The notes under the pieces: generated by a model
The model's input: only the letters and a program-made list of their open reading frames with translations
The model's database searches: none
Told to the model about the DNA's origin: nothing
Source: Liquorilactobacillus hordei DSM 19519
Lineage (GTDB): Bacteria; Bacillota; Bacilli; Lactobacillales; Lactobacillaceae
Assembly (NCBI RefSeq): GCF_019443985.1
Contig: NZ_CP049303.1
Coordinates: 1,426,001-1,490,000, forward strand
DNA: 64,000 nucleotides
Reading direction: 5' to 3'
Program-made: the position numbers and the translations under genes
Shown: one piece after another, positions 1 through 64,000 of the stretch
Position numbering within the stretch: the stretch's first letter is position 1
Layout: each line of letters opens with the position of its first letter

Positions 1-41
1 GCTTTTTTTTGCAGTTCAAAAAAATTTTTCTTTATAGTCAA

Positions 42-80
42 AAAGCAAAGCTCCCTCACTGAGTAGGGAACTTTGCTTTC
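42..80 (-). terminator. Rho-independent terminator of the PhzF-family gene
   Basis: A 15-bp stem with one mismatch (AAAGCAAAGCTCCCT pairing with AGGGAACTTTGCTTT) closes an 8-nt loop. Read on the minus strand it is followed by a T run (complement of 41-44), just downstream of the stop codon at 100-102. Confidence 0.8.
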
Positions 81-99
81 ATTTTGAAATAAAAACCAA

Positions 100-947
100 T
101 TATTCAACATTTAGATATTTATTTTCACAATAATATCCTCTGCCACCAACATAAACTTTTTCAACTTCATCATTATTATTAGTTACTAATTTAACTAATA
201 TTTCAGACGGTAGTTTTAGAGAATGTCCCTGTTCAAATATATATGTGTCTTTATGCAGATGAAGATTTTCATAAAGGTGGCAAGCTAGTGCACCATTTGA
301 AGTTCCAGTCGCCGATTCTTCATCAATATCATACAGAGGTGCAAAATTTCTACATATAATTCGATCATCTTTAAAAGTATATAAATGCATTCCGACTACA
401 TCATAGTACTCACTGATTTCCTTAATTTTTTCAAAATTAGGTTGTAATGTATTTAGATTTCTTTCTTTTTTTATGGGAATTAAAATATCTTTTAAACCAG
501 TTGAAGCAATTTGAATTGGATATTTATTATCCAAATGCTCAATATTAAAGCATTTAACAAATTTTTCTGGTGTAACGACATCATAATATATCGGTTTAGC
601 TTGCTCCATAAAGGTAAGATCATCTTCGATATTAATAGCGAGAATGCCACTTTTAGTTTCAATTGTGTACTGAGTCTTGGAAAGTTTCTTTAAATAACCT
701 AATGCAGTAAACGCACCAATTGTAGCGTGACCACATAGAGCAACTTCATCTTTTGGTGTAAAATACTCAAATTTATAATCAGCTCTTTCTGATTTGATAT
801 AAACACAGTCTCTGCATAACCTAATTGTTTAGCAATTGATTTTTTCTGAGTAGTAGTCAATGATTGTTCAAATAGTACTATTCCTGCTTTATTTCCACCC
901 TTATTATCTTTGCTAAATGCACTTGCAACATGGACTTTTACTTTCAT
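100..947 (-). pseudogene. PhzF family isomerase-like protein, frameshifted
   Basis: Two minus-strand reading frames together make one PhzF-type protein. The N-terminal part (947 down to about 790) carries the family start (VHVASAFSKDNKGGNKAGIVLF) and the AETVF motif with the expected acidic residue. Just after it the homologous frame shifts: the continuation FEYFTPKDEVALCGHATIG is read in the other frame, which runs to the stop at 100-102 and includes GTSNGALACHL. Loss of 1 nt (or gain of 2 nt) near 785-800 explains it. PhzF-fold enzymes are cytosolic isomerases or epimerases whose substrates often remain unknown. Both halves are otherwise open, so the break is recent or a sequencing error. 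The gene is divergent from the DeoR operon. Confidence 0.85.
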
Positions 948-1155
948 AAGACACCTGCTTTCTACACATAAAATTGGATTATAGCATAGAAAATATTATC
1001 TTTCTAGTTCCTCATTGACTTAAGAAACATGTTTATAGCAAATCTTTATTTCAATCATCAAACGCTTATAAATAATTAAGAACAATTATTTCTTTGAACG
1101 AAAATAGTTTTTATACTTGCTAAAAATGATAAAATTCTCTCGAGGTGAAAATAAT

Positions 1156-1929
1156 ATGAATCAAGCAAGTAGGCTTTTAATAATAAAACAGATGCTAAAT
1201 GAAAAAGATGAATTGACCACAAAAGATTTAGCGGAATATTTTAAAGTTTCATTTGACACTGTGCGCAGATATGTTTTGAGATTGGCCTCAACTGGTCAAG
1301 CAGTTCGTTTTCATGGTGGAATAATGAATAATAATCTGAATGATGTTCCTGGATATCGTATACGATCACATGTCCGTTCCTCAGTCAAAGCAAGTATGGC
1401 AGCTGCTGCAGAGAAGATGGTAATATCTAAACGACTATATTTTATTGGAACGTCAACAACGCTTGTGTTATTATGCCAACTTCTAAATAAGAAGAACATA
1501 ACAGTAATTACAAATTCTATAGATAATGCACTGAATTTATCTCAAAACACACTTCCTCGAGTTGAGTTACTTGGTGGCCAATTAGATAAAGGCAATCGTT
1601 ATACTTATTCACTAGAAACTCTGACACAATTAGATTCTTTCACATTTGATACCATGTTTGTTGGCACATCAAGGGTATGTGAAGAAGGAATTTATGTAGT
1701 TGATAAAGATGACGCAGTTATTTTAAAAAAAGCTATTGTGCGTTCCAAAAGAATTGTCGTCATTGCCGAACAGTATAAATTTAACTCAGAACAATCATCA
1801 CCTTACAAATTAGCTGACTGTTCTGAAATTGATGTACTTATTACAGATAATAAATTGTCCGAAGCATATAAAAAATGGTTTAAAAAAACTATTGAAGTAA
1901 AATATATCAAAGTTAAGGAGGGAGAATAA
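1156..1929 (+). CDS. DeoR-family transcriptional regulator
   Basis: 257 aa from the ATG at 1156, which is preceded by GAGGTG at good spacing; an upstream in-frame start at 1117 lacks such a site. The N-terminal winged helix (about 1-55) has the DeoR pattern (TTKDLAEYFKVSFDTVRRYVLRL followed by HGG). The C-terminal sugar-phosphate sensor domain has GTSTT, ITNS and the LLGG motif. DeoR proteins usually repress sugar or nucleoside genes and release DNA on binding a phosphorylated sugar. The stop overlaps the start of the HAD phosphatase by 1 nt (TAATG), so a phosphosugar is the likely common ligand and substrate; that is inference. Confidence 0.9.
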   Translation: MNQASRLLIIKQMLNEKDELTTKDLAEYFKVSFDTVRRYVLRLASTGQAVRFHGGIMNNNLNDVPGYRIRSHVRSSVKASMAAAAEKMVISKRLYFIGTSTTLVLLCQLLNKKNITVITNSIDNALNLSQNTLPRVELLGGQLDKGNRYTYSLETLTQLDSFTFDTMFVGTSRVCEEGIYVVDKDDAVILKKAIVRSKRIVVIAEQYKFNSEQSSPYKLADCSEIDVLITDNKLSEAYKKWFKKTIEVKYIKVKEGE

Positions 1930-2726
1930 TGATTAAGCATATTTTTCTTGATATGGATAATACTTTGTTAAATTCTCAAGGAAGAATCAGTTATCAAACT
2001 ACTAAGTTTCTGAGAGAAATAAAAATCCCAATTACATTGGTTTCTGCCAGAGCTCCAATGGAAATGGACTTCGCTATTAGAAACTTAGCTTTAAGAAATG
2101 CCCAAGTATCATTTAACGGAGGTCTAATTTTTGAAAAAAAACAAAGTGAAAAGGCGAAAATTTTTTCATTACCGCTTGAGTATGCAGATACTTATAAACT
2201 ACTAAATTTAATTACTGATCATCCAGATGTATCAATTAGCTGGTATACAAAGAATATGTGGTATACTCGCAAAATTGATAACGGAATTCTTTATGAATCT
2301 AACCTAACAGGACTTCAACCAGAACTCTTAAACAATATTAACCAGGAAAGTTTAAAAAACAATCCGGTTTATAAGATAATGATTATTTGCTTTGATAATG
2401 GTAAATTAAAACAGATTGCGCAGAAAATCAATGGACTTTCTTTGAATATAGCAGCTAAATTTTCTGGCCAAAATTATTTAGAGATAACCAGTTCTAACGC
2501 AACTAAAAATAATGCAATTGCTTATATCCAATCAAGCGAGGATTTAAAAAAATCAGAATTAGCTGCTTTTGGCGATGGTCAAAATGATATCGAAATGTTC
2601 AAGTCGGTTGGAACTCCGATTGCAATGAAAAATGCATCGTCAGAGGTTAAAGAATATGCAAGGTTTATTACATTGTCCAATGATGAAGATGGAATTATAC
2701 ACGGAATTAAAAATTACATTCTATAA
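1929..2726 (+). CDS. Cof-type HAD-IIB phosphatase
   Basis: 265 aa. The N-terminus FLDMDNTLLNS holds the nucleophile D8 and acid/base D10 of HAD motif I. SAR near residue 39 is motif II. GDGQNDIEMF at about 215-224 is motif IV, binding magnesium. The large C2B cap between about 80 and 190 makes it a Cof/YidA-type enzyme, normally a cytosolic phosphatase of sugar phosphates or related small molecules. It has a strong ribosome binding site (AAGGAGGGAG) inside the end of the DeoR gene and overlaps it by 1 nt, so the pair is translationally coupled. The exact substrate cannot be read from sequence. Confidence 0.88.
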   Translation: MIKHIFLDMDNTLLNSQGRISYQTTKFLREIKIPITLVSARAPMEMDFAIRNLALRNAQVSFNGGLIFEKKQSEKAKIFSLPLEYADTYKLLNLITDHPDVSISWYTKNMWYTRKIDNGILYESNLTGLQPELLNNINQESLKNNPVYKIMIICFDNGKLKQIAQKINGLSLNIAAKFSGQNYLEITSSNATKNNAIAYIQSSEDLKKSELAAFGDGQNDIEMFKSVGTPIAMKNASSEVKEYARFITLSNDEDGIIHGIKNYIL

Positions 2727-2744
2727 ATTTATAAAAAAAGGTGG

Positions 2745-2792
2745 CACATGCAAAGCTCATTAGTTCTAATAATGACTATGTATGTGTTTTTT
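2745..2792 (+). terminator. Terminator of the DeoR-HAD operon
   Basis: Two nested stems, CACATGCA with TGTATGTG (one G-U) outside and TCATTA with TAATGA inside, are followed by six T residues. The hairpin lies 19 nt after the HAD stop codon. Confidence 0.7.
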
Positions 2793-2877
2793 ATGATAAG
2801 AAAAGTTATAAGTTTTTCTTTTCTATAACTTAAAAACATATAAAACTTAATTATACAAATTACCAATTTTTTTATCC

Positions 2878-2904
2878 TTGTTATAGGCAATACCTATATA
2901 TAAT
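2878..2904 (+). promoter_or_regulatory. metE promoter with MET-box-like operator
   Basis: TATAGG (2882-2887) and CCTATA (2893-2898) form a 17-bp inverted repeat of the form TATAG-N7-CTATA. It lies across a weak promoter (TTGTTA at 2878-2883 and TATAAT at 2899-2904, 15-bp spacer). The outer arms match the MET-box described for MtaR/MetR-type LysR regulators of methionine genes in streptococci (TATAGTTTNAAACTATA). The inner bases differ, and binding is inferred. A second 8-bp inverted repeat (AAGTTATA/TATAACTT) lies at 2803-2831. No SAM riboswitch or T-box motif was seen before metE. Confidence 0.5.
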
Positions 2905-2986
2905 AATTAAAAAAGCCAATTATTATTTTAACTTTTTCTATGTTAGAGTTAACCACAATAAATAGTATATGAAGGAGTTATTTAAT

Positions 2987-5257
2987 ATGACAACAACAAT
3001 TGTGGGTTTTCCACGCATTGGAGCACAACGTGAATTGAAATTTGCGACTGAAAAATATTTCCGTAACCAAATAACTGCAAAAGACTTAAGAAAAGTCGGC
3101 AAAGAATTACGAAAAAGACATTGGCTGGAATTACAACATGCTGGAATAGAGCAAATTCCTAGTAACGATTTTTCCTTTTATGACAATCTCTTGGACACCA
3201 CTTTTTTATTCAATGCAATTCCAGTAGAGATTAAAAACTCATCTTTATCCAATCTTGATAAATACTTCGCATTAGCTCGAGGCTATCAAGGAGAAGAAGG
3301 GGACTTCAAAGCATGGCCCATGAAGAAATGGTTTAACACCAATTATCATTACCTTGTACCGCAATTAACTAATGACAATAGTTTTCAATATCATGGTGGG
3401 AAAATTATTAATGAATTTCTTGAGGCAAAAGAACTTGGAATAATCACTCGCCCAACTATTATTGGACCATTTACACTACTAAAACTCTCCGAATTTGGTA
3501 TAGGTGTAACAGCTGAAGATTTTACTCAGAACTTGCTTACTGCATATGGTGACTTAATTGCGGATTTATCTGCAAACGGTGCAAAATGGATTCAGATTGA
3601 TGAACCATCTCTTGTCTATGACCTAACTAGTTCTGAAATTCAATGGGTTTATGATTTCTACCAGCGACTACTTACTAAGAAGGACAAAACCAAAATATTG
3701 TTGCAAACTTACTTCGGTGATATTCGGGATATCTATCATCAATTACTAACTCTTGATTTCGATGGTATTGGACTTGACTTTATTGAAGGAAAAGAAACCA
3801 AAAAGCTTGTTGAATCAGGATTTCCTGAAGATAAAGTTTTGTTTGCAGGAATTGTCAACGGTAAAAATATTTGGCGCAATAATTATCAAACAACTTTGAA
3901 CTTATTAGATAGTTTACCTATTAAAAAAGTAATTTTGTCAACTTCCTGTTCACTATTACACGTTCCGTATACTGTTTCTGCAGAACCATTTGCGCCAAAT
4001 ATTAAAAAGCACTTTGCATTTGCAAGTGAAAAATTAACTGAATTAAAAGAGTTAGATCTACTGCAACAAAATCAACAATTAGGTTTACTCCAGACAAATC
4101 AAAAATTATTTGCGGCTTCAAGAGTTGAAGAAAACTTAGAACTTCACCAACAGATTGAAAAATTAACTGAAACAGATTTTATACGCAAACCCGACTTTGA
4201 AGAGCGTCGTTTAAAACAAGAAGACGCATTGCATTTGCCACTCTTGCCAACAACGACAATTGGTTCTTTCCCACAGACCAGAGAAGTTAAACATGCCCGT
4301 GTTGCATTACGCAAAGACGAACTTAGCCAAGCCGAGTATGATAAATTTATTAAACAACATATTCAAGAATGTATTAAATGGCAAGAAGATGTCGGTTTTG
4401 ATGTTTTGGTCCATGGAGAATTTGAACGCAATGATATGGTCGAATATTTTGGGCAACGTTTATCCGGTTATCTTTTCACTAAAAATGGTTGGGTACAGTC
4501 TTATGGAACAAGAGCAGTCAAGCCACCAATTATTTGGGGAGATGTTAGTCGTAAAGAGCCAATTACAGTTAAGTGGTCAGCTTACGCACAAAGTCTTACT
4601 AACAAACCTGTTAAAGGTATGTTGACTGGACCCGTAACTATTTTAAATTGGTCGTTTCCTCGTGAAGATATCTCTTTAGAGGAGTCAACTCTACAGATCG
4701 CACTGGCAATCCAGGCTGAAGTTCTTGATTTGGAAAAAAATGGAATTAATATTATTCAAATTGATGAAGCTGCATTACGTGAAAAACTTCCGTTACGTAA
4801 GAGTGACTGGAATAGTGAATATCTTGACTGGGCTATTCCTGCTTTTCGACTAGTACACAGCAAAGTTAAGGCAACAACTCAGATTCATACACATATGTGC
4901 TACAGTGAATTCGGTGATATTATTCAAGCAATTGATCAAATGGATGCAGATGTTATTTCATTCGAAGCATCCCGTTCTAACTTAGAAATTTTGCAGCAAT
5001 TGCAAGATAAACACTTCAAAACCCTTGTTGGTCCAGGAGTATATGATATTCATTCTCCAAGAATACCTACGAAAACAGAAATTATTAATGAATTACACCA
5101 AATATTGGCAAAAGTTCCACAGCAAAATATTTGGGTAAATCCTGATTGTGGTTTAAAGACGCGAGGTGAGCGTGAAGCCAAAGCTAGCCTAGTTAATTTA
5201 ACTGAGGCAACAAGAATAATTCGAAGGGAGTTAACAGATGGACAAGATACTAACTAA
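2987..5257 (+). CDS. metE: Cobalamin-independent methionine synthase
   Basis: 756 aa, the usual MetE length. It transfers the methyl group of 5-methyl-tetrahydrofolate (polyglutamate) to homocysteine. The start at 2987 follows GAAGGAG at proper spacing and gives the typical N-terminus [12 protein letters not shown]; an ATG at 2969 would add six residues. The C-terminal catalytic half begins near [13 protein letters not shown]. It holds the zinc ligands in [11 protein letters not shown] (His and Cys) and the last Cys in NPDCGLKTR near residue 721. It overlaps metF by 20 nt, so methyl donor synthesis and use are co-expressed, probably under methionine control through the operator-like repeat upstream. 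Confidence 0.97.
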
Positions 5258-6095
5258 ACCACATCTATCCTTCGAGGTTTTTCCTCCGTCAGCTAGTATT
5301 AAAAACCCTAAGATCTATCAAACAGTTCAAGCACTTGGTGACCTGCATCCTGAATTTATTAGTGTTACCTGCAATAATAAGCAACTTGATTTCGAAGACT
5401 CGACTTTGAAAGTAGCTTCATATATTGAAAATGAATTGCAAGTACCAGGGGTTGTTCACTTAACTGCACGGTATTTTGACAAAAAACAAATTGATTATAT
5501 TCTAGCGGAACTTAAAAAACGTGGAATTAGCAATATTTTGGTACTACGTGGTGATTTAGTACCTGGAAAAGTACCTAAAAGTGATTTCAAGTATGCAAGT
5601 GATCTAATTGACTATATTAAGCAAAGGGACAGTACTTTCAAGATTTTTGGAGCTTGTTACCCCGAGGGTCATCCAGAATCACCTAACAAAGTGACTGATA
5701 TTAGGCAGTTACAAACTAAGGTAGCTGCTGGGTATGATTGCTTAATAACACAGATGTTTTTTTCTAATGAAACTTTTTACCAATTTGAAGAAGATTGTGC
5801 TTTAGCCAATATTGATGTTCCTATTCTTGCGGGAATTATGCCAATTGTTAATCGCTCTCAAGCACTTCATGTAGTTCAAAATAGTGCTAGTTTTTTACCT
5901 AAGAAGTTCGTAGCGATGCTTGATAGATACCAAACTAATCCAGCTGCACTTAAAGCTGCCGGGCTTGCTTATGCAATTAACCAGATTGTTGATTTGGTAA
6001 CACAGAATGTAGATGGTATACATTTATATACAATGAACCATCCTGATGTTGCACGTCATATTTATCAGGAAACGCAAACATTATTTGCAATGTAA
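5238..6095 (+). CDS. metF: Methylenetetrahydrofolate reductase
   Basis: 285 aa, matching MetF in length. This flavoenzyme reduces 5,10-methylene-THF to 5-methyl-THF, the substrate of the preceding MetE. The family signature LSFEVFPP is near the N-terminus, with the catalytic Glu in [32 protein letters not shown] and [11 protein letters not shown] follow in the expected order for the TIM-barrel fold. Its ribosome binding site (GAAGGGAG) lies inside the end of metE, and the genes overlap by 20 nt, so translation is coupled. Confidence 0.95.
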
Positions 6096-6186
6096 TGCAA
6101 TACAGAACCTCACAAATTAAAATGGATTGTATATTTTGATGTCGTTTATTAAAAACGCAACATAATAATAAAATTTATTTTCAAAT

Positions 6187-6296
6187 AAAAAACCGTCATA
6201 CTATATGTACTAAATGATGTGAACTCTTAAAGTTGGATTTAGTGTCCAATTTTAGGAGGAAACACATCACAACGTGGCATACTATGATGGTTTTTT
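6187..6296. repeat. 110-bp nested imperfect palindrome, probable bidirectional terminator
   Basis: Three sets of arms nest around one centre. The outer arms run AAAAAACCGTCATACTAT (6187-6203) and ATACTATGATGGTTTTTT (6279-6296). The middle arms are TGATGTG (6215-6221) and CACATCA (6263-6269). The inner arms are TTAAAGTTGGA (6227-6237) and TCCAATTTTA (6245-6254) around TTTAGTG. It lies between the converging metF and brnQ genes and carries a T run on each strand, so it can end both transcripts. It is far longer than the other terminators here and may be a small mobile palindrome or a remnant of one. Confidence 0.65.
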
Positions 6297-6337
6297 AATT
6301 CACTTAAAAATTGAGAAGGGTAATATTACTCAAACTT

Positions 6338-7723
6338 TTAATGATTATTATCTTTAACATTTTTTTTAAAGCTTTTTTCTCCAAATAATGAAATTCCCCA
6401 ACCACTCAAAAGACCAACCAGCATAAATGGTAAGAAATCCAATCCAATGCTGTAAAGTGGAATATTAGCTGTTGCCCACGAATTAATATTTGCAATAAAT
6501 GATAGCTTTGCAAAAATAGGTGGCAGGTTATGAATGAGATCAAGAATTGCAGGAATCATTGTTAAAATAATAGTTGAGCGATAAATAAACGAATTTCGTC
6601 CAATAAATGGTTTTAATATTCCCAGAATAATTAATGCAATCGCTAATGGATATAAGAAACTAAGGATTGGTGATGAATAAAGAATAATCTGTTCCAAGCC
6701 GAAGTTTGCAATACAAAAAGAAACAAGCGTTGACATGAGTAAAAAGCGATGATAACCAATTTTAGGGAAGCGGTGTCCCCAATCTTCTGAAAGAGAAGTA
6801 ATTAATCCGATTGCTGTTGTCAGACATGCTAACAGTGTCAAAGCTGCCAAAATAGCTGCACCGGCTAAACCTGTATAATGTTCCATAATAGTTGTAAAAG
6901 CACTACCACCATCGGCACTCATTTTAGTATAAGCCAAACTGGAGGCACCTAAAGCGATCAGAAAAATATATATTAAAGCTTCGAATCCCATGGTTAAAAT
7001 ACCGATTTTTGCAACTGAACGTGAACGTGCTTTTTCTTTATGTTGACCAAAAAGCTTTAAAGCTGCGACAATTGTTACCCCAAAACCAAGACCAGCAAGT
7101 GCATCCATTGTATTGTATCCTTGGAGGAAACCATTAATAAATGAACCTGTTCCTTTTCCAGTAGCTGGTAGTAATGCGACACTTCGTAAATCAGTTCCTT
7201 TCAGAAAGAAGGCAATAAAGAAAAGAATTGCTAGAAGTAAGACAAAAAGCGGATTAAGAATTTTTCCAACATTACGGGTGATTTTACCTTCATTAAAAGA
7301 AAGAATACAAACAGTGCCGAAAAAAAGGAAGGAAAAAATCAGCAATCCTATGTGAGTCCATGCTTTCGGGATGAACGGTTGAACTCCAATTGAGAATGTA
7401 ACTGTGGCGGTTCTTGGAGTTGCAATTAGCAATCCTAATGAAGCATGAGTCAGAATCAAGAAGGCAAGTGAGAATTTTTTCCCAGCTGGAAGTGCTAAAT
7501 CATACATACTGTTACTCTCAGTCATACTGATTGCCAAAATAGATAGAAGCGGTAAGCAGATTGCAGAGAGCAAAAAGCCGATTGCAGCAGGTTCCCAATT
7601 TTGACCTGACATCTGACCTAGATGAATTGGAAATATTAAATTGCCGGCACCAAAGAACATCCCGAATAATAATGATGCTAAAATAATATATTGCTTGTTT
7701 GATAATTTTTCTGAATTATCCAT
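6338..7723 (-). CDS. brnQ: Branched-chain amino acid transporter
   Basis: 461 aa, about 12 hydrophobic segments and no signal peptide. It is an LIVCS-family carrier that takes up leucine, isoleucine and valine with sodium or protons. The N-terminus (GMFFGAGNLIFPIHLGQMSG) is the characteristic BrnQ motif. AGGAGG precedes the ATG by 7 nt. The leader upstream is broken: its T-box riboswitch lies at 9572-9834, on the far side of an IS1182 element inserted at 7776-9571. Only about 50 nt of original leader remain before the gene. Expression must therefore come from elsewhere, for example from the IS end, and control by uncharged tRNA is probably lost. Confidence 0.95.
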   Translation of the reverse strand: MDNSEKLSNKQYIILASLLFGMFFGAGNLIFPIHLGQMSGQNWEPAAIGFLLSAICLPLLSILAISMTESNSMYDLALPAGKKFSLAFLILTHASLGLLIATPRTATVTFSIGVQPFIPKAWTHIGLLIFSFLFFGTVCILSFNEGKITRNVGKILNPLFVLLLAILFFIAFFLKGTDLRSVALLPATGKGTGSFINGFLQGYNTMDALAGLGFGVTIVAALKLFGQHKEKARSRSVAKIGILTMGFEALIYIFLIALGASSLAYTKMSADGGSAFTTIMEHYTGLAGAAILAALTLLACLTTAIGLITSLSEDWGHRFPKIGYHRFLLMSTLVSFCIANFGLEQIILYSSPILSFLYPLAIALIILGILKPFIGRNSFIYRSTIILTMIPAILDLIHNLPPIFAKLSFIANINSWATANIPLYSIGLDFLPFMLVGLLSGWGISLFGEKSFKKNVKDNNH

Positions 7724-7803
7724 GTGTATTCCTCCTTAGAAACTATGTACTATGTGATTTTCTGATAGAAAAAAAGGGGCTGTGCCATAAGTCCCTAAGT
7801 GAA

Positions 7804-7846
7804 AGAGCTTCACCAGAGAAAGTAATGATTTTTCTGGTGAAGCTCT
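7804..7846 (+). terminator. Left-end hairpin of IS copy 1
   Basis: AGAGCTTCACCAGA (7804-7817) pairs perfectly with TCTGGTGAAGCTCT (7833-7846) and is followed by TTTT. It lies between the terminal repeat and the transposase start and can block read-through into the transposase gene. An extended -10 (TGG then TATAAT at 7852-7857), the likely transposase promoter, follows directly. The matching hairpin in copy 2 has two compensatory base-pair changes and one wobble, so the structure itself is conserved. Confidence 0.85.
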
Positions 7847-7927
7847 TTTGGTATAATTAAAAATAAAAAAGCACTGATTGCAGCCAGTGCCTTTAAAAAC
7901 AATCCCCTCATAGAAAGGATAATCAAA

Positions 7928-9619
7928 ATGTACAATAATTATAACATAAATCAGACTGTACTTAGTATTAAAACTGACTGGGAGCCAAAAGAAAATCATC
8001 CTGCACGGATGATTAATCAAATAGTTGAAGACCTTAAAATTAATGATCCTTACATCTTTGGACGACCACGTAAGTATGATCTGCGTGTACTTTTAAAATT
8101 AATTTTGTTTGCGTACACAAAAGGTATCTTTAGTAGTCGCCGTATTAATACGTTGGCAGAGGAGAATTTGGCAGCCCGTTGGCTGACACAAGAACAGGTT
8201 CCAGCCTACCGAACAATTTGTCGTTTTAGAATTTCAGATGAAGTTGAGAGCTTGATTAATCAATGTATTCTAAAACTAACCAAATATCTGAAACAAAACA
8301 ATTTTATTGATGAAGTTACTTTTATTGACGGGACTAAAATTTTAGCTGATGCCAATAAATATAGTTTTGTTTGGCGTAAGAATACGATTCGTTTTGACAA
8401 GCTTAATCGCTCTGCGATTATAACCCTTCTGGAAGAATTAAATGATGCTAAGTTTAAGTGTCAACTCCCAGCAGAGACAGATCTTACTTTAGAAATGCTT
8501 GATGAAATTACCTTGCGGTTAGAAAATGACTTGAAAGATTTGAATAAAAAGATTGAAAAAGAACATATCTCTCCAAACCCAGACAAGTCAAGGCGTCGAA
8601 AACTAAAATCTTTAAAACGAAAACTTAAGTTACGGCAAACTAAATTATTAGCTCATAAAATACAAACCAGAATTTATGGTAAAAGAAATAGTTATTCAAA
8701 AACAGATCATGATGCAACTTTCATGCGTGTTAAGGAAGATCCAATGCTCAACGGACAGCTAAAACCGGCTTATAATCTACAAATCGCCACAAGTAAACAA
8801 TTTGTAACTGCCTTCGGCATTTTTCAAAATCCAGGAGATACCAAAACATTAATTCCTTTTTTACAGCAACAAAAAGCAGCTGGAACTTTAGGTAAGTATA
8901 TTGTGGCTGATGCAGGATACGGTTCAGAATCAAATTATCGATATCTCGAAGATGAATTACCTGAACATACAGCGTTAATTCCATATGGGACAATGTTAAA
9001 AGAAAATAGTCGCAAATGGAAAAGTGATGACCGTAAGGTCATGAATTGGGCGTATCATCCTAAAGACGATTATTTTATTGATCTGCAGGGAGTTAGATTT
9101 AGTTTTTATGCTTACCGTAAGCGCAAAGATAAGTACGGATTTGTACGTGAATTTAAAGAGTATCAGGCAAACAAATACGATAACGATTTTAAAATTGATC
9201 ACCGAGCATTCACTAAAAACGGAAATCCTCGTAAAATAAGTATTAATAGCGCATGGGAGTATTTCAAAGCTAAGGAACGCAAGTTGCTTTCAAATCACCA
9301 AACTGGTTCAATTTACGGACAACGTAAAATAGATGTTGAATCAGTTTTTGGTGGATTGAAGGCTTGTTTGGGTTTTAAAAAATTTTCGGTTAGAGGTCTT
9401 GAGAAGGTAAAAAGGGAAGCTGGAATTGCCTTGATGGCAATGAATATTAGAAAATTGGTGGCGAAAGGCACCAATTATAACTGTTTTATAAACCAAAAGA
9501 AGAGATTAGTGAAAATCAAAGAACGATTTTCACTAATCTCTTCTATTTTGAAGGACTTATGGCACAGCCCCGTCTTCACGTGTTACCACCTTTATTTTCA
9601 CTCATTTCGCAATGATTGA
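7928..9619 (+). CDS. IS1182-family transposase (copy 1)
   Basis: 563 aa as read, of which 548 codons lie inside the element. The N-terminal DNA-binding half (IFGRPRKYDLRVLLKLILFAYTKG, then AARWLTQEQVPAYRTICRFR) is typical of the family. The DDE catalytic residues appear in FIDGTKILADANK (first Asp), VADAGYGSE (second Asp) and KIDVESVFGGLK (Glu). A basic, charged insert (about 190-240) separates the first two. The frame has no stop inside the element: it passes through the right terminal repeat as DLWHSP and stops 48 bp outside at 9617-9619. The ribosome binding site is AGAAAGGA. It is intact and probably active. Confidence 0.93.
   Translation: MYNNYNINQTVLSIKTDWEPKENHPARMINQIVEDLKINDPYIFGRPRKYDLRVLLKLILFAYTKGIFSSRRINTLAEENLAARWLTQEQVPAYRTICRFRISDEVESLINQCILKLTKYLKQNNFIDEVTFIDGTKILADANKYSFVWRKNTIRFDKLNRSAIITLLEELNDAKFKCQLPAETDLTLEMLDEITLRLENDLKDLNKKIEKEHISPNPDKSRRRKLKSLKRKLKLRQTKLLAHKIQTRIYGKRNSYSKTDHDATFMRVKEDPMLNGQLKPAYNLQIATSKQFVTAFGIFQNPGDTKTLIPFLQQQKAAGTLGKYIVADAGYGSESNYRYLEDELPEHTALIPYGTMLKENSRKWKSDDRKVMNWAYHPKDDYFIDLQGVRFSFYAYRKRKDKYGFVREFKEYQANKYDNDFKIDHRAFTKNGNPRKISINSAWEYFKAKERKLLSNHQTGSIYGQRKIDVESVFGGLKACLGFKKFSVRGLEKVKREAGIALMAMNIRKLVAKGTNYNCFINQKKRLVKIKERFSLISSILKDLWHSPVFTCYHLYFHSFRND
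9498..9544. repeat. Right-end 20-bp perfect hairpin within the transposase gene
   Basis: AGAAGAGATTAGTGAAAATC (9498-9517) pairs without mismatch with 9525-9544 around a 7-nt loop. It lies in the last transposase codons and is also present in copy 2, with one loop change. Read on the minus strand it would stop transcripts entering from the T-box leader. Confidence 0.85.
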
Positions 9620-9834
9620 CTCAAAAAGTACGGCTCGATTTTATTCAAGCGATACTCCATTGCTGTAATGGGCGCAATCCCAGTAACTACTACAATTAAA
9701 AATCATAGTTACAACTTGTAGCTTACTTTCATTTTCGTTCCAACTGCCTCGTTGCACCAGTAGGAGGCTCTCTTAAAATTATCCCGAAAATTACTCTTCT
9801 ACGCATCGTCTTTCGTGTATTCCGTTATCATTAG
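9572..9834 (-). ncRNA. T-box riboswitch leader, cut off from brnQ by IS1182
   Basis: On the minus strand the stretch ends with AAAGGTGGTAACACG (complement of 9580-9594), the T-box motif that binds the free tRNA 3' end. Upstream is a Stem I. ATTTTCG (complement of 9785-9791) pairs with CGAAAAT (complement of 9731-9737), and GTAG pairs with CTAC. Together they enclose a specifier loop with AGTA on one side and GAAAGTAAG on the other (complement of 9722-9730). The specifier codon is GTA (Val) or AGT (Ser), depending on register; valine would suit brnQ. The IS begins 8 nt after the T-box motif, so the terminator/antiterminator choice is destroyed. A poly-T tract survives on the brnQ side. Confidence 0.85.
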
Positions 9835-9839
9835 CTAGA

Positions 9840-9868
9840 AGTTTATAAAAATAATGCGAAGTTGTCAA
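9840..9868 (-). promoter_or_regulatory. Promoter of the T-box leader
   Basis: On the minus strand TTGACA (complement of 9863-9868) is followed after 17 bp by TAAACT (complement of 9840-9845). Transcription would begin near 9834, just before Stem I of the T-box, and now runs into the antisense strand of the transposase gene. Confidence 0.75.
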
Positions 9869-9950
9869 GTCTAGTTTTGTATTTTTTTAATTGTTAGCGC
9901 CTTTATTAAAAATGATATTGCTTCCAATTTATTTAAAAGAAAACAAGTAT

Positions 9951-9992
9951 TTATCAAGTTGATAAATGCCATAAATAATACTGTGCTATAAT
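9951..9992 (+). promoter_or_regulatory. Promoter of the GH3 gene with a 15-bp palindrome
   Basis: TATAAT at 9987-9992 is preceded by TGC, giving an extended -10, 47 nt before the start codon. No good -35 is visible at the right spacing. TTATCAA-G-TTGATAA (9951-9965) is a perfect palindrome just upstream, a candidate regulator site in the divergent interval. Confidence 0.55.
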
Positions 9993-10038
9993 TTTAACTG
10001 TATTTTATAACTAAATTGTTAAAAAAGGATAGGTTGAA

Positions 10039-11184
10039 ATGAGAAAGATATTTTTATTTTTAGTATCAATTTTTATTTTTGGGGGTATAAACTTTTCTAC
10101 TGTAGTTTATGCAAAAAACGTTCACAGAATCAATAATCAACAACTAAAAGAAGTTATTAGTAAAATGACGCTCTCACAAAAAATTGCACAAATGTATATT
10201 ATAACTACAAAAGGCACTCAATCAGAATCAGCTATAGCTATTAAACAATATCAACCGGGAGGCATAATTTTATTTGGAAATGATTTTAAAAATCAAACAA
10301 AGCAAAACTTCATTGCTAACATGCAAAACTATAAAAATCAGGCAAATTTATCCTTAATAATTGGTACAGATCAAGAAGGAGGGACAGTTTCACGGTTATC
10401 ATCAAATCCTTCTTTGACTAATAACAAAACTTTTGCTTCACCACAACAACTTTATCAAGCAGGCGGTAGAAAAGGTGTAGTCAAAGCTGCTGGAGATACG
10501 GCAAAAATTTTGAATTCTTTACAAATTAATCTTAACTTTGCACCCGTAGCTGATGTTTCAACTGACCCAAATAGTTTTATTTATGAAAGATCTTTGGGGC
10601 TAGATTATAAACAAACAGCGCACATTATTAAAGAGGAAGTTGCACAAATTCAAAAAAATAAAGTTGCAGCTAGTTTAAAACATTTTCCTGGATATGGTAC
10701 AGCTGGGGATACTCATACAGGATTTGCAACAACAACTCGCACACTTACCAATTTTGAGAATAGTGATTTTTTACCGTTTAAAGCTGGTATTAAGGCAGGA
10801 GCACAAACTGTTTTAGTTTCACATATTTTTGTTACTTCGATTGATTCTGAATATCCAGCTTCATTGTCACCGAAAATCCATCAACTTTTACGAAAGAAAT
10901 TAAAATTTAAAAAAGTAATTATAACTGATGATTTGAGTATGGGAGCAATTACTAAATTTGCGGCTGACAAACATATTTCACCTGACTTACTCGCAGTAGA
11001 AGCTGGAAACGATATGTTACTCAGCAATAATATTGTTGATGGTACTTCAAGTATTGTACAAGCTGTCAAAAATAAGCAAATTAAAGAGAGCCAAATTAAT
11101 AAATCTGTTTATCGTATTTTAAAATTAAAGAGGGACTTAGGAATTTTAAACCAAAAAAGTATTAAGAATCAGCAAAGAAATTAA
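10039..11184 (+). CDS. nagZ: Secreted glycoside hydrolase family 3, NagZ-like beta-N-acetylhexosaminidase
   Basis: 381 aa. A signal peptide of about 25 residues ends near VVYA. It lacks a lipobox Cys, so the product is probably released or held by the hydrophobic segment. The GH3 barrel shows GTDQEGGTVSRL, KHFPGYGTAGDTHTGF (the NagZ Lys-His and Asp-x-His loop) and ITDDLSMGAI with the nucleophile Asp. The family removes terminal N-acetylglucosamine from peptidoglycan fragments or other glycans, so a cell-wall turnover role outside the membrane is likely. One-domain length agrees with NagZ; beta-glucosidase-type GH3 enzymes are much longer. Confidence 0.85.
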   Translation: MRKIFLFLVSIFIFGGINFSTVVYAKNVHRINNQQLKEVISKMTLSQKIAQMYIITTKGTQSESAIAIKQYQPGGIILFGNDFKNQTKQNFIANMQNYKNQANLSLIIGTDQEGGTVSRLSSNPSLTNNKTFASPQQLYQAGGRKGVVKAAGDTAKILNSLQINLNFAPVADVSTDPNSFIYERSLGLDYKQTAHIIKEEVAQIQKNKVAASLKHFPGYGTAGDTHTGFATTTRTLTNFENSDFLPFKAGIKAGAQTVLVSHIFVTSIDSEYPASLSPKIHQLLRKKLKFKKVIITDDLSMGAITKFAADKHISPDLLAVEAGNDMLLSNNIVDGTSSIVQAVKNKQIKESQINKSVYRILKLKRDLGILNQKSIKNQQRN

Positions 11185-11200
11185 AGAATTTCTTTAATTT
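11178..11200 (+). terminator. Terminator-like hairpin after nagZ
   Basis: AAATTAAAG and CTTTAATTT pair around a 5-nt loop. The first arm overlaps the nagZ stop codon. The T run is short, so termination may be weak. Confidence 0.5.
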
Positions 11201-11266
11201 TCGTTGATGTTAGTTTTTTTACGTTGTATCATATATGTATAAATATTTATTTTGGGGGAATACATA

Positions 11267-12133
11267 ATGAAACTTTGTTCAAATTGTCATTCAGAAATGG
11301 AAGACAGTACTAAATTTTGTACCAATTGTGGTGCAAAAATGATTATCGAAGGGGACCAAAAAGAAGCAACTACAGCTTCTCAATCTCCAGAAACTAGTGA
11401 TAGTTCAAAAAACAGGGGAAACTCCTCAATAGACACACAGGCTTTACAAAATGCGCTTCAAGGTTATTGGGGTTGGTTACTTGCATCATGGAAAAAACCT
11501 TTTGAGGCACAAAAAACTACTAAATATGCAGGTTTGTTAACTCTATTTTTAGAAAGTTTATTTTTTACTTTAGGTATTGGACATTGGGTTCAAAAGGCAA
11601 CTTCAGCGGCAACAAATACAGCTAACAACATATTAGGAGCATTTTCAAATACTTCATCTAGTTATAATAATTCATATTCAATTGGTATTGGGTTTTATCT
11701 TACTATTATCCTAACAATTTGGCTTGCAGCTGTAGCTATGATTGGGGTTGCATTTTTAATTCATCATGCAGTCGGTAAAAATTTAGGTGAAGAAAAATTC
11801 ATTGATTATCTAAATAAATTGTCCCATTATAGTAGTTCAATTCTTTTGTTAACAATACTTTTTTTCTTAATCTCTTTATCTGGAATAAGTACTGTTTCAA
11901 TGTTAGTCATCATTCTAATAATAACTTTGATTTCTACTATTTGGGAAATAGCTATTATTTGTGGGGTTGTTGAACTTAAAGAAGCAAATCAACTGGATCG
12001 GATTTATGGAGCAACAATTACAGTTGCAATCTGTATTGTGATTGAATTAATTGCTCTTTCAATAGTTATGTCTCAATTAGGAGATACACTTGGTTCGTTC
12101 TTTACTTCATTACTTAACGGGGGAGGTTTGTAA
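11267..12133 (+). CDS. Zinc-ribbon membrane protein
   Basis: 288 aa from the ATG at 11267, 7 nt after GGGGG. A zinc ribbon lies at the extreme N-terminus (C4, C7, C18, C21), then a polar linker (about 30-70). About five hydrophobic segments follow in the rest, including the strongly aliphatic stretch ILLLTILFFLISLSG. Such proteins are common in lactobacilli and have no firm function; zinc-ribbon domains at the cytosolic end may sense redox or metal state. Two nucleotides separate it from a second zinc-ribbon protein of TcaA type, so the two are co-transcribed and may work together at the envelope; this is inference from context. Confidence 0.75.
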   Translation: MKLCSNCHSEMEDSTKFCTNCGAKMIIEGDQKEATTASQSPETSDSSKNRGNSSIDTQALQNALQGYWGWLLASWKKPFEAQKTTKYAGLLTLFLESLFFTLGIGHWVQKATSAATNTANNILGAFSNTSSSYNNSYSIGIGFYLTIILTIWLAAVAMIGVAFLIHHAVGKNLGEEKFIDYLNKLSHYSSSILLLTILFFLISLSGISTVSMLVIILIITLISTIWEIAIICGVVELKEANQLDRIYGATITVAICIVIELIALSIVMSQLGDTLGSFFTSLLNGGGL

Positions 12134-12135
12134 AA

Positions 12136-13542
12136 ATGGCCTCAGAAATATTTTGTCCGGAATGTGGTAGTAAAATTAAGGCGGGTCTTGCTTTTTGCCC
12201 AAATTGTGGTCATAAATTGAGTCAAATAAATGCTTCTACAAAAAAAGATGACTCTACCACCACAGAATCTTCTTTGCAACGTAGTGGGAATGCTACTGCG
12301 GTGCAACAGCCTAAAAAACCGCTTGATAAGCGCTTAATTGGTGCTTTTTTCGTTATTATTGTAATAATAGTTGGGGGTTATTTTGGATTAAAAGATTATT
12401 ACCAACCACAAAAACAGTTCAATCGAATAATTACAGCAATGGGAAATCCTGATAAGAGCTTGGCTAAATATATAAAAACCAATGATCCAACTTTACAGAA
12501 TAAGATTTCTGATAAGAATCTAAAACCAATTCAAAAATATTTTGAAAAAAACAAACAAGCATTGGCCGAGTTAAAAACAACTCTTCAGCAAGGCTCAACA
12601 TATAACAATACCTACTCAATTGAACAAAGTGGAAAGGCTTGGCTCTTCTTTCCTCGCTATAAGGTCAATGTTGCCGCAGCTTATGTAACGCTTTCGACTA
12701 ATCATTCTGGAGTCACTTTTTATCAAGATGGTAAGAAATTGACAACAACTACAAATGCAAATTATAGCAAAAAAGTTGGACCAGTATTCCCTGGGTTGTA
12801 CACTTTTAAATCTGGAGGAACAATATCTGGAAAAAAACTTGTTAATACTTCGAGTAGCACACTGGTTTCAGGATCACAGAATTTGTCTTTGAATTTAAGA
12901 ATTGCAACTTTCACAATTAGTGGTAGCAAAGGTTCAACTGTCTACCTGAACAATAAAAAAGTTGGTGTATTAAATAATAGCGGAAAGCTCAAGTTTAAAG
13001 ATTACCCAATTAGTAACAATTTAAGTGCATATCTTACACTTAAAGTTTCTGGTAAGACTGTTAAATCCAAAACAGTCAACGTCAGCAATAAATTAGCCTA
13101 TGGCTATCAAACTATTTCACCGTCATTTGAAGGTGTTGTTTCTAAAAGTGATGCGGAAGAACTGTTGGGAAATGCTTTTTCTGGTACAGAATACGGAACA
13201 GAGGATTCAGCAACAGCGGAACTTTTTGTTGGTCAAGAGAGTAATTCAAGTTACAACGATTTATTGAAATTCTTTGATTCTTTCAAAACGAATGATAATA
13301 TTGAAACCTATAACTCAGAAATTTCAAAAATTAATTCAGTGACTCCATCAGGGAAGAACAAGGCTATTGTTTCTTATTCAGTAAAATATACCTTTACTAC
13401 TAGTGGAGATTCAGGGGATTCAACCAAAGTTCAGCAATTCACCTATCCTAATGCAGAAATTGTTAAACAAAATGGTGAATATAAAATTCAAACAATTGGT
13501 GTCACTCAATCAGCTGATTGGGAAAAGGATTACTCTGACTAG
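12136..13542 (+). CDS. TcaA-like zinc-ribbon membrane-anchored protein
   Basis: 468 aa. N-terminal zinc ribbon (C7, C10, C21, C24), a low-complexity linker, one membrane segment (about 67-87) and a large extracellular part of about 380 residues. The order resembles staphylococcal TcaA and Bacillus YvbJ: zinc ribbon, TM, then repeated beta-rich domains (about 105-230 and 230-330) and an NTF2-like C-terminal domain (about 350-465). TcaA influences glycopeptide susceptibility and cell-wall stress; that role is not proven here. The start follows GGGGGAGG at the end of the previous gene, with a 2-nt gap. Confidence 0.75.
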   Translation: MASEIFCPECGSKIKAGLAFCPNCGHKLSQINASTKKDDSTTTESSLQRSGNATAVQQPKKPLDKRLIGAFFVIIVIIVGGYFGLKDYYQPQKQFNRIITAMGNPDKSLAKYIKTNDPTLQNKISDKNLKPIQKYFEKNKQALAELKTTLQQGSTYNNTYSIEQSGKAWLFFPRYKVNVAAAYVTLSTNHSGVTFYQDGKKLTTTTNANYSKKVGPVFPGLYTFKSGGTISGKKLVNTSSSTLVSGSQNLSLNLRIATFTISGSKGSTVYLNNKKVGVLNNSGKLKFKDYPISNNLSAYLTLKVSGKTVKSKTVNVSNKLAYGYQTISPSFEGVVSKSDAEELLGNAFSGTEYGTEDSATAELFVGQESNSSYNDLLKFFDSFKTNDNIETYNSEISKINSVTPSGKNKAIVSYSVKYTFTTSGDSGDSTKVQQFTYPNAEIVKQNGEYKIQTIGVTQSADWEKDYSD

Positions 13543-13615
13543 GGTTGTTAAGTAACTGGATTAGAAGCAAAAAATAGTTCCTGTACAACTATTTTAAAAC
13601 TTTATATCTATGAGA

Positions 13616-13648
13616 AATGAGTGTACATATACATGTAGCTCATTTTTT
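13616..13648 (+). terminator. Terminator of the zinc-ribbon operon
   Basis: AATGAG and CTCATT form the base and TACAT/ATGTA the top of a hairpin, followed by seven T residues, 70 nt after the stop codon. Confidence 0.8.
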
Positions 13649-13784
13649 TAATTTGGAAATTTTCATTCCGCGACTTTATATATAAAGTAAATAGCCTTAT
13701 TTCATTGAGAATTCTTTGATTAGTAAAATAAAAAATGATAACATAGCAATGGTTCTGTTAGACTAAGAGAAAGAGGGTAATAAA

Positions 13785-16031
13785 GTGGACAACGAATGGA
13801 TTGAAATTTCAAATGCATATCAAAATAATTTAAAAAATATTTCTGTTAAGGTGCCAAAACATCAATTAACAGTGTTTACAGGTGTTTCGGGTTCTGGTAA
13901 ATCGACTTTGGTTTTTGACACGTTAGTCGCACAATCAAGACGCGAATTAAATGACACATTTTCAAGTTACATCCAGCATATGTTGCCTAAATATGGGAGA
14001 CCAGAAGTTAACGATATTATCAATCTTCCGATAGCCATTCCAATTGAACAAAGAAAAATGTCTGGCAATATTAGATCAACTGTTGGTACATATACTGAAA
14101 TATATACTTTTTTAAGACTACTTTTTTCAAGGATAGGTAAACCCTTTGTTGGTTATTCTGACGTTTTTTCTTTCAATCATCCCCAAGGAAAGTGTGAGGT
14201 TTGTGATGGCTTGGGGTTTACAAAAGAAATTAATTTGCATTATCTAGTCGACTTCAACCAATCTTTGAATGAGGATCCAATTAATTTCCCAACTTTTGGT
14301 AATGGTGCATGGCGCTGGAAACGCTATGCTTATAGCGGTTTGTTTGATTTAAATAAAAAAATCAAGGACTATTCACCAGAAGAACTCAACTTATTTCTTT
14401 ATGTCCCTCAACAAAAGTTAACATCACCTCCTGAAAAATGGCCTAAAACTGCATTATACGAAGGGTTATTACCTAGAATCAAAAGAAGTATCATAAATAC
14501 CTCTGAAGGGAAACGTCACAAAAAGCAACTTGAGAATTTTGTCGTAACTGAAGTATGTTCCGCTTGCAATGGTTCAAGGCTTAATGAAAAGTCACTTAGT
14601 TGCAAGATTGAAAAGCAAAGTATTAGTGACTTAGTTTCCATGCCGATTGACGAATTAATACTTTTCATAAAAAGTATTAATAGTACATTGGTTGAAGATG
14701 TGATTGCACAAATTATTAAGCGTTTAGAAGCATTAATTACAATTGGTTTAGGTTATCTGAACTTGGCAAGAAGTACTGACACATTGTCAGGTGGTGAAGC
14801 ACAAAGAATTAGAATTGCTAAACATATTACAAGTTCCTTGAACGATGTCATGTATGTTTTAGATGAACCAAGTTCGGGACTACACCCTAAAGACATTGAA
14901 CGAATCTATAATTGTTTAAATATTTTAAAAAAACAAGGTAATACGATTATTTTAGTTGAACATAATCCCTTACTAATTGAAAAAGCTGATTATATTATTG
15001 ATGTTGGCCCCGGACCCGGTGAGGCTGGCGGCCAAATTCAATTTGCCGGAACATATGATGATTTTAAACATGCAGATACCATTACAAGTTCTGCGTTGCG
15101 TGAAAAGCAAAATGAACAAATTGAACCCCAGACATTTAACAACTGGTTTTCGGTACAAAACCAAAACATGAATACATTAACAAACATCTCTGTGAAGTTC
15201 CCTTTAAATTCATTAACTGTACTTTGCGGTGTAGCTGGTTCTGGAAAGACCTCACTTGCAAAGATTATTAGGTTAGAGCTTGAAAAAGAAAACGTTGACG
15301 TTATTAATATTTCACAAAAAAATATTGGTATCAGTCTTAGGTCAACACCCATGACATATTTAGATATTTTTAATGATATTAGAAAATTATTTGCTAAAGC
15401 AAACAAAGTCAGCGCAGCGCTATTCAGCTATAATTCAAAAGGGGCCTGCCCAAACTGCAATGGTAAAGGTGTTATAGTAAATGATATGTACTTTATGGAT
15501 GACGTTGTATCAGAATGTGAATTATGTCACGGTACTCGCTATGCCAGTGAGATTCTACAGTATAAATACAATAAAAAAACAATAGTTGATGTGTTATCGA
15601 TGACAGTTAGCCAAGCACTGAGCTTTTTTGATGGAGAGCCTAAAATCTCCGTTGGTTTACAGGCTATTTATGATGTTGGTCTTGGATATTTGAAATTGAA
15701 TCAATCTCTGAAAACATTATCTGGCGGAGAATTACAGCGGATCAAACTCTCAAGCTTTTTACAAAAAAAGGGCAGTGTCTATATGATTGATGAACCTACG
15801 AATGGATTGCATTTAAGAGATATTGATCGGCTATTACAGCTTTTTGCTAAATTAATTGAAAACGGAAATACTGTTGTTATTATTGAACACAGTCTTAAAG
15901 TCATTCGCAGGGCTGACTGGTTAATTGAGATGGGACCTGAGGGAGGAAAGAACGGAGGTAAGGTCATGTTCTCTGGTACTTATAAGGAATTAAAAAATTC
16001 AAAAGATTCAATTACAAGACCTTATTTATAA
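13785..16031 (+). CDS. UvrA-like ABC ATPase (short UvrA2/DrrC type)
   Basis: 748 aa from a GTG start after AGAGGG; true UvrA is about 940-950 aa. Both ABC modules are present: Walker A GVSGSGKSTLVFDT near residue 32 and GVAGSGKTSLAK near 483. The signatures are LSGGEAQRIRIAKH and LSGGELQRIKLSSF, and the Walker B regions are MYVLDEPSSGLH and VYMIDEPTNGLH. Zinc modules CEVC/CSAC and CPNC/CELC are retained. The missing length falls in the first module, where UvrA carries its UvrB-binding and insertion domains. Such short paralogues occur in antibiotic-resistance or lesion-tolerance roles (DrrC-like). It is unlikely to replace UvrA in repair. Confidence 0.85.
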   Translation: MDNEWIEISNAYQNNLKNISVKVPKHQLTVFTGVSGSGKSTLVFDTLVAQSRRELNDTFSSYIQHMLPKYGRPEVNDIINLPIAIPIEQRKMSGNIRSTVGTYTEIYTFLRLLFSRIGKPFVGYSDVFSFNHPQGKCEVCDGLGFTKEINLHYLVDFNQSLNEDPINFPTFGNGAWRWKRYAYSGLFDLNKKIKDYSPEELNLFLYVPQQKLTSPPEKWPKTALYEGLLPRIKRSIINTSEGKRHKKQLENFVVTEVCSACNGSRLNEKSLSCKIEKQSISDLVSMPIDELILFIKSINSTLVEDVIAQIIKRLEALITIGLGYLNLARSTDTLSGGEAQRIRIAKHITSSLNDVMYVLDEPSSGLHPKDIERIYNCLNILKKQGNTIILVEHNPLLIEKADYIIDVGPGPGEAGGQIQFAGTYDDFKHADTITSSALREKQNEQIEPQTFNNWFSVQNQNMNTLTNISVKFPLNSLTVLCGVAGSGKTSLAKIIRLELEKENVDVINISQKNIGISLRSTPMTYLDIFNDIRKLFAKANKVSAALFSYNSKGACPNCNGKGVIVNDMYFMDDVVSECELCHGTRYASEILQYKYNKKTIVDVLSMTVSQALSFFDGEPKISVGLQAIYDVGLGYLKLNQSLKTLSGGELQRIKLSSFLQKKGSVYMIDEPTNGLHLRDIDRLLQLFAKLIENGNTVVIIEHSLKVIRRADWLIEMGPEGGKNGGKVMFSGTYKELKNSKDSITRPYL

Positions 16032-16080
16032 AAAAGCTTATATTAAAGTGAGAAAGAATTTGCTGATTAGTTAAAAATAT

Positions 16081-16127
16081 GGGGCTGAGTCAAAGAGTTA
16101 AAAATTTGATTCAGTCCCTTTATTTAT
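16081..16127 (+). terminator. Terminator after the UvrA-like gene
   Basis: GGGGCTGA(G)TCAAA pairs with TTTGATTCAG(T)CCC around a short A-rich loop and is followed by TTTATTTATT. Confidence 0.75.
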
Positions 16128-16191
16128 TAAGATATTCGTAGACTAGAAGATAAAATGTAACTAGAAGTAATTTGGTTATATTAAAATAAAA

Positions 16192-16812
16192 TTACTTATC
16201 TGTCCCTCTCTTTAAATATTCCTTTTGTTTATTTTCCCAATAAATTTTATCCTCATTAGTAATCCTGCGAATTGTTCTTGCAGGATTTCCCGCAGCAACA
16301 GTATTATCAGGAATGTCTTTTGTCACAATTGAACCCGCACCAATGACAACATTATTACCAATTTTAACACCTGGACAAACTACTGTATTTCCACCAATCC
16401 AGACATTATTACCAATCGTAATTTGATGTCCATATTCAAGTTGTTTGTTTCGTACATCTGCATCTATTGGATGACCAGCAGTATAGAGTGAAACCCTCGG
16501 GCTTAGCATAACCTGATTACCAATCCTAATTGGTGCAACATCCAAAAATATGCAATCATAGTTTGCATAAAAGTGGCTTCCAATATGCAAATTTGAAGCA
16601 TAGTCCATTCTTACCGGTACCTCAATGTAAGCATCTTGTGTTGGACAATCAATCATTGAATTAAGTAACTTGCTACGCTCTGGACCTTGATCGACTGGTA
16701 TAACTTCATTATATAGATAAGTCCATTGTTTTGCTTTCATCCTCATCTGCACCAATTCCGCGTCGCTTGAATTATATAATTCTCCTGCGATCATTAACTC
16801 TCGTTCGTTCAA
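16192..16812 (-). CDS. Sugar O-acetyltransferase (maltose/galactoside acetyltransferase type)
   Basis: 206 aa, matching the Maa/LacA/NodL group. An N-terminal Mac domain (about 1-55, MIAGELYNSSDAELVQMR) precedes a left-handed beta-helix of hexapeptide repeats (about 75-185, IGNNVWIGGNTVVCPGVKIG). The catalytic His is in YTAGHPIDAD. The enzyme acetylates sugars with acetyl-CoA in the cytosol, a detoxifying or export-linked reaction; the sugar is not clear. The start follows AGGAGG. It lies downstream of a disabled AraC regulator on the same strand, which may have controlled it. Confidence 0.92.
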   Translation of the reverse strand: MNERELMIAGELYNSSDAELVQMRMKAKQWTYLYNEVIPVDQGPERSKLLNSMIDCPTQDAYIEVPVRMDYASNLHIGSHFYANYDCIFLDVAPIRIGNQVMLSPRVSLYTAGHPIDADVRNKQLEYGHQITIGNNVWIGGNTVVCPGVKIGNNVVIGAGSIVTKDIPDNTVAAGNPARTIRRITNEDKIYWENKQKEYLKRGTDK

Positions 16813-16886
16813 TATAAAAACCTCCTTATAAAAAATAAATTACAAGATATAAATTAACATATTTAGAATAGTCTTAAAGGACAACT

Positions 16887-17759
16887 TTAAAAGTACCTAG
16901 TATCATTTTTATGGTATTGAGCATATTTTCTACGATAAGCACTAGGTGTTACTCCTTTCCATGCTTTAAAATTTCGATAAAATGTTTTATCACTTGCAAA
17001 GCCACATTCGCCAGCAATATAACCAACTGCTTTATTTGTTTCCAGAAGTAAACGTCTGGCATTTAACAACCTAACTAAGCGAATATATTTATTTACAGAC
17101 ATTTGTACAGTATAGCCAAATTGTTGATTAAGTGTTGTCAATGAAACATGAAATTGTGAAGCAATCATAGTTCCCGTTATTTGTCGTGAATAGTCCTCAT
17201 TAATTACATTCATAACTGTATCAACCAACAAAGAATTTGGATTAATATCTTGTTCAATCATAGGAGTTGTAAAAGATTCAGCTAATATTGCCAATACCAT
17301 GAAAAAATGACTTAAAATTTTCATTCTTATAACGTCATTTGTCTGGCAATGGATAAGATCATGAATTGCTATAAAATGCTTTTTCAAGGCTTCATATGCA
17401 GCAGTAGTTGATTTTGACAAATTTTCATTTTGCAAATTAATCTGCCAATTGGGACTACTTAATAATGATGATTGCAGGACACTATCATCCACGATTAAGC
17501 CAAATTCTAACCAATCTACCTTTGAAGGACCACTTATACTATGAATAACACGATGATTGATCGCCTATATATCACCTGGATGATATTCTTTTGTAACCCC
17601 ATCTGTTACAAACTTTAATGCAGTGCCAGTCACCAAATAGTTTATTTCAATTCCATGATGCCAGTGAGGAGGAACATTAACACCTTTTGTTGCATCATGT
17701 TCATAGTATTTAAATGGCAGTCTAGGTGTAAATTGAACGTTCTCATATTGAATAGTCAA
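16887..17759 (-). pseudogene. AraC-family regulator interrupted by one in-frame TAG
   Basis: The frame from 17759 encodes a cupin sensor domain start (PPHWHHGIEINYLVTGTALKF) and stops at a TAG (17565-17567) after HPGDI. The same frame continues without any further break (AINHRVIHSI...) to 16887. It ends in two helix-turn-helix motifs typical of AraC (VSLTTLNQQFGYTV and ECGFASDKTFYRNFKAWKGVTPSAYRR). Full length would be 290 aa. One substitution, for example TGG to TAG, explains the break. It is recent decay or a sequencing error. Reinitiation at 17492 could still yield the DNA-binding half. Confidence 0.88.
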
Positions 17760-18031
17760 GTTTAATCATCTCGCTTAAAAAGTCCAGATTTTTGAAATGT
17801 CAAAATAATATATGATGTCGAAATTATAGCATACTCAATCTTCGCGAACAAAGATGCGTACGTTTTTCAGTAGCTAAGTCAATAAAATGACACTAACTGG
17901 TTTCAATAATGTCCCTTTAAGAACCAGGTATTATGATAGGGTATTGATAAGATAATCTTGAAACACATTTCTAATTAATTAATAATCATTTTCAAGCTGT
18001 CAGATTACTATAAGTGAAAGGAATGAGGAAC

Positions 18032-18853
18032 ATGTCTATCAAATTAGTCGCCATTGATATAGATGATACATTACTAAATTCAAAGGGAGAATTGCTATCT
18101 AGTACAATCAATGCTGTTAAGAGTGTAATGGAACATAACATCAAAGTGGTTCTGTGTACAGGAAGACCATTAGCAGGAGTTAAGAATTATCTTAACGATT
18201 TGGGGATTGAAGGTAATGAGCAATATGTTATCACATATAATGGGGCGGTAATCGAGTCAGTAGCCGGTCATATCATTAATACTAGACTTGTTGACAATGC
18301 CCATTACCGTTCATTAACTGATTTTGGTCAAAAACACGATATTCCTTTTAATGTTCTTGATAATATGAGTACAATCTATACAGCCAATCAAAATGTAAAT
18401 AGGATGACAGTTATACAAGCGTGGGAAAATAATGCAGGAATCCTTATACGAACTCCCACAGAAATGCCAGCGGATTTTGAAATTGCTAAAGGGCTTTTTG
18501 TCGGCGAAAAAGATTTATTAGATAAAGTTGAACCATTAATTGTACAAACTTTCGCTAAAGAACTTTATATCGTGCGTTCAAGCATAAATTTTCTTGAAGT
18601 AATGAATCTCTCTGTCAACAAAGGGCAAGCTTTAAAAGATATTTCGTCAATTCTAAATATAAATGCAGATGAAGTAATGGCTATTGGGGATGAAAAAAAT
18701 GATATTCCCATGTTTAACTTTGCTGGATTAGCTGTTGCAATGAAAAATGGTTCTGAGTTAGCTAAAAAACATGCAGACTATATTACTGATACAAATGACT
18801 CTGATGGTTTAGCAAAGGCTCTTCAAAAGTCTATCTTAAATAAGATCAAATAA
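18032..18853 (+). CDS. Cof-type HAD-IIB phosphatase
   Basis: 273 aa from the ATG at 18032, 9 nt after AAAGGA; the start at 18014 would add six residues and has no site. AIDIDDTLLNS contains the nucleophile Asp and acid/base Asp, TGRPL is motif II and GDEKNDIPMF motif IV. A C2B cap lies between. It is the second Cof-type enzyme in the window, only distantly similar to the one at 1929, and probably acts on a sugar phosphate. It stands alone, divergent from the broken AraC gene. Confidence 0.9.
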   Translation: MSIKLVAIDIDDTLLNSKGELLSSTINAVKSVMEHNIKVVLCTGRPLAGVKNYLNDLGIEGNEQYVITYNGAVIESVAGHIINTRLVDNAHYRSLTDFGQKHDIPFNVLDNMSTIYTANQNVNRMTVIQAWENNAGILIRTPTEMPADFEIAKGLFVGEKDLLDKVEPLIVQTFAKELYIVRSSINFLEVMNLSVNKGQALKDISSILNINADEVMAIGDEKNDIPMFNFAGLAVAMKNGSELAKKHADYITDTNDSDGLAKALQKSILNKIK

Positions 18854-18941
18854 CCAAATTATTCTTATATATAATTCCTATAGATACCTTTTCTTTGTCT
18901 CTGCAAAACTGTATCATTACTCCTATGAGGGAGGAGATTCT

Positions 18942-19547
18942 TTGAAAAAAATTTTGTTATTGTTAGCCGATGGTTTTGAATCTTATGAAGCAAGTGTTTT
19001 TACTGATGTTTTTGGATGGAACTTATATGAAGGAAATCGTCAGACCGAATTATTCTCTGTTGGGTTACATGACACCTTAAAGTGTACTTGGGGTTATTCT
19101 TGCGTACCAAATTATCAATTATCTGAAATTAACTTAGATGATTACGATGCACTTGCAATTCCAGGGGGCTTTGAAGAAGCTGACTTTTATGCTGATGCCT
19201 TTGATGAACAATTTTTAAATGTAATTCGCTACTTTGACTCTAGGAATAAGCCGATTGCAGCAATTTGTGTTGCAGCTCTTTCGCTTGGAAAAAGTGGTGT
19301 TTTGAAGGGAAGAAGTGCTACAACATATTATTATCCAAATAATCCTAGACAAAAACAGCTTGAGGACTTTGGAGCAATAGTACTTAAGAAAAAAAGTATT
19401 GTAGTTGATAGAAATATTATAACTTCTTCTTCTCCTGCAACTGCTTTAGATGTAGCTTTCTGGCTATTAGAGCAACTTACCACCACACAGAACTTAATTA
19501 ATATAAAAACAAGAATGGGGTTTCTAGCCCCAGACTCTGATGAGTAG
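18942..19547 (+). CDS. DJ-1/PfpI family protein
   Basis: 201 aa from a TTG start, 5 nt after a strong GGGAGGAG; no ATG suits. The fold signature LLADGFESYEASVFTDVF at the N-terminus holds the conserved Glu. AAICVAALSLGKSGVL carries the nucleophile Cys at the elbow. FEEADFYAD may take the place of the helper region. DJ-1 proteins are cytosolic and include glyoxalases, deglycases, chaperones and amidases; which applies cannot be told. It follows the HAD gene by 88 nt without a visible terminator between, so co-transcription is possible. Confidence 0.88.
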   Translation: MKKILLLLADGFESYEASVFTDVFGWNLYEGNRQTELFSVGLHDTLKCTWGYSCVPNYQLSEINLDDYDALAIPGGFEEADFYADAFDEQFLNVIRYFDSRNKPIAAICVAALSLGKSGVLKGRSATTYYYPNNPRQKQLEDFGAIVLKKKSIVVDRNIITSSSPATALDVAFWLLEQLTTTQNLINIKTRMGFLAPDSDE

Positions 19548-19592
19548 TCACCACAGAGAAATATAAATATTAAAATAATAAATACTTGCTCT

Positions 19593-19630
19593 AGCTTACT
19601 CTTTTCGAATTAAGTGAGTAAGCTTTTTTT
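19593..19630 (+). terminator. Terminator after the DJ-1 gene
   Basis: AGCTTACTC and GAGTAAGCT pair perfectly around a 14-nt loop and are followed by seven T residues. Confidence 0.85.
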
Positions 19631-19794
19631 GTTTTCAAAAATTTGATGGTCATAATTATCTTCAGTAACTTAGCAAAATGATGGATAAGCATTATAAATT
19701 TCTCCACAATATAATTTTTTAGCGTTTCCTCATTAAAAATATGTTAGACTTATCATCATGAAACTATAATAATAATTAGAAATGAGGAATTTAA

Positions 19795-20982
19795 ATGGCA
19801 ACTAAAACTTTCTTTAACTTTAATCTATTTGATGGCTTACACAATCTAACCCAAAAATCTGCCTGGTTTAAAGTAGATACTCTCACTGGAAAAATTATAT
19901 CTTTAGGAACTTCTAATCCTGAAAAAAGCAATATCATGGTTGATCTGAAACAAAAATATGTTATGCCAGGCTTAATTAATGTACATACACATATTAGTGG
20001 TGATCCAGACAGTTTCGATGGAAATTTTAACCGATCTGAGGCAGAAATTGCAGTTGAAGCCTACCAAAATCTACAAATATTATTGAAGTCAGGGGTTACT
20101 TATATCAGAGAATGTGGCTGCGCTTATGATATTGATATAAAGTTGAAAAAATCGCAAAAAGAGGGGCGAATAAGCAAAATTCCAAGCATGATTACATCTG
20201 GACGTGCGCTAAGTATGACAGGTGGTCATGGAGATGGTCCAAACGTGTCTTATTTAACAGATTCGCCAGATGAAGTTAGAAAAGCAACCAGAACAGCTTT
20301 TCGTAATGGAGCAGATTGTATAAAAGTTATGGCTACCGGTGGTGTTATGTCACCAGGTGACTTTATGAACGATCCTCAATTGTCAATTGAAGAAATGCGT
20401 GCTGCGGTTGTTGAAGCCCATCATAAAAGAAAGACTGTCGCCGCTCATGCTGAAGGAAATCCTGGAATTAAGTATGCTATTTTGGCAGGAGTTGACTCAA
20501 TCGAACATGGTTTTTATGTTAATGATGAAGATATAAAGTTAATGTTAGAGAGAGGAACGTACTTAACACCAACTCTTTTGGCAGAGACATTAATTCCAAA
20601 ATTTGGTAAGAATGTATTACCTGATTGGGAATTAAAGAAGGCAGCGGATGCACTAGATGACACTTTTGTGAATCTTAGTGCGGCATTTGAAAAAGGAATT
20701 AAATTCACTTGTGGTACAGATGCAGGTAGCCCATTCAATGGTTATGATAAAACTCCATTTGAATTCGAACTATTAACCAAATTAGGTATGACTCCATTTG
20801 AAGCCTATCAATGTTCAACAATTAACTCTGCTAAGTTATGCCAGATAGATGATGAATATGGTACGTTGGAAGCGGGAAAGATTGCAGATTTTATTGTCTT
20901 AGATTCAAATCCATTAGAAGACGTTAAAGCTGTACAGCAACTAGATAAGCAAGTATTTCAAAAAGCAATTAGACAGTATTAA
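19795..20982 (+). CDS. Amidohydrolase-superfamily enzyme (prolidase/imidazolonepropionase-like)
   Basis: 395 aa. Metal-binding signatures of the superfamily are visible: VHTH near residue 63-66, DCIKVMATGG with the bridging Lys near 180, AAHAEG and SIEHGFYV with the two further His, and CGTDAGSP with the catalytic Asp. The closest known groups are Xaa-Pro dipeptidases and cyclic-amide hydrolases found by structural genomics. The protein is cytosolic with no signal peptide. It is single-gene, with its own terminator at 20991. The substrate is not certain. Confidence 0.85.
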   Translation: MATKTFFNFNLFDGLHNLTQKSAWFKVDTLTGKIISLGTSNPEKSNIMVDLKQKYVMPGLINVHTHISGDPDSFDGNFNRSEAEIAVEAYQNLQILLKSGVTYIRECGCAYDIDIKLKKSQKEGRISKIPSMITSGRALSMTGGHGDGPNVSYLTDSPDEVRKATRTAFRNGADCIKVMATGGVMSPGDFMNDPQLSIEEMRAAVVEAHHKRKTVAAHAEGNPGIKYAILAGVDSIEHGFYVNDEDIKLMLERGTYLTPTLLAETLIPKFGKNVLPDWELKKAADALDDTFVNLSAAFEKGIKFTCGTDAGSPFNGYDKTPFEFELLTKLGMTPFEAYQCSTINSAKLCQIDDEYGTLEAGKIADFIVLDSNPLEDVKAVQQLDKQVFQKAIRQY

Positions 20983-20990
20983 AAAATAAA

Positions 20991-21030
20991 GTGAGGTGGG
21001 GCCGGAAGTTAAATTTTGACCCAGCCTCAC
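20991..21030 (+). terminator. Terminator after the amidohydrolase gene
   Basis: GTGAGG pairs with CCTCAC and TGGG with CCCA around a central loop, then TATTTATTT. It lies between converging genes. Confidence 0.7.
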
Positions 21031-21067
21031 TATTTATTTCGTATAAACTTGTTATCAGTACTTAACT

Positions 21068-21388
21068 TTAGGATTTCTTTTTAGATTTCTGAAAAGGTAA
21101 AGCCTCACATGTCACAGTTGTAAGATGATAAAGAAATTCTTTGTCATCAAGTTCTGAAATTAAAAACCAGGGCTTGGCACCCTCATATGGAGGTGCTTTT
21201 TTTAGACTCGCCGATACTGTTTGCCCCTCTTTAGTAACTTTGATAAAAAGTTGGTTGTCACAGACAAGCGCAAAAAATTTTCCATTGCAGTAAAGTCCAT
21301 ACTCCCCAAACATTTTTCTATAAGTGATTGTGCCCGCACTATTAAGCTGATCCACAACATACTGCATAAATTCTTCACTTGAAGCCAT
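21068..21388 (-). CDS. TfoX N-terminal domain protein
   Basis: 106 aa from the ATG at 21388, preceded by GGAGAAAATAAT; longer versions run back into the neighbouring gene. The sequence (EEFMQYVVDQLNSAGTITYRKMFGEYGLYCNGKFFALVCD) fits the TfoX/Sxy N-terminal domain. In this form, without the C-terminal helix domain, these are small cytosolic proteins of unknown function, not proven competence regulators. It lies 67 nt downstream of a VOC-type gene on the same strand, probably one transcript. Confidence 0.85.
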   Translation of the reverse strand: MASSEEFMQYVVDQLNSAGTITYRKMFGEYGLYCNGKFFALVCDNQLFIKVTKEGQTVSASLKKAPPYEGAKPWFLISELDDKEFLYHLTTVTCEALPFQKSKKKS

Positions 21389-21455
21389 ATTATTTTCTCC
21401 TTTCAAGCAAAACATGATTAGATTCGTAATTGAATAACCTGTTGCAGTAGCAAAC

Positions 21456-21857
21456 TTATTTCGTTTTTGAACTATTCGGATATAAGATACTGTCCTTAAA
21501 AATTCCATTACCCCATATTTCGCGCTCAGTTAAGGTAGTTTCAATCAACTCAATTGGTTGGTTATTCACCAATATTATTGCGCAGGTATAGTCCTTAAAA
21601 GGAGTATACTTGGGCATGATAATTTCATTTTCTTTTAAAGCATGGTTAAGGTCATTGACCGTAAAAGCAACATGTGGCATAGTTTGGATTCTTTTATCCA
21701 AACTAGATTTAGGTCCAAAAGCATGAAGTTCTATTGGTAAACTCAGATTGTTTTCCATATCCAGAGAATACATGTCATAAAGTTCACTATATTTTGTATC
21801 AATGTTATCTTTGATTGTTTCCAGAGCTACAGGTTTTCCAATGTGATGAAATTTCAT
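21456..21857 (-). CDS. VOC/glyoxalase-like protein
   Basis: 133 aa from MKFHHIGKPV at 21857; upstream in-frame codons are hydrophobic noise. The opening FHHIGKPV, PHVAFTVNDLNHAL in the middle and PIELIETT near the end match one-domain vicinal-oxygen-chelate proteins. The metal ligands are only partly recognisable (His near 4-5, Glu in IELIE). Members include glyoxalases and dioxygenase-like proteins. Function is unknown. It is followed by the TfoX-domain gene. Confidence 0.7.
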   Translation of the reverse strand: MKFHHIGKPVALETIKDNIDTKYSELYDMYSLDMENNLSLPIELHAFGPKSSLDKRIQTMPHVAFTVNDLNHALKENEIIMPKYTPFKDYTCAIILVNNQPIELIETTLTEREIWGNGIFKDSILYPNSSKTK

Positions 21858-22066
21858 TTTAATTTCCAAGATATCTGCCTCGTATATAATAATAATAGTT
21901 AATATTATTATATCAAATATGCAGAATATAAAATAGAATGGAAAGACTCGGGGCAACTTATTAAGGTACTATTTATTCCAGTGATGAACTCTATTCATAT
22001 TAATATGACAAAAATGAATTTTACTAATCATTTCTTTTGGGATATCATTAATTTGGTTGCAATTAA

Positions 22067-22091
22067 ATTAATAGAAAATCTTTCTATTAAT
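22067..22091. promoter_or_regulatory. 25-bp perfect palindrome before the aminotransferase
   Basis: ATTAATAGAAA and TTTCTATTAAT flank a 3-nt centre. The site ends 20 nt before the start codon and directly before the ribosome binding site GAGGGGG, with no T run after it. An operator is more likely than a terminator. Confidence 0.6.
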
Positions 22092-22111
22092 AAATCTAGA
22101 GGGGGTTACCC

Positions 22112-23311
22112 ATGAATTATCATTTTTCAAGTCGTGTACCAAAAACAGATATTGACCCAGTTGGAAACATTTTAAAAGTCGTTGAAAGTCCAGACATTAT
22201 TTCATTTGCCGGTGGACTGCCTGCCCCAGAATTATTTCCAGTGAAACAGATTGCTCAAGCAACAGCTAAGGTTTTAAATGAATGTGGGCAAGTTGCACTT
22301 CAATATGGTTCTTCACAGGGAATCCCAGAACTCAGAAAAATTATTGCAGAGCGAGTGAAATTAGAGGGTATTGATACAAGCCCTGACCATATCATGGTAG
22401 CCACTGGTTCACAACAAACACTTGATTTAACCGGAAAGATATTTATAGATCCTGGTGATACAGTTATTGTTGAAAGTCCAACATATTTGTGTGCCGTAGA
22501 TGTTTTTAAATCTTATGGTGCTAATTTTGTCGGTATTGACATGGATGATGATGGCATGCGAATGGATCATCTGGAACAGGCATTAAGTGAACATCCTGAA
22601 ACTAAATTAATTTATACAATTCCAAATTTTCAAAATCCAACTGGACGTACAATGTCTCTAGATCGTCGAAAAAAATTATCAGTATTAGCTGATAAATACG
22701 ATGTTATGGTACTTGAAGATAATCCATACGGAGCAGTTCGCTTTGCGGGTGAAAACGTCCCATCAGTTAAATCACTAGATTCAACTGGTCATGTAATTTA
22801 CATGGGAACCTTTTCTAAAATTTTGGCCCCGGGTATGCGCTTAGGCTGGATTGTTGCTGATGAATCACTGATAAATAAATACAAGATGATGAAGCAATCA
22901 GCGGATTTACATACAGATAGTTTATCACAGTACATTATTGCTAAATATTGTGAGTTATTTGATATCGACGAGCACATTAAATTAATTTCTAGTCTTTATC
23001 AAAAACGAGAACAATTGATGATGGCAGCCATTCAAAAATACTTTCCTAAGAATGCAAAATGCAGCTATCCAGAAGGAGGGATGTTTATCTGGGTAGAAAT
23101 TCCAGAAATTAAAGACACTCAAGCTCTATTTGATTTAGCAATTAAACAACGAGTGGCCTTTGTTCCAGGAGAGCCTTTCTACAGTGAACATCCAAAACCA
23201 GGAACTTTTCGTTTAAATTATTCCAATATGTCGGAAGATAAAATTGAAGAGGGTATCAAGCGATTGGGCAAGGTAATCCAAACGGCCTTGTTAGCTCAAG
23301 AAGTTTATTAA
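22112..23311 (+). CDS. PLP-dependent aminotransferase (class I/II, aminoadipate/aromatic type)
   Basis: 399 aa. FAGGLPAPELFP, ALQYGSSQGIPELR, QQTLDLTGKIFIDPGD and YTIPNFQNPTGRTM are typical of the fold-type I aminotransferases close to LysN/AraT and the MocR catalytic domain. The Schiff-base Lys lies in MGTFSKILAPGMRLGW. The winged-helix domain of MocR regulators is absent, so it is an enzyme. Such enzymes in lactobacilli act on aromatic or branched-chain amino acids with 2-oxoglutarate. The gene has a strong GAGGGGG site and its own terminator; a 25-bp palindrome just upstream suggests regulation. Confidence 0.9.
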   Translation: MNYHFSSRVPKTDIDPVGNILKVVESPDIISFAGGLPAPELFPVKQIAQATAKVLNECGQVALQYGSSQGIPELRKIIAERVKLEGIDTSPDHIMVATGSQQTLDLTGKIFIDPGDTVIVESPTYLCAVDVFKSYGANFVGIDMDDDGMRMDHLEQALSEHPETKLIYTIPNFQNPTGRTMSLDRRKKLSVLADKYDVMVLEDNPYGAVRFAGENVPSVKSLDSTGHVIYMGTFSKILAPGMRLGWIVADESLINKYKMMKQSADLHTDSLSQYIIAKYCELFDIDEHIKLISSLYQKREQLMMAAIQKYFPKNAKCSYPEGGMFIWVEIPEIKDTQALFDLAIKQRVAFVPGEPFYSEHPKPGTFRLNYSNMSEDKIEEGIKRLGKVIQTALLAQEVY

Positions 23312-23331
23312 TTAATAAATAAAGTTAAATT

Positions 23332-23366
23332 AAACCTACTGTTAGAATTATTGAACAGTGGGTTTT
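23332..23366 (+). terminator. Terminator after the aminotransferase gene
   Basis: AAACC(T)ACTGTT pairs with AACAGT(G)GGTTT around a 10-nt loop and ends in a T run. Confidence 0.8.
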
Positions 23367-23433
23367 TGTTTAGCGGAATATAATTTAAGGGGTTGGGGGT
23401 AAAACAAATATTTATTTCTTCTTTACTTCACTA

Positions 23434-23459
23434 CTTAGGTAATATATATATTACCTAAG
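23434..23459. promoter_or_regulatory. 26-bp perfect palindrome before the XRE gene
   Basis: CTTAGGTAATATA followed by its exact complement TATATTACCTAAG. It lies 15 nt before the ATG and overlaps the region where the -10 and the ribosome binding site would be. It is probably the operator through which the XRE protein represses its own operon. Confidence 0.7.
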
Positions 23460-23474
23460 AAGGTGCTAGCATCT

Positions 23475-23696
23475 ATGTTTAAAAATAAGGTAAAAGTATT
23501 CAGAGTTGAAGCAGGTTTGTCTCAAAAAGAGCTTTCTTCTTCTGTAGGCGTTACGCGTCAGACAATGAGTCTGATTGAAAAAGGTGAGTACAATCCATCA
23601 ATCAGTCTTTGTCTAAGAATTTGTTACAAACTTGATAAAAAACTGAATGAAGTTTTTTGGGTAAATAAGGAGGAATTTGAACGTGAAGAAGGTTAA
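23475..23696 (+). CDS. Small XRE-family regulator
   Basis: 73 aa from the ATG at 23475. A single helix-turn-helix domain (about 5-60, AGLSQKELSSSVGVTRQTMSLIEKGEYNPS) and a short tail. This is the YgzD/YozG-like class of one-domain regulators, usually paired with a small membrane protein gene. The next gene starts inside it (14-nt overlap) behind AAGGAGG, so the two are coupled. The 26-bp palindrome upstream is its likely target. Confidence 0.88.
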   Translation: MFKNKVKVFRVEAGLSQKELSSSVGVTRQTMSLIEKGEYNPSISLCLRICYKLDKKLNEVFWVNKEEFEREEG

Positions 23697-24081
23697 AGAT
23701 GAAAGGCTCAAAGGACAGTTAATAAAGAATTGCAAAATAGCATTCATAATTGAAATTTCCTTTATTCTTATAGTTTTAGTGTACGAATCTTTTAAGAATT
23801 ACGGAGAAATAATCAATTTTCAGAATCCTTTGTGGGTTAGTTTCATGATTGGTGTAATTTCTCTTTCAATCCTGTCCCAAAAGGTGACCGCTGCAGTTGA
23901 AGACAAACCAAAGATCTCGAAAAAAAGATTGTTAATTTATTTTCTCCTAGAGTTTCTAGCATTCAGTCTGCTATTTATATTAATAATTCCTAAATATATT
24001 TGGCTTTCTGTCATTTGTGGTGGGATAGTCGCATTAATTACTTCAAGGATTTTTATTTATAATAACCACTATAGATATTAA
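23683..24081 (+). CDS. Small membrane protein coupled to the XRE regulator
   Basis: 132 aa from a GTG at 23683, 9 nt after AAGGAGG. Four hydrophobic segments (about 18-37, 46-68, 86-106, 108-125). It resembles the DUF3796/DUF2178-like proteins often encoded behind small XRE regulators; no function is established. It overlaps the regulator gene by 14 nt. It may act as an envelope partner or sensor for the regulator, but this is only inferred from the pairing. Confidence 0.7.
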   Translation: MKKVKDERLKGQLIKNCKIAFIIEISFILIVLVYESFKNYGEIINFQNPLWVSFMIGVISLSILSQKVTAAVEDKPKISKKRLLIYFLLEFLAFSLLFILIIPKYIWLSVICGGIVALITSRIFIYNNHYRY

Positions 24082-24186
24082 GTCGAATAATTTTTAGTTA
24101 TGGAGTATATGGAATAACAATACAAAAAATTAATTTATTTGACTATATAACTTGTAAATCAATTAATATTCAAATACAATAGTTGT

Positions 24187-24483
24187 ATGATTATTGAACT
24201 GAACCAAAAACAAATGGATGAAATGCGAATTAAAATTTTTAAAGCTTTAGCTGATCCAACTAGAATTGAAATACTTAGGTATTTAAAAAAAGTAAATCGT
24301 GAAATTACTTGTGGCGAAATAGGAAAGGTTGTAAAAATGAGCAAATCTGCGGGATCTTATCATTTTAAATTATTAAGAGAAGCAGGTTTGATAAACTCTC
24401 GCAAGGAATCAAGAGAGAAATATGTTTCGTTAAACGAGAATACCTTTGTCAAATATATCAATAACTTTTTAGAATCTTTATAA
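24187..24483 (+). CDS. ArsR-family regulator
   Basis: 98 aa, winged helix: FKALADPTRIEILRYL, then KMSKSAGSYHFKLLREAGLI as the recognition helix region. No cysteine metal-binding motif of ArsR/CadC type is visible, so a non-metal ligand is likely. An inverted repeat ATACAA-TAG-TTGTAT (24174-24188) overlaps the start codon, and there is no clear ribosome binding site, so the protein probably represses itself. A TTGACT/TAATAT promoter with a 19-bp spacer lies just before. The MFS exporter downstream may be its target, though a strong terminator separates them. Confidence 0.88.
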   Translation: MIIELNQKQMDEMRIKIFKALADPTRIEILRYLKKVNREITCGEIGKVVKMSKSAGSYHFKLLREAGLINSRKESREKYVSLNENTFVKYINNFLESL

Positions 24484-24505
24484 TACAATCATTTTACCAA
24501 ATACC

Positions 24506-24545
24506 AACTGTTATCAATAAAATATTATTGATAACAGTTTTTTTG
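24506..24545 (+). terminator. Terminator after the ArsR gene
   Basis: A 15-bp perfect stem starting AACTGTTATCAATAA with a 4-nt loop, then seven T residues, 23 nt after the stop codon. Confidence 0.92.
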
Positions 24546-24726
24546 TCTAATTAAAAAAGCGACTTGACATTAATTAAATAATATATTAAGTTGTATTAAT
24601 AGTTCAAAAGTATTTGTACTATTAAACTTTACTGCTAAGAAAATTGTATTAAAGATTACTCTATTCTTAGGCGTAAATCGATTATTTAAATTAATAAAAT
24701 AGCTAAAATTAAGGAGATGTATCAAA

Positions 24727-26088
24727 ATGAACAAAACAAATTCAACTTGGGTACTAGTATTAACATCTTTAGGATTTTTTATGTCAATGATGGACTCAAT
24801 GATTGTTACAACGGCTTCAACTGCTATTAGAAACGACTTTAATATTACGGTTAATCAATTACAGTGGGCACTGAATGCATATAATGTCACAATAGCAGCA
24901 GTATTACTTCTAGGTGTTTCTTTTGGTGATTACTTTGGACACCGAAGAGTATATAATTTTGGTATTTTAGTATTTGTGATTGGCTCTATACTATGTGCAT
25001 TATCTACTAATATTAATTTTCTGATTTTTTCAAGAATTATCGAAGGAATAGGAGCTTCAGTTATAACACCAATGTCTATGGCGATTCTAACATCAGCTTT
25101 AGCACCTGAAGAAAGAGGTAAGGCATTAGGAATTTGGAGTGGTATTGGTGGTCTTGCATTGATTATCGGTCCTGCACTAGGTGGGTTTATTGTTGCTAAG
25201 CTAGTATGGCAATGGATTTTTTGGATAAATGTCCCAATCGGATTAGTTGCTATCTATTTGTCACAAAAGAAATTGCCTGAATCTAAGAAAGATACAGTAT
25301 TTGTCAGTATTGCTGATGCAATCTTAATTATTCTCTCATCAGCTGGCATTATCTGGACTCTGTCTGAAAGTAAAACCTTACATGTGCAGATACAGGTATT
25401 ATTCATAGGCATTATAAGCATCATCATGGGTATTATCTTTATCTTACATCAAAAAAATGAAGCGGAACCAATGGTCCCATTGAAATTTTTTAAATCAAAT
25501 TCCTTCAATGGCGGAAACATTTCGACATTTTTGTTATATGCTTCAATGTATGGTTTTGTTTTTTTCTTACCGCAATATTTTCAATTTGTTAATCATTCAA
25601 GTGCACTTGTATCAGGTCTAAAACTACTACCATGGACTGGGACATTGGTCTTGGTCGCACCATTTGCAGGAAATGCAGTTGATAAATTTGGAGAACGTAT
25701 CATTTCAATTATTGGTCTATTATTACAGGGCATTGGTTATATTTGGATTGCAATCTATTTCAGGGTAGGTACTTCTTATTTATTAATTATTATTCCGTTA
25801 GTCTTAGCAGGTACTGGACTTTCAATGGCAGGGCCAGCCTTGCAAAAATCTGTTGTTGGGTCCGTTAAAAGGGACGAGATTGGTAAAGCATCTGGAATTT
25901 ATAATATGTTTAGATTATTTGGTGGAGCAGTGGGAGTGATGGTGGCCGTAATGATTTTTAATGCTGTGGGCAATTCATTATCTGTTGTTGGCTTCTCAAA
26001 GGGATTTGAGGCAGCAATGCTAGGTTCCGGACTTCTTTCCCTATTAGGAATTATCTTCTCATTGTTGATACCAAATAAAGTTGGATAA
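24727..26088 (+). CDS. MFS drug exporter, DHA2 (EmrB/QacA) type
   Basis: 453 aa, strongly hydrophobic, probably 14 membrane segments. WALNAYNVTIAAVLLLGVSFGDYFGHRRVYNFG is the motif A region, with GDYFGHRRV as motif A itself; IGPALGGFIVAKLVWQWIFWINVPIGL holds motif C; motif D1 is near the N-terminus (MDSMIVTTA). The family expels lipophilic drugs or metabolites in exchange for protons. The ribosome binding site is AAGGAG. The ArsR gene upstream may govern it. At 453 aa it is slightly shorter than the usual 470-510 aa, the loss being in loops and the C-terminus. Confidence 0.92.
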   Translation: MNKTNSTWVLVLTSLGFFMSMMDSMIVTTASTAIRNDFNITVNQLQWALNAYNVTIAAVLLLGVSFGDYFGHRRVYNFGILVFVIGSILCALSTNINFLIFSRIIEGIGASVITPMSMAILTSALAPEERGKALGIWSGIGGLALIIGPALGGFIVAKLVWQWIFWINVPIGLVAIYLSQKKLPESKKDTVFVSIADAILIILSSAGIIWTLSESKTLHVQIQVLFIGIISIIMGIIFILHQKNEAEPMVPLKFFKSNSFNGGNISTFLLYASMYGFVFFLPQYFQFVNHSSALVSGLKLLPWTGTLVLVAPFAGNAVDKFGERIISIIGLLLQGIGYIWIAIYFRVGTSYLLIIIPLVLAGTGLSMAGPALQKSVVGSVKRDEIGKASGIYNMFRLFGGAVGVMVAVMIFNAVGNSLSVVGFSKGFEAAMLGSGLLSLLGIIFSLLIPNKVG

Positions 26089-26183
26089 GTATATTCTCTA
26101 ATTAAAATAAGCTTTTAATTATGTAGATTAATTTTTAGAAGATAAATAAGTTGCCTGTAATGTAGTTAAGTTTAAATAAAAAG

Positions 26184-26217
26184 ATCACTTCCATGTATAT
26201 TTAAGAAGTGATTTTTT
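26184..26217. terminator. Bidirectional terminator between MFS and YciI genes
   Basis: ATCACTTC pairs with GAAGTGAT around a 12-nt loop. There are T runs on the plus side and A-rich flanks giving a T tract on the minus side. Confidence 0.8.
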
Positions 26218-26239
26218 CAGTTTATGAATTAGCTAATTC

Positions 26240-26533
26240 TCATATTTTATTAATTAGTTGTTCGAACGTATTATTAAACTTTGTTGGTTGAAATTCAATA
26301 ACATCATAATTAGCTATTCCATTTTTATAAAAGGGGTCATTATAATAAATATTTTTAGCTTCCTCTAAATTATCCGCATTACAGAGAATAACACCTCCTG
26401 TGCGCGGATTTTTTCTTCCAGAAAAAATAAACTTTCCTTCCTTGTAAAACTTGTCAAGGTACTCATTATGATTATCCAAAAATTTTTCAACTTCTGTCAA
26501 AGGTTTTTTATAAGTTAGAATAAAGAAAAACAA
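26240..26533 (-). CDS. YciI-family protein
   Basis: 97 aa from a TTG at 26533, 7 nt after AGGAG; a GTG at 26542 lies too close to that site. The sequence has the YciI pattern: NHNEYLDKFYKEGKFIFSGRKNPRTGG with the conserved His and Ser-Gly, then DPFYKNGIANYDVIEFQPT with the conserved Asp-Pro-Phe. These are small cytosolic proteins of uncertain chemistry. It is divergent from a TetR gene, with two operator-like palindromes between, so it is probably the target of that regulator. Confidence 0.85.
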   Translation of the reverse strand: MFFFILTYKKPLTEVEKFLDNHNEYLDKFYKEGKFIFSGRKNPRTGGVILCNADNLEEAKNIYYNDPFYKNGIANYDVIEFQPTKFNNTFEQLINKI

Positions 26534-26565
26534 AGCACTCACTCCTAGGATTATTATATTTTAGA

Positions 26566-26599
26566 TGAACTTGTTCACTGAACTCGTTCAGTGTATAAT
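26566..26599 (+). promoter_or_regulatory. Tandem TGAAC-NN-GTTCA operators over the tetR promoter
   Basis: Two 12-bp palindromes, TGAACTTGTTCA (26566-26577) and TGAACTCGTTCA (26579-26590), repeat with 13-bp spacing. The promoter TTGTTC (26571-26576) -17 bp- TATAAT (26594-26599) is built through them. This suits cooperative binding of two TetR dimers, with autoregulation and control of the divergent yciI-like gene. Confidence 0.75.
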
Positions 26600-26630
26600 A
26601 TAAATAAAATAATGTCAAAAGAGGATTCGT

Positions 26631-27191
26631 ATGAAACGAGCTCAGCAAAAAATTCAAACCCGAAAAAATTTATTTCAAGCCGCAATTGAATTATTTAATT
26701 GCACTGGTGTCGAAAAAACAAAAATTTCAGATATTGCTAAGAAAGCAGATGTATCCACTGGAACTTTTTATGTTCATTTCAAATCAAAAGAAGAAATTAT
26801 TAGTGCTATTTATTATGAAGATTTCAATAATTATATGTGTAATAAAATTCAGGAAGTTATACAACTTAATTTGGATTGGAAAAAAACACTTTTAAAAATT
26901 GGAATTTTTGAATTGGATTTTACAAAAAAAGTTGGCCTTGAAGTAACCACAATTGCTTTTGTAGCAAATCTTCAAGCAAACATGAGTACGCCTGGGAATC
27001 ATTCAAAAAAAAGAATATTTTCAAATGAAATTAAAAAAATCACGGATAGGTTTAGTAATAATAATCTTGCTTATCAAGAATTTGAATCTATCATTCGTGG
27101 AGTTATGCTTACTTGGTGTTTTAGCAATGGGAAAATTGACATTATTAAATTGGGGAATAGTTTATTGGAAAAATATATGAACAATCTATAA
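26631..27191 (+). CDS. TetR-family regulator
   Basis: 186 aa. The N-terminal helix-turn-helix (about 8-55) reads LFQAAIELFNCTGVEKTKISDIAKKADVSTGTFYVHFKSKEEII, a clear TetR signature. The C-terminal ligand-binding part is helical and of no known specificity. A ribosome binding site (AAGAGGA) precedes the ATG. The paired palindromes in its promoter are the likely binding sites. The divergent YciI-family gene is the probable regulated partner. Confidence 0.9.
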   Translation: MKRAQQKIQTRKNLFQAAIELFNCTGVEKTKISDIAKKADVSTGTFYVHFKSKEEIISAIYYEDFNNYMCNKIQEVIQLNLDWKKTLLKIGIFELDFTKKVGLEVTTIAFVANLQANMSTPGNHSKKRIFSNEIKKITDRFSNNNLAYQEFESIIRGVMLTWCFSNGKIDIIKLGNSLLEKYMNNL

Positions 27192-27343
27192 AAAAGTAGA
27201 TAAAAGGCGTGGTAACTCCCTGTAATCTAATCTTATTTCTCGAAATACAGAAACTTGAGGAAATACCCATATTTATTAACAAATTTTGATGTACAATAAA
27301 ATTATATTTTATAAAATTCATTGCCGTATTGAGGGTTTGTTAG

Positions 27344-28849
27344 ATGACAAGACTTATCGCAGTAAAAAGAGGTTTACTTGTTGGGTTGTTTGTTGGCATT
27401 ATAATAAGTTTCTTTCGTTTTACAATTAACAATCTTTTAGTTATATGGAAACAACTATATCATTTTGCTGGAACTAGCATTTCAGGACTGATTTTAATCA
27501 TTATATTTTTTATAATATTAACTTTTATAATCGGTCAGTTTATTAAGTTCAATCCACATATAATGGGTTCTGGTATTCCTGAGGTTGAACTGCAATTAAT
27601 TGATAGATTGAAGTTGAATCCTATTTCAATTCTGGTATCAAAATTCATTGCAGGTTCTTTATCTATAGGTACCGGCGGTTTTCTGGGGCGTGAAGGTCCA
27701 TCTGTTCAATTAGGTGCAGCTGTCGGACAAATTTATGCTGAAAAATTTAGACTAACTGACAATGATTGGCGCTTACTTGTTGCAACTGGAGCTGCTTCTG
27801 GTTTGTCAGCCGCTTTTGGGGCTCCTTTAGCTGGCACAATGTTTGTTCTTGAAGAAATATCACATAGCTTTTCTTCCATACTCTGGATAGAAGCCCTAAG
27901 CGGAAGCCTAATTTCAGATATGGTCGCTGATCAATTCTTTGGATTAAAACCTGTACTGTATATTCATTATGAGAATAGTTTCCCATTAAGGTATTACTGG
28001 CTTCTTTTAATTTTAGGATTAATTCTAGGTATCTTAGGGTATTTCTATCAAAAAGCAACTCTAAATATAAATTTTCTTTATAATTTTCTTGGACGAATTC
28101 CGAGAGAGAATCAAATTATCGTTATGTTAATGTCAATTCTTCCTATAGGAATTTTTTACCCTCAATTATTGGGAGGCGGGGAAAACTTAATTAAAGTTTT
28201 GTCTACAACTAAAATCAGTTTATCAGTTGGGATAGCTTTTCTTTTAATTCGCTTCATTTTTTCTGCAATTTCCTTTGGTTCTGGGGCACCTGGTGGAATA
28301 TTTATGCCAATATTGACTTTAGGTGCATTAATTGGTTTAATTGCCGGAAAATTAATGATTATGTGTAATCTAATTTCAGCATTATATTTGCCAAATATTA
28401 TAATTTTTTCATTAGCTGGATATTTTGCTTGTATCAGTAAGGCACCCTTTACAGCAGTGATTTTAATAACAGAAATGGTTGGTTCACTATCTCATCTTTT
28501 ACCATTAGCCTTCGTTTCATTAGTTGCCTATTTAATGGTCGATATTTTGGGAGGGGCACCAATTTATGAATCACTTTCCAAGAGAATTGATTTAAAACAT
28601 GAATTAAAACATATCGATTCAAGACTTGTAAGTTTTGAATTTCTTGTATCTCCACTTGGTGAGTTAAATAATAAAGAAGTCAGAGAAATTATATGGCCAC
28701 AAAACGTGATTTTGATTAAAGTATTACGCAATAATTCTGAACTTCTTGCGAAGGGTGATTTAATACTAAAGCCAAAAGATAGGTTAATTTTGTTAGCTCC
28801 TGTGGAAGATATAGCAGAAATAAAACATGAGCTTTCAGTTTTAAACTAG
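27344..28849 (+). CDS. ClC-family chloride/proton transporter with C-terminal TrkA-C domain
   Basis: 501 aa. Selectivity-filter motifs are intact: GSGIPEVE, GREGPSVQLG and GSGAPGGIFMP. The Glu of GREGP is the gating residue of chloride/proton antiporters; fluoride-specific ClC proteins differ here. About 400 residues of membrane core are followed by a soluble RCK/TrkA-C-like domain (about 415-500), as in several Firmicute ClcA proteins. The protein probably serves acid resistance or volume control. It lies 55 nt before a CPA2 antiporter gene, so both may be expressed together in ion/pH homeostasis. No fluoride riboswitch motif was found upstream. Confidence 0.92.
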   Translation: MTRLIAVKRGLLVGLFVGIIISFFRFTINNLLVIWKQLYHFAGTSISGLILIIIFFIILTFIIGQFIKFNPHIMGSGIPEVELQLIDRLKLNPISILVSKFIAGSLSIGTGGFLGREGPSVQLGAAVGQIYAEKFRLTDNDWRLLVATGAASGLSAAFGAPLAGTMFVLEEISHSFSSILWIEALSGSLISDMVADQFFGLKPVLYIHYENSFPLRYYWLLLILGLILGILGYFYQKATLNINFLYNFLGRIPRENQIIVMLMSILPIGIFYPQLLGGGENLIKVLSTTKISLSVGIAFLLIRFIFSAISFGSGAPGGIFMPILTLGALIGLIAGKLMIMCNLISALYLPNIIIFSLAGYFACISKAPFTAVILITEMVGSLSHLLPLAFVSLVAYLMVDILGGAPIYESLSKRIDLKHELKHIDSRLVSFEFLVSPLGELNNKEVREIIWPQNVILIKVLRNNSELLAKGDLILKPKDRLILLAPVEDIAEIKHELSVLN

Positions 28850-28904
28850 TAAGACTATCTGTATAATAATTTGTTAGAGAGGCTATTAGATTGGAGTGCA
28901 TTGT

Positions 28905-30071
28905 ATGTCATTTATTGGTTCCCTAGTTATTATTTTATTATTTACTACTCTTGCTGGACATTTAACCGCAAGAGTCGGAATTCCTGCGGTTTTAGGCCAA
29001 CTGTTGATTGGTATAATAATTGGTCCTGGTGTTTTAAACATTATTCATCCAACAGATCTCATTGAACAATTTGCTGAAATAGGTGTAATCTTACTTATGT
29101 TTATGGCTGGTATAGAAAGCGACATGCAGCAACTTAAAAAATATTTTAAACCTGCTCTAGCGGTCGCGTTGTCGGGTGTTTTACTGCCTGTAATTGTAAT
29201 GGGTACAGCTAGTTTTTGCTTTGGGTATCATTTTCAAGAAGCATTATTCATTGGCGTTGTTTTCTCCGCTACTTCTGTCAGCATTTCTGTAGTTGTACTA
29301 CGAGAGTTTAAAGCATTAAACAGTAAAGAAGGGGCAACTGTTCTAGGAGCAGCAGTTGCTGATGATATTCTAGGTGTTTTATTATTAAGTTTAATGATAG
29401 CTATTGTGGGCAGTAATAGTGGAACTGGTGGCCAAGAAAGTCCCAATAATATTTTATTACAGTTAGTTTTGCAAGGTCTATTTTTTGCAGGCGTTTTCCT
29501 TCTTGTTCGTTGGATTGCCCCAAGTATCATGTATTTAAGTACTAAATTACTAATTCCAACCAGTCGAACTATTTCAGCAATGATTATCTGCTTGTCAATG
29601 GCTTACATAGCTGAAGTAGTTGGTCTATCTGGTGCAATTGGAGCTTTTTTTGCAGGGATTGCTGTCGGGCAAACACCTACTAAAAAAATTGTTAATACTA
29701 ATATCGAACCAATTAGTAATGCAATTTTTGTACCTGTATTCTTTGTTAGCATTGGGTTAAGTGTTTCATTTAATAATTTTCTTGTTTCACTGCCTTTCAT
29801 TGTTATTATGACTATTCTTGCTATCCTAACTAAGTGGTTAGGTGGTGAAATGGGTTCGCTAATAGCAGGTTTTGATAGAGATAGTGGTCGGGTGATTGGA
29901 ACAGGCATGATTGCCCGTGGTGAAATGGCCTTAATCACGGCTCAAATTGGCTTCAATGCACATTTACTTGATAAGAATCTGTATATTGATATTATTTTTG
30001 TAATAGTGATTGCAACATTATTAGCACCTTTACTGTTACGCTGGTCATTGAGAAAGTTAGCTAAGATATAG
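28905..30071 (+). CDS. Cation:proton antiporter, CPA2 family
   Basis: 388 aa from the ATG at 28905, 8 nt after GGAG. About 12-13 membrane segments; VGIPAVLGQLLIGIIIGPGVL and ILLMFMAGIE are typical of NapA/KefB-type proteins, and AVADDILGVLLL contains the paired Asp residues of ion binding in electrogenic members. There is no RCK domain. It exchanges sodium or potassium for protons. It follows the ClC gene closely and ends before a terminator at 30098. Confidence 0.92.
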   Translation: MSFIGSLVIILLFTTLAGHLTARVGIPAVLGQLLIGIIIGPGVLNIIHPTDLIEQFAEIGVILLMFMAGIESDMQQLKKYFKPALAVALSGVLLPVIVMGTASFCFGYHFQEALFIGVVFSATSVSISVVVLREFKALNSKEGATVLGAAVADDILGVLLLSLMIAIVGSNSGTGGQESPNNILLQLVLQGLFFAGVFLLVRWIAPSIMYLSTKLLIPTSRTISAMIICLSMAYIAEVVGLSGAIGAFFAGIAVGQTPTKKIVNTNIEPISNAIFVPVFFVSIGLSVSFNNFLVSLPFIVIMTILAILTKWLGGEMGSLIAGFDRDSGRVIGTGMIARGEMALITAQIGFNAHLLDKNLYIDIIFVIVIATLLAPLLLRWSLRKLAKI

Positions 30072-30097
30072 TGTGTAGATTATGAAAAGTTTTTAAA

Positions 30098-30143
30098 AGT
30101 TCCCACAAAGTGAACGAGAATACTTTGATTTTGGGAGCTATTT
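30098..30143 (+). terminator. Terminator of the ClC-CPA2 unit
   Basis: AGTTCCCA with TGGGAGCT (one mismatch) and CAAAGT with ACTTTG stack into one hairpin, then TTTT. Confidence 0.75.
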
Positions 30144-30161
30144 TAATTTAAGAAGGGAACT

Positions 30162-30647
30162 ATGAAATTGAAAAAATGGCAAGCTAATTTAATTTTACTT
30201 TTAACTGCAATTATTTGGGGAAGTAGCTATATTTTGATTAAAATGGCTCTTAAGGGGAATATGCCTTCAGGTGTAATCAACACCTTGCGAGGAGCAATAT
30301 TTGCGAGGTTAATTTATATATTTTTTAGAAAAAGATTACATAAATTAACAAAGAAGGATCTAAGAATAGGTGTTTTAGCTTCTTTCGAGGGACAAACATT
30401 ACAAGTAATTGGTCAAAAGTATACTGATGCTACTTCATCAGGGATTATTTTAATGACTGAATCATTATTTGGCAAGTTTATTTTCAGTTACCCTTGGTTT
30501 CGAAGAATTAAGCTACAATTTGTTAATTGGAGGAACCTTAATAATTGTCTCTATATTGGTCATGGAAATTAATATCAGGCAACTCGTCTTTCAAAAAAAT
30601 GGCGTAACTTTAGGAAAGACTAATGCTCACTTTAGTCTCATCGTCTA
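30162..30647 (+). pseudogene. EamA/DMT transporter with internal deletion and frameshift
   Basis: The start is normal (GAAGGGAAC site; LILLLTAIIWGSSYILIKMAL, TM1, through KKDLRIGVLASF). It then jumps straight to the end of the second EamA repeat (GQKYTDATSSGIILMTESLFG), so most of the middle, about half of the roughly 300-aa protein, is missing. Right after SLFG a frameshift follows: the matching continuation, SLFSVTLGFEELSYN then LLIGGTLIIVSILVMEI, is in another frame and runs to a TAA at 30645-30647. The product cannot form the usual ten-helix transporter. Confidence 0.85.
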
Positions 30648-30768
30648 AAAGATGGTTGCGGGTAATAATAATGTAAAATTATTCTGAAAAGTTGTCAAAA
30701 TTAATTCATTATTAGACGGTCAGATACTCATAAAATATTAGCCCAACCGTAAGAACTTTTTTCGATTG

Positions 30769-31248
30769 TTACTTTTCACGTAACTCATTAATTTCCTTTA
30801 ACATTTCTGCAAATCTTGCAAGTTCTTTATTACTAAATCTTGTGCCTATTTTATTTAGTTTCTGATTCTCTGTTTTATGATACTGCACATGTAAAATAGT
30901 CAAAGTTTGACCAGATTCAGTTAATTTTAAATACACATCTTTTTTATTATCGGTGTGGTGATATTTTTTTACCAATCTCTTTTTTACTAACCGATTAACT
31001 ATTTTTGAAACTGTTCCTTGAGGGAAGTAGACAGTTTCAACTAGCTCTTTTATTCTAATTTCTGAATGAGCTGCTATCAGATTTAAAATGTCTAAATCAG
31101 TCACAGAAACATCAGAGATTACTTCACTTAAGGCTATTTCAGTAGCATGTTTTAATAAATGTTCATGAACTTTCTTTGTATTATCAAATGCTAAATATCG
31201 ATGTAATTCATTATCAATCTGCTTTAATAGTGGGTTTAATTCCGACAT
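30769..31248 (-). CDS. MarR-family regulator
   Basis: 159 aa from the ATG at 31248, which follows GGAGGAATATAT; longer frames run into the divergent gene. The winged helix is at about 45-115 (LDILNLIAAHSEIRIKELVETVYFPQGTVSKIVNRLVKKRLVKKYHHTDNKKDVYLKLT), with the Asp-rich wing of MarR proteins. It is divergent from a flavodoxin-fold oxidoreductase. Two palindromes in the gap are almost certainly its operators, one of them over its own ribosome binding site. Redox or electrophile sensing is possible, but no Cys was noted in the DNA-binding domain. Confidence 0.92.
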   Translation of the reverse strand: MSELNPLLKQIDNELHRYLAFDNTKKVHEHLLKHATEIALSEVISDVSVTDLDILNLIAAHSEIRIKELVETVYFPQGTVSKIVNRLVKKRLVKKYHHTDNKKDVYLKLTESGQTLTILHVQYHKTENQKLNKIGTRFSNKELARFAEMLKEINELREK

Positions 31249-31249
31249 A

Positions 31250-31320
31250 TATATTCCTCCGAATATAAATTGATAGTTTTTTCTTTTACTGTTATTATCA
31301 TTATATTCCAAGGAATATAA
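31250..31320. promoter_or_regulatory. Paired MarR operators
   Basis: TATATTC-CTCC-GAATATA (31250-31267) overlaps the marR ribosome binding site. TTATATTCC-AA-GGAATATAA (31301-31320) lies about 20 nt before the oxidoreductase start. Both share the arms TATTC/GAATA and lie 52 bp apart centre to centre (five DNA turns), which suits simultaneous repression of both genes. Confidence 0.75.
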
Positions 31321-31341
31321 AAATGTAAAGAAGGAATTAAT

Positions 31342-31938
31342 ATGCATGTAGTAATTGTACTTGACCATCCGTATACTTTGAAATCAAGTGAAAATATCCC
31401 ACATAAAAGATCATACTCAGCAGCGCTTACCAAAAATTCCGTTGATATCTTAAAAGCACATAATCATACTGTTGATCTTATAGATTTACAAGCAGACCAT
31501 TTTAATCCTGTTATAGATAAGCAGGGGTTAACAAATTGGCGTACTAAAGAATATGTAGATGAACAAAGTCAAAATTATCTATTACGATTGAAAAAAGTGG
31601 ATGAAATAATTTTTACCTTTCCTGTTTGGTGGGAAGTAATGCCTGCCATGTTAAAAGGCTTTATTGATAAAGTCTTTTGTAAGGGTCAGATAATAAAAAT
31701 TGATGGACAACGCCAAATTTTAAGTTTAGATACAAAAATTAGAATTTTAACAGTTATGGGTACGCCTCGTTTTATTTATAAACTACATTATCGAAATCCA
31801 CTTGAAAACATGCTTAAAAGGGGAGTATTCGGAAAAATGGGTCTAAAAAATTTTAAAATAGCTTACTTCAACGCTGAAGATCAATCTGAAGTAAAAAGAG
31901 CTAACAACCTAAAAAATATTGGCAAATATATTCTTTAG
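31342..31938 (+). CDS. NAD(P)H oxidoreductase, flavodoxin-like (MdaB/KefF type)
   Basis: 198 aa. The pattern VVIVLDHPYTLKSSENIPHKRSYSAALTK at the start and FTFPVWWEVMPAMLKGFIDKVFCKG in the middle is that of the FMN- or FAD-binding NQO family; the Pro-Val-Trp-Trp loop binds the flavin. These enzymes reduce quinones by two electrons to limit oxidative damage. The site is AAGAAGG. A MarR gene is divergent and two operator-like palindromes lie between, so expression probably responds to quinones or other electrophiles; that is inference. Confidence 0.9.
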   Translation: MHVVIVLDHPYTLKSSENIPHKRSYSAALTKNSVDILKAHNHTVDLIDLQADHFNPVIDKQGLTNWRTKEYVDEQSQNYLLRLKKVDEIIFTFPVWWEVMPAMLKGFIDKVFCKGQIIKIDGQRQILSLDTKIRILTVMGTPRFIYKLHYRNPLENMLKRGVFGKMGLKNFKIAYFNAEDQSEVKRANNLKNIGKYIL

Positions 31939-31948
31939 GTTGTTAGCT
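31899..31948 (+). terminator. Hairpin over the end of the oxidoreductase gene
   Basis: AGCTAACAACCTAAA (31899-31913) and its complement at 31934-31948 form a perfect 15-bp stem around a 20-nt loop. The second arm contains the stop codon. There is no good T run, so termination is uncertain. Confidence 0.6.
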
Positions 31949-32154
31949 TACTATTTTAAGGCCAGTCATTGTAGTGGTTAAGTGTTAGAATTGGTGAACA
32001 ACGGTACTTTAAAAATTGTACTAAAGTCACGTAAAAAAGAATTTTTGGTCTTGGTCAAACATTCGCATGTTTTGATGTGTTAGACTGATTATTGGGAGAT
32101 ACTATTCAATGACTTATGCATACAATTTATCGGTTTGGTAATCAGCAAAATTGA

Positions 32155-32517
32155 AGTTCGTTACCTTCAGCAGGTAATGTAGAAAATTATACAGGATATA
32201 TTGATGATGGGATAAAATTATTAGAAAAGTTAGGTTATACACTAAATATTTTTGATATATCCACTGAGAGTCAAAAGAAATGTTATCAGGAAATAGCAAA
32301 TGCAAAAATTATATGTATTTCAGGTGGAAATACTTTTTATTTACTTCAAGAAATTAAAAAGAAAAATCTTGTTCCATTACTAAAAGAAAAACTTAATAAT
32401 GATTGCCTATATATTGGTGAATCTGCTGGAGGAATAATTCTAGCGGAAGACATTGAATATAATAAAATCATGGATAGCACTTCTTTAGCACCTGAATTAA
32501 AAGACTACAGTGGTTAA
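32155..32517 (+). pseudogene. Peptidase E-like (family S51) fragment
   Basis: An open frame without a usable start gives about 120 residues that clearly belong to peptidase S51. It starts near LPSAGNVENYTGYIDDGIKLLEKLG, followed by ISGGNTFYLLQEI and GESAGGIILAEDI. The Ser in GESAGG is the nucleophile of aspartyl dipeptidases. An upstream in-frame TGA (32152-32154) removes the N-terminus. The frame stops at 32515-32517 well before the usual length of about 205-230 aa, so the last third is lost. It is not functional. Confidence 0.8.
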
Positions 32518-32689
32518 TGATATTGTTCGTGGTACTTATTTCCTATGTATTTTTCAAGGTAACTAGTAAAATTGAGAATTAACCCAGCTATAATTTCAAA
32601 AAAATGGTGAGTATTTATAAAAGTCAAAGATGGTTAAAAGTTGCTTAAAATGATAAAAATAGAGAAAAAAGTAATTTTTCTTTTTTAAA

Positions 32690-32726
32690 AGAAAACGCTT
32701 GCATTTTTTCAGATATATGGTATATT
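32690..32726 (+). promoter_or_regulatory. Promoter with cre-like CcpA site
   Basis: AGAAAACGCTTGCA (32690-32703) agrees with the cre consensus TGWAARCGYTWNCW at 13 of 14 positions. It overlaps the -35 TTGCAT (32699-32704), and TATATT (32721-32726) follows after 16 bp. The gene behind it is decayed, so this is a leftover control region, still probably able to start transcription under carbon catabolite control. Confidence 0.55.
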
Positions 32727-32742
32727 ATTGGTGTAGGGGATT

Positions 32743-32855
32743 ATGGCGGATGCTGTAATCAAAGTTTCATCAAAAGAAACAAGTACTCTGATGAAGCAAA
32801 AATAGCTGCCGCAAGGTGGTTAGAAAAGAGGCCAGAGTTTGAAAATCCCTTATAA
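32743..32855 (+). pseudogene. Decayed small gene of unknown function
   Basis: GGGGATT precedes ATG at 32743. The frame encodes 20 residues (MADAVIKVSS...) to a TAG at 32803-32805. A second frame over the same end gives IAAARWLEKRPEFENPL to 32855; a frameshift near 32800 would join them. I do not recognise the protein. Its promoter with a cre-like site suggests it once belonged to a carbon-regulated catabolic gene. Confidence 0.35.
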
Positions 32856-33015
32856 TAGGCAGTCCAGTAGTTAATTGATAAAGTTGCTGATGATTTTAAA
32901 GTGATTTAAAGTTGTTGCTACGGAATTGGTTAAATTAAAAGAAAAAGTGATGTGTCAGAAGCAGAAACTTTATCTTACTGGGCTGTTTTAATTTGCTTAT
33001 TAATAATTTACATGG

Positions 33016-33054
33016 AGCCAAGTCAAAAGTTGAGTTTTGACTTGGCTTTTTTTG
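33016..33054 (+). terminator. Terminator in the degenerate region
   Basis: AGCCAAGTCAAAA and TTTTGACTTGGCT pair perfectly around a 6-nt loop and are followed by T residues. It ends whatever starts at the promoter near 32700. Confidence 0.88.
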
Positions 33055-33079
33055 GCTCTTTGTCAACCGCTGTTGATGA

Positions 33080-33600
33080 GAAATTTTTATTGCGGATCAT
33101 CAAGGATTAGATAATGTTACTTTAAAAAATATCACGAGTGAACTACATGTTAAATCTCCATCGTTGTATAATCATATTAAAAACTTTGATGATATACTCT
33201 TACGAGCAGCGGATAAATCGTTAAATAACCTATATGATATGAGTCTCTTATAAAATCTATTATTGGATTGGAAAAAGACCAAGCATTATTGGCCTTGTGA
33301 AATGAATATAGGAAATTTTTTAAATCATATTCTGGACAATATTCATTAATACAGAGAGTAAATTTTTGGAATAAAAATAAGTTTTCTACATCTAAATCAG
33401 ACAAAATTCTTAAATTATTAGAAAAAATTTTATCTAGATATGATATTAAAAACACAGAGGTTATAGACTTCATTAGGGTTTGGAGAAGCTATATGCATGG
33501 ATTTCTACTTTTAGAAACTAACAATGGTTTTGGTCTAGAATTAGACGTTGATGAGTCTTTTATATATGGATTAGAAATTCTTATTACATTACAAAATTAA
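33080..33600 (+). pseudogene. TetR-family regulator, broken
   Basis: The stretch VTLKNITSELHVKSPSLYNHIKNFDDILL is a TetR helix-turn-helix of the WHG-domain kind (Leu-Tyr-Asn-His in place of Leu-Tyr-Tyr-His). The frame hits TAA near 33252, then the match continues in another frame with a TGA near 33298. It ends with DKILKLLEKILSRYD and EVIDFIRVWRSYMHGFLLLE up to a TAA at 33598-33600. The proper start is also missing. Several independent lesions mean old decay. A weak GCGAC/GTCGC hairpin with T run follows at 33624-33665. Confidence 0.75.
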
Positions 33601-33771
33601 GATATTAAAAATTCAGTCAATGTCTGCGACTTAGTTTTCATCTATATGGGTATGTCGCTTTTTTTCGCCTGATAAAAAAAGCCAAGAAAAAAGTGGAAAA
33701 TTTATCCTGCCTGATCATTTTTTCTAGGAGATGTCTCAACTTTAAAGTTTGTCACTGATCCGAAAAAATTA

Positions 33772-33811
33772 TCCTTTGAAAGAACTAAAACTCCTTTGAA
33801 AGAACTAAAAC
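33772..33811. repeat. Exact 20-bp tandem duplication
   Basis: TCCTTTGAAAGAACTAAAAC occurs twice head to tail (33772-33791 and 33792-33811) with no differences. It lies in non-coding, decayed DNA and probably arose by recent slippage. Confidence 0.9.
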
Positions 33812-34028
33812 GTAGTTACAAAATCAGGTTATGCCAACTTTAAAAGCTTTCAAGATAATTGATGGCACCTTAGAAACAAGAGGAGAGCGAAACAATGATG
33901 GTACAAGCAAGTTTAGGTGAACGACATAAAAAATGATTTCAAATGTACTTCAACTAGAAACTATAGATTAATCAGTAAAAAGATTTAAAATATGAATTAA
34001 TAACACTAAATGATGAGGTAAAATTAAT

Positions 34029-34676
34029 ATGAAGGTTTTTGGAAGCAAAAATATTGGTGTAAATTATTTTGTTCGCAAGGGGGCCTACGCGGTAATTTTT
34101 AAAAACCAAAATGAAATAGGTTTAATTAGAACACATGAACAGCAATATTTTCTTCCTGGAGGTGGTATTGAAAAAGGTGAAACTGCTGAAGATGCTTTAA
34201 TTAGAGAAATGTTAGAAGAAACTGGTTACTCTATAAAAAATAATTATCCTTTTTGTCATGCTCAAAGATACTTTATGTCTACATTGCCCGTTAAACGACC
34301 AATGTTAAGTGATGGCTATTTCTTTATCTCACAACTTGATCAAAAAATTCAAAAACCAACGGAAAAGGACAACTATTTTGAATGGATCAATATCAAAGAG
34401 TGTGAGAAACTTCTATTTCATGTTCATCAATTTAATTCTGTAACAGATGCAATAGCCCATTTTGTTGAAACTCCAACATGTATCGATGTTTTTTTAGATG
34501 ATGGAGATAAATTACAACTTATTGAACCTTTTGGAACAGAGGACTTGGTAAAATTGAATGTTCGGCCGATACCTCTTTTTAAACAAGATGGTGAACATTT
34601 GAATGTTTACAAAAAACGAATAAAAAGTAAAAACTGGAAAGCAAAATGGTCAAAACTGAGCATATTCCTTGAATAA
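34029..34676 (+). CDS. NUDIX hydrolase with C-terminal extension
   Basis: 215 aa. The Nudix box is complete at about 46-68 (GGIEKGETAEDALIREMLEETGY fits G-x5-E-x7-RE-U-x-EE-x-G-U), so it should hydrolyse a nucleoside-diphosphate-linked substrate with magnesium. One-domain enzymes end near residue 140. Here about 65 further residues (CIDVFLDDGDKLQLI to KAKWSKLSIFLE) follow, rich in Lys near the end, and I do not recognise them. The start has AGGTAAAATTAAT. The gene is intact although both flanks are decayed, so it may be a separate arrival or under selection. Confidence 0.85.
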   Translation: MKVFGSKNIGVNYFVRKGAYAVIFKNQNEIGLIRTHEQQYFLPGGGIEKGETAEDALIREMLEETGYSIKNNYPFCHAQRYFMSTLPVKRPMLSDGYFFISQLDQKIQKPTEKDNYFEWINIKECEKLLFHVHQFNSVTDAIAHFVETPTCIDVFLDDGDKLQLIEPFGTEDLVKLNVRPIPLFKQDGEHLNVYKKRIKSKNWKAKWSKLSIFLE

Positions 34677-35482
34677 ACAGAAAGGTAGTATTTTCAGTTT
34701 CACAATAAACTAACAAACATATCCATCATTTAGCATGATTTACTTGCCTTTTTATTTGGGCGCTAGAAAAGCGGAAATCTCATTGAGTTGATAAAATTCT
34801 AAGCATATCATCGAATGCGATTCCTGGTATTTCTGAATCTAATACATAAATATCAGTGGGGGAGTGTTAAATAAAAAAGGGCTGATGAATTAAAAACTGA
34901 GAAGAAAAAGGGGAAAAAAGACAACTTTTCCGTCCTCTCATCATTTCATTCGCTTAAGTACTCAATTTGAGGGACGAACGGAAAGCAATACGGACTGTGT
35001 TCTTACCAAAAAAGGTTTATAAGCAAGTCTTTGTGATGCTTCGTAAACGGATAATTCATCATTATATTGTTTTAAAAGTCGAATCACAAACTGAAAAAAA
35101 TATTTGCAGGTCTTATATCAATTTAAATAATGACATTAACATGCTGAGAGATGTATTAAGAATAAAAATTGCACGAAATTGATCGAGCATTTGGCTATAA
35201 ACGAAATTTAAGATAGTTTAAAAAGACTAACAAATACTGATTTAAAGCTCATTTAAACAGAAATAATTAATCAAATCGCAGCAAGTTTTATACACGTAAA
35301 CCAGTTAAATTCATTGAATAAATCGCTAAATTAATGGTTTTAGGTATGAAAATCAAAAATAAGTCGTCAAAATTCACTCAATAAAACTGGTTATTTTTGC
35401 TGATTATAATTTTCAACAACTATTTTTTTCAAATCTTTGCACCCTTTTTTGATTTTTATTTTCTTTTTCAAATTTATTTTTA
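34677..35482. other. Stretch without an identifiable gene
   Basis: No reading frame here has a credible start, ribosome binding site or family motif. A minus-strand scrap of about 27 codons (DIYVLDSEIPGIAFDDMLR, near 34778-34860) between stops looks like a piece of a lost gene. From about 35400 the plus strand becomes very T-rich. Confidence 0.5.
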
Positions 35483-35592
35483 CTTCTTTTTATACTCTAA
35501 AACATTGTTTTAACAGCCTTTTAAGACATGTATAAAAAGAAGAGGGGGTCTAGACTAAAATTTGCTCTTAACAATTTCAAATTTTAGTCTAG
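35483..35592. repeat. Two adjacent perfect inverted repeats
   Basis: CTTCTTTTTATAC (35483-35495) is complementary to GTATAAAAAGAAG (35530-35542). Seven nt later CTAGACTAAAATTTG (35550-35564) is complementary to 35578-35592. The second looks like a terminator stem but has a poor T run. They stand in gene-free DNA after a T-rich stretch, so they may be a mobile-element end, replication remnant or RNA gene. Confidence 0.65.
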
Positions 35593-35783
35593 TTTACATA
35601 ATATATATTATCGAAAGTAGTTTGCGTAAGTTTTGTTACCGTCTCTGTTAAATTCTATAATTTGTAGTGAAAATGAAATTATTAAAAAACAATATTATTT
35701 AGAAACCATATACTTTACAAATCATTTCATTTCGTATGTTGTTATTATGGCATACAAAAAACTTTCAACTAGTCAAACGTTGC

Positions 35784-35888
35784 TTAATCTATATCATCAA
35801 TATCAACCTTGACATCTTTATTCGCATCAATCTCTATTAGGCTAACATCTTTTAAAGCATTGCTTTTTTCGACTAACTTTTGCTCCAT
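35784..35888 (-). pseudogene. Short coding remnant, unknown
   Basis: A minus-strand frame reads ASRKSKSMEQKLVEKSNALKD then ends in an acidic tail (DVKVDIDDID) at 35784-35786. The frame is open back to about 35930 but lacks a start with a ribosome binding site; the first ATG is at 35888. The charged, coiled-coil-like composition suggests the tail of a former protein. I do not recognise it. Confidence 0.3.
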
Positions 35889-35929
35889 ACTTTTTGATTT
35901 TCTACTTGCTGTAACTTCCTTATTAAGTT

Positions 35930-36222
35930 TTATTGTTTATCATTGTTAAACAAATTTAATGCGTTGAGAGTTTGCTTTAACTTGATGATATCCCAAGGTA
36001 AAAATTCAGCGACTGTAACACCAACAATTTCACTCACTTTCTGGATACTTGCAAAATAGTCTGTTACTTGAGCCAATGTCAATTTACCATGACTTGATGG
36101 AAAGACTGTTTGGTGTGGTTCAGCAAAATATTGTAAACGAAAATCATCTGGACTCAAAGAATCTAAATCAAAATGAATTGCTATTTTTGAAAAATTATTA
36201 TCAATTATCCATTTTTCAACTT
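35930..36222 (-). pseudogene. Arginase/agmatinase-family C-terminal fragment
   Basis: About 97 codons are open from a stop near 36223. They read IAIHFDLDSLSPDDF, the metal-binding Asp-x-Asp motif of ureohydrolases, then HGKLTLAQVTDYFASI and VGVTVAEFLPWD with the Glu/Asp near the end of the fold. Only the last third of the roughly 300-aa enzyme remains, and no start is left. The family hydrolyses guanidino compounds to urea. The fragment abuts the next gene directly, so a deletion junction is likely near 36223. Confidence 0.7.
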
Positions 36223-36234
36223 ATACTAATTATT

Positions 36235-37083
36235 TTATTTCAATTTCTCCAAAAATCCTTTCAAAACTTCAATATAGTTATTTTGTTGATTGAACTTTGA
36301 AAGTACCTCTAAATCATGCGTATGAGTAATTCCTGTCTCAAGTAATTCTTGATATAATTCATAATATGGCAAATTATTATTCTTAGCGAATGTTAATTCT
36401 TTTTCTGTATCATACGCAACATGTCTGAATTCTAAATTTACAAAACCTATTTCATCTATCTCTAAAATAGCATATTGTGCTCTTCTATCTTGTAAAAACT
36501 TATTATGTGTTGAAAAGGGTTGTCCAATTGTTCCTGGATTAATTATTAATTGGCTTTTTTCGCTATACCGTAATAATTGTGAATGAATATGACCGTAGAC
36601 TGCAATATCAACATCTTCCGAAGAAAATAACTCGTTAAAGTTTTCTTGCTTAGCATTCATCATAAGTGCAGCACCATAGTTTTTGGTAGGTAAATTATGC
36701 GAAATACTAATTAAAAGATTAGCTACTTTTTTCTGACTATGTAATTTGAACTCCTTAATTCTTTTTATATAGTCGTGATTGATATTATCATAAATATACT
36801 TACTTAAAATTCCAACATACACATCTGATGGATCATTTAAATCAACATTTGTTTCTGGATCAAGAACTTCTAACAAACAATCGTCCCAATTGCCACGAAT
36901 ATAAAGCGTTGTATTATTTTCATCAAGCATTTCAAATAATTTTTCACATCCTGAGCCTGGCATGATCAAGTCACCTAAAAACCAACATTCATCTACATTA
37001 TTCTTTTTTGCATCCGCTAAAACAGCCGCTAACGCCGTTTGATTTCCATGAACATCTGAAAGAAGAGCTATTTTATGTGTCAT
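36235..37083 (-). CDS. Calcineurin-like metallophosphoesterase
   Basis: 282 aa. Motifs of the YfcE/MJ0936-like group are in order: LLSDVHGNQTAL (Asp and His), LGDLI (Asp), RGNWDD (Asn), ISHNLP and YGHIHSQL with the last metal-binding His residues. It therefore has a two-metal centre and splits phosphodiesters or phosphomonoesters of small molecules. About 60 residues at the C-terminus exceed the core domain. It is cytosolic, with site AGGA before the ATG. The arginase fragment lies immediately downstream. Confidence 0.9.
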   Translation of the reverse strand: MTHKIALLSDVHGNQTALAAVLADAKKNNVDECWFLGDLIMPGSGCEKLFEMLDENNTTLYIRGNWDDCLLEVLDPETNVDLNDPSDVYVGILSKYIYDNINHDYIKRIKEFKLHSQKKVANLLISISHNLPTKNYGAALMMNAKQENFNELFSSEDVDIAVYGHIHSQLLRYSEKSQLIINPGTIGQPFSTHNKFLQDRRAQYAILEIDEIGFVNLEFRHVAYDTEKELTFAKNNNLPYYELYQELLETGITHTHDLEVLSKFNQQNNYIEVLKGFLEKLK

Positions 37084-37124
37084 TTTTCCTCCATAATAAT
37101 AATCTTAGTTTTAATAACTTACAT

Positions 37125-37174
37125 ACAGATAAAAAAGGCTGAACCAAAAAATAAGATTCAGCCTTTTTATCTGT
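37125..37174 (-). terminator. Terminator after lepB
   Basis: ACAGATAAAAAAGGCTGAA and TTCAGCCTTTTTATCTGT pair almost completely around an A-rich loop. A T run exists on both strands within the arms, so it can work in both directions. Confidence 0.85.
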
Positions 37175-37195
37175 ATAACACTGGATTTCAAAAAA

Positions 37196-37786
37196 TTAAT
37201 TATTTGAGTATGAATTCACCAAGGCTTTTTTCGAATTCCAGAAAGGCACTTTTACAACACCATCAATTTTACCCTTAGGAACGAATCCATAATAACGACT
37301 ATCATTAGAATCTTTACGATTATCTCCCAAAACGAAGTATTTACCTTTAGGTACTGTGAAAGAATTCCCCGTCCCTAGCTTAACCCCTGTTGCCTCTTTC
37401 AAAATAAGCGTCAATGTACCAGCAGTTCTTTGTGACTTTGTAATATAACTTTGTGACATTTTCTTACCATTCACATATAGTTGGCCATTGTTTCTATACT
37501 CGATGGTATCCCCAGGTATACCAATTACGCGCTTAACATACTTAGTTGATTTTGTTATAGCTTGATTGTTTTTATCAACTCCATATGCATTGAAAACAAT
37601 AACTGTATTATGCTTGATTTTAGATTGTTTGAGCAACATTACACGTTCATCATTTTGCAATGTTGGATACATCGAAGTCCCATCAACCTTCACAATTCCA
37701 AACCAAAACTGTTTCACAATAAGTGCAATCAACAAACCGATAGCAATTGGTAATATCCAACTAAATATTTCCTTGACAATCTTCAA
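37196..37786 (-). CDS. lepB: Signal peptidase I
   Basis: 196 aa, the short Gram-positive form. One N-terminal membrane anchor (about 8-30), then VDGTSMYPTL with the catalytic Ser38, YVKRVIGIPGDTIEY with the general base Lys85, and GDNRKDSNDSRYYGFV near residue 150. It cleaves signal peptides of exported proteins on the outer face of the membrane. The site AAGGAGAT precedes the ATG. Its partner upstream is a small membrane protein gene. Confidence 0.95.
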   Translation of the reverse strand: MKIVKEIFSWILPIAIGLLIALIVKQFWFGIVKVDGTSMYPTLQNDERVMLLKQSKIKHNTVIVFNAYGVDKNNQAITKSTKYVKRVIGIPGDTIEYRNNGQLYVNGKKMSQSYITKSQRTAGTLTLILKEATGVKLGTGNSFTVPKGKYFVLGDNRKDSNDSRYYGFVPKGKIDGVVKVPFWNSKKALVNSYSNN

Positions 37787-37831
37787 CTTTTTAATCTCCT
37801 TAAAGTTATTAGTTTAAAAATATTCAATTAA

Positions 37832-38272
37832 TTATTTGATGCCATGATTTTGTGACAACAAATGCCTACCATTAGTCAGCGTATTTCTTTTTAAAGACCA
37901 AATATAATAGACAAAAATACCACAGAAAAATAACTCATAGAGACTAAACCAGATATTTCTTACATAAAGAAATGGCATGAACATCGCAACACAATTCAAA
38001 AATAACTTGAAAATAAAGTTGCCTTTCATAAAATAAACCATATTACTGATCGCAGCTAGTACCCCAAATATTACTAGCAAGATTGTCAAAATAATTATAA
38101 TTGAAAAAATGTTAGTACTGTTAGCTACCTTTTCTGCATTTACAGAAGAGTATCCTTTGTGAAGATAGAATTTAACTAGTAGTCTAAAGTAAGCATCATT
38201 TAGAACATACAAAAAGCCAAGTCCCCCAACAGTTACATTCAAAAACTTATTCAAATACTCATCCTCCCTCAA
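37832..38272 (-). CDS. Small membrane protein, unknown
   Basis: 146 aa with four hydrophobic segments (about 12-32, 50-75, 84-103, 106-126) and a basic C-terminus (SLKRNTLTNGRHLLSQNHGIK). The start has a good GAGGGAGGATGAG context. No family is recognised. It lies 45 nt before lepB on the same strand and probably shares a transcript. A role at the membrane is all that can be inferred. Confidence 0.7.
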   Translation of the reverse strand: MREDEYLNKFLNVTVGGLGFLYVLNDAYFRLLVKFYLHKGYSSVNAEKVANSTNIFSIIIILTILLVIFGVLAAISNMVYFMKGNFIFKLFLNCVAMFMPFLYVRNIWFSLYELFFCGIFVYYIWSLKRNTLTNGRHLLSQNHGIK

Positions 38273-38370
38273 ACGAATAAATTAAATATTAGCCAGTATA
38301 TTGCTTACCATCTAAAATTATATACGTTGAGTAAGTAAATGAAAGAAAAGTATTCTTTTTTAAATCAATT

Positions 38371-39204
38371 TTAAGCTCTTTTATTAAGTTCATTGTAAAT
38401 GTCTACTAAATAGCGGTAACTTTCAATTTGTTCCTTCGCATCATTCTCATCAGATAATTTAATTTCAAATATATTTGAAGCTTTCTCATTCAAGAGTGGC
38501 ACAACAGTTTTCCAATCAATTTTACCTTTACCAAGTTGTAAACTATCATGTGTCACCCCCATTGAATCCACTAAATGGTAGTGTACTACATTGTGTTTAA
38601 GTCGCTTTAAACTAGCACACAACTCATTGTTATTCGCTTTAACCTTGATAAAACAATGACTAATGTCAAAAGCCAGACGATAATTTCGATCTAAAATGAA
38701 CTGATCTTCATCTTCAAAACCATAATAAAACAAGCGCGATATTGAGTTTTCAAACATGATATGTGCTTGCCCCAATTTCGAGAATTTATCAAGTTTTTGA
38801 TAAACGATATTTCTTGCTTCTGAAAATGAAGGATATAAACTAATCATCTGTTCAGTGTGTCTTGAATATGAACCGTGTAAAAGAGTCTGAAGATCATAAT
38901 CAAAGGATAGCTGCAACAACTGACTTGTACTGAATTCAATAAAATAATTCAGTTCCTTAAAATGGCTTTTTGGTGCAACTAACTCTGTAAATTCGCCCTT
39001 ATATCTCATAGGGTGATGCAAGATTATATGTGCAACACCTTGGTCTTTTACCTGTAATATAGCATCTGTCAGCCTTTTCATACCTTCTGTTGTAAAATCA
39101 TTTTCATCAGTAAAGAATTCAAAAACATTTGGTTGATAACTTAATCGATTTTCAAATTGTTCGCGTTGAGAACTAGCCTTAAGACCTAAATCAATTTTTT
39201 TCAT
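38371..39204 (-). CDS. TIM-barrel protein, xylose isomerase-like/AP endonuclease 2 family
   Basis: 277 aa from the ATG at 39204, which follows AAGGAGG; an upstream frame to 39297 has no site. The sequence suggests the sugar-phosphate isomerase/epimerase barrel: HIILHHPM, LLHGSYSRHTEQM, MFENSISRLFY, LAFDISHCFIKV, YHLVDSMGVTHD and LGKGKIDWKTVVP contain the His, Glu and Asp residues that bind metals. The substrate is unknown. It may follow DegV in transcription, but a terminator lies between. Confidence 0.75.
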   Translation of the reverse strand: MKKIDLGLKASSQREQFENRLSYQPNVFEFFTDENDFTTEGMKRLTDAILQVKDQGVAHIILHHPMRYKGEFTELVAPKSHFKELNYFIEFSTSQLLQLSFDYDLQTLLHGSYSRHTEQMISLYPSFSEARNIVYQKLDKFSKLGQAHIMFENSISRLFYYGFEDEDQFILDRNYRLAFDISHCFIKVKANNNELCASLKRLKHNVVHYHLVDSMGVTHDSLQLGKGKIDWKTVVPLLNEKASNIFEIKLSDENDAKEQIESYRYLVDIYNELNKRA

Positions 39205-39232
39205 AAACAACACCTCCTTGATGAAAAATTTT

Positions 39233-39268
39233 TCAGAAAAAAAAGCTGATAAACTAAAAGTTTCAGCT
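39233..39268 (-). terminator. Terminator after degV
   Basis: AGCTGA(T)AAACT and AGTTTCAGCT pair around AAA. The eight A residues before it give a T run on the minus strand. Confidence 0.75.
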
Positions 39269-39297
39269 AATTTCTCAATTATAATAGCATTATCCAA

Positions 39298-40161
39298 TTA
39301 TTTATCAATATCTTTCATCCATGCTAAGGCAATTGCTTTTTCTCCGAGATGAGTTCCAATTACAGGACCGAAATAACTTAAATCAATCTGACAATCGGGA
39401 TACTTTTGCACGAGTTCTTGTTTCCAAGCCTCTGCAGCCTCTAGATCATTTGCATGAATAACAATTAACCTGAGAGGATAAGCAACTTTTTCTTTATCCT
39501 CTTCAAAAATATTCTCGGCTCGTTTGAGTGCTTTTTTCATGGAACGAACTTTGTCAAAAGCGACAATTTTATGTGAGTCGTCATCAAAGGTCAGTAACGG
39601 TTTGATCTTCAGTACACTTCCAATAAATGCAGAAGCATTTGACAGACGCCCTCCACGTACTAAGTTCTGTAAATCATCAACAATAAAACATTCGTTCATT
39701 GTTCCTCTAAGATTCTCTAATTCAGCAAAGATATTTTCAACATTAGCACCAGCTTCTGCCATTCTAGCCGCCTTCAGAACCAGATTTCCCATCAGCATGA
39801 CAGTAATTTGTGAATCGAAAGGATAGACCTTGACTCCCTTAATCTCATTTGCTAAGTTTTTCAGAGTCTGATAAAAACCAGAAATTGTTGAGGCTAAGTG
39901 TATGCTGATAACAGTGTCATAACCTTGCGTTCCTAAATTCTCATAGAATGTAATCAATTCACCAATAGCAGGTTGAGAGGTACTAGGAAATGTTTCAGAT
40001 TTCTTAAGTTTTTCATAGAATTCTTCTGTGGAAATATCTACCCCTTCCTTATACACTTCATTATCAATAATGACCGGAAGTGGAATTATATGAATGTTAT
40101 TATCCGCAATTTGTTTATCTGTTAAATATGCGGTACTGTCAGTTACAACAGCGATTTTCAT
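39298..40161 (-). CDS. DegV-family fatty-acid-binding protein
   Basis: 287 aa from the ATG at 40161, 9 nt after AGGTG. MKIAVVTDSTAYLTDKQ at the start, ISIHLASTISGFYQT, and VDDLQNLVRGGRLS in the middle are the DegV pattern; the last two line the pocket for the fatty acid carboxylate. In staphylococci and streptococci the FakB members present exogenous fatty acids to the kinase FakA for phospholipid synthesis. The fakA gene is not in this window. It is cytosolic and monocistronic. Confidence 0.9.
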   Translation of the reverse strand: MKIAVVTDSTAYLTDKQIADNNIHIIPLPVIIDNEVYKEGVDISTEEFYEKLKKSETFPSTSQPAIGELITFYENLGTQGYDTVISIHLASTISGFYQTLKNLANEIKGVKVYPFDSQITVMLMGNLVLKAARMAEAGANVENIFAELENLRGTMNECFIVDDLQNLVRGGRLSNASAFIGSVLKIKPLLTFDDDSHKIVAFDKVRSMKKALKRAENIFEEDKEKVAYPLRLIVIHANDLEAAEAWKQELVQKYPDCQIDLSYFGPVIGTHLGEKAIALAWMKDIDK

Positions 40162-40261
40162 AGATGTACACCTACTTCTTTGCTTTTTGTTATACCATGC
40201 TATCATAACACATAAAAAAAAACGCGACTACTAATTACCTGAAACAAGAAAATCAGTTCAG

Positions 40262-40681
40262 CTACATTCGCTCCATACTCTTACTTAGTCTGTTAAGAAG
40301 AATTTGTAATAGATTTTGTTCCTCCTCAGACCAATGCGAGAAAAGTTGGTACCTGTACTGAGCAATATCTTTTTTCATATCAGTTACAGCAGTCAACCCA
40401 TTCTTTGTACTTGTATACGCGAAGAAACGCCGTCCTTGCTGATTTTCTTTTGATTCTTTGGTAATAAACTCCTTTGAAAGCAACTTAGCCAATTGCCTAC
40501 TTAATGTGGAAACATTAAGTTGCGTTAATTTTGCTAATCTTTCCTGTGTTGAGATTCCATCGACAATTTTTAGAAGTAATTGCCACTCTGCAAGTGTAAG
40601 TCCATTTTTTTGTGATAAGGCAACAAGCTTCTCTCTATATTGACGTTGAAGATCAATGAGACTGTCCAAACAGCTTTTCAA
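40262..40681 (-). CDS. MarR-family regulator
   Basis: 139 aa from a TTG at 40681, preceded by GGGAGGGA; ATG codons further upstream have no site and would add unlikely hydrophobic residues. The winged helix lies at about 30-100 (LAEWQLLLKIVDGISTQERLAKLTQLNVSTLSRQLAKLLSKEFI). The upstream stretch 40700-40740 carries overlapping ATGCA/TGCAT repeats that could be its site. It is divergent from rqcH, which is a housekeeping gene, so the target is unknown. Confidence 0.88.
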   Translation of the reverse strand: MKSCLDSLIDLQRQYREKLVALSQKNGLTLAEWQLLLKIVDGISTQERLAKLTQLNVSTLSRQLAKLLSKEFITKESKENQQGRRFFAYTSTKNGLTAVTDMKKDIAQYRYQLFSHWSEEEQNLLQILLNRLSKSMERM

Positions 40682-40875
40682 AAGAATCCCTCCCAGTAAA
40701 AATTTAATATGCATTATGCAAATTACAATAATCATTATGAATTAGTCGGCTAATAATAGCAAGCACAAACCACTAATCCTCCCAGTTGATAATAAAAAAA
40801 CAATTTTTGCGCTTTATGTAGTTAAACGGTACAATTAAGTACAATAAAAACTAGTTATGAAAGCGAGTTGTCAGC

Positions 40876-42573
40876 ATGCCTTTTGATGGATTATTCACCC
40901 ATGCGATGATTGCCGAATTAAAAAATAAAATTTTAGGTGGACGTGTAACAAAAATATCGCAGCCTTTCCCTAATGAAGTTATCTTAACTGTTAGGTCGCA
41001 ACGCCAAAACCAACCACTTTTATTATCGGCACATCCTAATTACGCACGTATTCAAATTACGCAAATTCCCTATAACAATCCCCCTGTCCCAACTAACTTT
41101 ACAATGACACTTAGAAAGTATCTTGAGAATGCAAAGTTAACTAACATCAGCCAACTAGACAATGATCGTGTTGCTTACTTTAGTTTTGCTACGCGCAATG
41201 AGTTAGGTGATGAACTACCTTTGTTATTAAGCATTGAGATTATGGGTCGTTATAGTAATGTGCTTTTGATTAATCAAAATGAAAATAAAATTATCGACAC
41301 TATCAAACATATTGGACCAAGCCAAAATCGATTTAGAACCTTACTTCCAGGTGCAACGTATATTCAACCACCAAAACAAGATTTATTAAATCCTTTTGGA
41401 AGTGATTCCCAAAAATATTTAGAGCTTGTACAGCAATTCCCCAATCGTGAAATTCTTGCTAATCAATTGCAAAAAAACTATCAGGGAATCGCAACTGAGC
41501 ATGCCTTATATATAGCTGATCGATTACATGATACTGGTGAAATATCTGATAATTGGAAGAATGTTTTGAAACAAGCCGATCGGCCCACCCCATCGATTGT
41601 TACGGGAAGTAAACCTTTCTTTACTTTCTTTAAGTATGATGACTTAAAGTCAGAAAATACTGAATCTTTAAGTATTTTGTTAGATACATTCTATCAAAAA
41701 AAAGCAACTAGTGATCGTGTCCAGCAACAAGGGTCGCAGTTATTTCATGTTATCAAAGTCAATCTGCAGAAAAATCGTAAAAAATTAAAGAAACTACAAC
41801 AAACAATGAATTCAACGCAAAAAGCTGATACTTTTAGAGTCAAAGGTGAATTACTAACCACCTATCTTTATCAAGTAAAGCGTGGAATGAAAGAAATCGA
41901 ATTACCCAACTACTATGATAACGAAAAAATTGTTAAAATAAGTCTTTCAAATCAACTTTCTCCTTCTCAAAATGCACAAAAGTATTTTAAGAAATATCAA
42001 AAATTGAAAAATGCGGTTGATTATGTAACAAATCAGATAAAAATAACAAAAGCTGAAATAAATTATCTGGAAGAAATTGAAACTCAACTTGAGTTAGCTG
42101 ATCCGCAAGATTTACCTGACATTAAAGTAGAACTGCAACAAGAAGGATACTTACACGCACAGAAACAAAATAAAAGTGGTAAGGTTAGGAAAAATAAACT
42201 TGGTCAACCAGATACCTTTTATTCTAGTGAAAATGTAAAAATATCAGTCGGTAAAAATAATTTGCAAAATGATCGTTTAACTTTGAAGATGGCCCAGAAA
42301 AAAGATATTTGGCTTCACGCGAAGAATATTCATGGATCCCACGTGATAATTCATGATAGTCAACCAAGTGAACAAACGCTCCTTGAAGCAGCTGAATTAG
42401 CAGCCTACTATTCCAAAGCACGTTCATCTGGAAATGTTCCCGTTGATTTTGTTACAGTCAAGAATATTCGCAAACCTAATGGTGCAAAACCGGGATTTGT
42501 AATTTACGAAGGTCAACAAACGCTTTATGTCACTCCTGATGAAGAGAAAATTAAAAAAATGAAAAAAGGATAA
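40876..42573 (+). CDS. rqcH: Ribosome-associated quality control protein RqcH (NFACT, fibronectin-binding-like)
   Basis: 565 aa. The NFACT-N domain (about 1-270) keeps the NDR motif with D97 and R98, needed for alanine tail synthesis in Bacillus. A coiled-coil region (about 290-440) contains the middle helices, and the NFACT-R domain (about 445-545) has DIWLHAKNIHGSHVII. The protein binds split 50S subunits with stalled chains and recruits tRNA-Ala to tag them for degradation. It is also known as FbpA, a surface adhesin without a signal peptide. It has its own promoter and terminator. Confidence 0.95.
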   Translation: MPFDGLFTHAMIAELKNKILGGRVTKISQPFPNEVILTVRSQRQNQPLLLSAHPNYARIQITQIPYNNPPVPTNFTMTLRKYLENAKLTNISQLDNDRVAYFSFATRNELGDELPLLLSIEIMGRYSNVLLINQNENKIIDTIKHIGPSQNRFRTLLPGATYIQPPKQDLLNPFGSDSQKYLELVQQFPNREILANQLQKNYQGIATEHALYIADRLHDTGEISDNWKNVLKQADRPTPSIVTGSKPFFTFFKYDDLKSENTESLSILLDTFYQKKATSDRVQQQGSQLFHVIKVNLQKNRKKLKKLQQTMNSTQKADTFRVKGELLTTYLYQVKRGMKEIELPNYYDNEKIVKISLSNQLSPSQNAQKYFKKYQKLKNAVDYVTNQIKITKAEINYLEEIETQLELADPQDLPDIKVELQQEGYLHAQKQNKSGKVRKNKLGQPDTFYSSENVKISVGKNNLQNDRLTLKMAQKKDIWLHAKNIHGSHVIIHDSQPSEQTLLEAAELAAYYSKARSSGNVPVDFVTVKNIRKPNGAKPGFVIYEGQQTLYVTPDEEKIKKMKKG

Positions 42574-42634
42574 TTAGCTAAACTTCAAAGAGAGAATGTA
42601 ATTATGTAATACTGATGCGCGTTTATACGAAATA

Positions 42635-42690
42635 AATAGAGAGTCTAGATCAAAAGTTAAAATTTTGATTTAGACTCTCTATTATTTTTT
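42635..42690 (+). terminator. Terminator after rqcH
   Basis: AATAGAGAGTCTA and TAGACTCTCTATT, with ATCAAAA/TTTTGAT above, form a long stem followed by ATTTTTT. It also faces the end of the ABC operon on the minus strand. Confidence 0.9.
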
Positions 42691-42724
42691 ATCGCAATTA
42701 AATGTATGCACTCAGTCAAAACAC

Positions 42725-43444
42725 TTAATCTAATATTTCAGTCAGAATTTCTTCTGAGATCTCAACTTCTTTTTCCTTATCATCAATACTTTCTTTACCG
42801 CGATATGGATTTTCAACAATTCGCCAAATAGTTCCATTTTTAATTACAGCAATTCGATCTGCCATTCTTACAGCTTCATTAATGTCATGAGTCACTAGAA
42901 AAGTTGTAATCGCTTTTTCCTGACAAACCTTTCTAATTAAATCTTGCATTTTAGTTCTAGTTAATGCATCCAGTGCTCCTAATGGTTCATCCAAAAGAAG
43001 AAGACGTGGGTGCGACATCAAGGCACGTGCTAAAGCCACACGCTGTCTTTGTCCTCCAGATAATTGGGTAGGAAACTGTTTAGCATATTGGCCTAATTCT
43101 ACTTGTTCCAATAATTGGTTAGCTTCACCAATTGCCTGCTTACCCTTCTTATCCAACAAAACATTGTCCATAACATTCATCCATGGAAGTAAACGGTCTT
43201 CTTGAAACATTACTCGCGCTTCTTTATTTAAACCGTGAATCTCATTACCATCTTGAATAATAGAACCAGCAGAAGTTTCTTCTAAACCTGCTAGCATCCG
43301 CAGTAGCGTACTTTTACCGCCACCACTCATCCCGACTAATGCAATAAATTCACCTTCATTAATGATTAAGTTAGCATTACTCAAAATAGTACTATCACCA
43401 TATATTTTACCAACTTTATTTATCTCTAGAAGTTTCTGAGGCAT
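42725..43444 (-). CDS. ABC transporter ATPase, nitrate/sulfonate/taurine type
   Basis: 239 aa from the ATG at 43444 behind AGGAGGAG. Walker A GMSGGGKSTLLRML at about 35-45, Q-loop FQEDRLLPWMNV, signature LSGGQRQRVALARAL, Walker B LLLLDEPLGALDAL, and the H-loop VTHDI. It follows the SsuB/TauB pattern. It drives uptake together with the permease upstream, whose end it overlaps by 29 nt. It is the last gene of the five-gene operon that starts with the membrane acyltransferase. Confidence 0.93.
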   Translation of the reverse strand: MPQKLLEINKVGKIYGDSTILSNANLIINEGEFIALVGMSGGGKSTLLRMLAGLEETSAGSIIQDGNEIHGLNKEARVMFQEDRLLPWMNVMDNVLLDKKGKQAIGEANQLLEQVELGQYAKQFPTQLSGGQRQRVALARALMSHPRLLLLDEPLGALDALTRTKMQDLIRKVCQEKAITTFLVTHDINEAVRMADRIAVIKNGTIWRIVENPYRGKESIDDKEKEVEISEEILTEILD

Positions 43445-44246
43445 CTGCACTCCTCCTTTCAATTGTGCGCCATTCTAAGAAGATGTCTTCCAAGTTTTTA
43501 GCAATAAAATCCGATAATTTGCCTAATAAAGCGTAGATTAAAATACATAGGACAATTGTTTTCATATCCATAAACTGCTCTGCGTTTGTCGACATATACC
43601 CAATTCCTGAGCTTGCCGAAATTGTCTCAGAAACAATCAGTGTCGTCCACATTACACCAAGCGCATATCTCACACCCATTAAAATAGTTGGAAGTGCTCC
43701 AGGAAAGATCACTTTGATGAATAAATCCTTTTTACTTAATTCATAAGACTTACCCATCTGAATCAACTTCGGATCAACGGATGTAATTCCATGATAAGTA
43801 TTGATATACATTGGAAAAAGACAACCTAGTGCAACCAACGATATTTTGGCAGACTCGCCAATTCCTAACCATAAAATGATTAATGGAATTAATGCCAAAT
43901 GAGGAATATTACGTAACATTTGAATAGTACTATCAAAAAGCAACCGTGCTGTATGTGAAACCCCGTTGATAAAGCCTAATACAAATCCTAATCCGCCACC
44001 AATCAGTAAACCAGCTGTTGCACGATAAAGACTGATACTCATATTTTCTTGGAGTTCGCCCTTTTTAAAAAGCTTAATACCATTCGTTACAACATCAATT
44101 GGAGATGGTAACAAAGTTTCATTAACCCATGAAAGATTACAAGCAATTTGCCAAAAAACGACTAAAAATACTGGAATTAACCACGGTAACGATTTTTTGA
44201 ACTTTATTGAAAAATGATAATTTACATTTGTTTCAATATTTTCCAT
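43416..44246 (-). CDS. ABC transporter permease, SsuC/TauC type
   Basis: 276 aa with about six membrane segments. The BPD-transport loop is visible (GALPTILMGVRYALGVMWTTLIVSE, with the EAA-like region around SYELSKKDLFIKVIFPGALPTI). It forms the membrane channel of the sulfonate-type importer, normally as a homodimer. It lies 18 nt after the binding protein gene and overlaps the ATPase gene. Confidence 0.93.
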   Translation of the reverse strand: MENIETNVNYHFSIKFKKSLPWLIPVFLVVFWQIACNLSWVNETLLPSPIDVVTNGIKLFKKGELQENMSISLYRATAGLLIGGGLGFVLGFINGVSHTARLLFDSTIQMLRNIPHLALIPLIILWLGIGESAKISLVALGCLFPMYINTYHGITSVDPKLIQMGKSYELSKKDLFIKVIFPGALPTILMGVRYALGVMWTTLIVSETISASSGIGYMSTNAEQFMDMKTIVLCILIYALLGKLSDFIAKNLEDIFLEWRTIERRSADASETSRDK

Positions 44247-44264
44247 AATTATTCTCCTTATTAG

Positions 44265-45236
44265 TTACTTAAGATACTGCACATACTTAGAAATATTAAC
44301 TTTCTTCGTAATAATATTGTTATCATAAAATACATTAGCAATTTCTTGTTCTTCTTTTACAACGCTCTTTGTCATTACATGCATTGAGAAAGTTCTGCGG
44401 TTAACCGTTCTGCTGACAACCTTCTTTGAAAGTTTCAAATCTGCACTCATTTTCTTAATCAACTTAGAATGATTTTTGTTAGCCCACTTCATATCCTGTT
44501 CAGTATATTTAATAATTAACTTGCTTAGTGTTTTGTTCTTGCTTGCATACGTTGTTGGTGAAACAATAAAACTTCGGTTAAGAGCCTTTGTGGTCGTACC
44601 ATCAACAAGCAATTTCGAATTTTCAGTTATTTCAACTTGTGCTACGCTTGGATCCCAGTTGGCCCAAGCATCAACCTTACCTTTAGAATATGCGACACTG
44701 GCAGCATCCGAATCTAAGTTGACCCACGTGATGTCATCATTGCTTAAACCAGCCACCTTAAGTGCCCTTAAAAGCATATACTGTGAACTCGTTCCTTTAG
44801 TGTACGCAACTTTTTTACCTTTTAAATCTGCCAAAGATTTTATTGTAGAGTTTTTATGAACCAAAATCCCACTACCCTTGGCCTTTGTACCACCAGCTGC
44901 TACATAAGTTAACTTAGTACCGGATGCCAGCGCTGATACTGGGGGGGTATCCCCTACACGGGCATAATCAACATTACCTGAAGCGAGTGCCTGCATCATT
45001 GCAGCGCCGTTTTGGAATTCCTTAAATTTAACATTATATCCCTTGGCCTTCATTTTTTTAACAAATTTGCCTCTGATTTTAGAGATATAAAATTCATCTC
45101 CTGCTTGATAACCAACTACAACATTTTTTAAACTAGAACTTCCTGCATCTTCTCTTGTCAGATGCCACCCATAAACGGCAACGCCACACCAAAATAATAA
45201 AAGCACTACTATAAAACTTTTTTTAAGATTTTTCAT
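44265..45236 (-). CDS. Membrane-anchored substrate-binding protein, sulfonate/NMT1 family
   Basis: 323 aa. The N-terminal segment (about 8-24) is a signal or anchor without a normal lipobox, so the protein may stay attached by an uncleaved helix. The SsuA-like fold shows VVVGYQAGDEFYISKIRG, YARVGDTPPVSALASG, LADLKGKKVAYTKGTSSQYMLLRAL and VDAWANWDPSVAQVE. Relatives bind aliphatic sulfonates, taurine, nitrate or pyrimidines; the ligand is not settled by sequence. The gene starts 1 nt after the stop of the ligase gene, so its production is tied to that enzyme. Confidence 0.88.
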   Translation of the reverse strand: MKNLKKSFIVVLLLFWCGVAVYGWHLTREDAGSSSLKNVVVGYQAGDEFYISKIRGKFVKKMKAKGYNVKFKEFQNGAAMMQALASGNVDYARVGDTPPVSALASGTKLTYVAAGGTKAKGSGILVHKNSTIKSLADLKGKKVAYTKGTSSQYMLLRALKVAGLSNDDITWVNLDSDAASVAYSKGKVDAWANWDPSVAQVEITENSKLLVDGTTTKALNRSFIVSPTTYASKNKTLSKLIIKYTEQDMKWANKNHSKLIKKMSADLKLSKKVVSRTVNRRTFSMHVMTKSVVKEEQEIANVFYDNNIITKKVNISKYVQYLK

Positions 45237-45237
45237 A

Positions 45238-46758
45238 CTATTTCACGGACCTCTTTTCTTGTAATATCTCTGCCAATTTTGGTCTTAGTATCTTGCGTGT
45301 TGCATTCAATGGAAATTCATTTAAAAAGAAAATCTCAGTTGGTCTACGATACTTAGCAAGATGGGTTGCCGCATAATCAATAATTCGTTGCCGATGTTCT
45401 GCTTGATTTTCAGAATCCTTTGTATCATCAATTACTGCTGCTGCAACAACTTCACCATATAAATCATCGGGTAATCCTACAACTGCTACTTGTTTAATAA
45501 AATCAAGATTTCCTAAAACATCTTCAACAACTGAGGGACTTACCTTTTCACCACCATGATTAATAACATCCTTGCTGCGCCCCTCTAACCATAAGTAACC
45601 TTCTTCATCAAAATAACCTAAGTCACCTGTTAAGAACCAACCGTCTTTAAAAGAATCCGGATGTGGATCAAGATAAGTTGTAATTACATGATCACCACGA
45701 ATTGCAATTTCACCATGAACTCCTGGTGCATCAGTAAAGTCATCTCCACTTATAATTGCCACGTCTGTATGATAAGGCATACCAACAGACCCAATCTTGA
45801 TATTATCTAGTGGATTTAAAGTACACTGACTGCAAGATTCCGTCATCCCATAACCTTCAAGTAATGGTACACCAAATTTTTTTACAAACTTTTTATGCCG
45901 ACTAACTGGGAGCATTGCAGAAGCACATCTAACAAAACGTAATTTGTGATTTGGAACAAATTGAGCTAATGCTTTCTCATTTTTCAACAAAATAGAAACA
46001 ATTGTTGGAACAACTGATGACCACGTAACGTCATTTTCCATAACTTGTTGCCAGAAATGACTGGCACTGAACTTTGGTGCAATTACAAGCCTGCCGTCTG
46101 ATAAAAGTGTTGAGACAACAATTAGTTCTTGTGCATTAATATGAAACATTGGCATTATGATTAAGACAGTGTCATCCTCATTTAAGCGATGACTTTCTAA
46201 ATCATAGTGTGCTGCTTTTAACATAATTTCGTGAGTCAAACCCACTTTTTTTGGTTTTCCAGTAGTTCCAGATGTATTTAGTATCCAACCATAAGATTGT
46301 TCATTAGGTACCATTTCTTTATCACAGATACTCAAATCATTTCTTGTTAAAATAACTAAGTTATCAAAAGTATGCAATTGAACTGTATTTTTATCTAACT
46401 CGGTAAAATTACTGAAAACTTCTGCACGGCTGGCATTGAAAATAATGGCTGCATAGTGATTCTCACGAAAGTCTTTAACAAGTTCTACATCAGAAGTGCT
46501 TTCTGAAACAGGATGAGCTGTAACACCAAGGCGCCATAATGCTTGATTGATTGGAATATAAGCGGCTGAATTTTCAAGACACATGAATGCAATATCTCCA
46601 CTTCCCATATTTGCAGCTGAAAAAATTTTTTGAAGCTTGGTTATATCTTCTTCAATCTGCTTTCCAGTAAACCACTTATTCATTCGTTCATCTTTTAAAA
46701 ATTCACGATTACTATTCTTTTTTAAATGTTGCGCAAGTTCTGCCGTTAATTTTGTCAT
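45238..46758 (-). CDS. Acyl-adenylate/CoA ligase (ANL superfamily)
   Basis: 506 aa. ANL motifs are in order: NTSGTTGKPKKVGLTHE (phosphate loop, about 165), EGYGMTESC (about 310), WFLTGDLGYFDEEGYLWLEGRSKDVINHGGEKVSP (hinge region, about 375-405) and ATRKILRPKL with the catalytic Lys near 492. It activates a carboxylic acid with ATP and probably loads it on CoA. The closest well-known types are short- or medium-chain, oxalate or aromatic acid CoA ligases. It overlaps the acyltransferase gene by 1 nt (TAATG) and precedes the binding protein by 1 nt, a very tight coupling. Confidence 0.88.
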   Translation of the reverse strand: MTKLTAELAQHLKKNSNREFLKDERMNKWFTGKQIEEDITKLQKIFSAANMGSGDIAFMCLENSAAYIPINQALWRLGVTAHPVSESTSDVELVKDFRENHYAAIIFNASRAEVFSNFTELDKNTVQLHTFDNLVILTRNDLSICDKEMVPNEQSYGWILNTSGTTGKPKKVGLTHEIMLKAAHYDLESHRLNEDDTVLIIMPMFHINAQELIVVSTLLSDGRLVIAPKFSASHFWQQVMENDVTWSSVVPTIVSILLKNEKALAQFVPNHKLRFVRCASAMLPVSRHKKFVKKFGVPLLEGYGMTESCSQCTLNPLDNIKIGSVGMPYHTDVAIISGDDFTDAPGVHGEIAIRGDHVITTYLDPHPDSFKDGWFLTGDLGYFDEEGYLWLEGRSKDVINHGGEKVSPSVVEDVLGNLDFIKQVAVVGLPDDLYGEVVAAAVIDDTKDSENQAEHRQRIIDYAATHLAKYRRPTEIFFLNEFPLNATRKILRPKLAEILQEKRSVK

Positions 46759-47903
46759 TATTTATTCCTCCTAAACTTTTGTGGGCGTCCAATCAATATT
46801 CCAAATGGTGGTACTTTATAAAGAATGAATGACACCAGCCAAGAAGTTGCTAAAACAATCAGGTAACCTACTGGTAAAAGCAAGAACAATACCCATTCAT
46901 TTAAGTACCCCTTGATATTTAGCAAAATATATGCCAGCAGTGTTAATCCAATTGTTTGAGTTAGATAGACTCCAAAAGATAATTTTGAAGATAAAGAAAC
47001 AAATTTTGCGAATTTATCCCATTTTGGTTCTGTTCTGTGACTTGCATATGAGAGGCTTAGGCACCAAACCGTGCAAATCATAAGTGAAGCATAAATCATC
47101 AAGTAAGGTTGATGTACTAATTCTGTATAGTGTTGATCGAGCTTGAGAATATACCAGTTAACATAAAAGAGTACAAGTGTTCCTAATGCCAGTAAGGCAG
47201 TTAGGCTATATACTATCTTGCGATACTTTAAAATAAACGTCTTAGCTTCCTCGTAATGAATCGAAACAACACCACCTGCGATGAAATAGAACTGATAAGA
47301 TAAAACAAAATTCCCATAATATTTCAGTAAGTATGGCCAATTATCATGATTCATCTCCGGATAGATATATTTTGTCCAGATTAAGAAGAATAATTGAATT
47401 AATGCACTGATTGAGAAGATCAAAAGATGATAGCAACTTAATTTTTTAAATAACTTAATTAATAACGGAAAAATCAGATAAAGCTGAAATGTAACTAGAA
47501 TATAGTACATGTAAAATTGATTACCATGAATCAAGGCAGAGTACCAATCAGTTAACCAACTATGAAAATTCAAAACATCTCCTGCCTCAACAGCAACAAA
47601 TATCAAGAAAAAACCATTCCAAAACAGATATGGAACTCCGCCACCCTTGTACCGTTTGTACCAAAATGTCAGATAATTCACTTGATCTTTTTTATAATAC
47701 TGTAGGAATAATACTAAACCAGTGACAAACATGAATCCCATTCTTGTGAAATGCAGCATCAGATGCGTCATTAATAACACTAACTGAGGGACTGAGTTGG
47801 TCGATAAACTAGCAATAAATGATGATGTTACATGATTTGCCAGTACCCCAAAAATGAAAATACATCTCATTAAATCAACCTCATATAAATACTTCTTCTT
47901 CAT
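46758..47903 (-). CDS. Membrane acyltransferase, family 3 (OafA-like)
   Basis: 381 aa with about ten membrane segments. The start YEVDLMRCIFIFGVLANHVTSSF carries the Arg and His of the AT3 active region. AT3 enzymes move acyl groups, usually acetyl, from a cytosolic donor to sugars or lipids on the outer side of the membrane. It lacks the C-terminal SGNH domain of longer forms. It is first in the operon, directly followed by a ligase that could make its acyl donor. The stop overlaps the ligase start; no terminator is seen within the operon. Confidence 0.88.
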   Translation of the reverse strand: MKKKYLYEVDLMRCIFIFGVLANHVTSSFIASLSTNSVPQLVLLMTHLMLHFTRMGFMFVTGLVLFLQYYKKDQVNYLTFWYKRYKGGGVPYLFWNGFFLIFVAVEAGDVLNFHSWLTDWYSALIHGNQFYMYYILVTFQLYLIFPLLIKLFKKLSCYHLLIFSISALIQLFFLIWTKYIYPEMNHDNWPYLLKYYGNFVLSYQFYFIAGGVVSIHYEEAKTFILKYRKIVYSLTALLALGTLVLFYVNWYILKLDQHYTELVHQPYLMIYASLMICTVWCLSLSYASHRTEPKWDKFAKFVSLSSKLSFGVYLTQTIGLTLLAYILLNIKGYLNEWVLFLLLPVGYLIVLATSWLVSFILYKVPPFGILIGRPQKFRRNK

Positions 47904-48095
47904 CCAAAAACCCCTATACTATATTTTTACAACAAATTTATTACCTTTCTTATTTTTAAAATAAGTAAAAAATAAATTCTCTATTGCCCATGTAATTAAT
48001 TTAAAATATTATTTTGACAGCCCTATGCCTAATATATGAATAATTTGTGAAAAAAGAATAATAAAATAACTTAACCTCTATTATTTGTGAATTAT

Positions 48096-48142
48096 AAAAA
48101 AAATCCTGCTAAAAGTTGGAGTACCTCAACTTTTAACAGGAT
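48096..48142 (-). terminator. Terminator of parE-parC
   Basis: ATCCTGCTAAAAGTTG and CAACTTTTAACAGGAT form a 16-bp stem with one mismatch and a short loop. On the minus strand a run of seven T residues follows. The space 47904-48095 shows no gene; it holds the promoter region of the acyltransferase operon. Confidence 0.9.
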
Positions 48143-48148
48143 CAATAA

Positions 48149-50605
48149 TTATTTTTCTTTATTCTCTTTAATTGCTACAAATCTGGTAGGGTTACCTTGA
48201 GTAGCTGTATCAATTACAAACGAACCATTGGAATAGCGATCGCCTGTAGGATGTTCAAATGGATTGAGCATTATTGTTTCTTGTTGATCTGTGGTTATAA
48301 GCAGATTTTGCGGATCCTCATCCAGCAATAATGAAACAAATTCTACCCGATGTGGATTTCTTTTCAACTCGCGCAGAATTTGGACACCGCGTCTTGCCCT
48401 TGTCGTCGGCGATACCTCGGCTACAAGCATTCGTTTAAATGCACCTCTTTGCGTCAGAATTCCAATCTGTTCAGAACCTGTCACCAATAGAACTGCGGTA
48501 ATGAAATCATCTCGTAAATCCATTGCTTTAACTCCTGCAGCTTTGGCACCTGATACTGGAACTTCTGAGAGTAAGTATCTCAACCCATATCCACCATGAG
48601 TAATTGCAAAAACATACTTCTTATTAATTTGACTAGTTTCTACAAAATTAACCATAATTAATCTATCGGTTTCAGATTTCAACTTCATACCTTGACTTGC
48701 TCTAGACTTATAAGTTCTGCCGGGCTTTAAATCTACAAAAGCAGTTTGTTTGATGTTTCCTTCCTTTGTGGCAAATACAAAATTACCAGCTTGCTCTAAA
48801 TCCTTAAAAGCATAGGCTGCTATGACCTTTTCTTCAGACTTAAGACCGATTGATTGAGAAAGATGCAATCCCGTATCCTTCCATTTATAATCAGGAATCT
48901 CATGTACAGGTCGATAGATTACATTTCCGCTATCAGTAAAGATAAAGAAATGATCTAAGGTGTTTATAGTTTCTTGATATATAACCGAGTCTTCCGGTTT
49001 TAATCCATTTTCCGTCACATCCGATGCGTTGAATGAGCGTAGTGAACTCCGCTTCAGATAACCATCTTTGCTAACCATAACAACAACATCTTCAGGAGCG
49101 ATAAGAACTTCGGTTTCAATTTTTAGTTGCTCAACTTTATCTTGAATAACAGTTTTGCGCTCAGATGTATATTTTTTATCAATTGCAGTAATTTCTTTTT
49201 TGATAACCCGATCAAGTTCTTTTGAATCTGAAAGAATCAACTCAAATTGTTTAATTTTAGCAGCTAACTCTTTTGCCTCTGCCTGGAGAGCAGTCACATC
49301 AGTATTAGTTAAACGATAGAGTTGCAATGACACAATAGCTTCTGCCTGTGCTTCAGTAAAGCTATATTCATCAACCAAGTTATCCTTGGCATCCTTCTTG
49401 TTCTTACTTGCACGAATTGTTTTAATTACATCGTCCAAAATTGATAAAGCTTTGATTAAACCAGCAACAATATGCTCACGTTCACGAGCTTTCTTAAGTT
49501 CAAATTGAGTTCTTCTTGTTGTTACTGTTCTTTGATGTTCCAAGTAAGCAGTCAATATTTGTTTTAAGCCAACATTTTCGGGGCGCATATTATTAATTGC
49601 AACCATATTGAAATTGTACGATATCTGTAAGTCAGTATTCTTAAATAAATAATTTAGGATACCTTCTTGATTGGCATTTCGCTTTAACTCAATCACAACA
49701 CGTAATCCTTCGCGATCACTCTCGTCTCGAACCTCAGCAATTCCCTCGATTTTCTTCAGTAAACGGATTTCATCGATTTTCTTCACAAGAATTGCTTTAT
49801 TCACTTCATAAGGAATCTCGGTTACAACTATTTGCTCTTTATTGCCCTTTAAAGATTCAACTGCTGTCTTTGCCCGCAACATAACTCGGCCACGTCCAGT
49901 TGTATAAGCTTTGATGATACCATCTACACCTTGTAAAATTCCTCCCGTTGGAAAATCAGGGCCTTTTACAAATTCCATAAGATCAGCAAGTGTAGCTTTA
50001 GGATTTTTCATTAAATAAAGTAACGCTTGAACTGTCTCATGAAGATTGTGTGGTGGAATTTCAGTAGCATATCCAGCAGATATTCCTGTGGCACCATTGA
50101 CTAATAAATTTGGAAAGCGTGCTGGTAAAACAGTAGGCTCCATATCAGTGTCATCAAAATTAGGAACAAAATCAACTGTATTTTTTTCAATATCGCGGAG
50201 CATTTCACTTGATATTTGACTTAAACGAGCTTCCGTATAACGCATCGCTGCTGGTGGGTCACCATCCATTGAGCCGTTGTTTCCATGCATTTCAATAAGT
50301 GGATCACGTAGTTTCCATGACTGGCTCAAACGAACCATCGCCTCATAGATTGAACTATCTCCATGAGGATGAAAGTTACCCATCACATTACCTACAGATT
50401 TAGCGGATTTTCTGAATGCTTTTTCATAAGTGTTACCATCTTGATTCATCGCATATAAAATACGACGCTGAACCGGTTTTAAACCATCTCTAATATCAGG
50501 TAAGGCACGTTCTTGGATAATATACTTCGAATAACGGCCAAACCTTTCACCCATAACAGCTTCGAGTGAGAGTTCTTGAATGTTACTACCTTGGCTTTCA
50601 ACCAT
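48149..50605 (-). CDS. parC: DNA topoisomerase IV subunit A
   Basis: 818 aa. The breakage-reunion domain (about 10-490) includes the catalytic Tyr123 in AAMRYTEARLS. The quinolone-resistance region reads HGDSSIYEAM at 81-90, with Ser84 and Glu88 in the sensitive form. The C-terminal beta-pinwheel (about 500-805) shows repeats such as GYLKRSS, GNIKQTAF and GAFKRM. It decatenates daughter chromosomes. The stop of parE overlaps its start by 1 nt, so the subunits are made together. Confidence 0.97.
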   Translation of the reverse strand: MVESQGSNIQELSLEAVMGERFGRYSKYIIQERALPDIRDGLKPVQRRILYAMNQDGNTYEKAFRKSAKSVGNVMGNFHPHGDSSIYEAMVRLSQSWKLRDPLIEMHGNNGSMDGDPPAAMRYTEARLSQISSEMLRDIEKNTVDFVPNFDDTDMEPTVLPARFPNLLVNGATGISAGYATEIPPHNLHETVQALLYLMKNPKATLADLMEFVKGPDFPTGGILQGVDGIIKAYTTGRGRVMLRAKTAVESLKGNKEQIVVTEIPYEVNKAILVKKIDEIRLLKKIEGIAEVRDESDREGLRVVIELKRNANQEGILNYLFKNTDLQISYNFNMVAINNMRPENVGLKQILTAYLEHQRTVTTRRTQFELKKAREREHIVAGLIKALSILDDVIKTIRASKNKKDAKDNLVDEYSFTEAQAEAIVSLQLYRLTNTDVTALQAEAKELAAKIKQFELILSDSKELDRVIKKEITAIDKKYTSERKTVIQDKVEQLKIETEVLIAPEDVVVMVSKDGYLKRSSLRSFNASDVTENGLKPEDSVIYQETINTLDHFFIFTDSGNVIYRPVHEIPDYKWKDTGLHLSQSIGLKSEEKVIAAYAFKDLEQAGNFVFATKEGNIKQTAFVDLKPGRTYKSRASQGMKLKSETDRLIMVNFVETSQINKKYVFAITHGGYGLRYLLSEVPVSGAKAAGVKAMDLRDDFITAVLLVTGSEQIGILTQRGAFKRMLVAEVSPTTRARRGVQILRELKRNPHRVEFVSLLLDEDPQNLLITTDQQETIMLNPFEHPTGDRYSNGSFVIDTATQGNPTRFVAIKENKEK

Positions 50606-52590
50606 TATTCAACACTCCCTTCCTGCTTCTCGTTAATATGGTGTGCTCCTGCAGCAACTGTATTATCCAATAAGCTGCCATCTTCCTCCAATGTGAACTG
50701 AACATTATTTTCAATCCATTTGCGCCTTGGCTCTACTTTATCACCCATTAGTGTTGTAACGCGCTTTTCCGCTAATGTATCATCTTCAATCTTAACGCGA
50801 ACGAGTGTCCTTGTTTCTGGGTTCATTGTTGTTTCCCACAGTTGATCGGCATTCATTTCACCCAAGCCTTTAAATCTTTGCAGTGTGTAACCTTGTTTCA
50901 TTTCTTTAGTTGCATAATGCAATTCATCATCGGTCCAAGCATATCTAATTATATCTTTATTTTTAATCTTTTTTTGAATTTTATATAAGGGAGGTAAAGC
51001 TATATATATTTTACCCGCATCTATCATCGGTCTCATATATTTATAGAAGAACGTTAAGAGTAAAGTTTGGATGTGTGCTCCATCCGTATCAGCATCAGTC
51101 ATGATGATAATCTTATCATAATTAGCATCATCTATAACAAAATCAGTGCCCACTCCTGCACCAATAGTATAGATCATTGTATTAATCTCTTCATTTTTGA
51201 GAATCTCCGACAACTTAGCCTTTTCAGTGTTCAAAACTTTCCCACGTAATGGTAATATTGCTTGAAATTTACGATCCCGTCCTTGTTTCGCAGAACCTCC
51301 AGCAGAATCTCCTTCGACTAAGAATAATTCATTTTTCTTAGCATTCTTGGATTGAGCGGGTGTCAACTTACCAGATAACAGGCGTTCTTTTTTCTTCTTC
51401 TTGCCTGTTCGACTTTCATCTCTCGCCTTTCGGGCAGCTTCTCTAGCTTCTCTAGCTTTCAATGATTTTCTGACAAGATCTTGCGCAAACTCGCCGTTCT
51501 CCATTAGATAAAAACCAAGTTGTTCTGAAACAACACTATCAACTATTGAACGTGCTTCAGGTGTTCCAAGTTTTCCTTTTGTCTGTCCCTCGAATTGTAA
51601 TAACTCTTCTGGCACACGAATTGAAATAACAGCAGCAAGGCCCTCGCGAACATCACTACCTTCAAGATTTTTGTCTTTTTCTTTTAACAAAGATACCTGA
51701 CGAGCGTAATCATTGAAGGCTTTTGTCCAAGCGGCCTTCATTCCTGCCTCATGTGTTCCACCGTCCTTAGTTCGAACGTTATTTACAAATGATAGAATAC
51801 TCTCAGAATAACCGTCATTGTATTGTGCAGCAACCTCAACTTCAATGCCTTCTTTGATACCATCAAAGTACATTACGTTTCCAAGCGTGTCTTTATCTTC
51901 ATTTAGATAGGTAACAAATTCTTTGATTCCTTCTTCAAAATGAAAAATATCTTCTTGTTCAGTTCGTTCGTCATTAATTGTAATTCTAACCCCTTTTAAT
52001 AAAAAGGCAGATTCACGAAGGCGTTCAGCAAGGGTATCATAATTATACTTGGTAGTTGTAAAAATCGTCTCATCTGGTTTAAAAGTAACTGTGGTCCCGT
52101 TTGATTTCTTTGTTTTTCCAAGTTTGCGCAGTGTTCCAATCGGTTTTCCACCATCTTCAAAATCTTCTTCATATTCAACACCATCTCTAATAGTATTAAC
52201 AGTTAATTTTGAAGAAAGAGCATTTACAACACTGGCACCAACGCCATGCAAACCACCAGAAGTCTTATAGCCACCTTGACCAAACTTTCCACCCGCGTGA
52301 AGAACCGTAAAAATAACCTCAACGGTTGGAATCCCTAATGAATGCATCCCAACAGGTAGCCCACGACCATGGTCTACAACTGAGACACTATTGTCCTTAT
52401 GTAAAACTACATTTATTTCCTTACCATACCCAGACAAAGCTTCATCAACGGCGTTATCAACTATTTCGTATACCAAATGATGTAAACCACGACTATCAGT
52501 TGAGCCAATATACATTCCTGGCCTTTTTCTGACAGCCTCCAGTCCTTTTAACACTTGAATCGAATCGTCATTATAATTTGTTTTTTCCAT
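50605..52590 (-). CDS. parE: DNA topoisomerase IV subunit B
   Basis: 661 aa. GHKL ATPase motifs EIVDNAVDEALSG, DHGRGLPVG and GGLHGVGASVVNALS lie in the first 120 residues. The TOPRIM part starts near 420 (LVEGDSAGGSAKQGRDRKFQAILPLRGKVLN) and includes DADTDGAH. The start QVLKGLEAVRKRPGMYIG and the length fit ParE of Lactobacillales; a separate gyrB would be expected elsewhere. It is divergent from plsY, as in many lactobacilli. Confidence 0.97.
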   Translation of the reverse strand: MEKTNYNDDSIQVLKGLEAVRKRPGMYIGSTDSRGLHHLVYEIVDNAVDEALSGYGKEINVVLHKDNSVSVVDHGRGLPVGMHSLGIPTVEVIFTVLHAGGKFGQGGYKTSGGLHGVGASVVNALSSKLTVNTIRDGVEYEEDFEDGGKPIGTLRKLGKTKKSNGTTVTFKPDETIFTTTKYNYDTLAERLRESAFLLKGVRITINDERTEQEDIFHFEEGIKEFVTYLNEDKDTLGNVMYFDGIKEGIEVEVAAQYNDGYSESILSFVNNVRTKDGGTHEAGMKAAWTKAFNDYARQVSLLKEKDKNLEGSDVREGLAAVISIRVPEELLQFEGQTKGKLGTPEARSIVDSVVSEQLGFYLMENGEFAQDLVRKSLKAREAREAARKARDESRTGKKKKKERLLSGKLTPAQSKNAKKNELFLVEGDSAGGSAKQGRDRKFQAILPLRGKVLNTEKAKLSEILKNEEINTMIYTIGAGVGTDFVIDDANYDKIIIMTDADTDGAHIQTLLLTFFYKYMRPMIDAGKIYIALPPLYKIQKKIKNKDIIRYAWTDDELHYATKEMKQGYTLQRFKGLGEMNADQLWETTMNPETRTLVRVKIEDDTLAEKRVTTLMGDKVEPRRKWIENNVQFTLEEDGSLLDNTVAAGAHHINEKQEGSVE

Positions 52591-52802
52591 ATATTAAACC
52601 CCTTCTACTTCCTGGAGTATTGAATTAATGCTCGTTCATACGTTCCAACTTGAATATCATACCCTATGAAATTACAAATTGTAAAGTAATCACTTGTTTT
52701 TTAACAATCATTAAACTTGTGTACCAAATAAAATTAAATTTGTAGATAGTATTAAAAAAATGATAGAATAGGGCGTATCAAGCTAAAGGAGGTCAATCTG
52801 TA

Positions 52803-53417
52803 ATGGATTCGACTATTGTATTAATGTTAGTAATTGGATACCTTCTTGGATCAATTCCATCAGGTATTTGGATTGGTAAAATATTCTATAATAAGGATAT
52901 TCGACAATTTGGTAGTGGTAATATGGGAACAACAAATACTTTCAGAGTACTTGGCAAAAAAGCTGGAGCAATTGTTTTAATAGTTGATATGTTAAAGGGA
53001 ACACTTGCTGCATGTCAGCCTTACCTCTTCGGAGTACATATTAATGTTTTAATAATTGGATGTGCCGCCGTTATTGGTCATGTTTTTCCAATTTTCGCTA
53101 AGTTCAAGGGAGGTAAAGCAGTTGCAACGAGTGCAGGTATTTTGCTTGCATACAGCCCCGGGTTCTTTATCGTTGCCTGGGTTATCTTTTTAACCACACT
53201 CTACCTTTCAAGCATGGTTAGTATTGCAAGTATGGTGGGGATGACTCTGATTACAATTTTATCCTTATTCTTTCACGATCCAATCTTGACGATTATTGCA
53301 ATTATTTTAACGATTTTTGTTTTCTATCGACATAAGGGAAATTTATCAAGAATCAAAAATGGTAACGAGAATCTAGTGCCTTTTGGTTTGGTTTACAAAA
53401 GAAAAAATAATAAGTAA
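52803..53417 (+). CDS. plsY: Acyl-phosphate:glycerol-3-phosphate acyltransferase
   Basis: 204 aa with five membrane segments. [34 protein letters not shown] and [12 protein letters not shown] are the three conserved loops of PlsY; the middle one binds glycerol-3-phosphate and the last the acyl-phosphate. It makes lysophosphatidic acid, the first step of phospholipid synthesis. The site AAGGAGG precedes the ATG. An IS1182 copy begins 30 nt after the stop, perhaps in or near the original terminator. Confidence 0.97.
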
Positions 53418-53475
53418 ATATGCCCTTTATTTAAGGTAAGATAAAAAGGGGGCTGTGCCATAAGTCCTAAGTAAA

Positions 53476-53518
53476 AGAGCTACATTAGAAAAAATAATAA
53501 TTTTTCTAGTGTAGCTCT
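53476..53518 (+). terminator. Left-end hairpin of IS copy 2
   Basis: AGAGCTACATTAGA pairs with TCTAGTGTAGCTCT (one G-U). Compared with copy 1 two base pairs are exchanged by paired changes (T-A to A-T, C-G to T-A) and a C-G has become a U-G, so pairing has been kept by selection. Confidence 0.85.
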
Positions 53519-53601
53519 TTTGGTATAATTAAAAATAAAAAAGCACTGGTTGCAGCCAGCACCTTCAAAAACAATACCCTTACATAGAAAGGATATCCAA
53601 T

Positions 53602-55272
53602 ATGTATAATAATTATAACATAAATCAGACTGTACTTAGTATCAAAACTGACTGGGAACCAAAAGAAAATCATCCTGCACGGATGATTAATCAAATAGTT
53701 GAAGACCTTAAAATTAAAGATCCCTACATCTTTGGACGTCCGCGTAAGTATGATCTGCGTGTACTTTTAAAATTAATTTTGTTTGCGTACACAAAAGGTA
53801 TCTTCAGTAGTCGTCGTATTAATACCTTGGCAGAAGAGAACTTGGCAGCCCGCTGGCTGACGCAAGAACAAGTTCCAGCCTACCGAACAATTTGTCGTTT
53901 TAGAATTTCAGATGAAGTTGAGAACTTGATCAATCAATGCATTCAAAAACTAACCAAATATCTAAAGCAAAATAACTTTATTGATGAGGTTACTTTTATT
54001 GATGGAACTAAAATTTTGGCTGATGCCAATAAGTATAGTTTTGTTTGGCGTAAGAATACTGTTCGTTTTGACAAGCTTAATCGCTCTGCGATTATATCCC
54101 TTCTGAAAGAATTAAATGAAGCTAAGTTTAAATGCCAGCTCCCAGTAGAGACAGATCTTACTTTAGAAATGCTTGATGAAATTATCTTGCGGTTAGAGAA
54201 TAACTTGAAAGATCTGAATAAAAAGATTGAAAAGGAGCACACCTCTCCAAACCCAGACAAGTCCAGACGTCGAAAACTGAAATCGTTAAAACGAAAACTT
54301 AAGTTACGCCAAACTAAGTTATTGGAATATAAAATACAAACTGGAATTTATGGTAAACGAAATAGTTATTCGAAAACAGACCATGATGCGACTTTTATGC
54401 GTGTTAAAGAAGATTCAATGCTCAACGGACAGCTAAAACCGGCTTATAATCTACAAATCGCCACGAGTAAACAATTTGTAACTGCCTTTGGCATTTTTCA
54501 AAATCCAGGAGATACCAAAACATTAATTCCCTTTTTACAGCAGCAACAAGCAGCTGGAACTTTAGGTAAGTATATTGTGGCCGATGCAGGATACGGTTCA
54601 GAATCAAATTATCGATACTTTGAAGATGAATTACCCGAACATACAGCGTTGATTCCGTATGGGGCAATGTTGAAAGAAAATAGTCGCAAATGGCAAAGCG
54701 ATGACCGTAAGGTCATGAATTGGACATATCACCCTAAAGATGATTATTTTATTGATCCGCAAGGAGTTAGATTTAGTTTTTATACTTACCGTAAGCGCAA
54801 AGACAAGTACGGGTTTGTACGTGAATTTAAAGAGTATAAGGCAAACAAATATGATAATGATTTTCAAATTGACCACCGAGCGTTCACTAAAAGCGGAAAA
54901 CCTCGTAAAATAAGTATTAATGGCGCGTGGGAATATTTCAAAGCTAAGGAACGCAAGTTACTTTCAAATCACCAAACTGGTTCAATTTACGGACGACGTA
55001 AAATAGATGTCGAATCAGTTTTTGGTGGATTGAAGGCTTGTTTGGGTTTTAAAAGATTTTCTGTTAGAGGTCTTGAGAAGGTAAAAAGAGAAGCTGGAAT
55101 TGCCTTGATGGCAATGAATATTAGAAAATTGGTAGCGAAGAACACCAATTTTAACTGTTTTATAAACCCAAAGAAGAGATTAGTGAAAATCAAGGAACGA
55201 TTTTCACTAATCTCTTCTATTTTGAAGGACTTATGGCACAGCCCCCTTTTATTAATTATACGTAAAATTTAA
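53602..55272 (+). CDS. IS1182-family transposase (copy 2)
   Basis: 556 aa as read. It has the same catalytic residues as copy 1: FIDGTKILADANK, VADAGYGSE and KIDVESVFGGLK. Differences from copy 1 are scattered conservative changes (for example NDPYIF to KDPYIF, LAHK to LEYK), and no frame is lost, so it may be active. As in copy 1, the frame has no stop before the end of the terminal repeat (DLWHSP) and ends outside the element after LLLIIRKI. Confidence 0.93.
   Translation: MYNNYNINQTVLSIKTDWEPKENHPARMINQIVEDLKIKDPYIFGRPRKYDLRVLLKLILFAYTKGIFSSRRINTLAEENLAARWLTQEQVPAYRTICRFRISDEVENLINQCIQKLTKYLKQNNFIDEVTFIDGTKILADANKYSFVWRKNTVRFDKLNRSAIISLLKELNEAKFKCQLPVETDLTLEMLDEIILRLENNLKDLNKKIEKEHTSPNPDKSRRRKLKSLKRKLKLRQTKLLEYKIQTGIYGKRNSYSKTDHDATFMRVKEDSMLNGQLKPAYNLQIATSKQFVTAFGIFQNPGDTKTLIPFLQQQQAAGTLGKYIVADAGYGSESNYRYFEDELPEHTALIPYGAMLKENSRKWQSDDRKVMNWTYHPKDDYFIDPQGVRFSFYTYRKRKDKYGFVREFKEYKANKYDNDFQIDHRAFTKSGKPRKISINGAWEYFKAKERKLLSNHQTGSIYGRRKIDVESVFGGLKACLGFKRFSVRGLEKVKREAGIALMAMNIRKLVAKNTNFNCFINPKKRLVKIKERFSLISSILKDLWHSPLLLIIRKI
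55172..55218. repeat. Right-end 20-bp hairpin of IS copy 2
   Basis: The same perfect 20-bp stem as at 9498-9544, in the last transposase codons; only one loop base differs. Confidence 0.85.
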
Positions 55273-55306
55273 ATTACTCAAGACCAAAACGGCAAGCTAA
55301 AGTTTT

Positions 55307-56182
55307 TTAGAAAACCTGAATCTTATAAAAACCACTAAAGCTTTTATTAGCCTCTAATACATGTACGCCAACCTTTTCAGTTAATTTACCACTTGTATTG
55401 ATGTCATCAGCTAATCCCCACCAAGGTTCTATGCAAACGAATGGTGCGTCATCTGGATACTTCGACCAAACTCCAACATACTGTGCATTACCTGTACTAA
55501 ATCGAATGCCATTCTTTTCTTGCTGGGTCGTTAATGTTAATACTGTACCTTCTTCATTCAGTTTTAAAATGACCGCATCATCTTTAAAGGTTTCTCGATT
55601 TACATCAATTGAATTAGCAGTAAATGGTTGTGGATGCCTAGAATCACTGTAATTACCTTGTAGATGAATTTGTTGATACGTCTTATCAGGCGAAACTACA
55701 ACTTGATAATCAGAAAACTCTTCTGTAGTAGACAAAGGGACATTGAAGGCTGGATGTCCACCAACAGAAAATAATAGTTGACTTGTACTGGGATTATCAA
55801 CTAAGTACTCAACATTCAAAGTATCCAAATCCAATTCATACTTGATACGTAACACGAATTCAAATGGGTATTTTTCTAAAGTTATTTTATTCGATTTCAA
55901 ACGAAAAATTAACTGTTTATCAGTTCTAGCTTCAATTTCAAAATCCATATCACGCGCAAATCCATGTTGTTTCATTAGATATTTATGTTGTTCATACAGA
56001 TATTCATCATCTTTTAACCGGCCAACAATCGGAAATAAAACTGGAGCATGCCGCCCCCAATATTTAGAATCAGCTTGCCAAAGATACTCAAGTTTATTTT
56101 TCTTGTTAAATAAACTTACCAGTTCACCACCATGTTCACTAAAAAAAACCCTTAAGAATTCATTTTCTAAGCTAACCGTCAT
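55307..56182 (-). CDS. Aldose 1-epimerase family protein (LacX-like)
   Basis: 291 aa. FFSEHGGELVSLFNKKNKLEYLWQAD, APVLFPIVGRLKDDEY, MKQHGFARDMDFE, SVGGHPAFNVPL and FVCIEPWWGLADD appear in the order of the GalM-type beta-sandwich. The first His in the HGF motif and the Glu in CIEPWWG are the expected catalytic base and acid. It interconverts sugar anomers, though LacX-like members have no proven substrate. It is monocistronic, downstream of the hsl genes on the same strand. Confidence 0.9.
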   Translation of the reverse strand: MTVSLENEFLRVFFSEHGGELVSLFNKKNKLEYLWQADSKYWGRHAPVLFPIVGRLKDDEYLYEQHKYLMKQHGFARDMDFEIEARTDKQLIFRLKSNKITLEKYPFEFVLRIKYELDLDTLNVEYLVDNPSTSQLLFSVGGHPAFNVPLSTTEEFSDYQVVVSPDKTYQQIHLQGNYSDSRHPQPFTANSIDVNRETFKDDAVILKLNEEGTVLTLTTQQEKNGIRFSTGNAQYVGVWSKYPDDAPFVCIEPWWGLADDINTSGKLTEKVGVHVLEANKSFSGFYKIQVF

Positions 56183-56208
56183 CTTTTTTTCCTTTCGTTT
56201 ATTCCGAT

Positions 56209-57624
56209 TTATAAAATATATTGACTTAAATCTTTATCAGCCGCAATATTACCAATCTTATCTTGAACATAGGCTTCAGTAATTGTAATATCGCCCATTT
56301 GCATATCTGGCCCCTCGAACAATAGATCTTCTAATAGTTTCTCCAGAATCGTATGCAGTCTACGAGCTCCAATATTTTCATTCTCATGATTAACATGATA
56401 GGCTATCTCTGAGATTTTTCGAATTGCCTCAATTGTAAATGTAACTTTCACATTGTCCGTTCCAATCAAAGCGATATACTGCTTAACTAAAGCATTGTTT
56501 GGCTCTGTTAATATTTTAACAAAGTCTTCTGCCTTAAGTTCATCTAGTTCTACTCTGATAGGGAAACGGCCCTGTAATTCGGCAATTAAATCACTAGGCT
56601 TACTCTCATGAAAAGCACCTGATGCAATAAATAGAATATGATCTGTGTTAACTAAACCATACTTAGTTTCAATTTGTGAACCTTCGACGATTGGTAAGAT
56701 ATCTCTTTGAACACCTTCACGTGAAATTTCACCGTTATTTCTCTGTGACTTAGATGTAATTTTATCAATCTCATCAATGAAAATAATCCCAGTGTTTTCC
56801 GCACGTTTAATCGCTGAACTCGCGATATCTGCCTTATTTGTAAGTTTTTCTGCTTCCTCTTGAATAAGATGTTCACGCGCTTGCGACACAGTCATCGTAC
56901 GTTTAACCCTTTTCGTTGGAGTTAATGAGTTTAATGTATCTCCTAAGTCAATTCCCAGCTTGTTAAATATTGCTGATGGTCCCTTTGCATTCTGTGAAGA
57001 ATCATTAACTTCCAAAGTAACTTCCTGATTTTCAAGTAACCCTTTATTTAATTTTTCTTTTACAGATAGACGTTCCTTCTTAATTTCCTCTGTAACTACT
57101 TCTTTTTGAACAGTTTCAAGGCTAGGAGTTTGACCCCTTTGAATTTCTTGGAACATTTGTCCAATATTTATTTCCTCCACGCCTTCTTTTTTGTTCTTCT
57201 TAATAGCTGGAACAAGTAATTTTACTAAACGTTTATTAGCATTTCTTCCAGCCTTTGAGCGTACTTGTTCAAATTGAAACTCGACTTCCATCTTATATGC
57301 AACTTCGACTAAATCACGGACCATTGACTCAACATCCCGACCAACATAACCGACTTCAGTAAACTTAGTTGCTTCAACCTTCATAAAAGGAGCTTGGACG
57401 ATTTTCGCTAATCTCCTTGCGATTTCAGTTTTACCAACACCAGTCGGCCCAATCATCAAGACATTTTTAGGTGTAATTTCTTCTTGCATATCTTCTGCAA
57501 GTTGCATTCTACGATAGCGGTTACGTAAAGCAATTGCAATTGCTCTTTTAGCTTTATCTTGCCCAATTATATAAGCATTGAGTTCTTTAACAATTTGTTT
57601 TGGTGTTTTGTCAATAGGGTTCAT
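56209..57624 (-). CDS. hslU: HslU/ClpY ATPase subunit
   Basis: 471 aa. Walker A GPTGVGKTEIARRLA at about 55-68, Walker B IIFIDEIDKI near 265, and the pore loop GYVGRDVES near 90. The I-domain covers about 110-235. The C-terminus ends DLSQYIL, which inserts into HslV to switch it on. It unfolds substrates for the HslV protease. It starts 20 nt after hslV and belongs to a xerC-hslV-hslU unit, as in Bacillus codV-W-X. Confidence 0.97.
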   Translation of the reverse strand: MNPIDKTPKQIVKELNAYIIGQDKAKRAIAIALRNRYRRMQLAEDMQEEITPKNVLMIGPTGVGKTEIARRLAKIVQAPFMKVEATKFTEVGYVGRDVESMVRDLVEVAYKMEVEFQFEQVRSKAGRNANKRLVKLLVPAIKKNKKEGVEEINIGQMFQEIQRGQTPSLETVQKEVVTEEIKKERLSVKEKLNKGLLENQEVTLEVNDSSQNAKGPSAIFNKLGIDLGDTLNSLTPTKRVKRTMTVSQAREHLIQEEAEKLTNKADIASSAIKRAENTGIIFIDEIDKITSKSQRNNGEISREGVQRDILPIVEGSQIETKYGLVNTDHILFIASGAFHESKPSDLIAELQGRFPIRVELDELKAEDFVKILTEPNNALVKQYIALIGTDNVKVTFTIEAIRKISEIAYHVNHENENIGARRLHTILEKLLEDLLFEGPDMQMGDITITEAYVQDKIGNIAADKDLSQYIL

Positions 57625-57644
57625 TTAGATGATCCTTTCTCTTA

Positions 57645-58190
57645 TTAGAATTCTTCTACTATTACGTTATGGTTGGTGAAAATATCAATATCACCTGCTA
57701 TATTAATTGCTGCTCTAGCAATGTCTCCTGCAGTCATTGTTGAAGCATGGTCTTTCATTGCCTTAGCGGCTGCCAGTGCAAAGTTACCACCAGAACCAAT
57801 TGCTAAAATATCATCATCTGGTGCGATTACTTCACCACTGCCAGATACCATTAATAATTCATTTTTATTCATAACAATTAAGAGAGCTTCTAATTTTTGC
57901 AATGCCTGATCACTACGCCATTCTTGTGCTAGTTCAACAGCAGCACGCTGTAAATTGCCACTATATTCATTTAACTTTTTCTCAAACCGTTCTTCCAAAT
58001 TAAAAGCATCTGCGACACTTCCAGCAAATCCAACAACAACCTGATTGTTGTAGATTCTTCTAACTTTTCGCGCAGTACCTTTCATGATAACTTTTTCACC
58101 CATTGTGACCTGTCCATCACCAGCCATTGCAGTATGACCATCATGACGAACTGCACAGATTGTTGTTGCATGAAATGAAACTCCAGCCAT
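57645..58190 (-). CDS. hslV: HslV/ClpQ protease subunit
   Basis: 181 aa. The proteasome-beta-like motifs [23 protein letters not shown] and [19 protein letters not shown] are present. The catalytic Thr follows eight residues (MAGVSFHA). E. coli HslV begins directly with Thr after Met, while Bacillus CodW uses an N-terminal Ser before SFHATT, so the mature start must be decided by processing. It forms the double-ring protease with HslU. The site AGGAGG precedes the ATG. Confidence 0.96.
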
Positions 58191-58214
58191 GTTATATTCC
58201 TCCTAAATTTTAAA

Positions 58215-59114
58215 TCAAGCTCGCGGAAAAAACTTACGATAGTCTCTTTGTAAGTGTTCCTTTGTAACATGTGTGTATATTTGTGTAGTAGATAAACTAC
58301 TATGTCCCAAAAGTTCTTGAACTGCTCGCAAATCAGCTCCGTTATTCATCATATGTGTTGCAAAAGTGTGTCGCAGTTCATGTGGATGGATCTGTGTCGT
58401 CAAACTACTCCGACTAACGATTTTTTTTAAGATATACGTAATTCCAGCAGCTGTCACTGGGTCCCCATAATGATTTACAAACACAAAATTATGTTCTTTT
58501 TTATATTTTGTCATCAAAGGTGTTCTAACTTTAACATAGTAGTTTTCTAGGGCTTTTTGACAATATCTGCCAAAAGGAACATAACGATCTTTGTTTCCCT
58601 TACCATGTAACAACATAGCACGCATTTCCATGTCTATCGCTTGTAAAGTTAAACCTGTGCACTCACTGACACGCATTCCTGTCGCGTAAAGAGTTTCTAA
58701 CAATGCCTTGTCTCTAATTAAAATAGGTTCATCCCCGTCAGTTGCTTCAAAAAGAGCAGTCATTTCCTTTTCATAGAAAAAACGTGGTAAAGAACGCGGA
58801 TGCCTCTTCAATTGAACATAGGCAAAAGGATTACTTTCAATATACGTATTTTTTTCCATAAATCGATAAAAAGAACGTAAACTCGAAATAATTCTCGCAA
58901 TTGATGATGATTGATAGTGTTTATCATATAAGAAACTCATAAAAACATGTACATCAAAACGATTAACTTGTGTAAAGGATGAGGATCCTCCATTCTCAAA
59001 GAGAAAATCACTAAAAAGTCTTAAATCATCTGTATACGCTTTGACTGTATCTTCTGAATATCTTCTCTCAATTGCCAAATACTGTTTAAATTCTTTTATC
59101 CATTTCTGTTCCAT
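58215..59114 (-). CDS. xerC: Tyrosine recombinase XerC
   Basis: 299 aa. N-terminal SAM-like DNA-binding domain (about 1-85) and a catalytic domain with the Arg in ATGMRVSECTG, Lys in HGKGNKDRYVPFG, HELRHTFATH (His, Arg), GHSSLSTTQIYTHV (His and the nucleophile Tyr). It resolves chromosome dimers at dif together with XerD, or XerS-like partners in some lactic bacteria. It heads the codV-like unit, 24 nt before hslV. The genomic place next to topA and hslV is the housekeeping one, so it is not a phage integrase. Confidence 0.95.
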   Translation of the reverse strand: MEQKWIKEFKQYLAIERRYSEDTVKAYTDDLRLFSDFLFENGGSSSFTQVNRFDVHVFMSFLYDKHYQSSSIARIISSLRSFYRFMEKNTYIESNPFAYVQLKRHPRSLPRFFYEKEMTALFEATDGDEPILIRDKALLETLYATGMRVSECTGLTLQAIDMEMRAMLLHGKGNKDRYVPFGRYCQKALENYYVKVRTPLMTKYKKEHNFVFVNHYGDPVTAAGITYILKKIVSRSSLTTQIHPHELRHTFATHMMNNGADLRAVQELLGHSSLSTTQIYTHVTKEHLQRDYRKFFPRA

Positions 59115-59206
59115 AAAAAAACCTCCACCTCATGCTATAACTTTAGCATAAAAGACGGAGATGCGCCCTACGAATTATTCAAAAATTATAAATTATTAGT
59201 ACTTTT

Positions 59207-61309
59207 TTATTTTTGAATTTCTTCCGTATAATCGCAATTGCTGCATTTAACCTGCATTCCCTTTTTAGTTTTCTTTTCAATCAGGTAATGTTGGCATTTA
59301 GGACAATCACGACCAACTGGCTTATCCCAAGAAACAAATTCACAATCAGGATAACGATCACATCCATAAAAAATACGATTCTTCTTGGATTTTCGTTCAA
59401 TAATCTGTCCCTTATGACACTCTGGACAAACCACCCCGATTTCTTTTGTGATGGGTTTTGTATTGCGACAATCTGGAAAACGACTGCATGCATAAAACTT
59501 ACCGTAACGTCCGAGTTTGATTACTAAAGGTGCCCCACAAATATCACAATTTATTCCCGCTGGTTCATCTTTAATTTTAACTTTAGCCATTTTTTCTTCA
59601 GCAGCATCAACTTCTTTTGCGAAAGGTTGGTAGAAACTATCAATGACTTTAATCCACTCTTGTTTTCCCTCTTCAATCTCATCTAGTTGGTCCTCCAAAT
59701 GAGCTGTGAAATCGACATTTAAGATGTCTGGGAAACACTTAACAATCATATTATTTACGATCTCACCTAGCTCTGTAGGCTCAAATTTGCGTGCAACAAG
59801 TTTTACATAATATCGTTTTTGGATTGTATTAAGTGTTGGTGCATAGGTCGAAGGACGGCCGACACCATTTTCTTCAAGTGTTTTAATCAATGTAGCTTCA
59901 GTATATCTTGCAGGTGGTAAAGTAAAATGCTGATTAGGTTGATTAGTTACCAACTTGACTTCTTGTCCAACTTCTAAATCAGGTAAAATATTATCCTTGC
60001 GTTTGCTTTCAGCGTAAACTTTTGTAAATCCAGGGAACTTCATCTTTGAACCCTTTGCTCGATACATCACTGTATTTTGCTCAAGATCAACACTCATTGT
60101 ATCAACAACTGCTGGAGTCATCTGACTTGCCACAAAACGTGACCAAATTAATGAATATAGTTTCATCTGATCTTTATTCAAATATGCTGTGAGTGACTCT
60201 GGAGTTCGTAAAACCGATGAAGGTCGGATAGCTTCATGTGCATCCTGTGCTCCCTCAGCTAACTTCCCTTTACGCGGTTTAACTGCCGCATATTCTTCAC
60301 CATAAGTCTCATGGATGAAAGTTGATGCCTCATGCTTAGCAATATTGGAAATTCTAGTTGAGTCTGTACGCATATAGGTGATTAATCCCACTGAACCACC
60401 TTTTCCAATATTAATACCTTCGTATAACTGTTGTGCAACCATCATCGTTTTTTGGGTTCTAAAATTAAGTGCATTATTGGCTGTTTGTTGCATTGTACTT
60501 GTTGTAAAAGGAAGTGAAGGAAATCTTTTACGTTCTTTTGGAGTAACCCTTGTTACACTAAATGGTTTATTCTTATCAATTTTTTGCATAATTTCTTGAA
60601 CTTCATCATTATTATGCAATTCTTGCTTCTTCCCGTTTACTCCATAGTAATCAGCATTAAATTTGGTTCTGTTAGCTTGAAATTGAGCATCAATTGTCCA
60701 ATACTCCTCGGGAATAAATTCACGAATTTCTTGTTCACGCTTAATAATCAGATTCAAAGCAATTGACTGTACACGTCCTGCACTCAATCCTTTTTTTATT
60801 TTTGCCCAAAGTATTGGGCTGATTGAATAACCTACTAAGCGATCTAGTACACGCCTTGCTTGCTGAGCATCAACCAGATTCATGTCAATTGTACGTGGAC
60901 TCTTAAATGAATTCTTAACAGCATCTTTTGTAATCTCGTTAAAAACAACCCGATTCTTATCTTCTGGATTCAAACCCAATAGATAAGAGAGATGCCATGC
61001 AATTGCTTCTCCTTCTCTATCCGGATCGGCTGCGAGATAGACATGTGCGGCTTTTTTAGCTTCTCTACGTAATTCTTTAATAACATCGCCCTTACCACGT
61101 ATTGAAATATAATGAGGTTCATAATTATGCTCCACATCAACACCCATCGTACTTTTCGGTAAGTCTCTAATATGACCTAGGCTGGCCATAACCTTATAAC
61201 GAGATCCTAAATATTTTTCAATTGTCTTGGCCTTCGACGGAGACTCGACAATCACAAGATTTTTCTTTATTTTTCGTTTTGTTGTTGTTTTTTTCTGGGT
61301 CTTAGGCAT
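59207..61309 (-). CDS. topA: DNA topoisomerase I
   Basis: 700 aa. TOPRIM motifs [18 protein letters not shown] and [13 protein letters not shown], the catalytic Tyr in [10 protein letters not shown] near residue 315, and three C4 zinc modules at the C-terminus (CDIC to FPDC, CPEC to YPDC, CPKC to CSNC). It relaxes negative supercoils. The Lys/Thr-rich N-terminal tail (about 1-16) is common in lactobacilli. It lies 79 nt after dprA in the usual order. Confidence 0.97.
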
Positions 61310-61388
61310 CGACCAGACTCCTTTTTAAATATCTTTTTTTTAACGTATAAAAATCGCTAATAATTTTAGGCCCTAACCGTAGCCTTTG

Positions 61389-62258
61389 TCAAGCATTTCG
61401 AAATTCTTCAATAATGTCTTGTGCAATTAAAGTAGGTTTAGCACCTGCTTTTATCAATTCATTTGTCCCAATAGATAAGGGCGAATTAATCGGACCTGGA
61501 ACAGCAAGAACATTACGATTCTCTTGTAGCGCTAAGTTTGCAGTAATCAAACTACCACTATGGTGACGAGCTTCAATAACTAACAATGTTTGGACCAGCC
61601 CTGCAATAATTCTGTTTCTTGCAGGAAAATGAAATTTCCTCGGTCCAACACCAAGGCCGTATTCACTAAGAACCAAACCTTCATGTACAATTTTTTGTTG
61701 AAGTGCACGATTTTGGCTAGGATAAAAAATGTCCAAGCCAGTTCCGATAACAGCAATTGTTTTACCATAGTCCGCAAATGTCTGTGAATGTACTAAACTA
61801 TCCACACCTTGTGCTAAACCACTCACAGTTATAATACCGGCCGCAATAGTGTCGGGCAATAGTTGTCTAAGGACAGCTGAGGAATAAGCACTATTTTGGC
61901 GAGCACCAACTACCCCTAACAATTTTTGTCTATCTGCAATCAAACTTATGTCTCCGCGATAAAAAAGTACATTCGGTGGATTATAGCTTTCCAGCAAACA
62001 TTGTGGATACATGGAATCAAGTATCGTAATAGCTTTACTATGATACAAATTACGATCAACTGCAAGTTCTAATTCAATTGAATTAAATTTTTTCCAGAAA
62101 GAAATGCATTCAAATGTTTTAAGTCCAGCCAACTCTTCTAATTTTTTAACATCCGGAATAGCTTGATGTTTCCCAATCCAATCACAAATTGTTCTAACTT
62201 TAGATACACTAATAAGATTACTCAAATGTAATTTTATTATAAATTCTCTTATCTTCAT
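61389..62258 (-). CDS. dprA: DNA-processing protein DprA
   Basis: 289 aa from the ATG at 62258, which follows AAAGGGTGAT; longer forms lack a site. The Rossmann-like core shows VVGARQNSAYSS, VSGLAQGVDSLVHSQT, IAVIGTGLDIFYPSQN, LSEYGLG, FPARNRIIAGL and HSGSLITANLAL. It loads RecA on incoming single-stranded DNA in natural transformation. Other competence genes are not visible here, so competence of the organism cannot be judged. Confidence 0.95.
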   Translation of the reverse strand: MKIREFIIKLHLSNLISVSKVRTICDWIGKHQAIPDVKKLEELAGLKTFECISFWKKFNSIELELAVDRNLYHSKAITILDSMYPQCLLESYNPPNVLFYRGDISLIADRQKLLGVVGARQNSAYSSAVLRQLLPDTIAAGIITVSGLAQGVDSLVHSQTFADYGKTIAVIGTGLDIFYPSQNRALQQKIVHEGLVLSEYGLGVGPRKFHFPARNRIIAGLVQTLLVIEARHHSGSLITANLALQENRNVLAVPGPINSPLSIGTNELIKAGAKPTLIAQDIIEEFRNA

Positions 62259-62301
62259 AGAATCACCCTTTAAAGTATTTTCTATAAAAATACGCAATTA
62301 G

Positions 62302-63066
62302 CTAAAAGTTAGACTTAATTGGTTCAAAGCTTCTACGATGAAGTGGTGTTACCCCATATATATTCAAAGCATCAAGATGTTTCCTTGTTCCATACCCATC
62401 ATTTGATTTAAAATCATATTGTGGATACAAGCGATCATAAAAATTCATCAAGTGGTCTCGCCAAACTTTGGCAACAATACTTGCTGCAGCGACACTCACA
62501 CTTTTTGAATCAGCCTTTATCAACTTTAATTGTTCAATCGGTGAATCAATTTCCATTGCATCAATGATTAATTGCTGCGGTTTTAACGAGAGACCCATAA
62601 CTGCTCTTAACATTGCAATTCGTGCAGCTTGATAAATATTGACAGTATCTATCTCATAATTATCAGAAATGCCAATAGAAAAGCTAAGTGACTGGTTAAT
62701 AATCTGACTATAAAGTCTCTCTCTAGTCTTACCTGTCAATTGCTTTGAATCATTAACTTCGATAAGACCAAAGTCATGTGGTAAAATAACTGCTGCAGCC
62801 ACCACAGGGCCAGCTAACGGTCCGCGGCCCACCTCGTCAACTCCACAAACCAACTGCTTTCCTTCTTGCCAAAAAGCTTGTTCATAATTAAAACGTTGCT
62901 TGAATTTCTTGAGTTCAACTTGTTTTTTATCTTCGCGTTTTTGATATTGAATTAATAAATTTTGGACACCCTTGCGAGTATCATTGACTAATTCTTGCAA
63001 CAATTCTTGACTAGGAGAGTTAGCTATTAATGTTTTTATTTCACTAATTGACTTGCGCTTATCCAT
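62302..63066 (-). CDS. rnhB: Ribonuclease HII
   Basis: 254 aa from the ATG at 63066, a start usual in this family; a GTG at 63081 would add five residues inside rbgA. CGVDEVGRGPLAGPVVAAAVIL holds the Asp and Glu, DAMEID the third acidic residue. It removes ribonucleotides from DNA and RNA from hybrids. The N-terminal 70 residues (a lysine-rich helical part) are typical of Firmicute RNase HII. It overlaps the end of rbgA by 8 nt. Confidence 0.95.
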   Translation of the reverse strand: MDKRKSISEIKTLIANSPSQELLQELVNDTRKGVQNLLIQYQKREDKKQVELKKFKQRFNYEQAFWQEGKQLVCGVDEVGRGPLAGPVVAAAVILPHDFGLIEVNDSKQLTGKTRERLYSQIINQSLSFSIGISDNYEIDTVNIYQAARIAMLRAVMGLSLKPQQLIIDAMEIDSPIEQLKLIKADSKSVSVAAASIVAKVWRDHLMNFYDRLYPQYDFKSNDGYGTRKHLDALNIYGVTPLHRRSFEPIKSNF

Positions 63067-63919
63067 TATGACTTTGAACACTTTCTGGTACTATGTCAAG
63101 CGTATATCTCCCCAACTTACCTTTACGGCATTCGAGTATCATTCTTTCACTTGCCTTATCATAATCATCTCTAAATCCACTTTTTTGGGTAATTAAAAGT
63201 AATAGATCTACCTGCGAGAGAGATAATTCATTATCTGTCAACTTATAACGTTCTTTCAGGCTCTTGGCAGCATATTGACAAAAATGTTCGAGTAAATACA
63301 ACGCAATATCGTCCTTAGCGTACAATGTTTCTTTAATTGCACCAGTCAACGCTAACTTTTTCCCAATCATTGGGTCTTCAAATTTTGGCCATAAAATTCC
63401 GGGTGTGTCTAATAAAAGCATATCTTTCCCGGCTTTAAGCCACTGCTGTGATTTCGTAACACCTGGTCGATTACCAACTTGTGCCACATTTTTTTTAACT
63501 AAATGATTAAGTAAAGTGGACTTTCCAACATTTGGAATACCGATACACATTACCTTAATGCGTTTATGCATGATTCCTTTCTGTGCCTGTAATGCTAGCT
63601 TGTTAGCAAGAACTTGTTTAATTTTTTCTTCAATAATTTTTAAACTCCCCGCTGTACTATTAACTGCAATCGCTGGTTGTTCCAATGCTTCGTAATAATT
63701 AACCCACTTTGCTGTAGCTTGGGGATCTGCTAAATCCTTTTTTGTTAACACTAAAATACTTGGCTTGTTTTGAAGAATCTCAGCCAATTGTGGATTACGC
63801 GACGACTCTGGTAATCGTGCATCAACAAGTTCAAGTACAATATCAACTTGTTTTATATTTTCTTTGACTTGACGCAAGGCTTTGGCCATGTGTCCTGGAA
63901 ACCATTGAATAACTGCCAT
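63059..63919 (-). CDS. rbgA: Ribosome biogenesis GTPase RbgA
   Basis: 286 aa. A circularly permuted GTPase: the G4 motif LTKKDLADP (about 60) comes before G1 GIPNVGKSTLLNHL (about 125-138) and G3 DTPGIL (about 170). The first His (WFPGHMAKALRQVKE) is the conserved activator. It acts in late 50S assembly. Its stop overlaps the rnhB start. The site AAAGGATT precedes the ATG, and the gene may be first of the operon; nothing is legible in the last 80 bp of the window. Confidence 0.95.
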   Translation of the reverse strand: MAVIQWFPGHMAKALRQVKENIKQVDIVLELVDARLPESSRNPQLAEILQNKPSILVLTKKDLADPQATAKWVNYYEALEQPAIAVNSTAGSLKIIEEKIKQVLANKLALQAQKGIMHKRIKVMCIGIPNVGKSTLLNHLVKKNVAQVGNRPGVTKSQQWLKAGKDMLLLDTPGILWPKFEDPMIGKKLALTGAIKETLYAKDDIALYLLEHFCQYAAKSLKERYKLTDNELSLSQVDLLLLITQKSGFRDDYDKASERMILECRKGKLGRYTLDIVPESVQSHNG

Positions 63920-64000
63920 AATTTTAATCCTTTCAAGATAAACTATTAAATCTAGTTATATCCAATCCATTTAATCTTATTTAACGGCCAATAAACAATG

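Follow-up and report, generated by a model that had tools for sequence, protein, structure and literature searches.

In the window, the 64,000-nucleotide stretch of DNA analyzed here, an IS1182-family element separates the branched-chain amino acid carrier gene brnQ from its own T-box leader, and the terminator stem-loop found at this position in a relative is missing, as are other parts of the riboswitch. We consider it likely that insertion of a hairpin-targeting element led to loss of the terminator stem-loop and so uncoupled brnQ both from tRNA-Val and from the gene's own promoter. On the minus strand, the order is promoter, T-box leader, IS element, brnQ (Table 1). The original prediction, made from the sequence of the window, had already placed an IS1182 element between brnQ and a T-box leader that has a promoter of its own, and both features are borne out. 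What is new here is that the element stands in the place of the terminator stem-loop, leaving the U-tract alone on the gene side.

Table 1. Features of the brnQ locus (window coordinates).
Feature	Position	Strand	Basis or remark
brnQ, 461 aa, intact frame	6338..7723	-	TIGR00796, 304.1 bits vs 243.4; PF05525
Leader remnant: U-tract of lost terminator and brnQ ribosome site	7724..7775	-	corresponds to G012 leader downstream of stem-loop
IS1182-family element, in place of terminator stem-loop	7776..9571	+	inverted ends; 1,796 bp
IS left-end hairpin	7802..7848	+	inverted repeat I3, 20-nt arms
Terminator-like hairpin inside IS, facing brnQ	7867..7894	-	11 pairs, 4 G-C, U-rich tail
Transposase frame; final 16 codons and stop outside IS, in T-box sequence	7928..9619	+	NF033551
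TGTTATAAT, possible extended -10 toward brnQ	7938..7946	-	noticed by eye; absent from promoter scan list
IS right-end hairpin, terminator-like, facing leader transcript	9498..9544	-	20 pairs, then UUUUGG
T-box leader up to IS	9572..9833	-	RF00230; start estimated from promoter
T-box motif AAGGTGGTAACACG, 5' half of antiterminator	9579..9592	-	sequence; cmscan alignment
Specifier GUA (valine)	9724..9726	-	position after GAA+1 in specifier loop; register assigned manually
T-box promoter, TTGACA-17-TAAACT	9840..9868	-	10/12 consensus positions; identical in G012

The leader gives a minus-strand match to the T-box model RF00230 at 9815-9548 (E 5.7e-18). Its score of 81.2 bits, obtained on a 701-base stretch with an E-value threshold, lies below the gathering score of 93, at which an Rfam scan of the whole window returned no entry; the intact leader of the relative G012 also falls under this threshold (90.9 vs 93 bits). 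The last 24 nt of the match at brnQ are IS sequence, which cmscan aligned as the 3' side of the antiterminator. Matches to miRNA and similar Rfam entries over the IS hairpin in the 701-base scan were dismissed as chance. Stem I with the specifier loop and the UGGN T-box motif are present in the cmscan alignment (model positions 1-219), the motif as GGTGGTAACACG at 9590-9579. Between the end of this motif (9579) and the IS lie 7 nt (TGAAGAC); the predicted adjacency of the two therefore stands, at a spacing of 7 rather than 8 nt. On the brnQ side of the element, where a poly-T tract and about 50 nt had been predicted, 52 nt remain (7775-7724), with seven T and the ribosome site, followed by the brnQ ATG.

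Does this T-box belong to brnQ? Among the other genomes of the family, a T-box lies upstream of brnQ on the coding strand in 19 of the 20 loci scanned (L032-L051, with L048 as the exception; nine further fetched loci, L052-L060, were left out of the scan), and a chance match is excluded because of this recurrence. Judged by these loci, the T-box is brnQ's own, and its original assignment to this gene rather than to a different one holds. Leaders of this kind have been described in front of LIVCS/BrnQ carrier genes in lactobacilli (PMC2494555, available text), and the window likewise has a T-box upstream of a branched-chain amino acid carrier gene; unlike in those leaders, its terminator and the 3' half of its antiterminator are replaced by the IS. 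The valine specifier GUA was called by script in the window as well as at L033, L034 and L035, and by eye in L032, where the sequence equals that of the window. At more distant brnQ loci AUC (isoleucine) is the commonest specifier (eight calls by script and three by eye), with GUA in three T-boxes; the calls for brnQ T-boxes leave out L049 and L050.

The element is assigned to the IS1182 family by its transposase, which scores 306.6 bits with NF033551 (cut-off 270), and is delimited at 7776-9571 by the inverted ends GGGGCTGTGCCATAAGTCC. Its inverted terminal repeats have 24-nt arms that are 92% complementary, of which 19 nt lie within the IS. The right-end hairpin starts 27 nt into the IS; the region has seven terminator-like sites, against 1.4 expected. 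A full-length match to the element, at 92.8% identity, occurs in plasmids from Liquorilactobacillus hordei and L. nagelii. The element does not itself supply the stop codon of its transposase frame: in 18 of the 19 genomic rows, the frame continues past the right end of the IS to a stop 3 to 459 nt out in the flank, so that the C-terminal tail differs from copy to copy. In L017 the frame is broken earlier, and in L016 just the final 348 codons are open.

The closest BrnQ ortholog (92% amino acid identity) is that of G012, another species of the same genus, and an intact leader stands before brnQ there, with no IS upstream. This leader reads GGTGGTAACACGTGAAGAC, then the stem-loop GTCCTTAACTGTAAAAACAGTTAAGGGCG, then seven T. 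The window has the IS where these roughly 29 nt would be (with an ambiguity of one base), and seven T come after it. The 29 nt absent from the window fold, in the G012 sequence, as a stem-loop that none of 500 shuffles equaled in stability on either strand. One of its arms, ACGUCCUU, is the 5' arm of the terminator and also the 3' half of the antiterminator; because it is shared by both folds, the window lacks both states of the switch. The mutually exclusive antiterminator and terminator found in G012 are thus replaced by the IS in the window's brnQ leader, in agreement with the predicted breakage of the switch. The element appears to have replaced the terminator stem-loop and the antiterminator 3' half, beyond merely parting leader and gene. 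As read from its sequence, the T-box leader that is left is decapitated and no longer functional.

It is conceivable that the truncated T-box still functions, with AAGUCCUU of the IS (9556-9549) serving as the antiterminator 3' side, a role in which cmscan aligns this stretch, and the right-end hairpin serving as terminator. We regard this as extremely improbable, since the hairpin at 9544-9498 does not overlap AAGUCCUU, so that the two structures are not mutually exclusive, and since a second IS hairpin would keep such a switch from reaching brnQ. Because the right-end hairpin shares no sequence with the antiterminator, tRNA binding should not alter termination there.

Loss of a stem-loop at the point of insertion has precedent within the IS1182 family. 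According to the available text of PMC4923244, IS1272 and TnSha1 target hairpins, many of which are terminators, remove the stem-loop, and as a rule leave no target duplication. The window element resembles these Staphylococcus elements in its family, its hairpin target and the loss of the stem-loop (PMC4923244, same text). It differs in coming from Lactobacillaceae and in having one copy with a 23-bp duplication; also, two of its targets are riboswitch terminators, of which the available text of that report makes no mention. The hairpins discussed in the available part of PMC10655708 are ermC leader hairpins. We found no description of an IS inside a T-box in the open literature, including the part of PMC10969869 that was available.

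The other copies in the genome point to the same target habit. Nineteen near-full rows of the element reduce to 18 distinct copies, L016 and L017 (99.9% identical loci) being one site represented twice. The ends of the chromosome contig (C3: 1-6000 and 2209573-2215590) repeat each other, with 99.6% identity across the first 6 kb. The assembly thus probably contains a redundant end, about 30 kb long as estimated from the offset, and counts on this genome may include duplicates. Inverted flanks are expected of hairpin-replacing insertions because the foot of the stem is left on either side of the IS. Across 17 copies, the paired flanks indeed form inverted repeats averaging 3.9 nt, compared with 2.0 nt in mismatched pairs (0 of 20,000 permutations). 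This test leaves out L012 (left end out of range) and the duplicate L017; left and right flanks were swapped in six minus-strand copies, whose own palindrome score is unaffected. The inverted flank reaches at least 4 nt in 7 of the 17 copies and spans only 1-2 nt in the other 10, the brnQ copy (L001) included.

Comparison with G012 covered 13 copies and the window's own, with L006, L011, L012, L015 and L017 left out, and yielded a clean empty site for 4 of the 14: L001, L005, L007 and L010. In all four, G012 has a stem-loop exactly where the IS stands (24, 29, 34 and 48 nt), and replacement of a hairpin thus holds at 4 of 4 clean sites, one of the hairpins being weak. This is L005, where 4 and 29 of 500 shuffles were as stable on the two strands and the folded piece includes 3 retained nt. 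For the other 10, the comparison was ambiguous because of repetitive sequence (L009), the G012 match stopped short of the junction on one or both sides (L002, L013, L014 and L019), the G012 contigs end in IS ends, indicating a shared insertion (L016), or no G012 match was present among those listed (L003, L004, L008 and L018). L003 and L004 adjoin intact terminators. Direct repeats of at least 3 nt are absent from 16 of 17 copies; the remaining one, L018, has a 23-bp target duplication.

We infer that the stem-loop at brnQ was lost during the insertion itself, though the empty site comes from another species. A plain insertion combined with an unrelated earlier or later deletion, in which transposition did not remove the stem-loop, would draw on just this point, that the intact leader is known from a different species only, and on L018, by which the element is able to insert with target duplication. 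We judge such a sequence of events unlikely: all four clean empty sites carry a stem-loop at the exact position of the IS, and IS1272 and TnSha1 likewise remove the stem-loop (PMC4923244, available text).

One of these four sites is a second T-box locus. At L010:1150-3524 (C3 of the same genome, near 1864562), tandem Met T-boxes precede a cystathionine-synthase-like gene (63.0 and 62.5 bits, E 2.5e-11 and 3.4e-11, both below the gathering threshold). Both carry an AUG specifier in the same register as the brnQ leader, the second read by eye, which fits methionine. The IS copy occupies the position of the terminator in the first of them; the second T-box is retained with its own terminator. With two copies in T-box terminators, and the leader antisense to the transposase in both, the element might be thought to seek out T-boxes themselves instead of terminator hairpins. 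This reading is very unlikely, as about one T-box match is expected in 17 copies and two or more have p about 0.29 (hand calculation, resting on at least 31 T-boxes among some 500 terminators, scaled from 13 per 64 kb), so that two hits are about what chance would give a terminator-seeking element. The remaining insertion sites, moreover, are not T-boxes, and of 397 family genomes only this one matched the T-box-to-IS junction pattern, twice, with 0 of the 396 others doing so. In a wider contig collection, 19 stretches matched the pattern, where chance alone would give about 14 (hand calculation), none of the 19 Lactobacillaceae by title, records of this genome possibly being excluded. Both scans undercount, since they demand the exact end of the element and draft assemblies break at repeats.

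Based on these comparisons, we propose the following course of events. Ancestrally, a valine T-box would have governed brnQ, with uncharged tRNA-Val stabilizing the antiterminator and the terminator folding otherwise. An IS1182-family transposase, hairpin-targeting like that of IS1272, would then have joined the ends of the element at the foot of the terminator hairpin, with loss of the stem-loop of about 29 nt. The result would be a T-box without the antiterminator 3' half or terminator, followed by the IS, the old U-tract and brnQ. Leader transcripts would now reach the right-end hairpin of the IS, where stopping would not be decided by tRNA binding. Uncoupled from tRNA-Val and its own promoter, brnQ would probably be transcribed poorly, or weakly and constitutively.

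The original prediction also held that leader transcripts would form antisense RNA over the transposase gene and meet the right-end hairpin. The hairpin does lie in their path; it is reached (9544-9498) before most of the transposase gene, and for this reason a short leader RNA, presumably terminated there, is more probable than an antisense transcript covering the entire gene.

For brnQ, these sequence features suggest a loss of tRNA control, with expression that is probably weak and constitutive or nearly silent; the intact frame suggests that the gene may still be expressed. It is also possible, though doubtful, that an outward promoter in the left end of the IS drives brnQ, making uptake constitutive and independent of tRNA. 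The extended -10-like TGTTATAAT (7946-7938) faces brnQ, whose frame is intact and which is the sole BrnQ found in the genome. However, TGTTATAAT is absent from the promoter scan list, the terminator-like hairpin at 7894-7867 lies between it and brnQ, and downstream of this hairpin there is nothing promoter-like: between 7900 and the brnQ start, no site scored above shuffled sequence with self-written weights.

A BrnQ search of the genome found the window copy alone. Two KARI_N matches were considered as ilvC (26 and 24 bits against a cut-off of 20.6) and rejected, as they span positions 2-93 only; the frames read as a probable D-lactate dehydrogenase and phosphoglycerate dehydrogenase. With no true ketol-acid reductoisomerase found in the genome, we take ilvC to be absent. 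Given this and the single BrnQ, in a search that covered the BrnQ family of carriers, the cell is probably dependent on branched-chain amino acid uptake. The locus would then offer a natural experiment: an importer of amino acids that escapes tRNA control, in a bacterium probably auxotrophic for branched-chain amino acids.

Hairpin-deleting insertion, published narrowly for IS1272, is here tied to loss of riboswitch control, at two T-boxes in one genome, which predicts a stereotyped route of loss for terminator-type riboswitches. More speculatively, and in our estimation rather improbably, hairpin-replacing IS1182 elements could be a recurring cause of the loss of riboswitch control, with the short RNA of the orphan leader, which is antisense to the transposase gene at its 3' end, perhaps dampening the element. 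If so, each hit would turn a conditional terminator into a constitutive one, since the terminator is targeted and the IS brings its own leader-facing hairpin.

A hairpin-bearing intergenic repeat is also frequent in the genus (L142:320-430 in G012), with at least 54 matching pieces in the genome of the window. The left flanks of three IS copies, L002 (by search) and L006 and L011 (by eye), adjoin sequence similar to this repeat, and its hairpin may be a favored target of the element.
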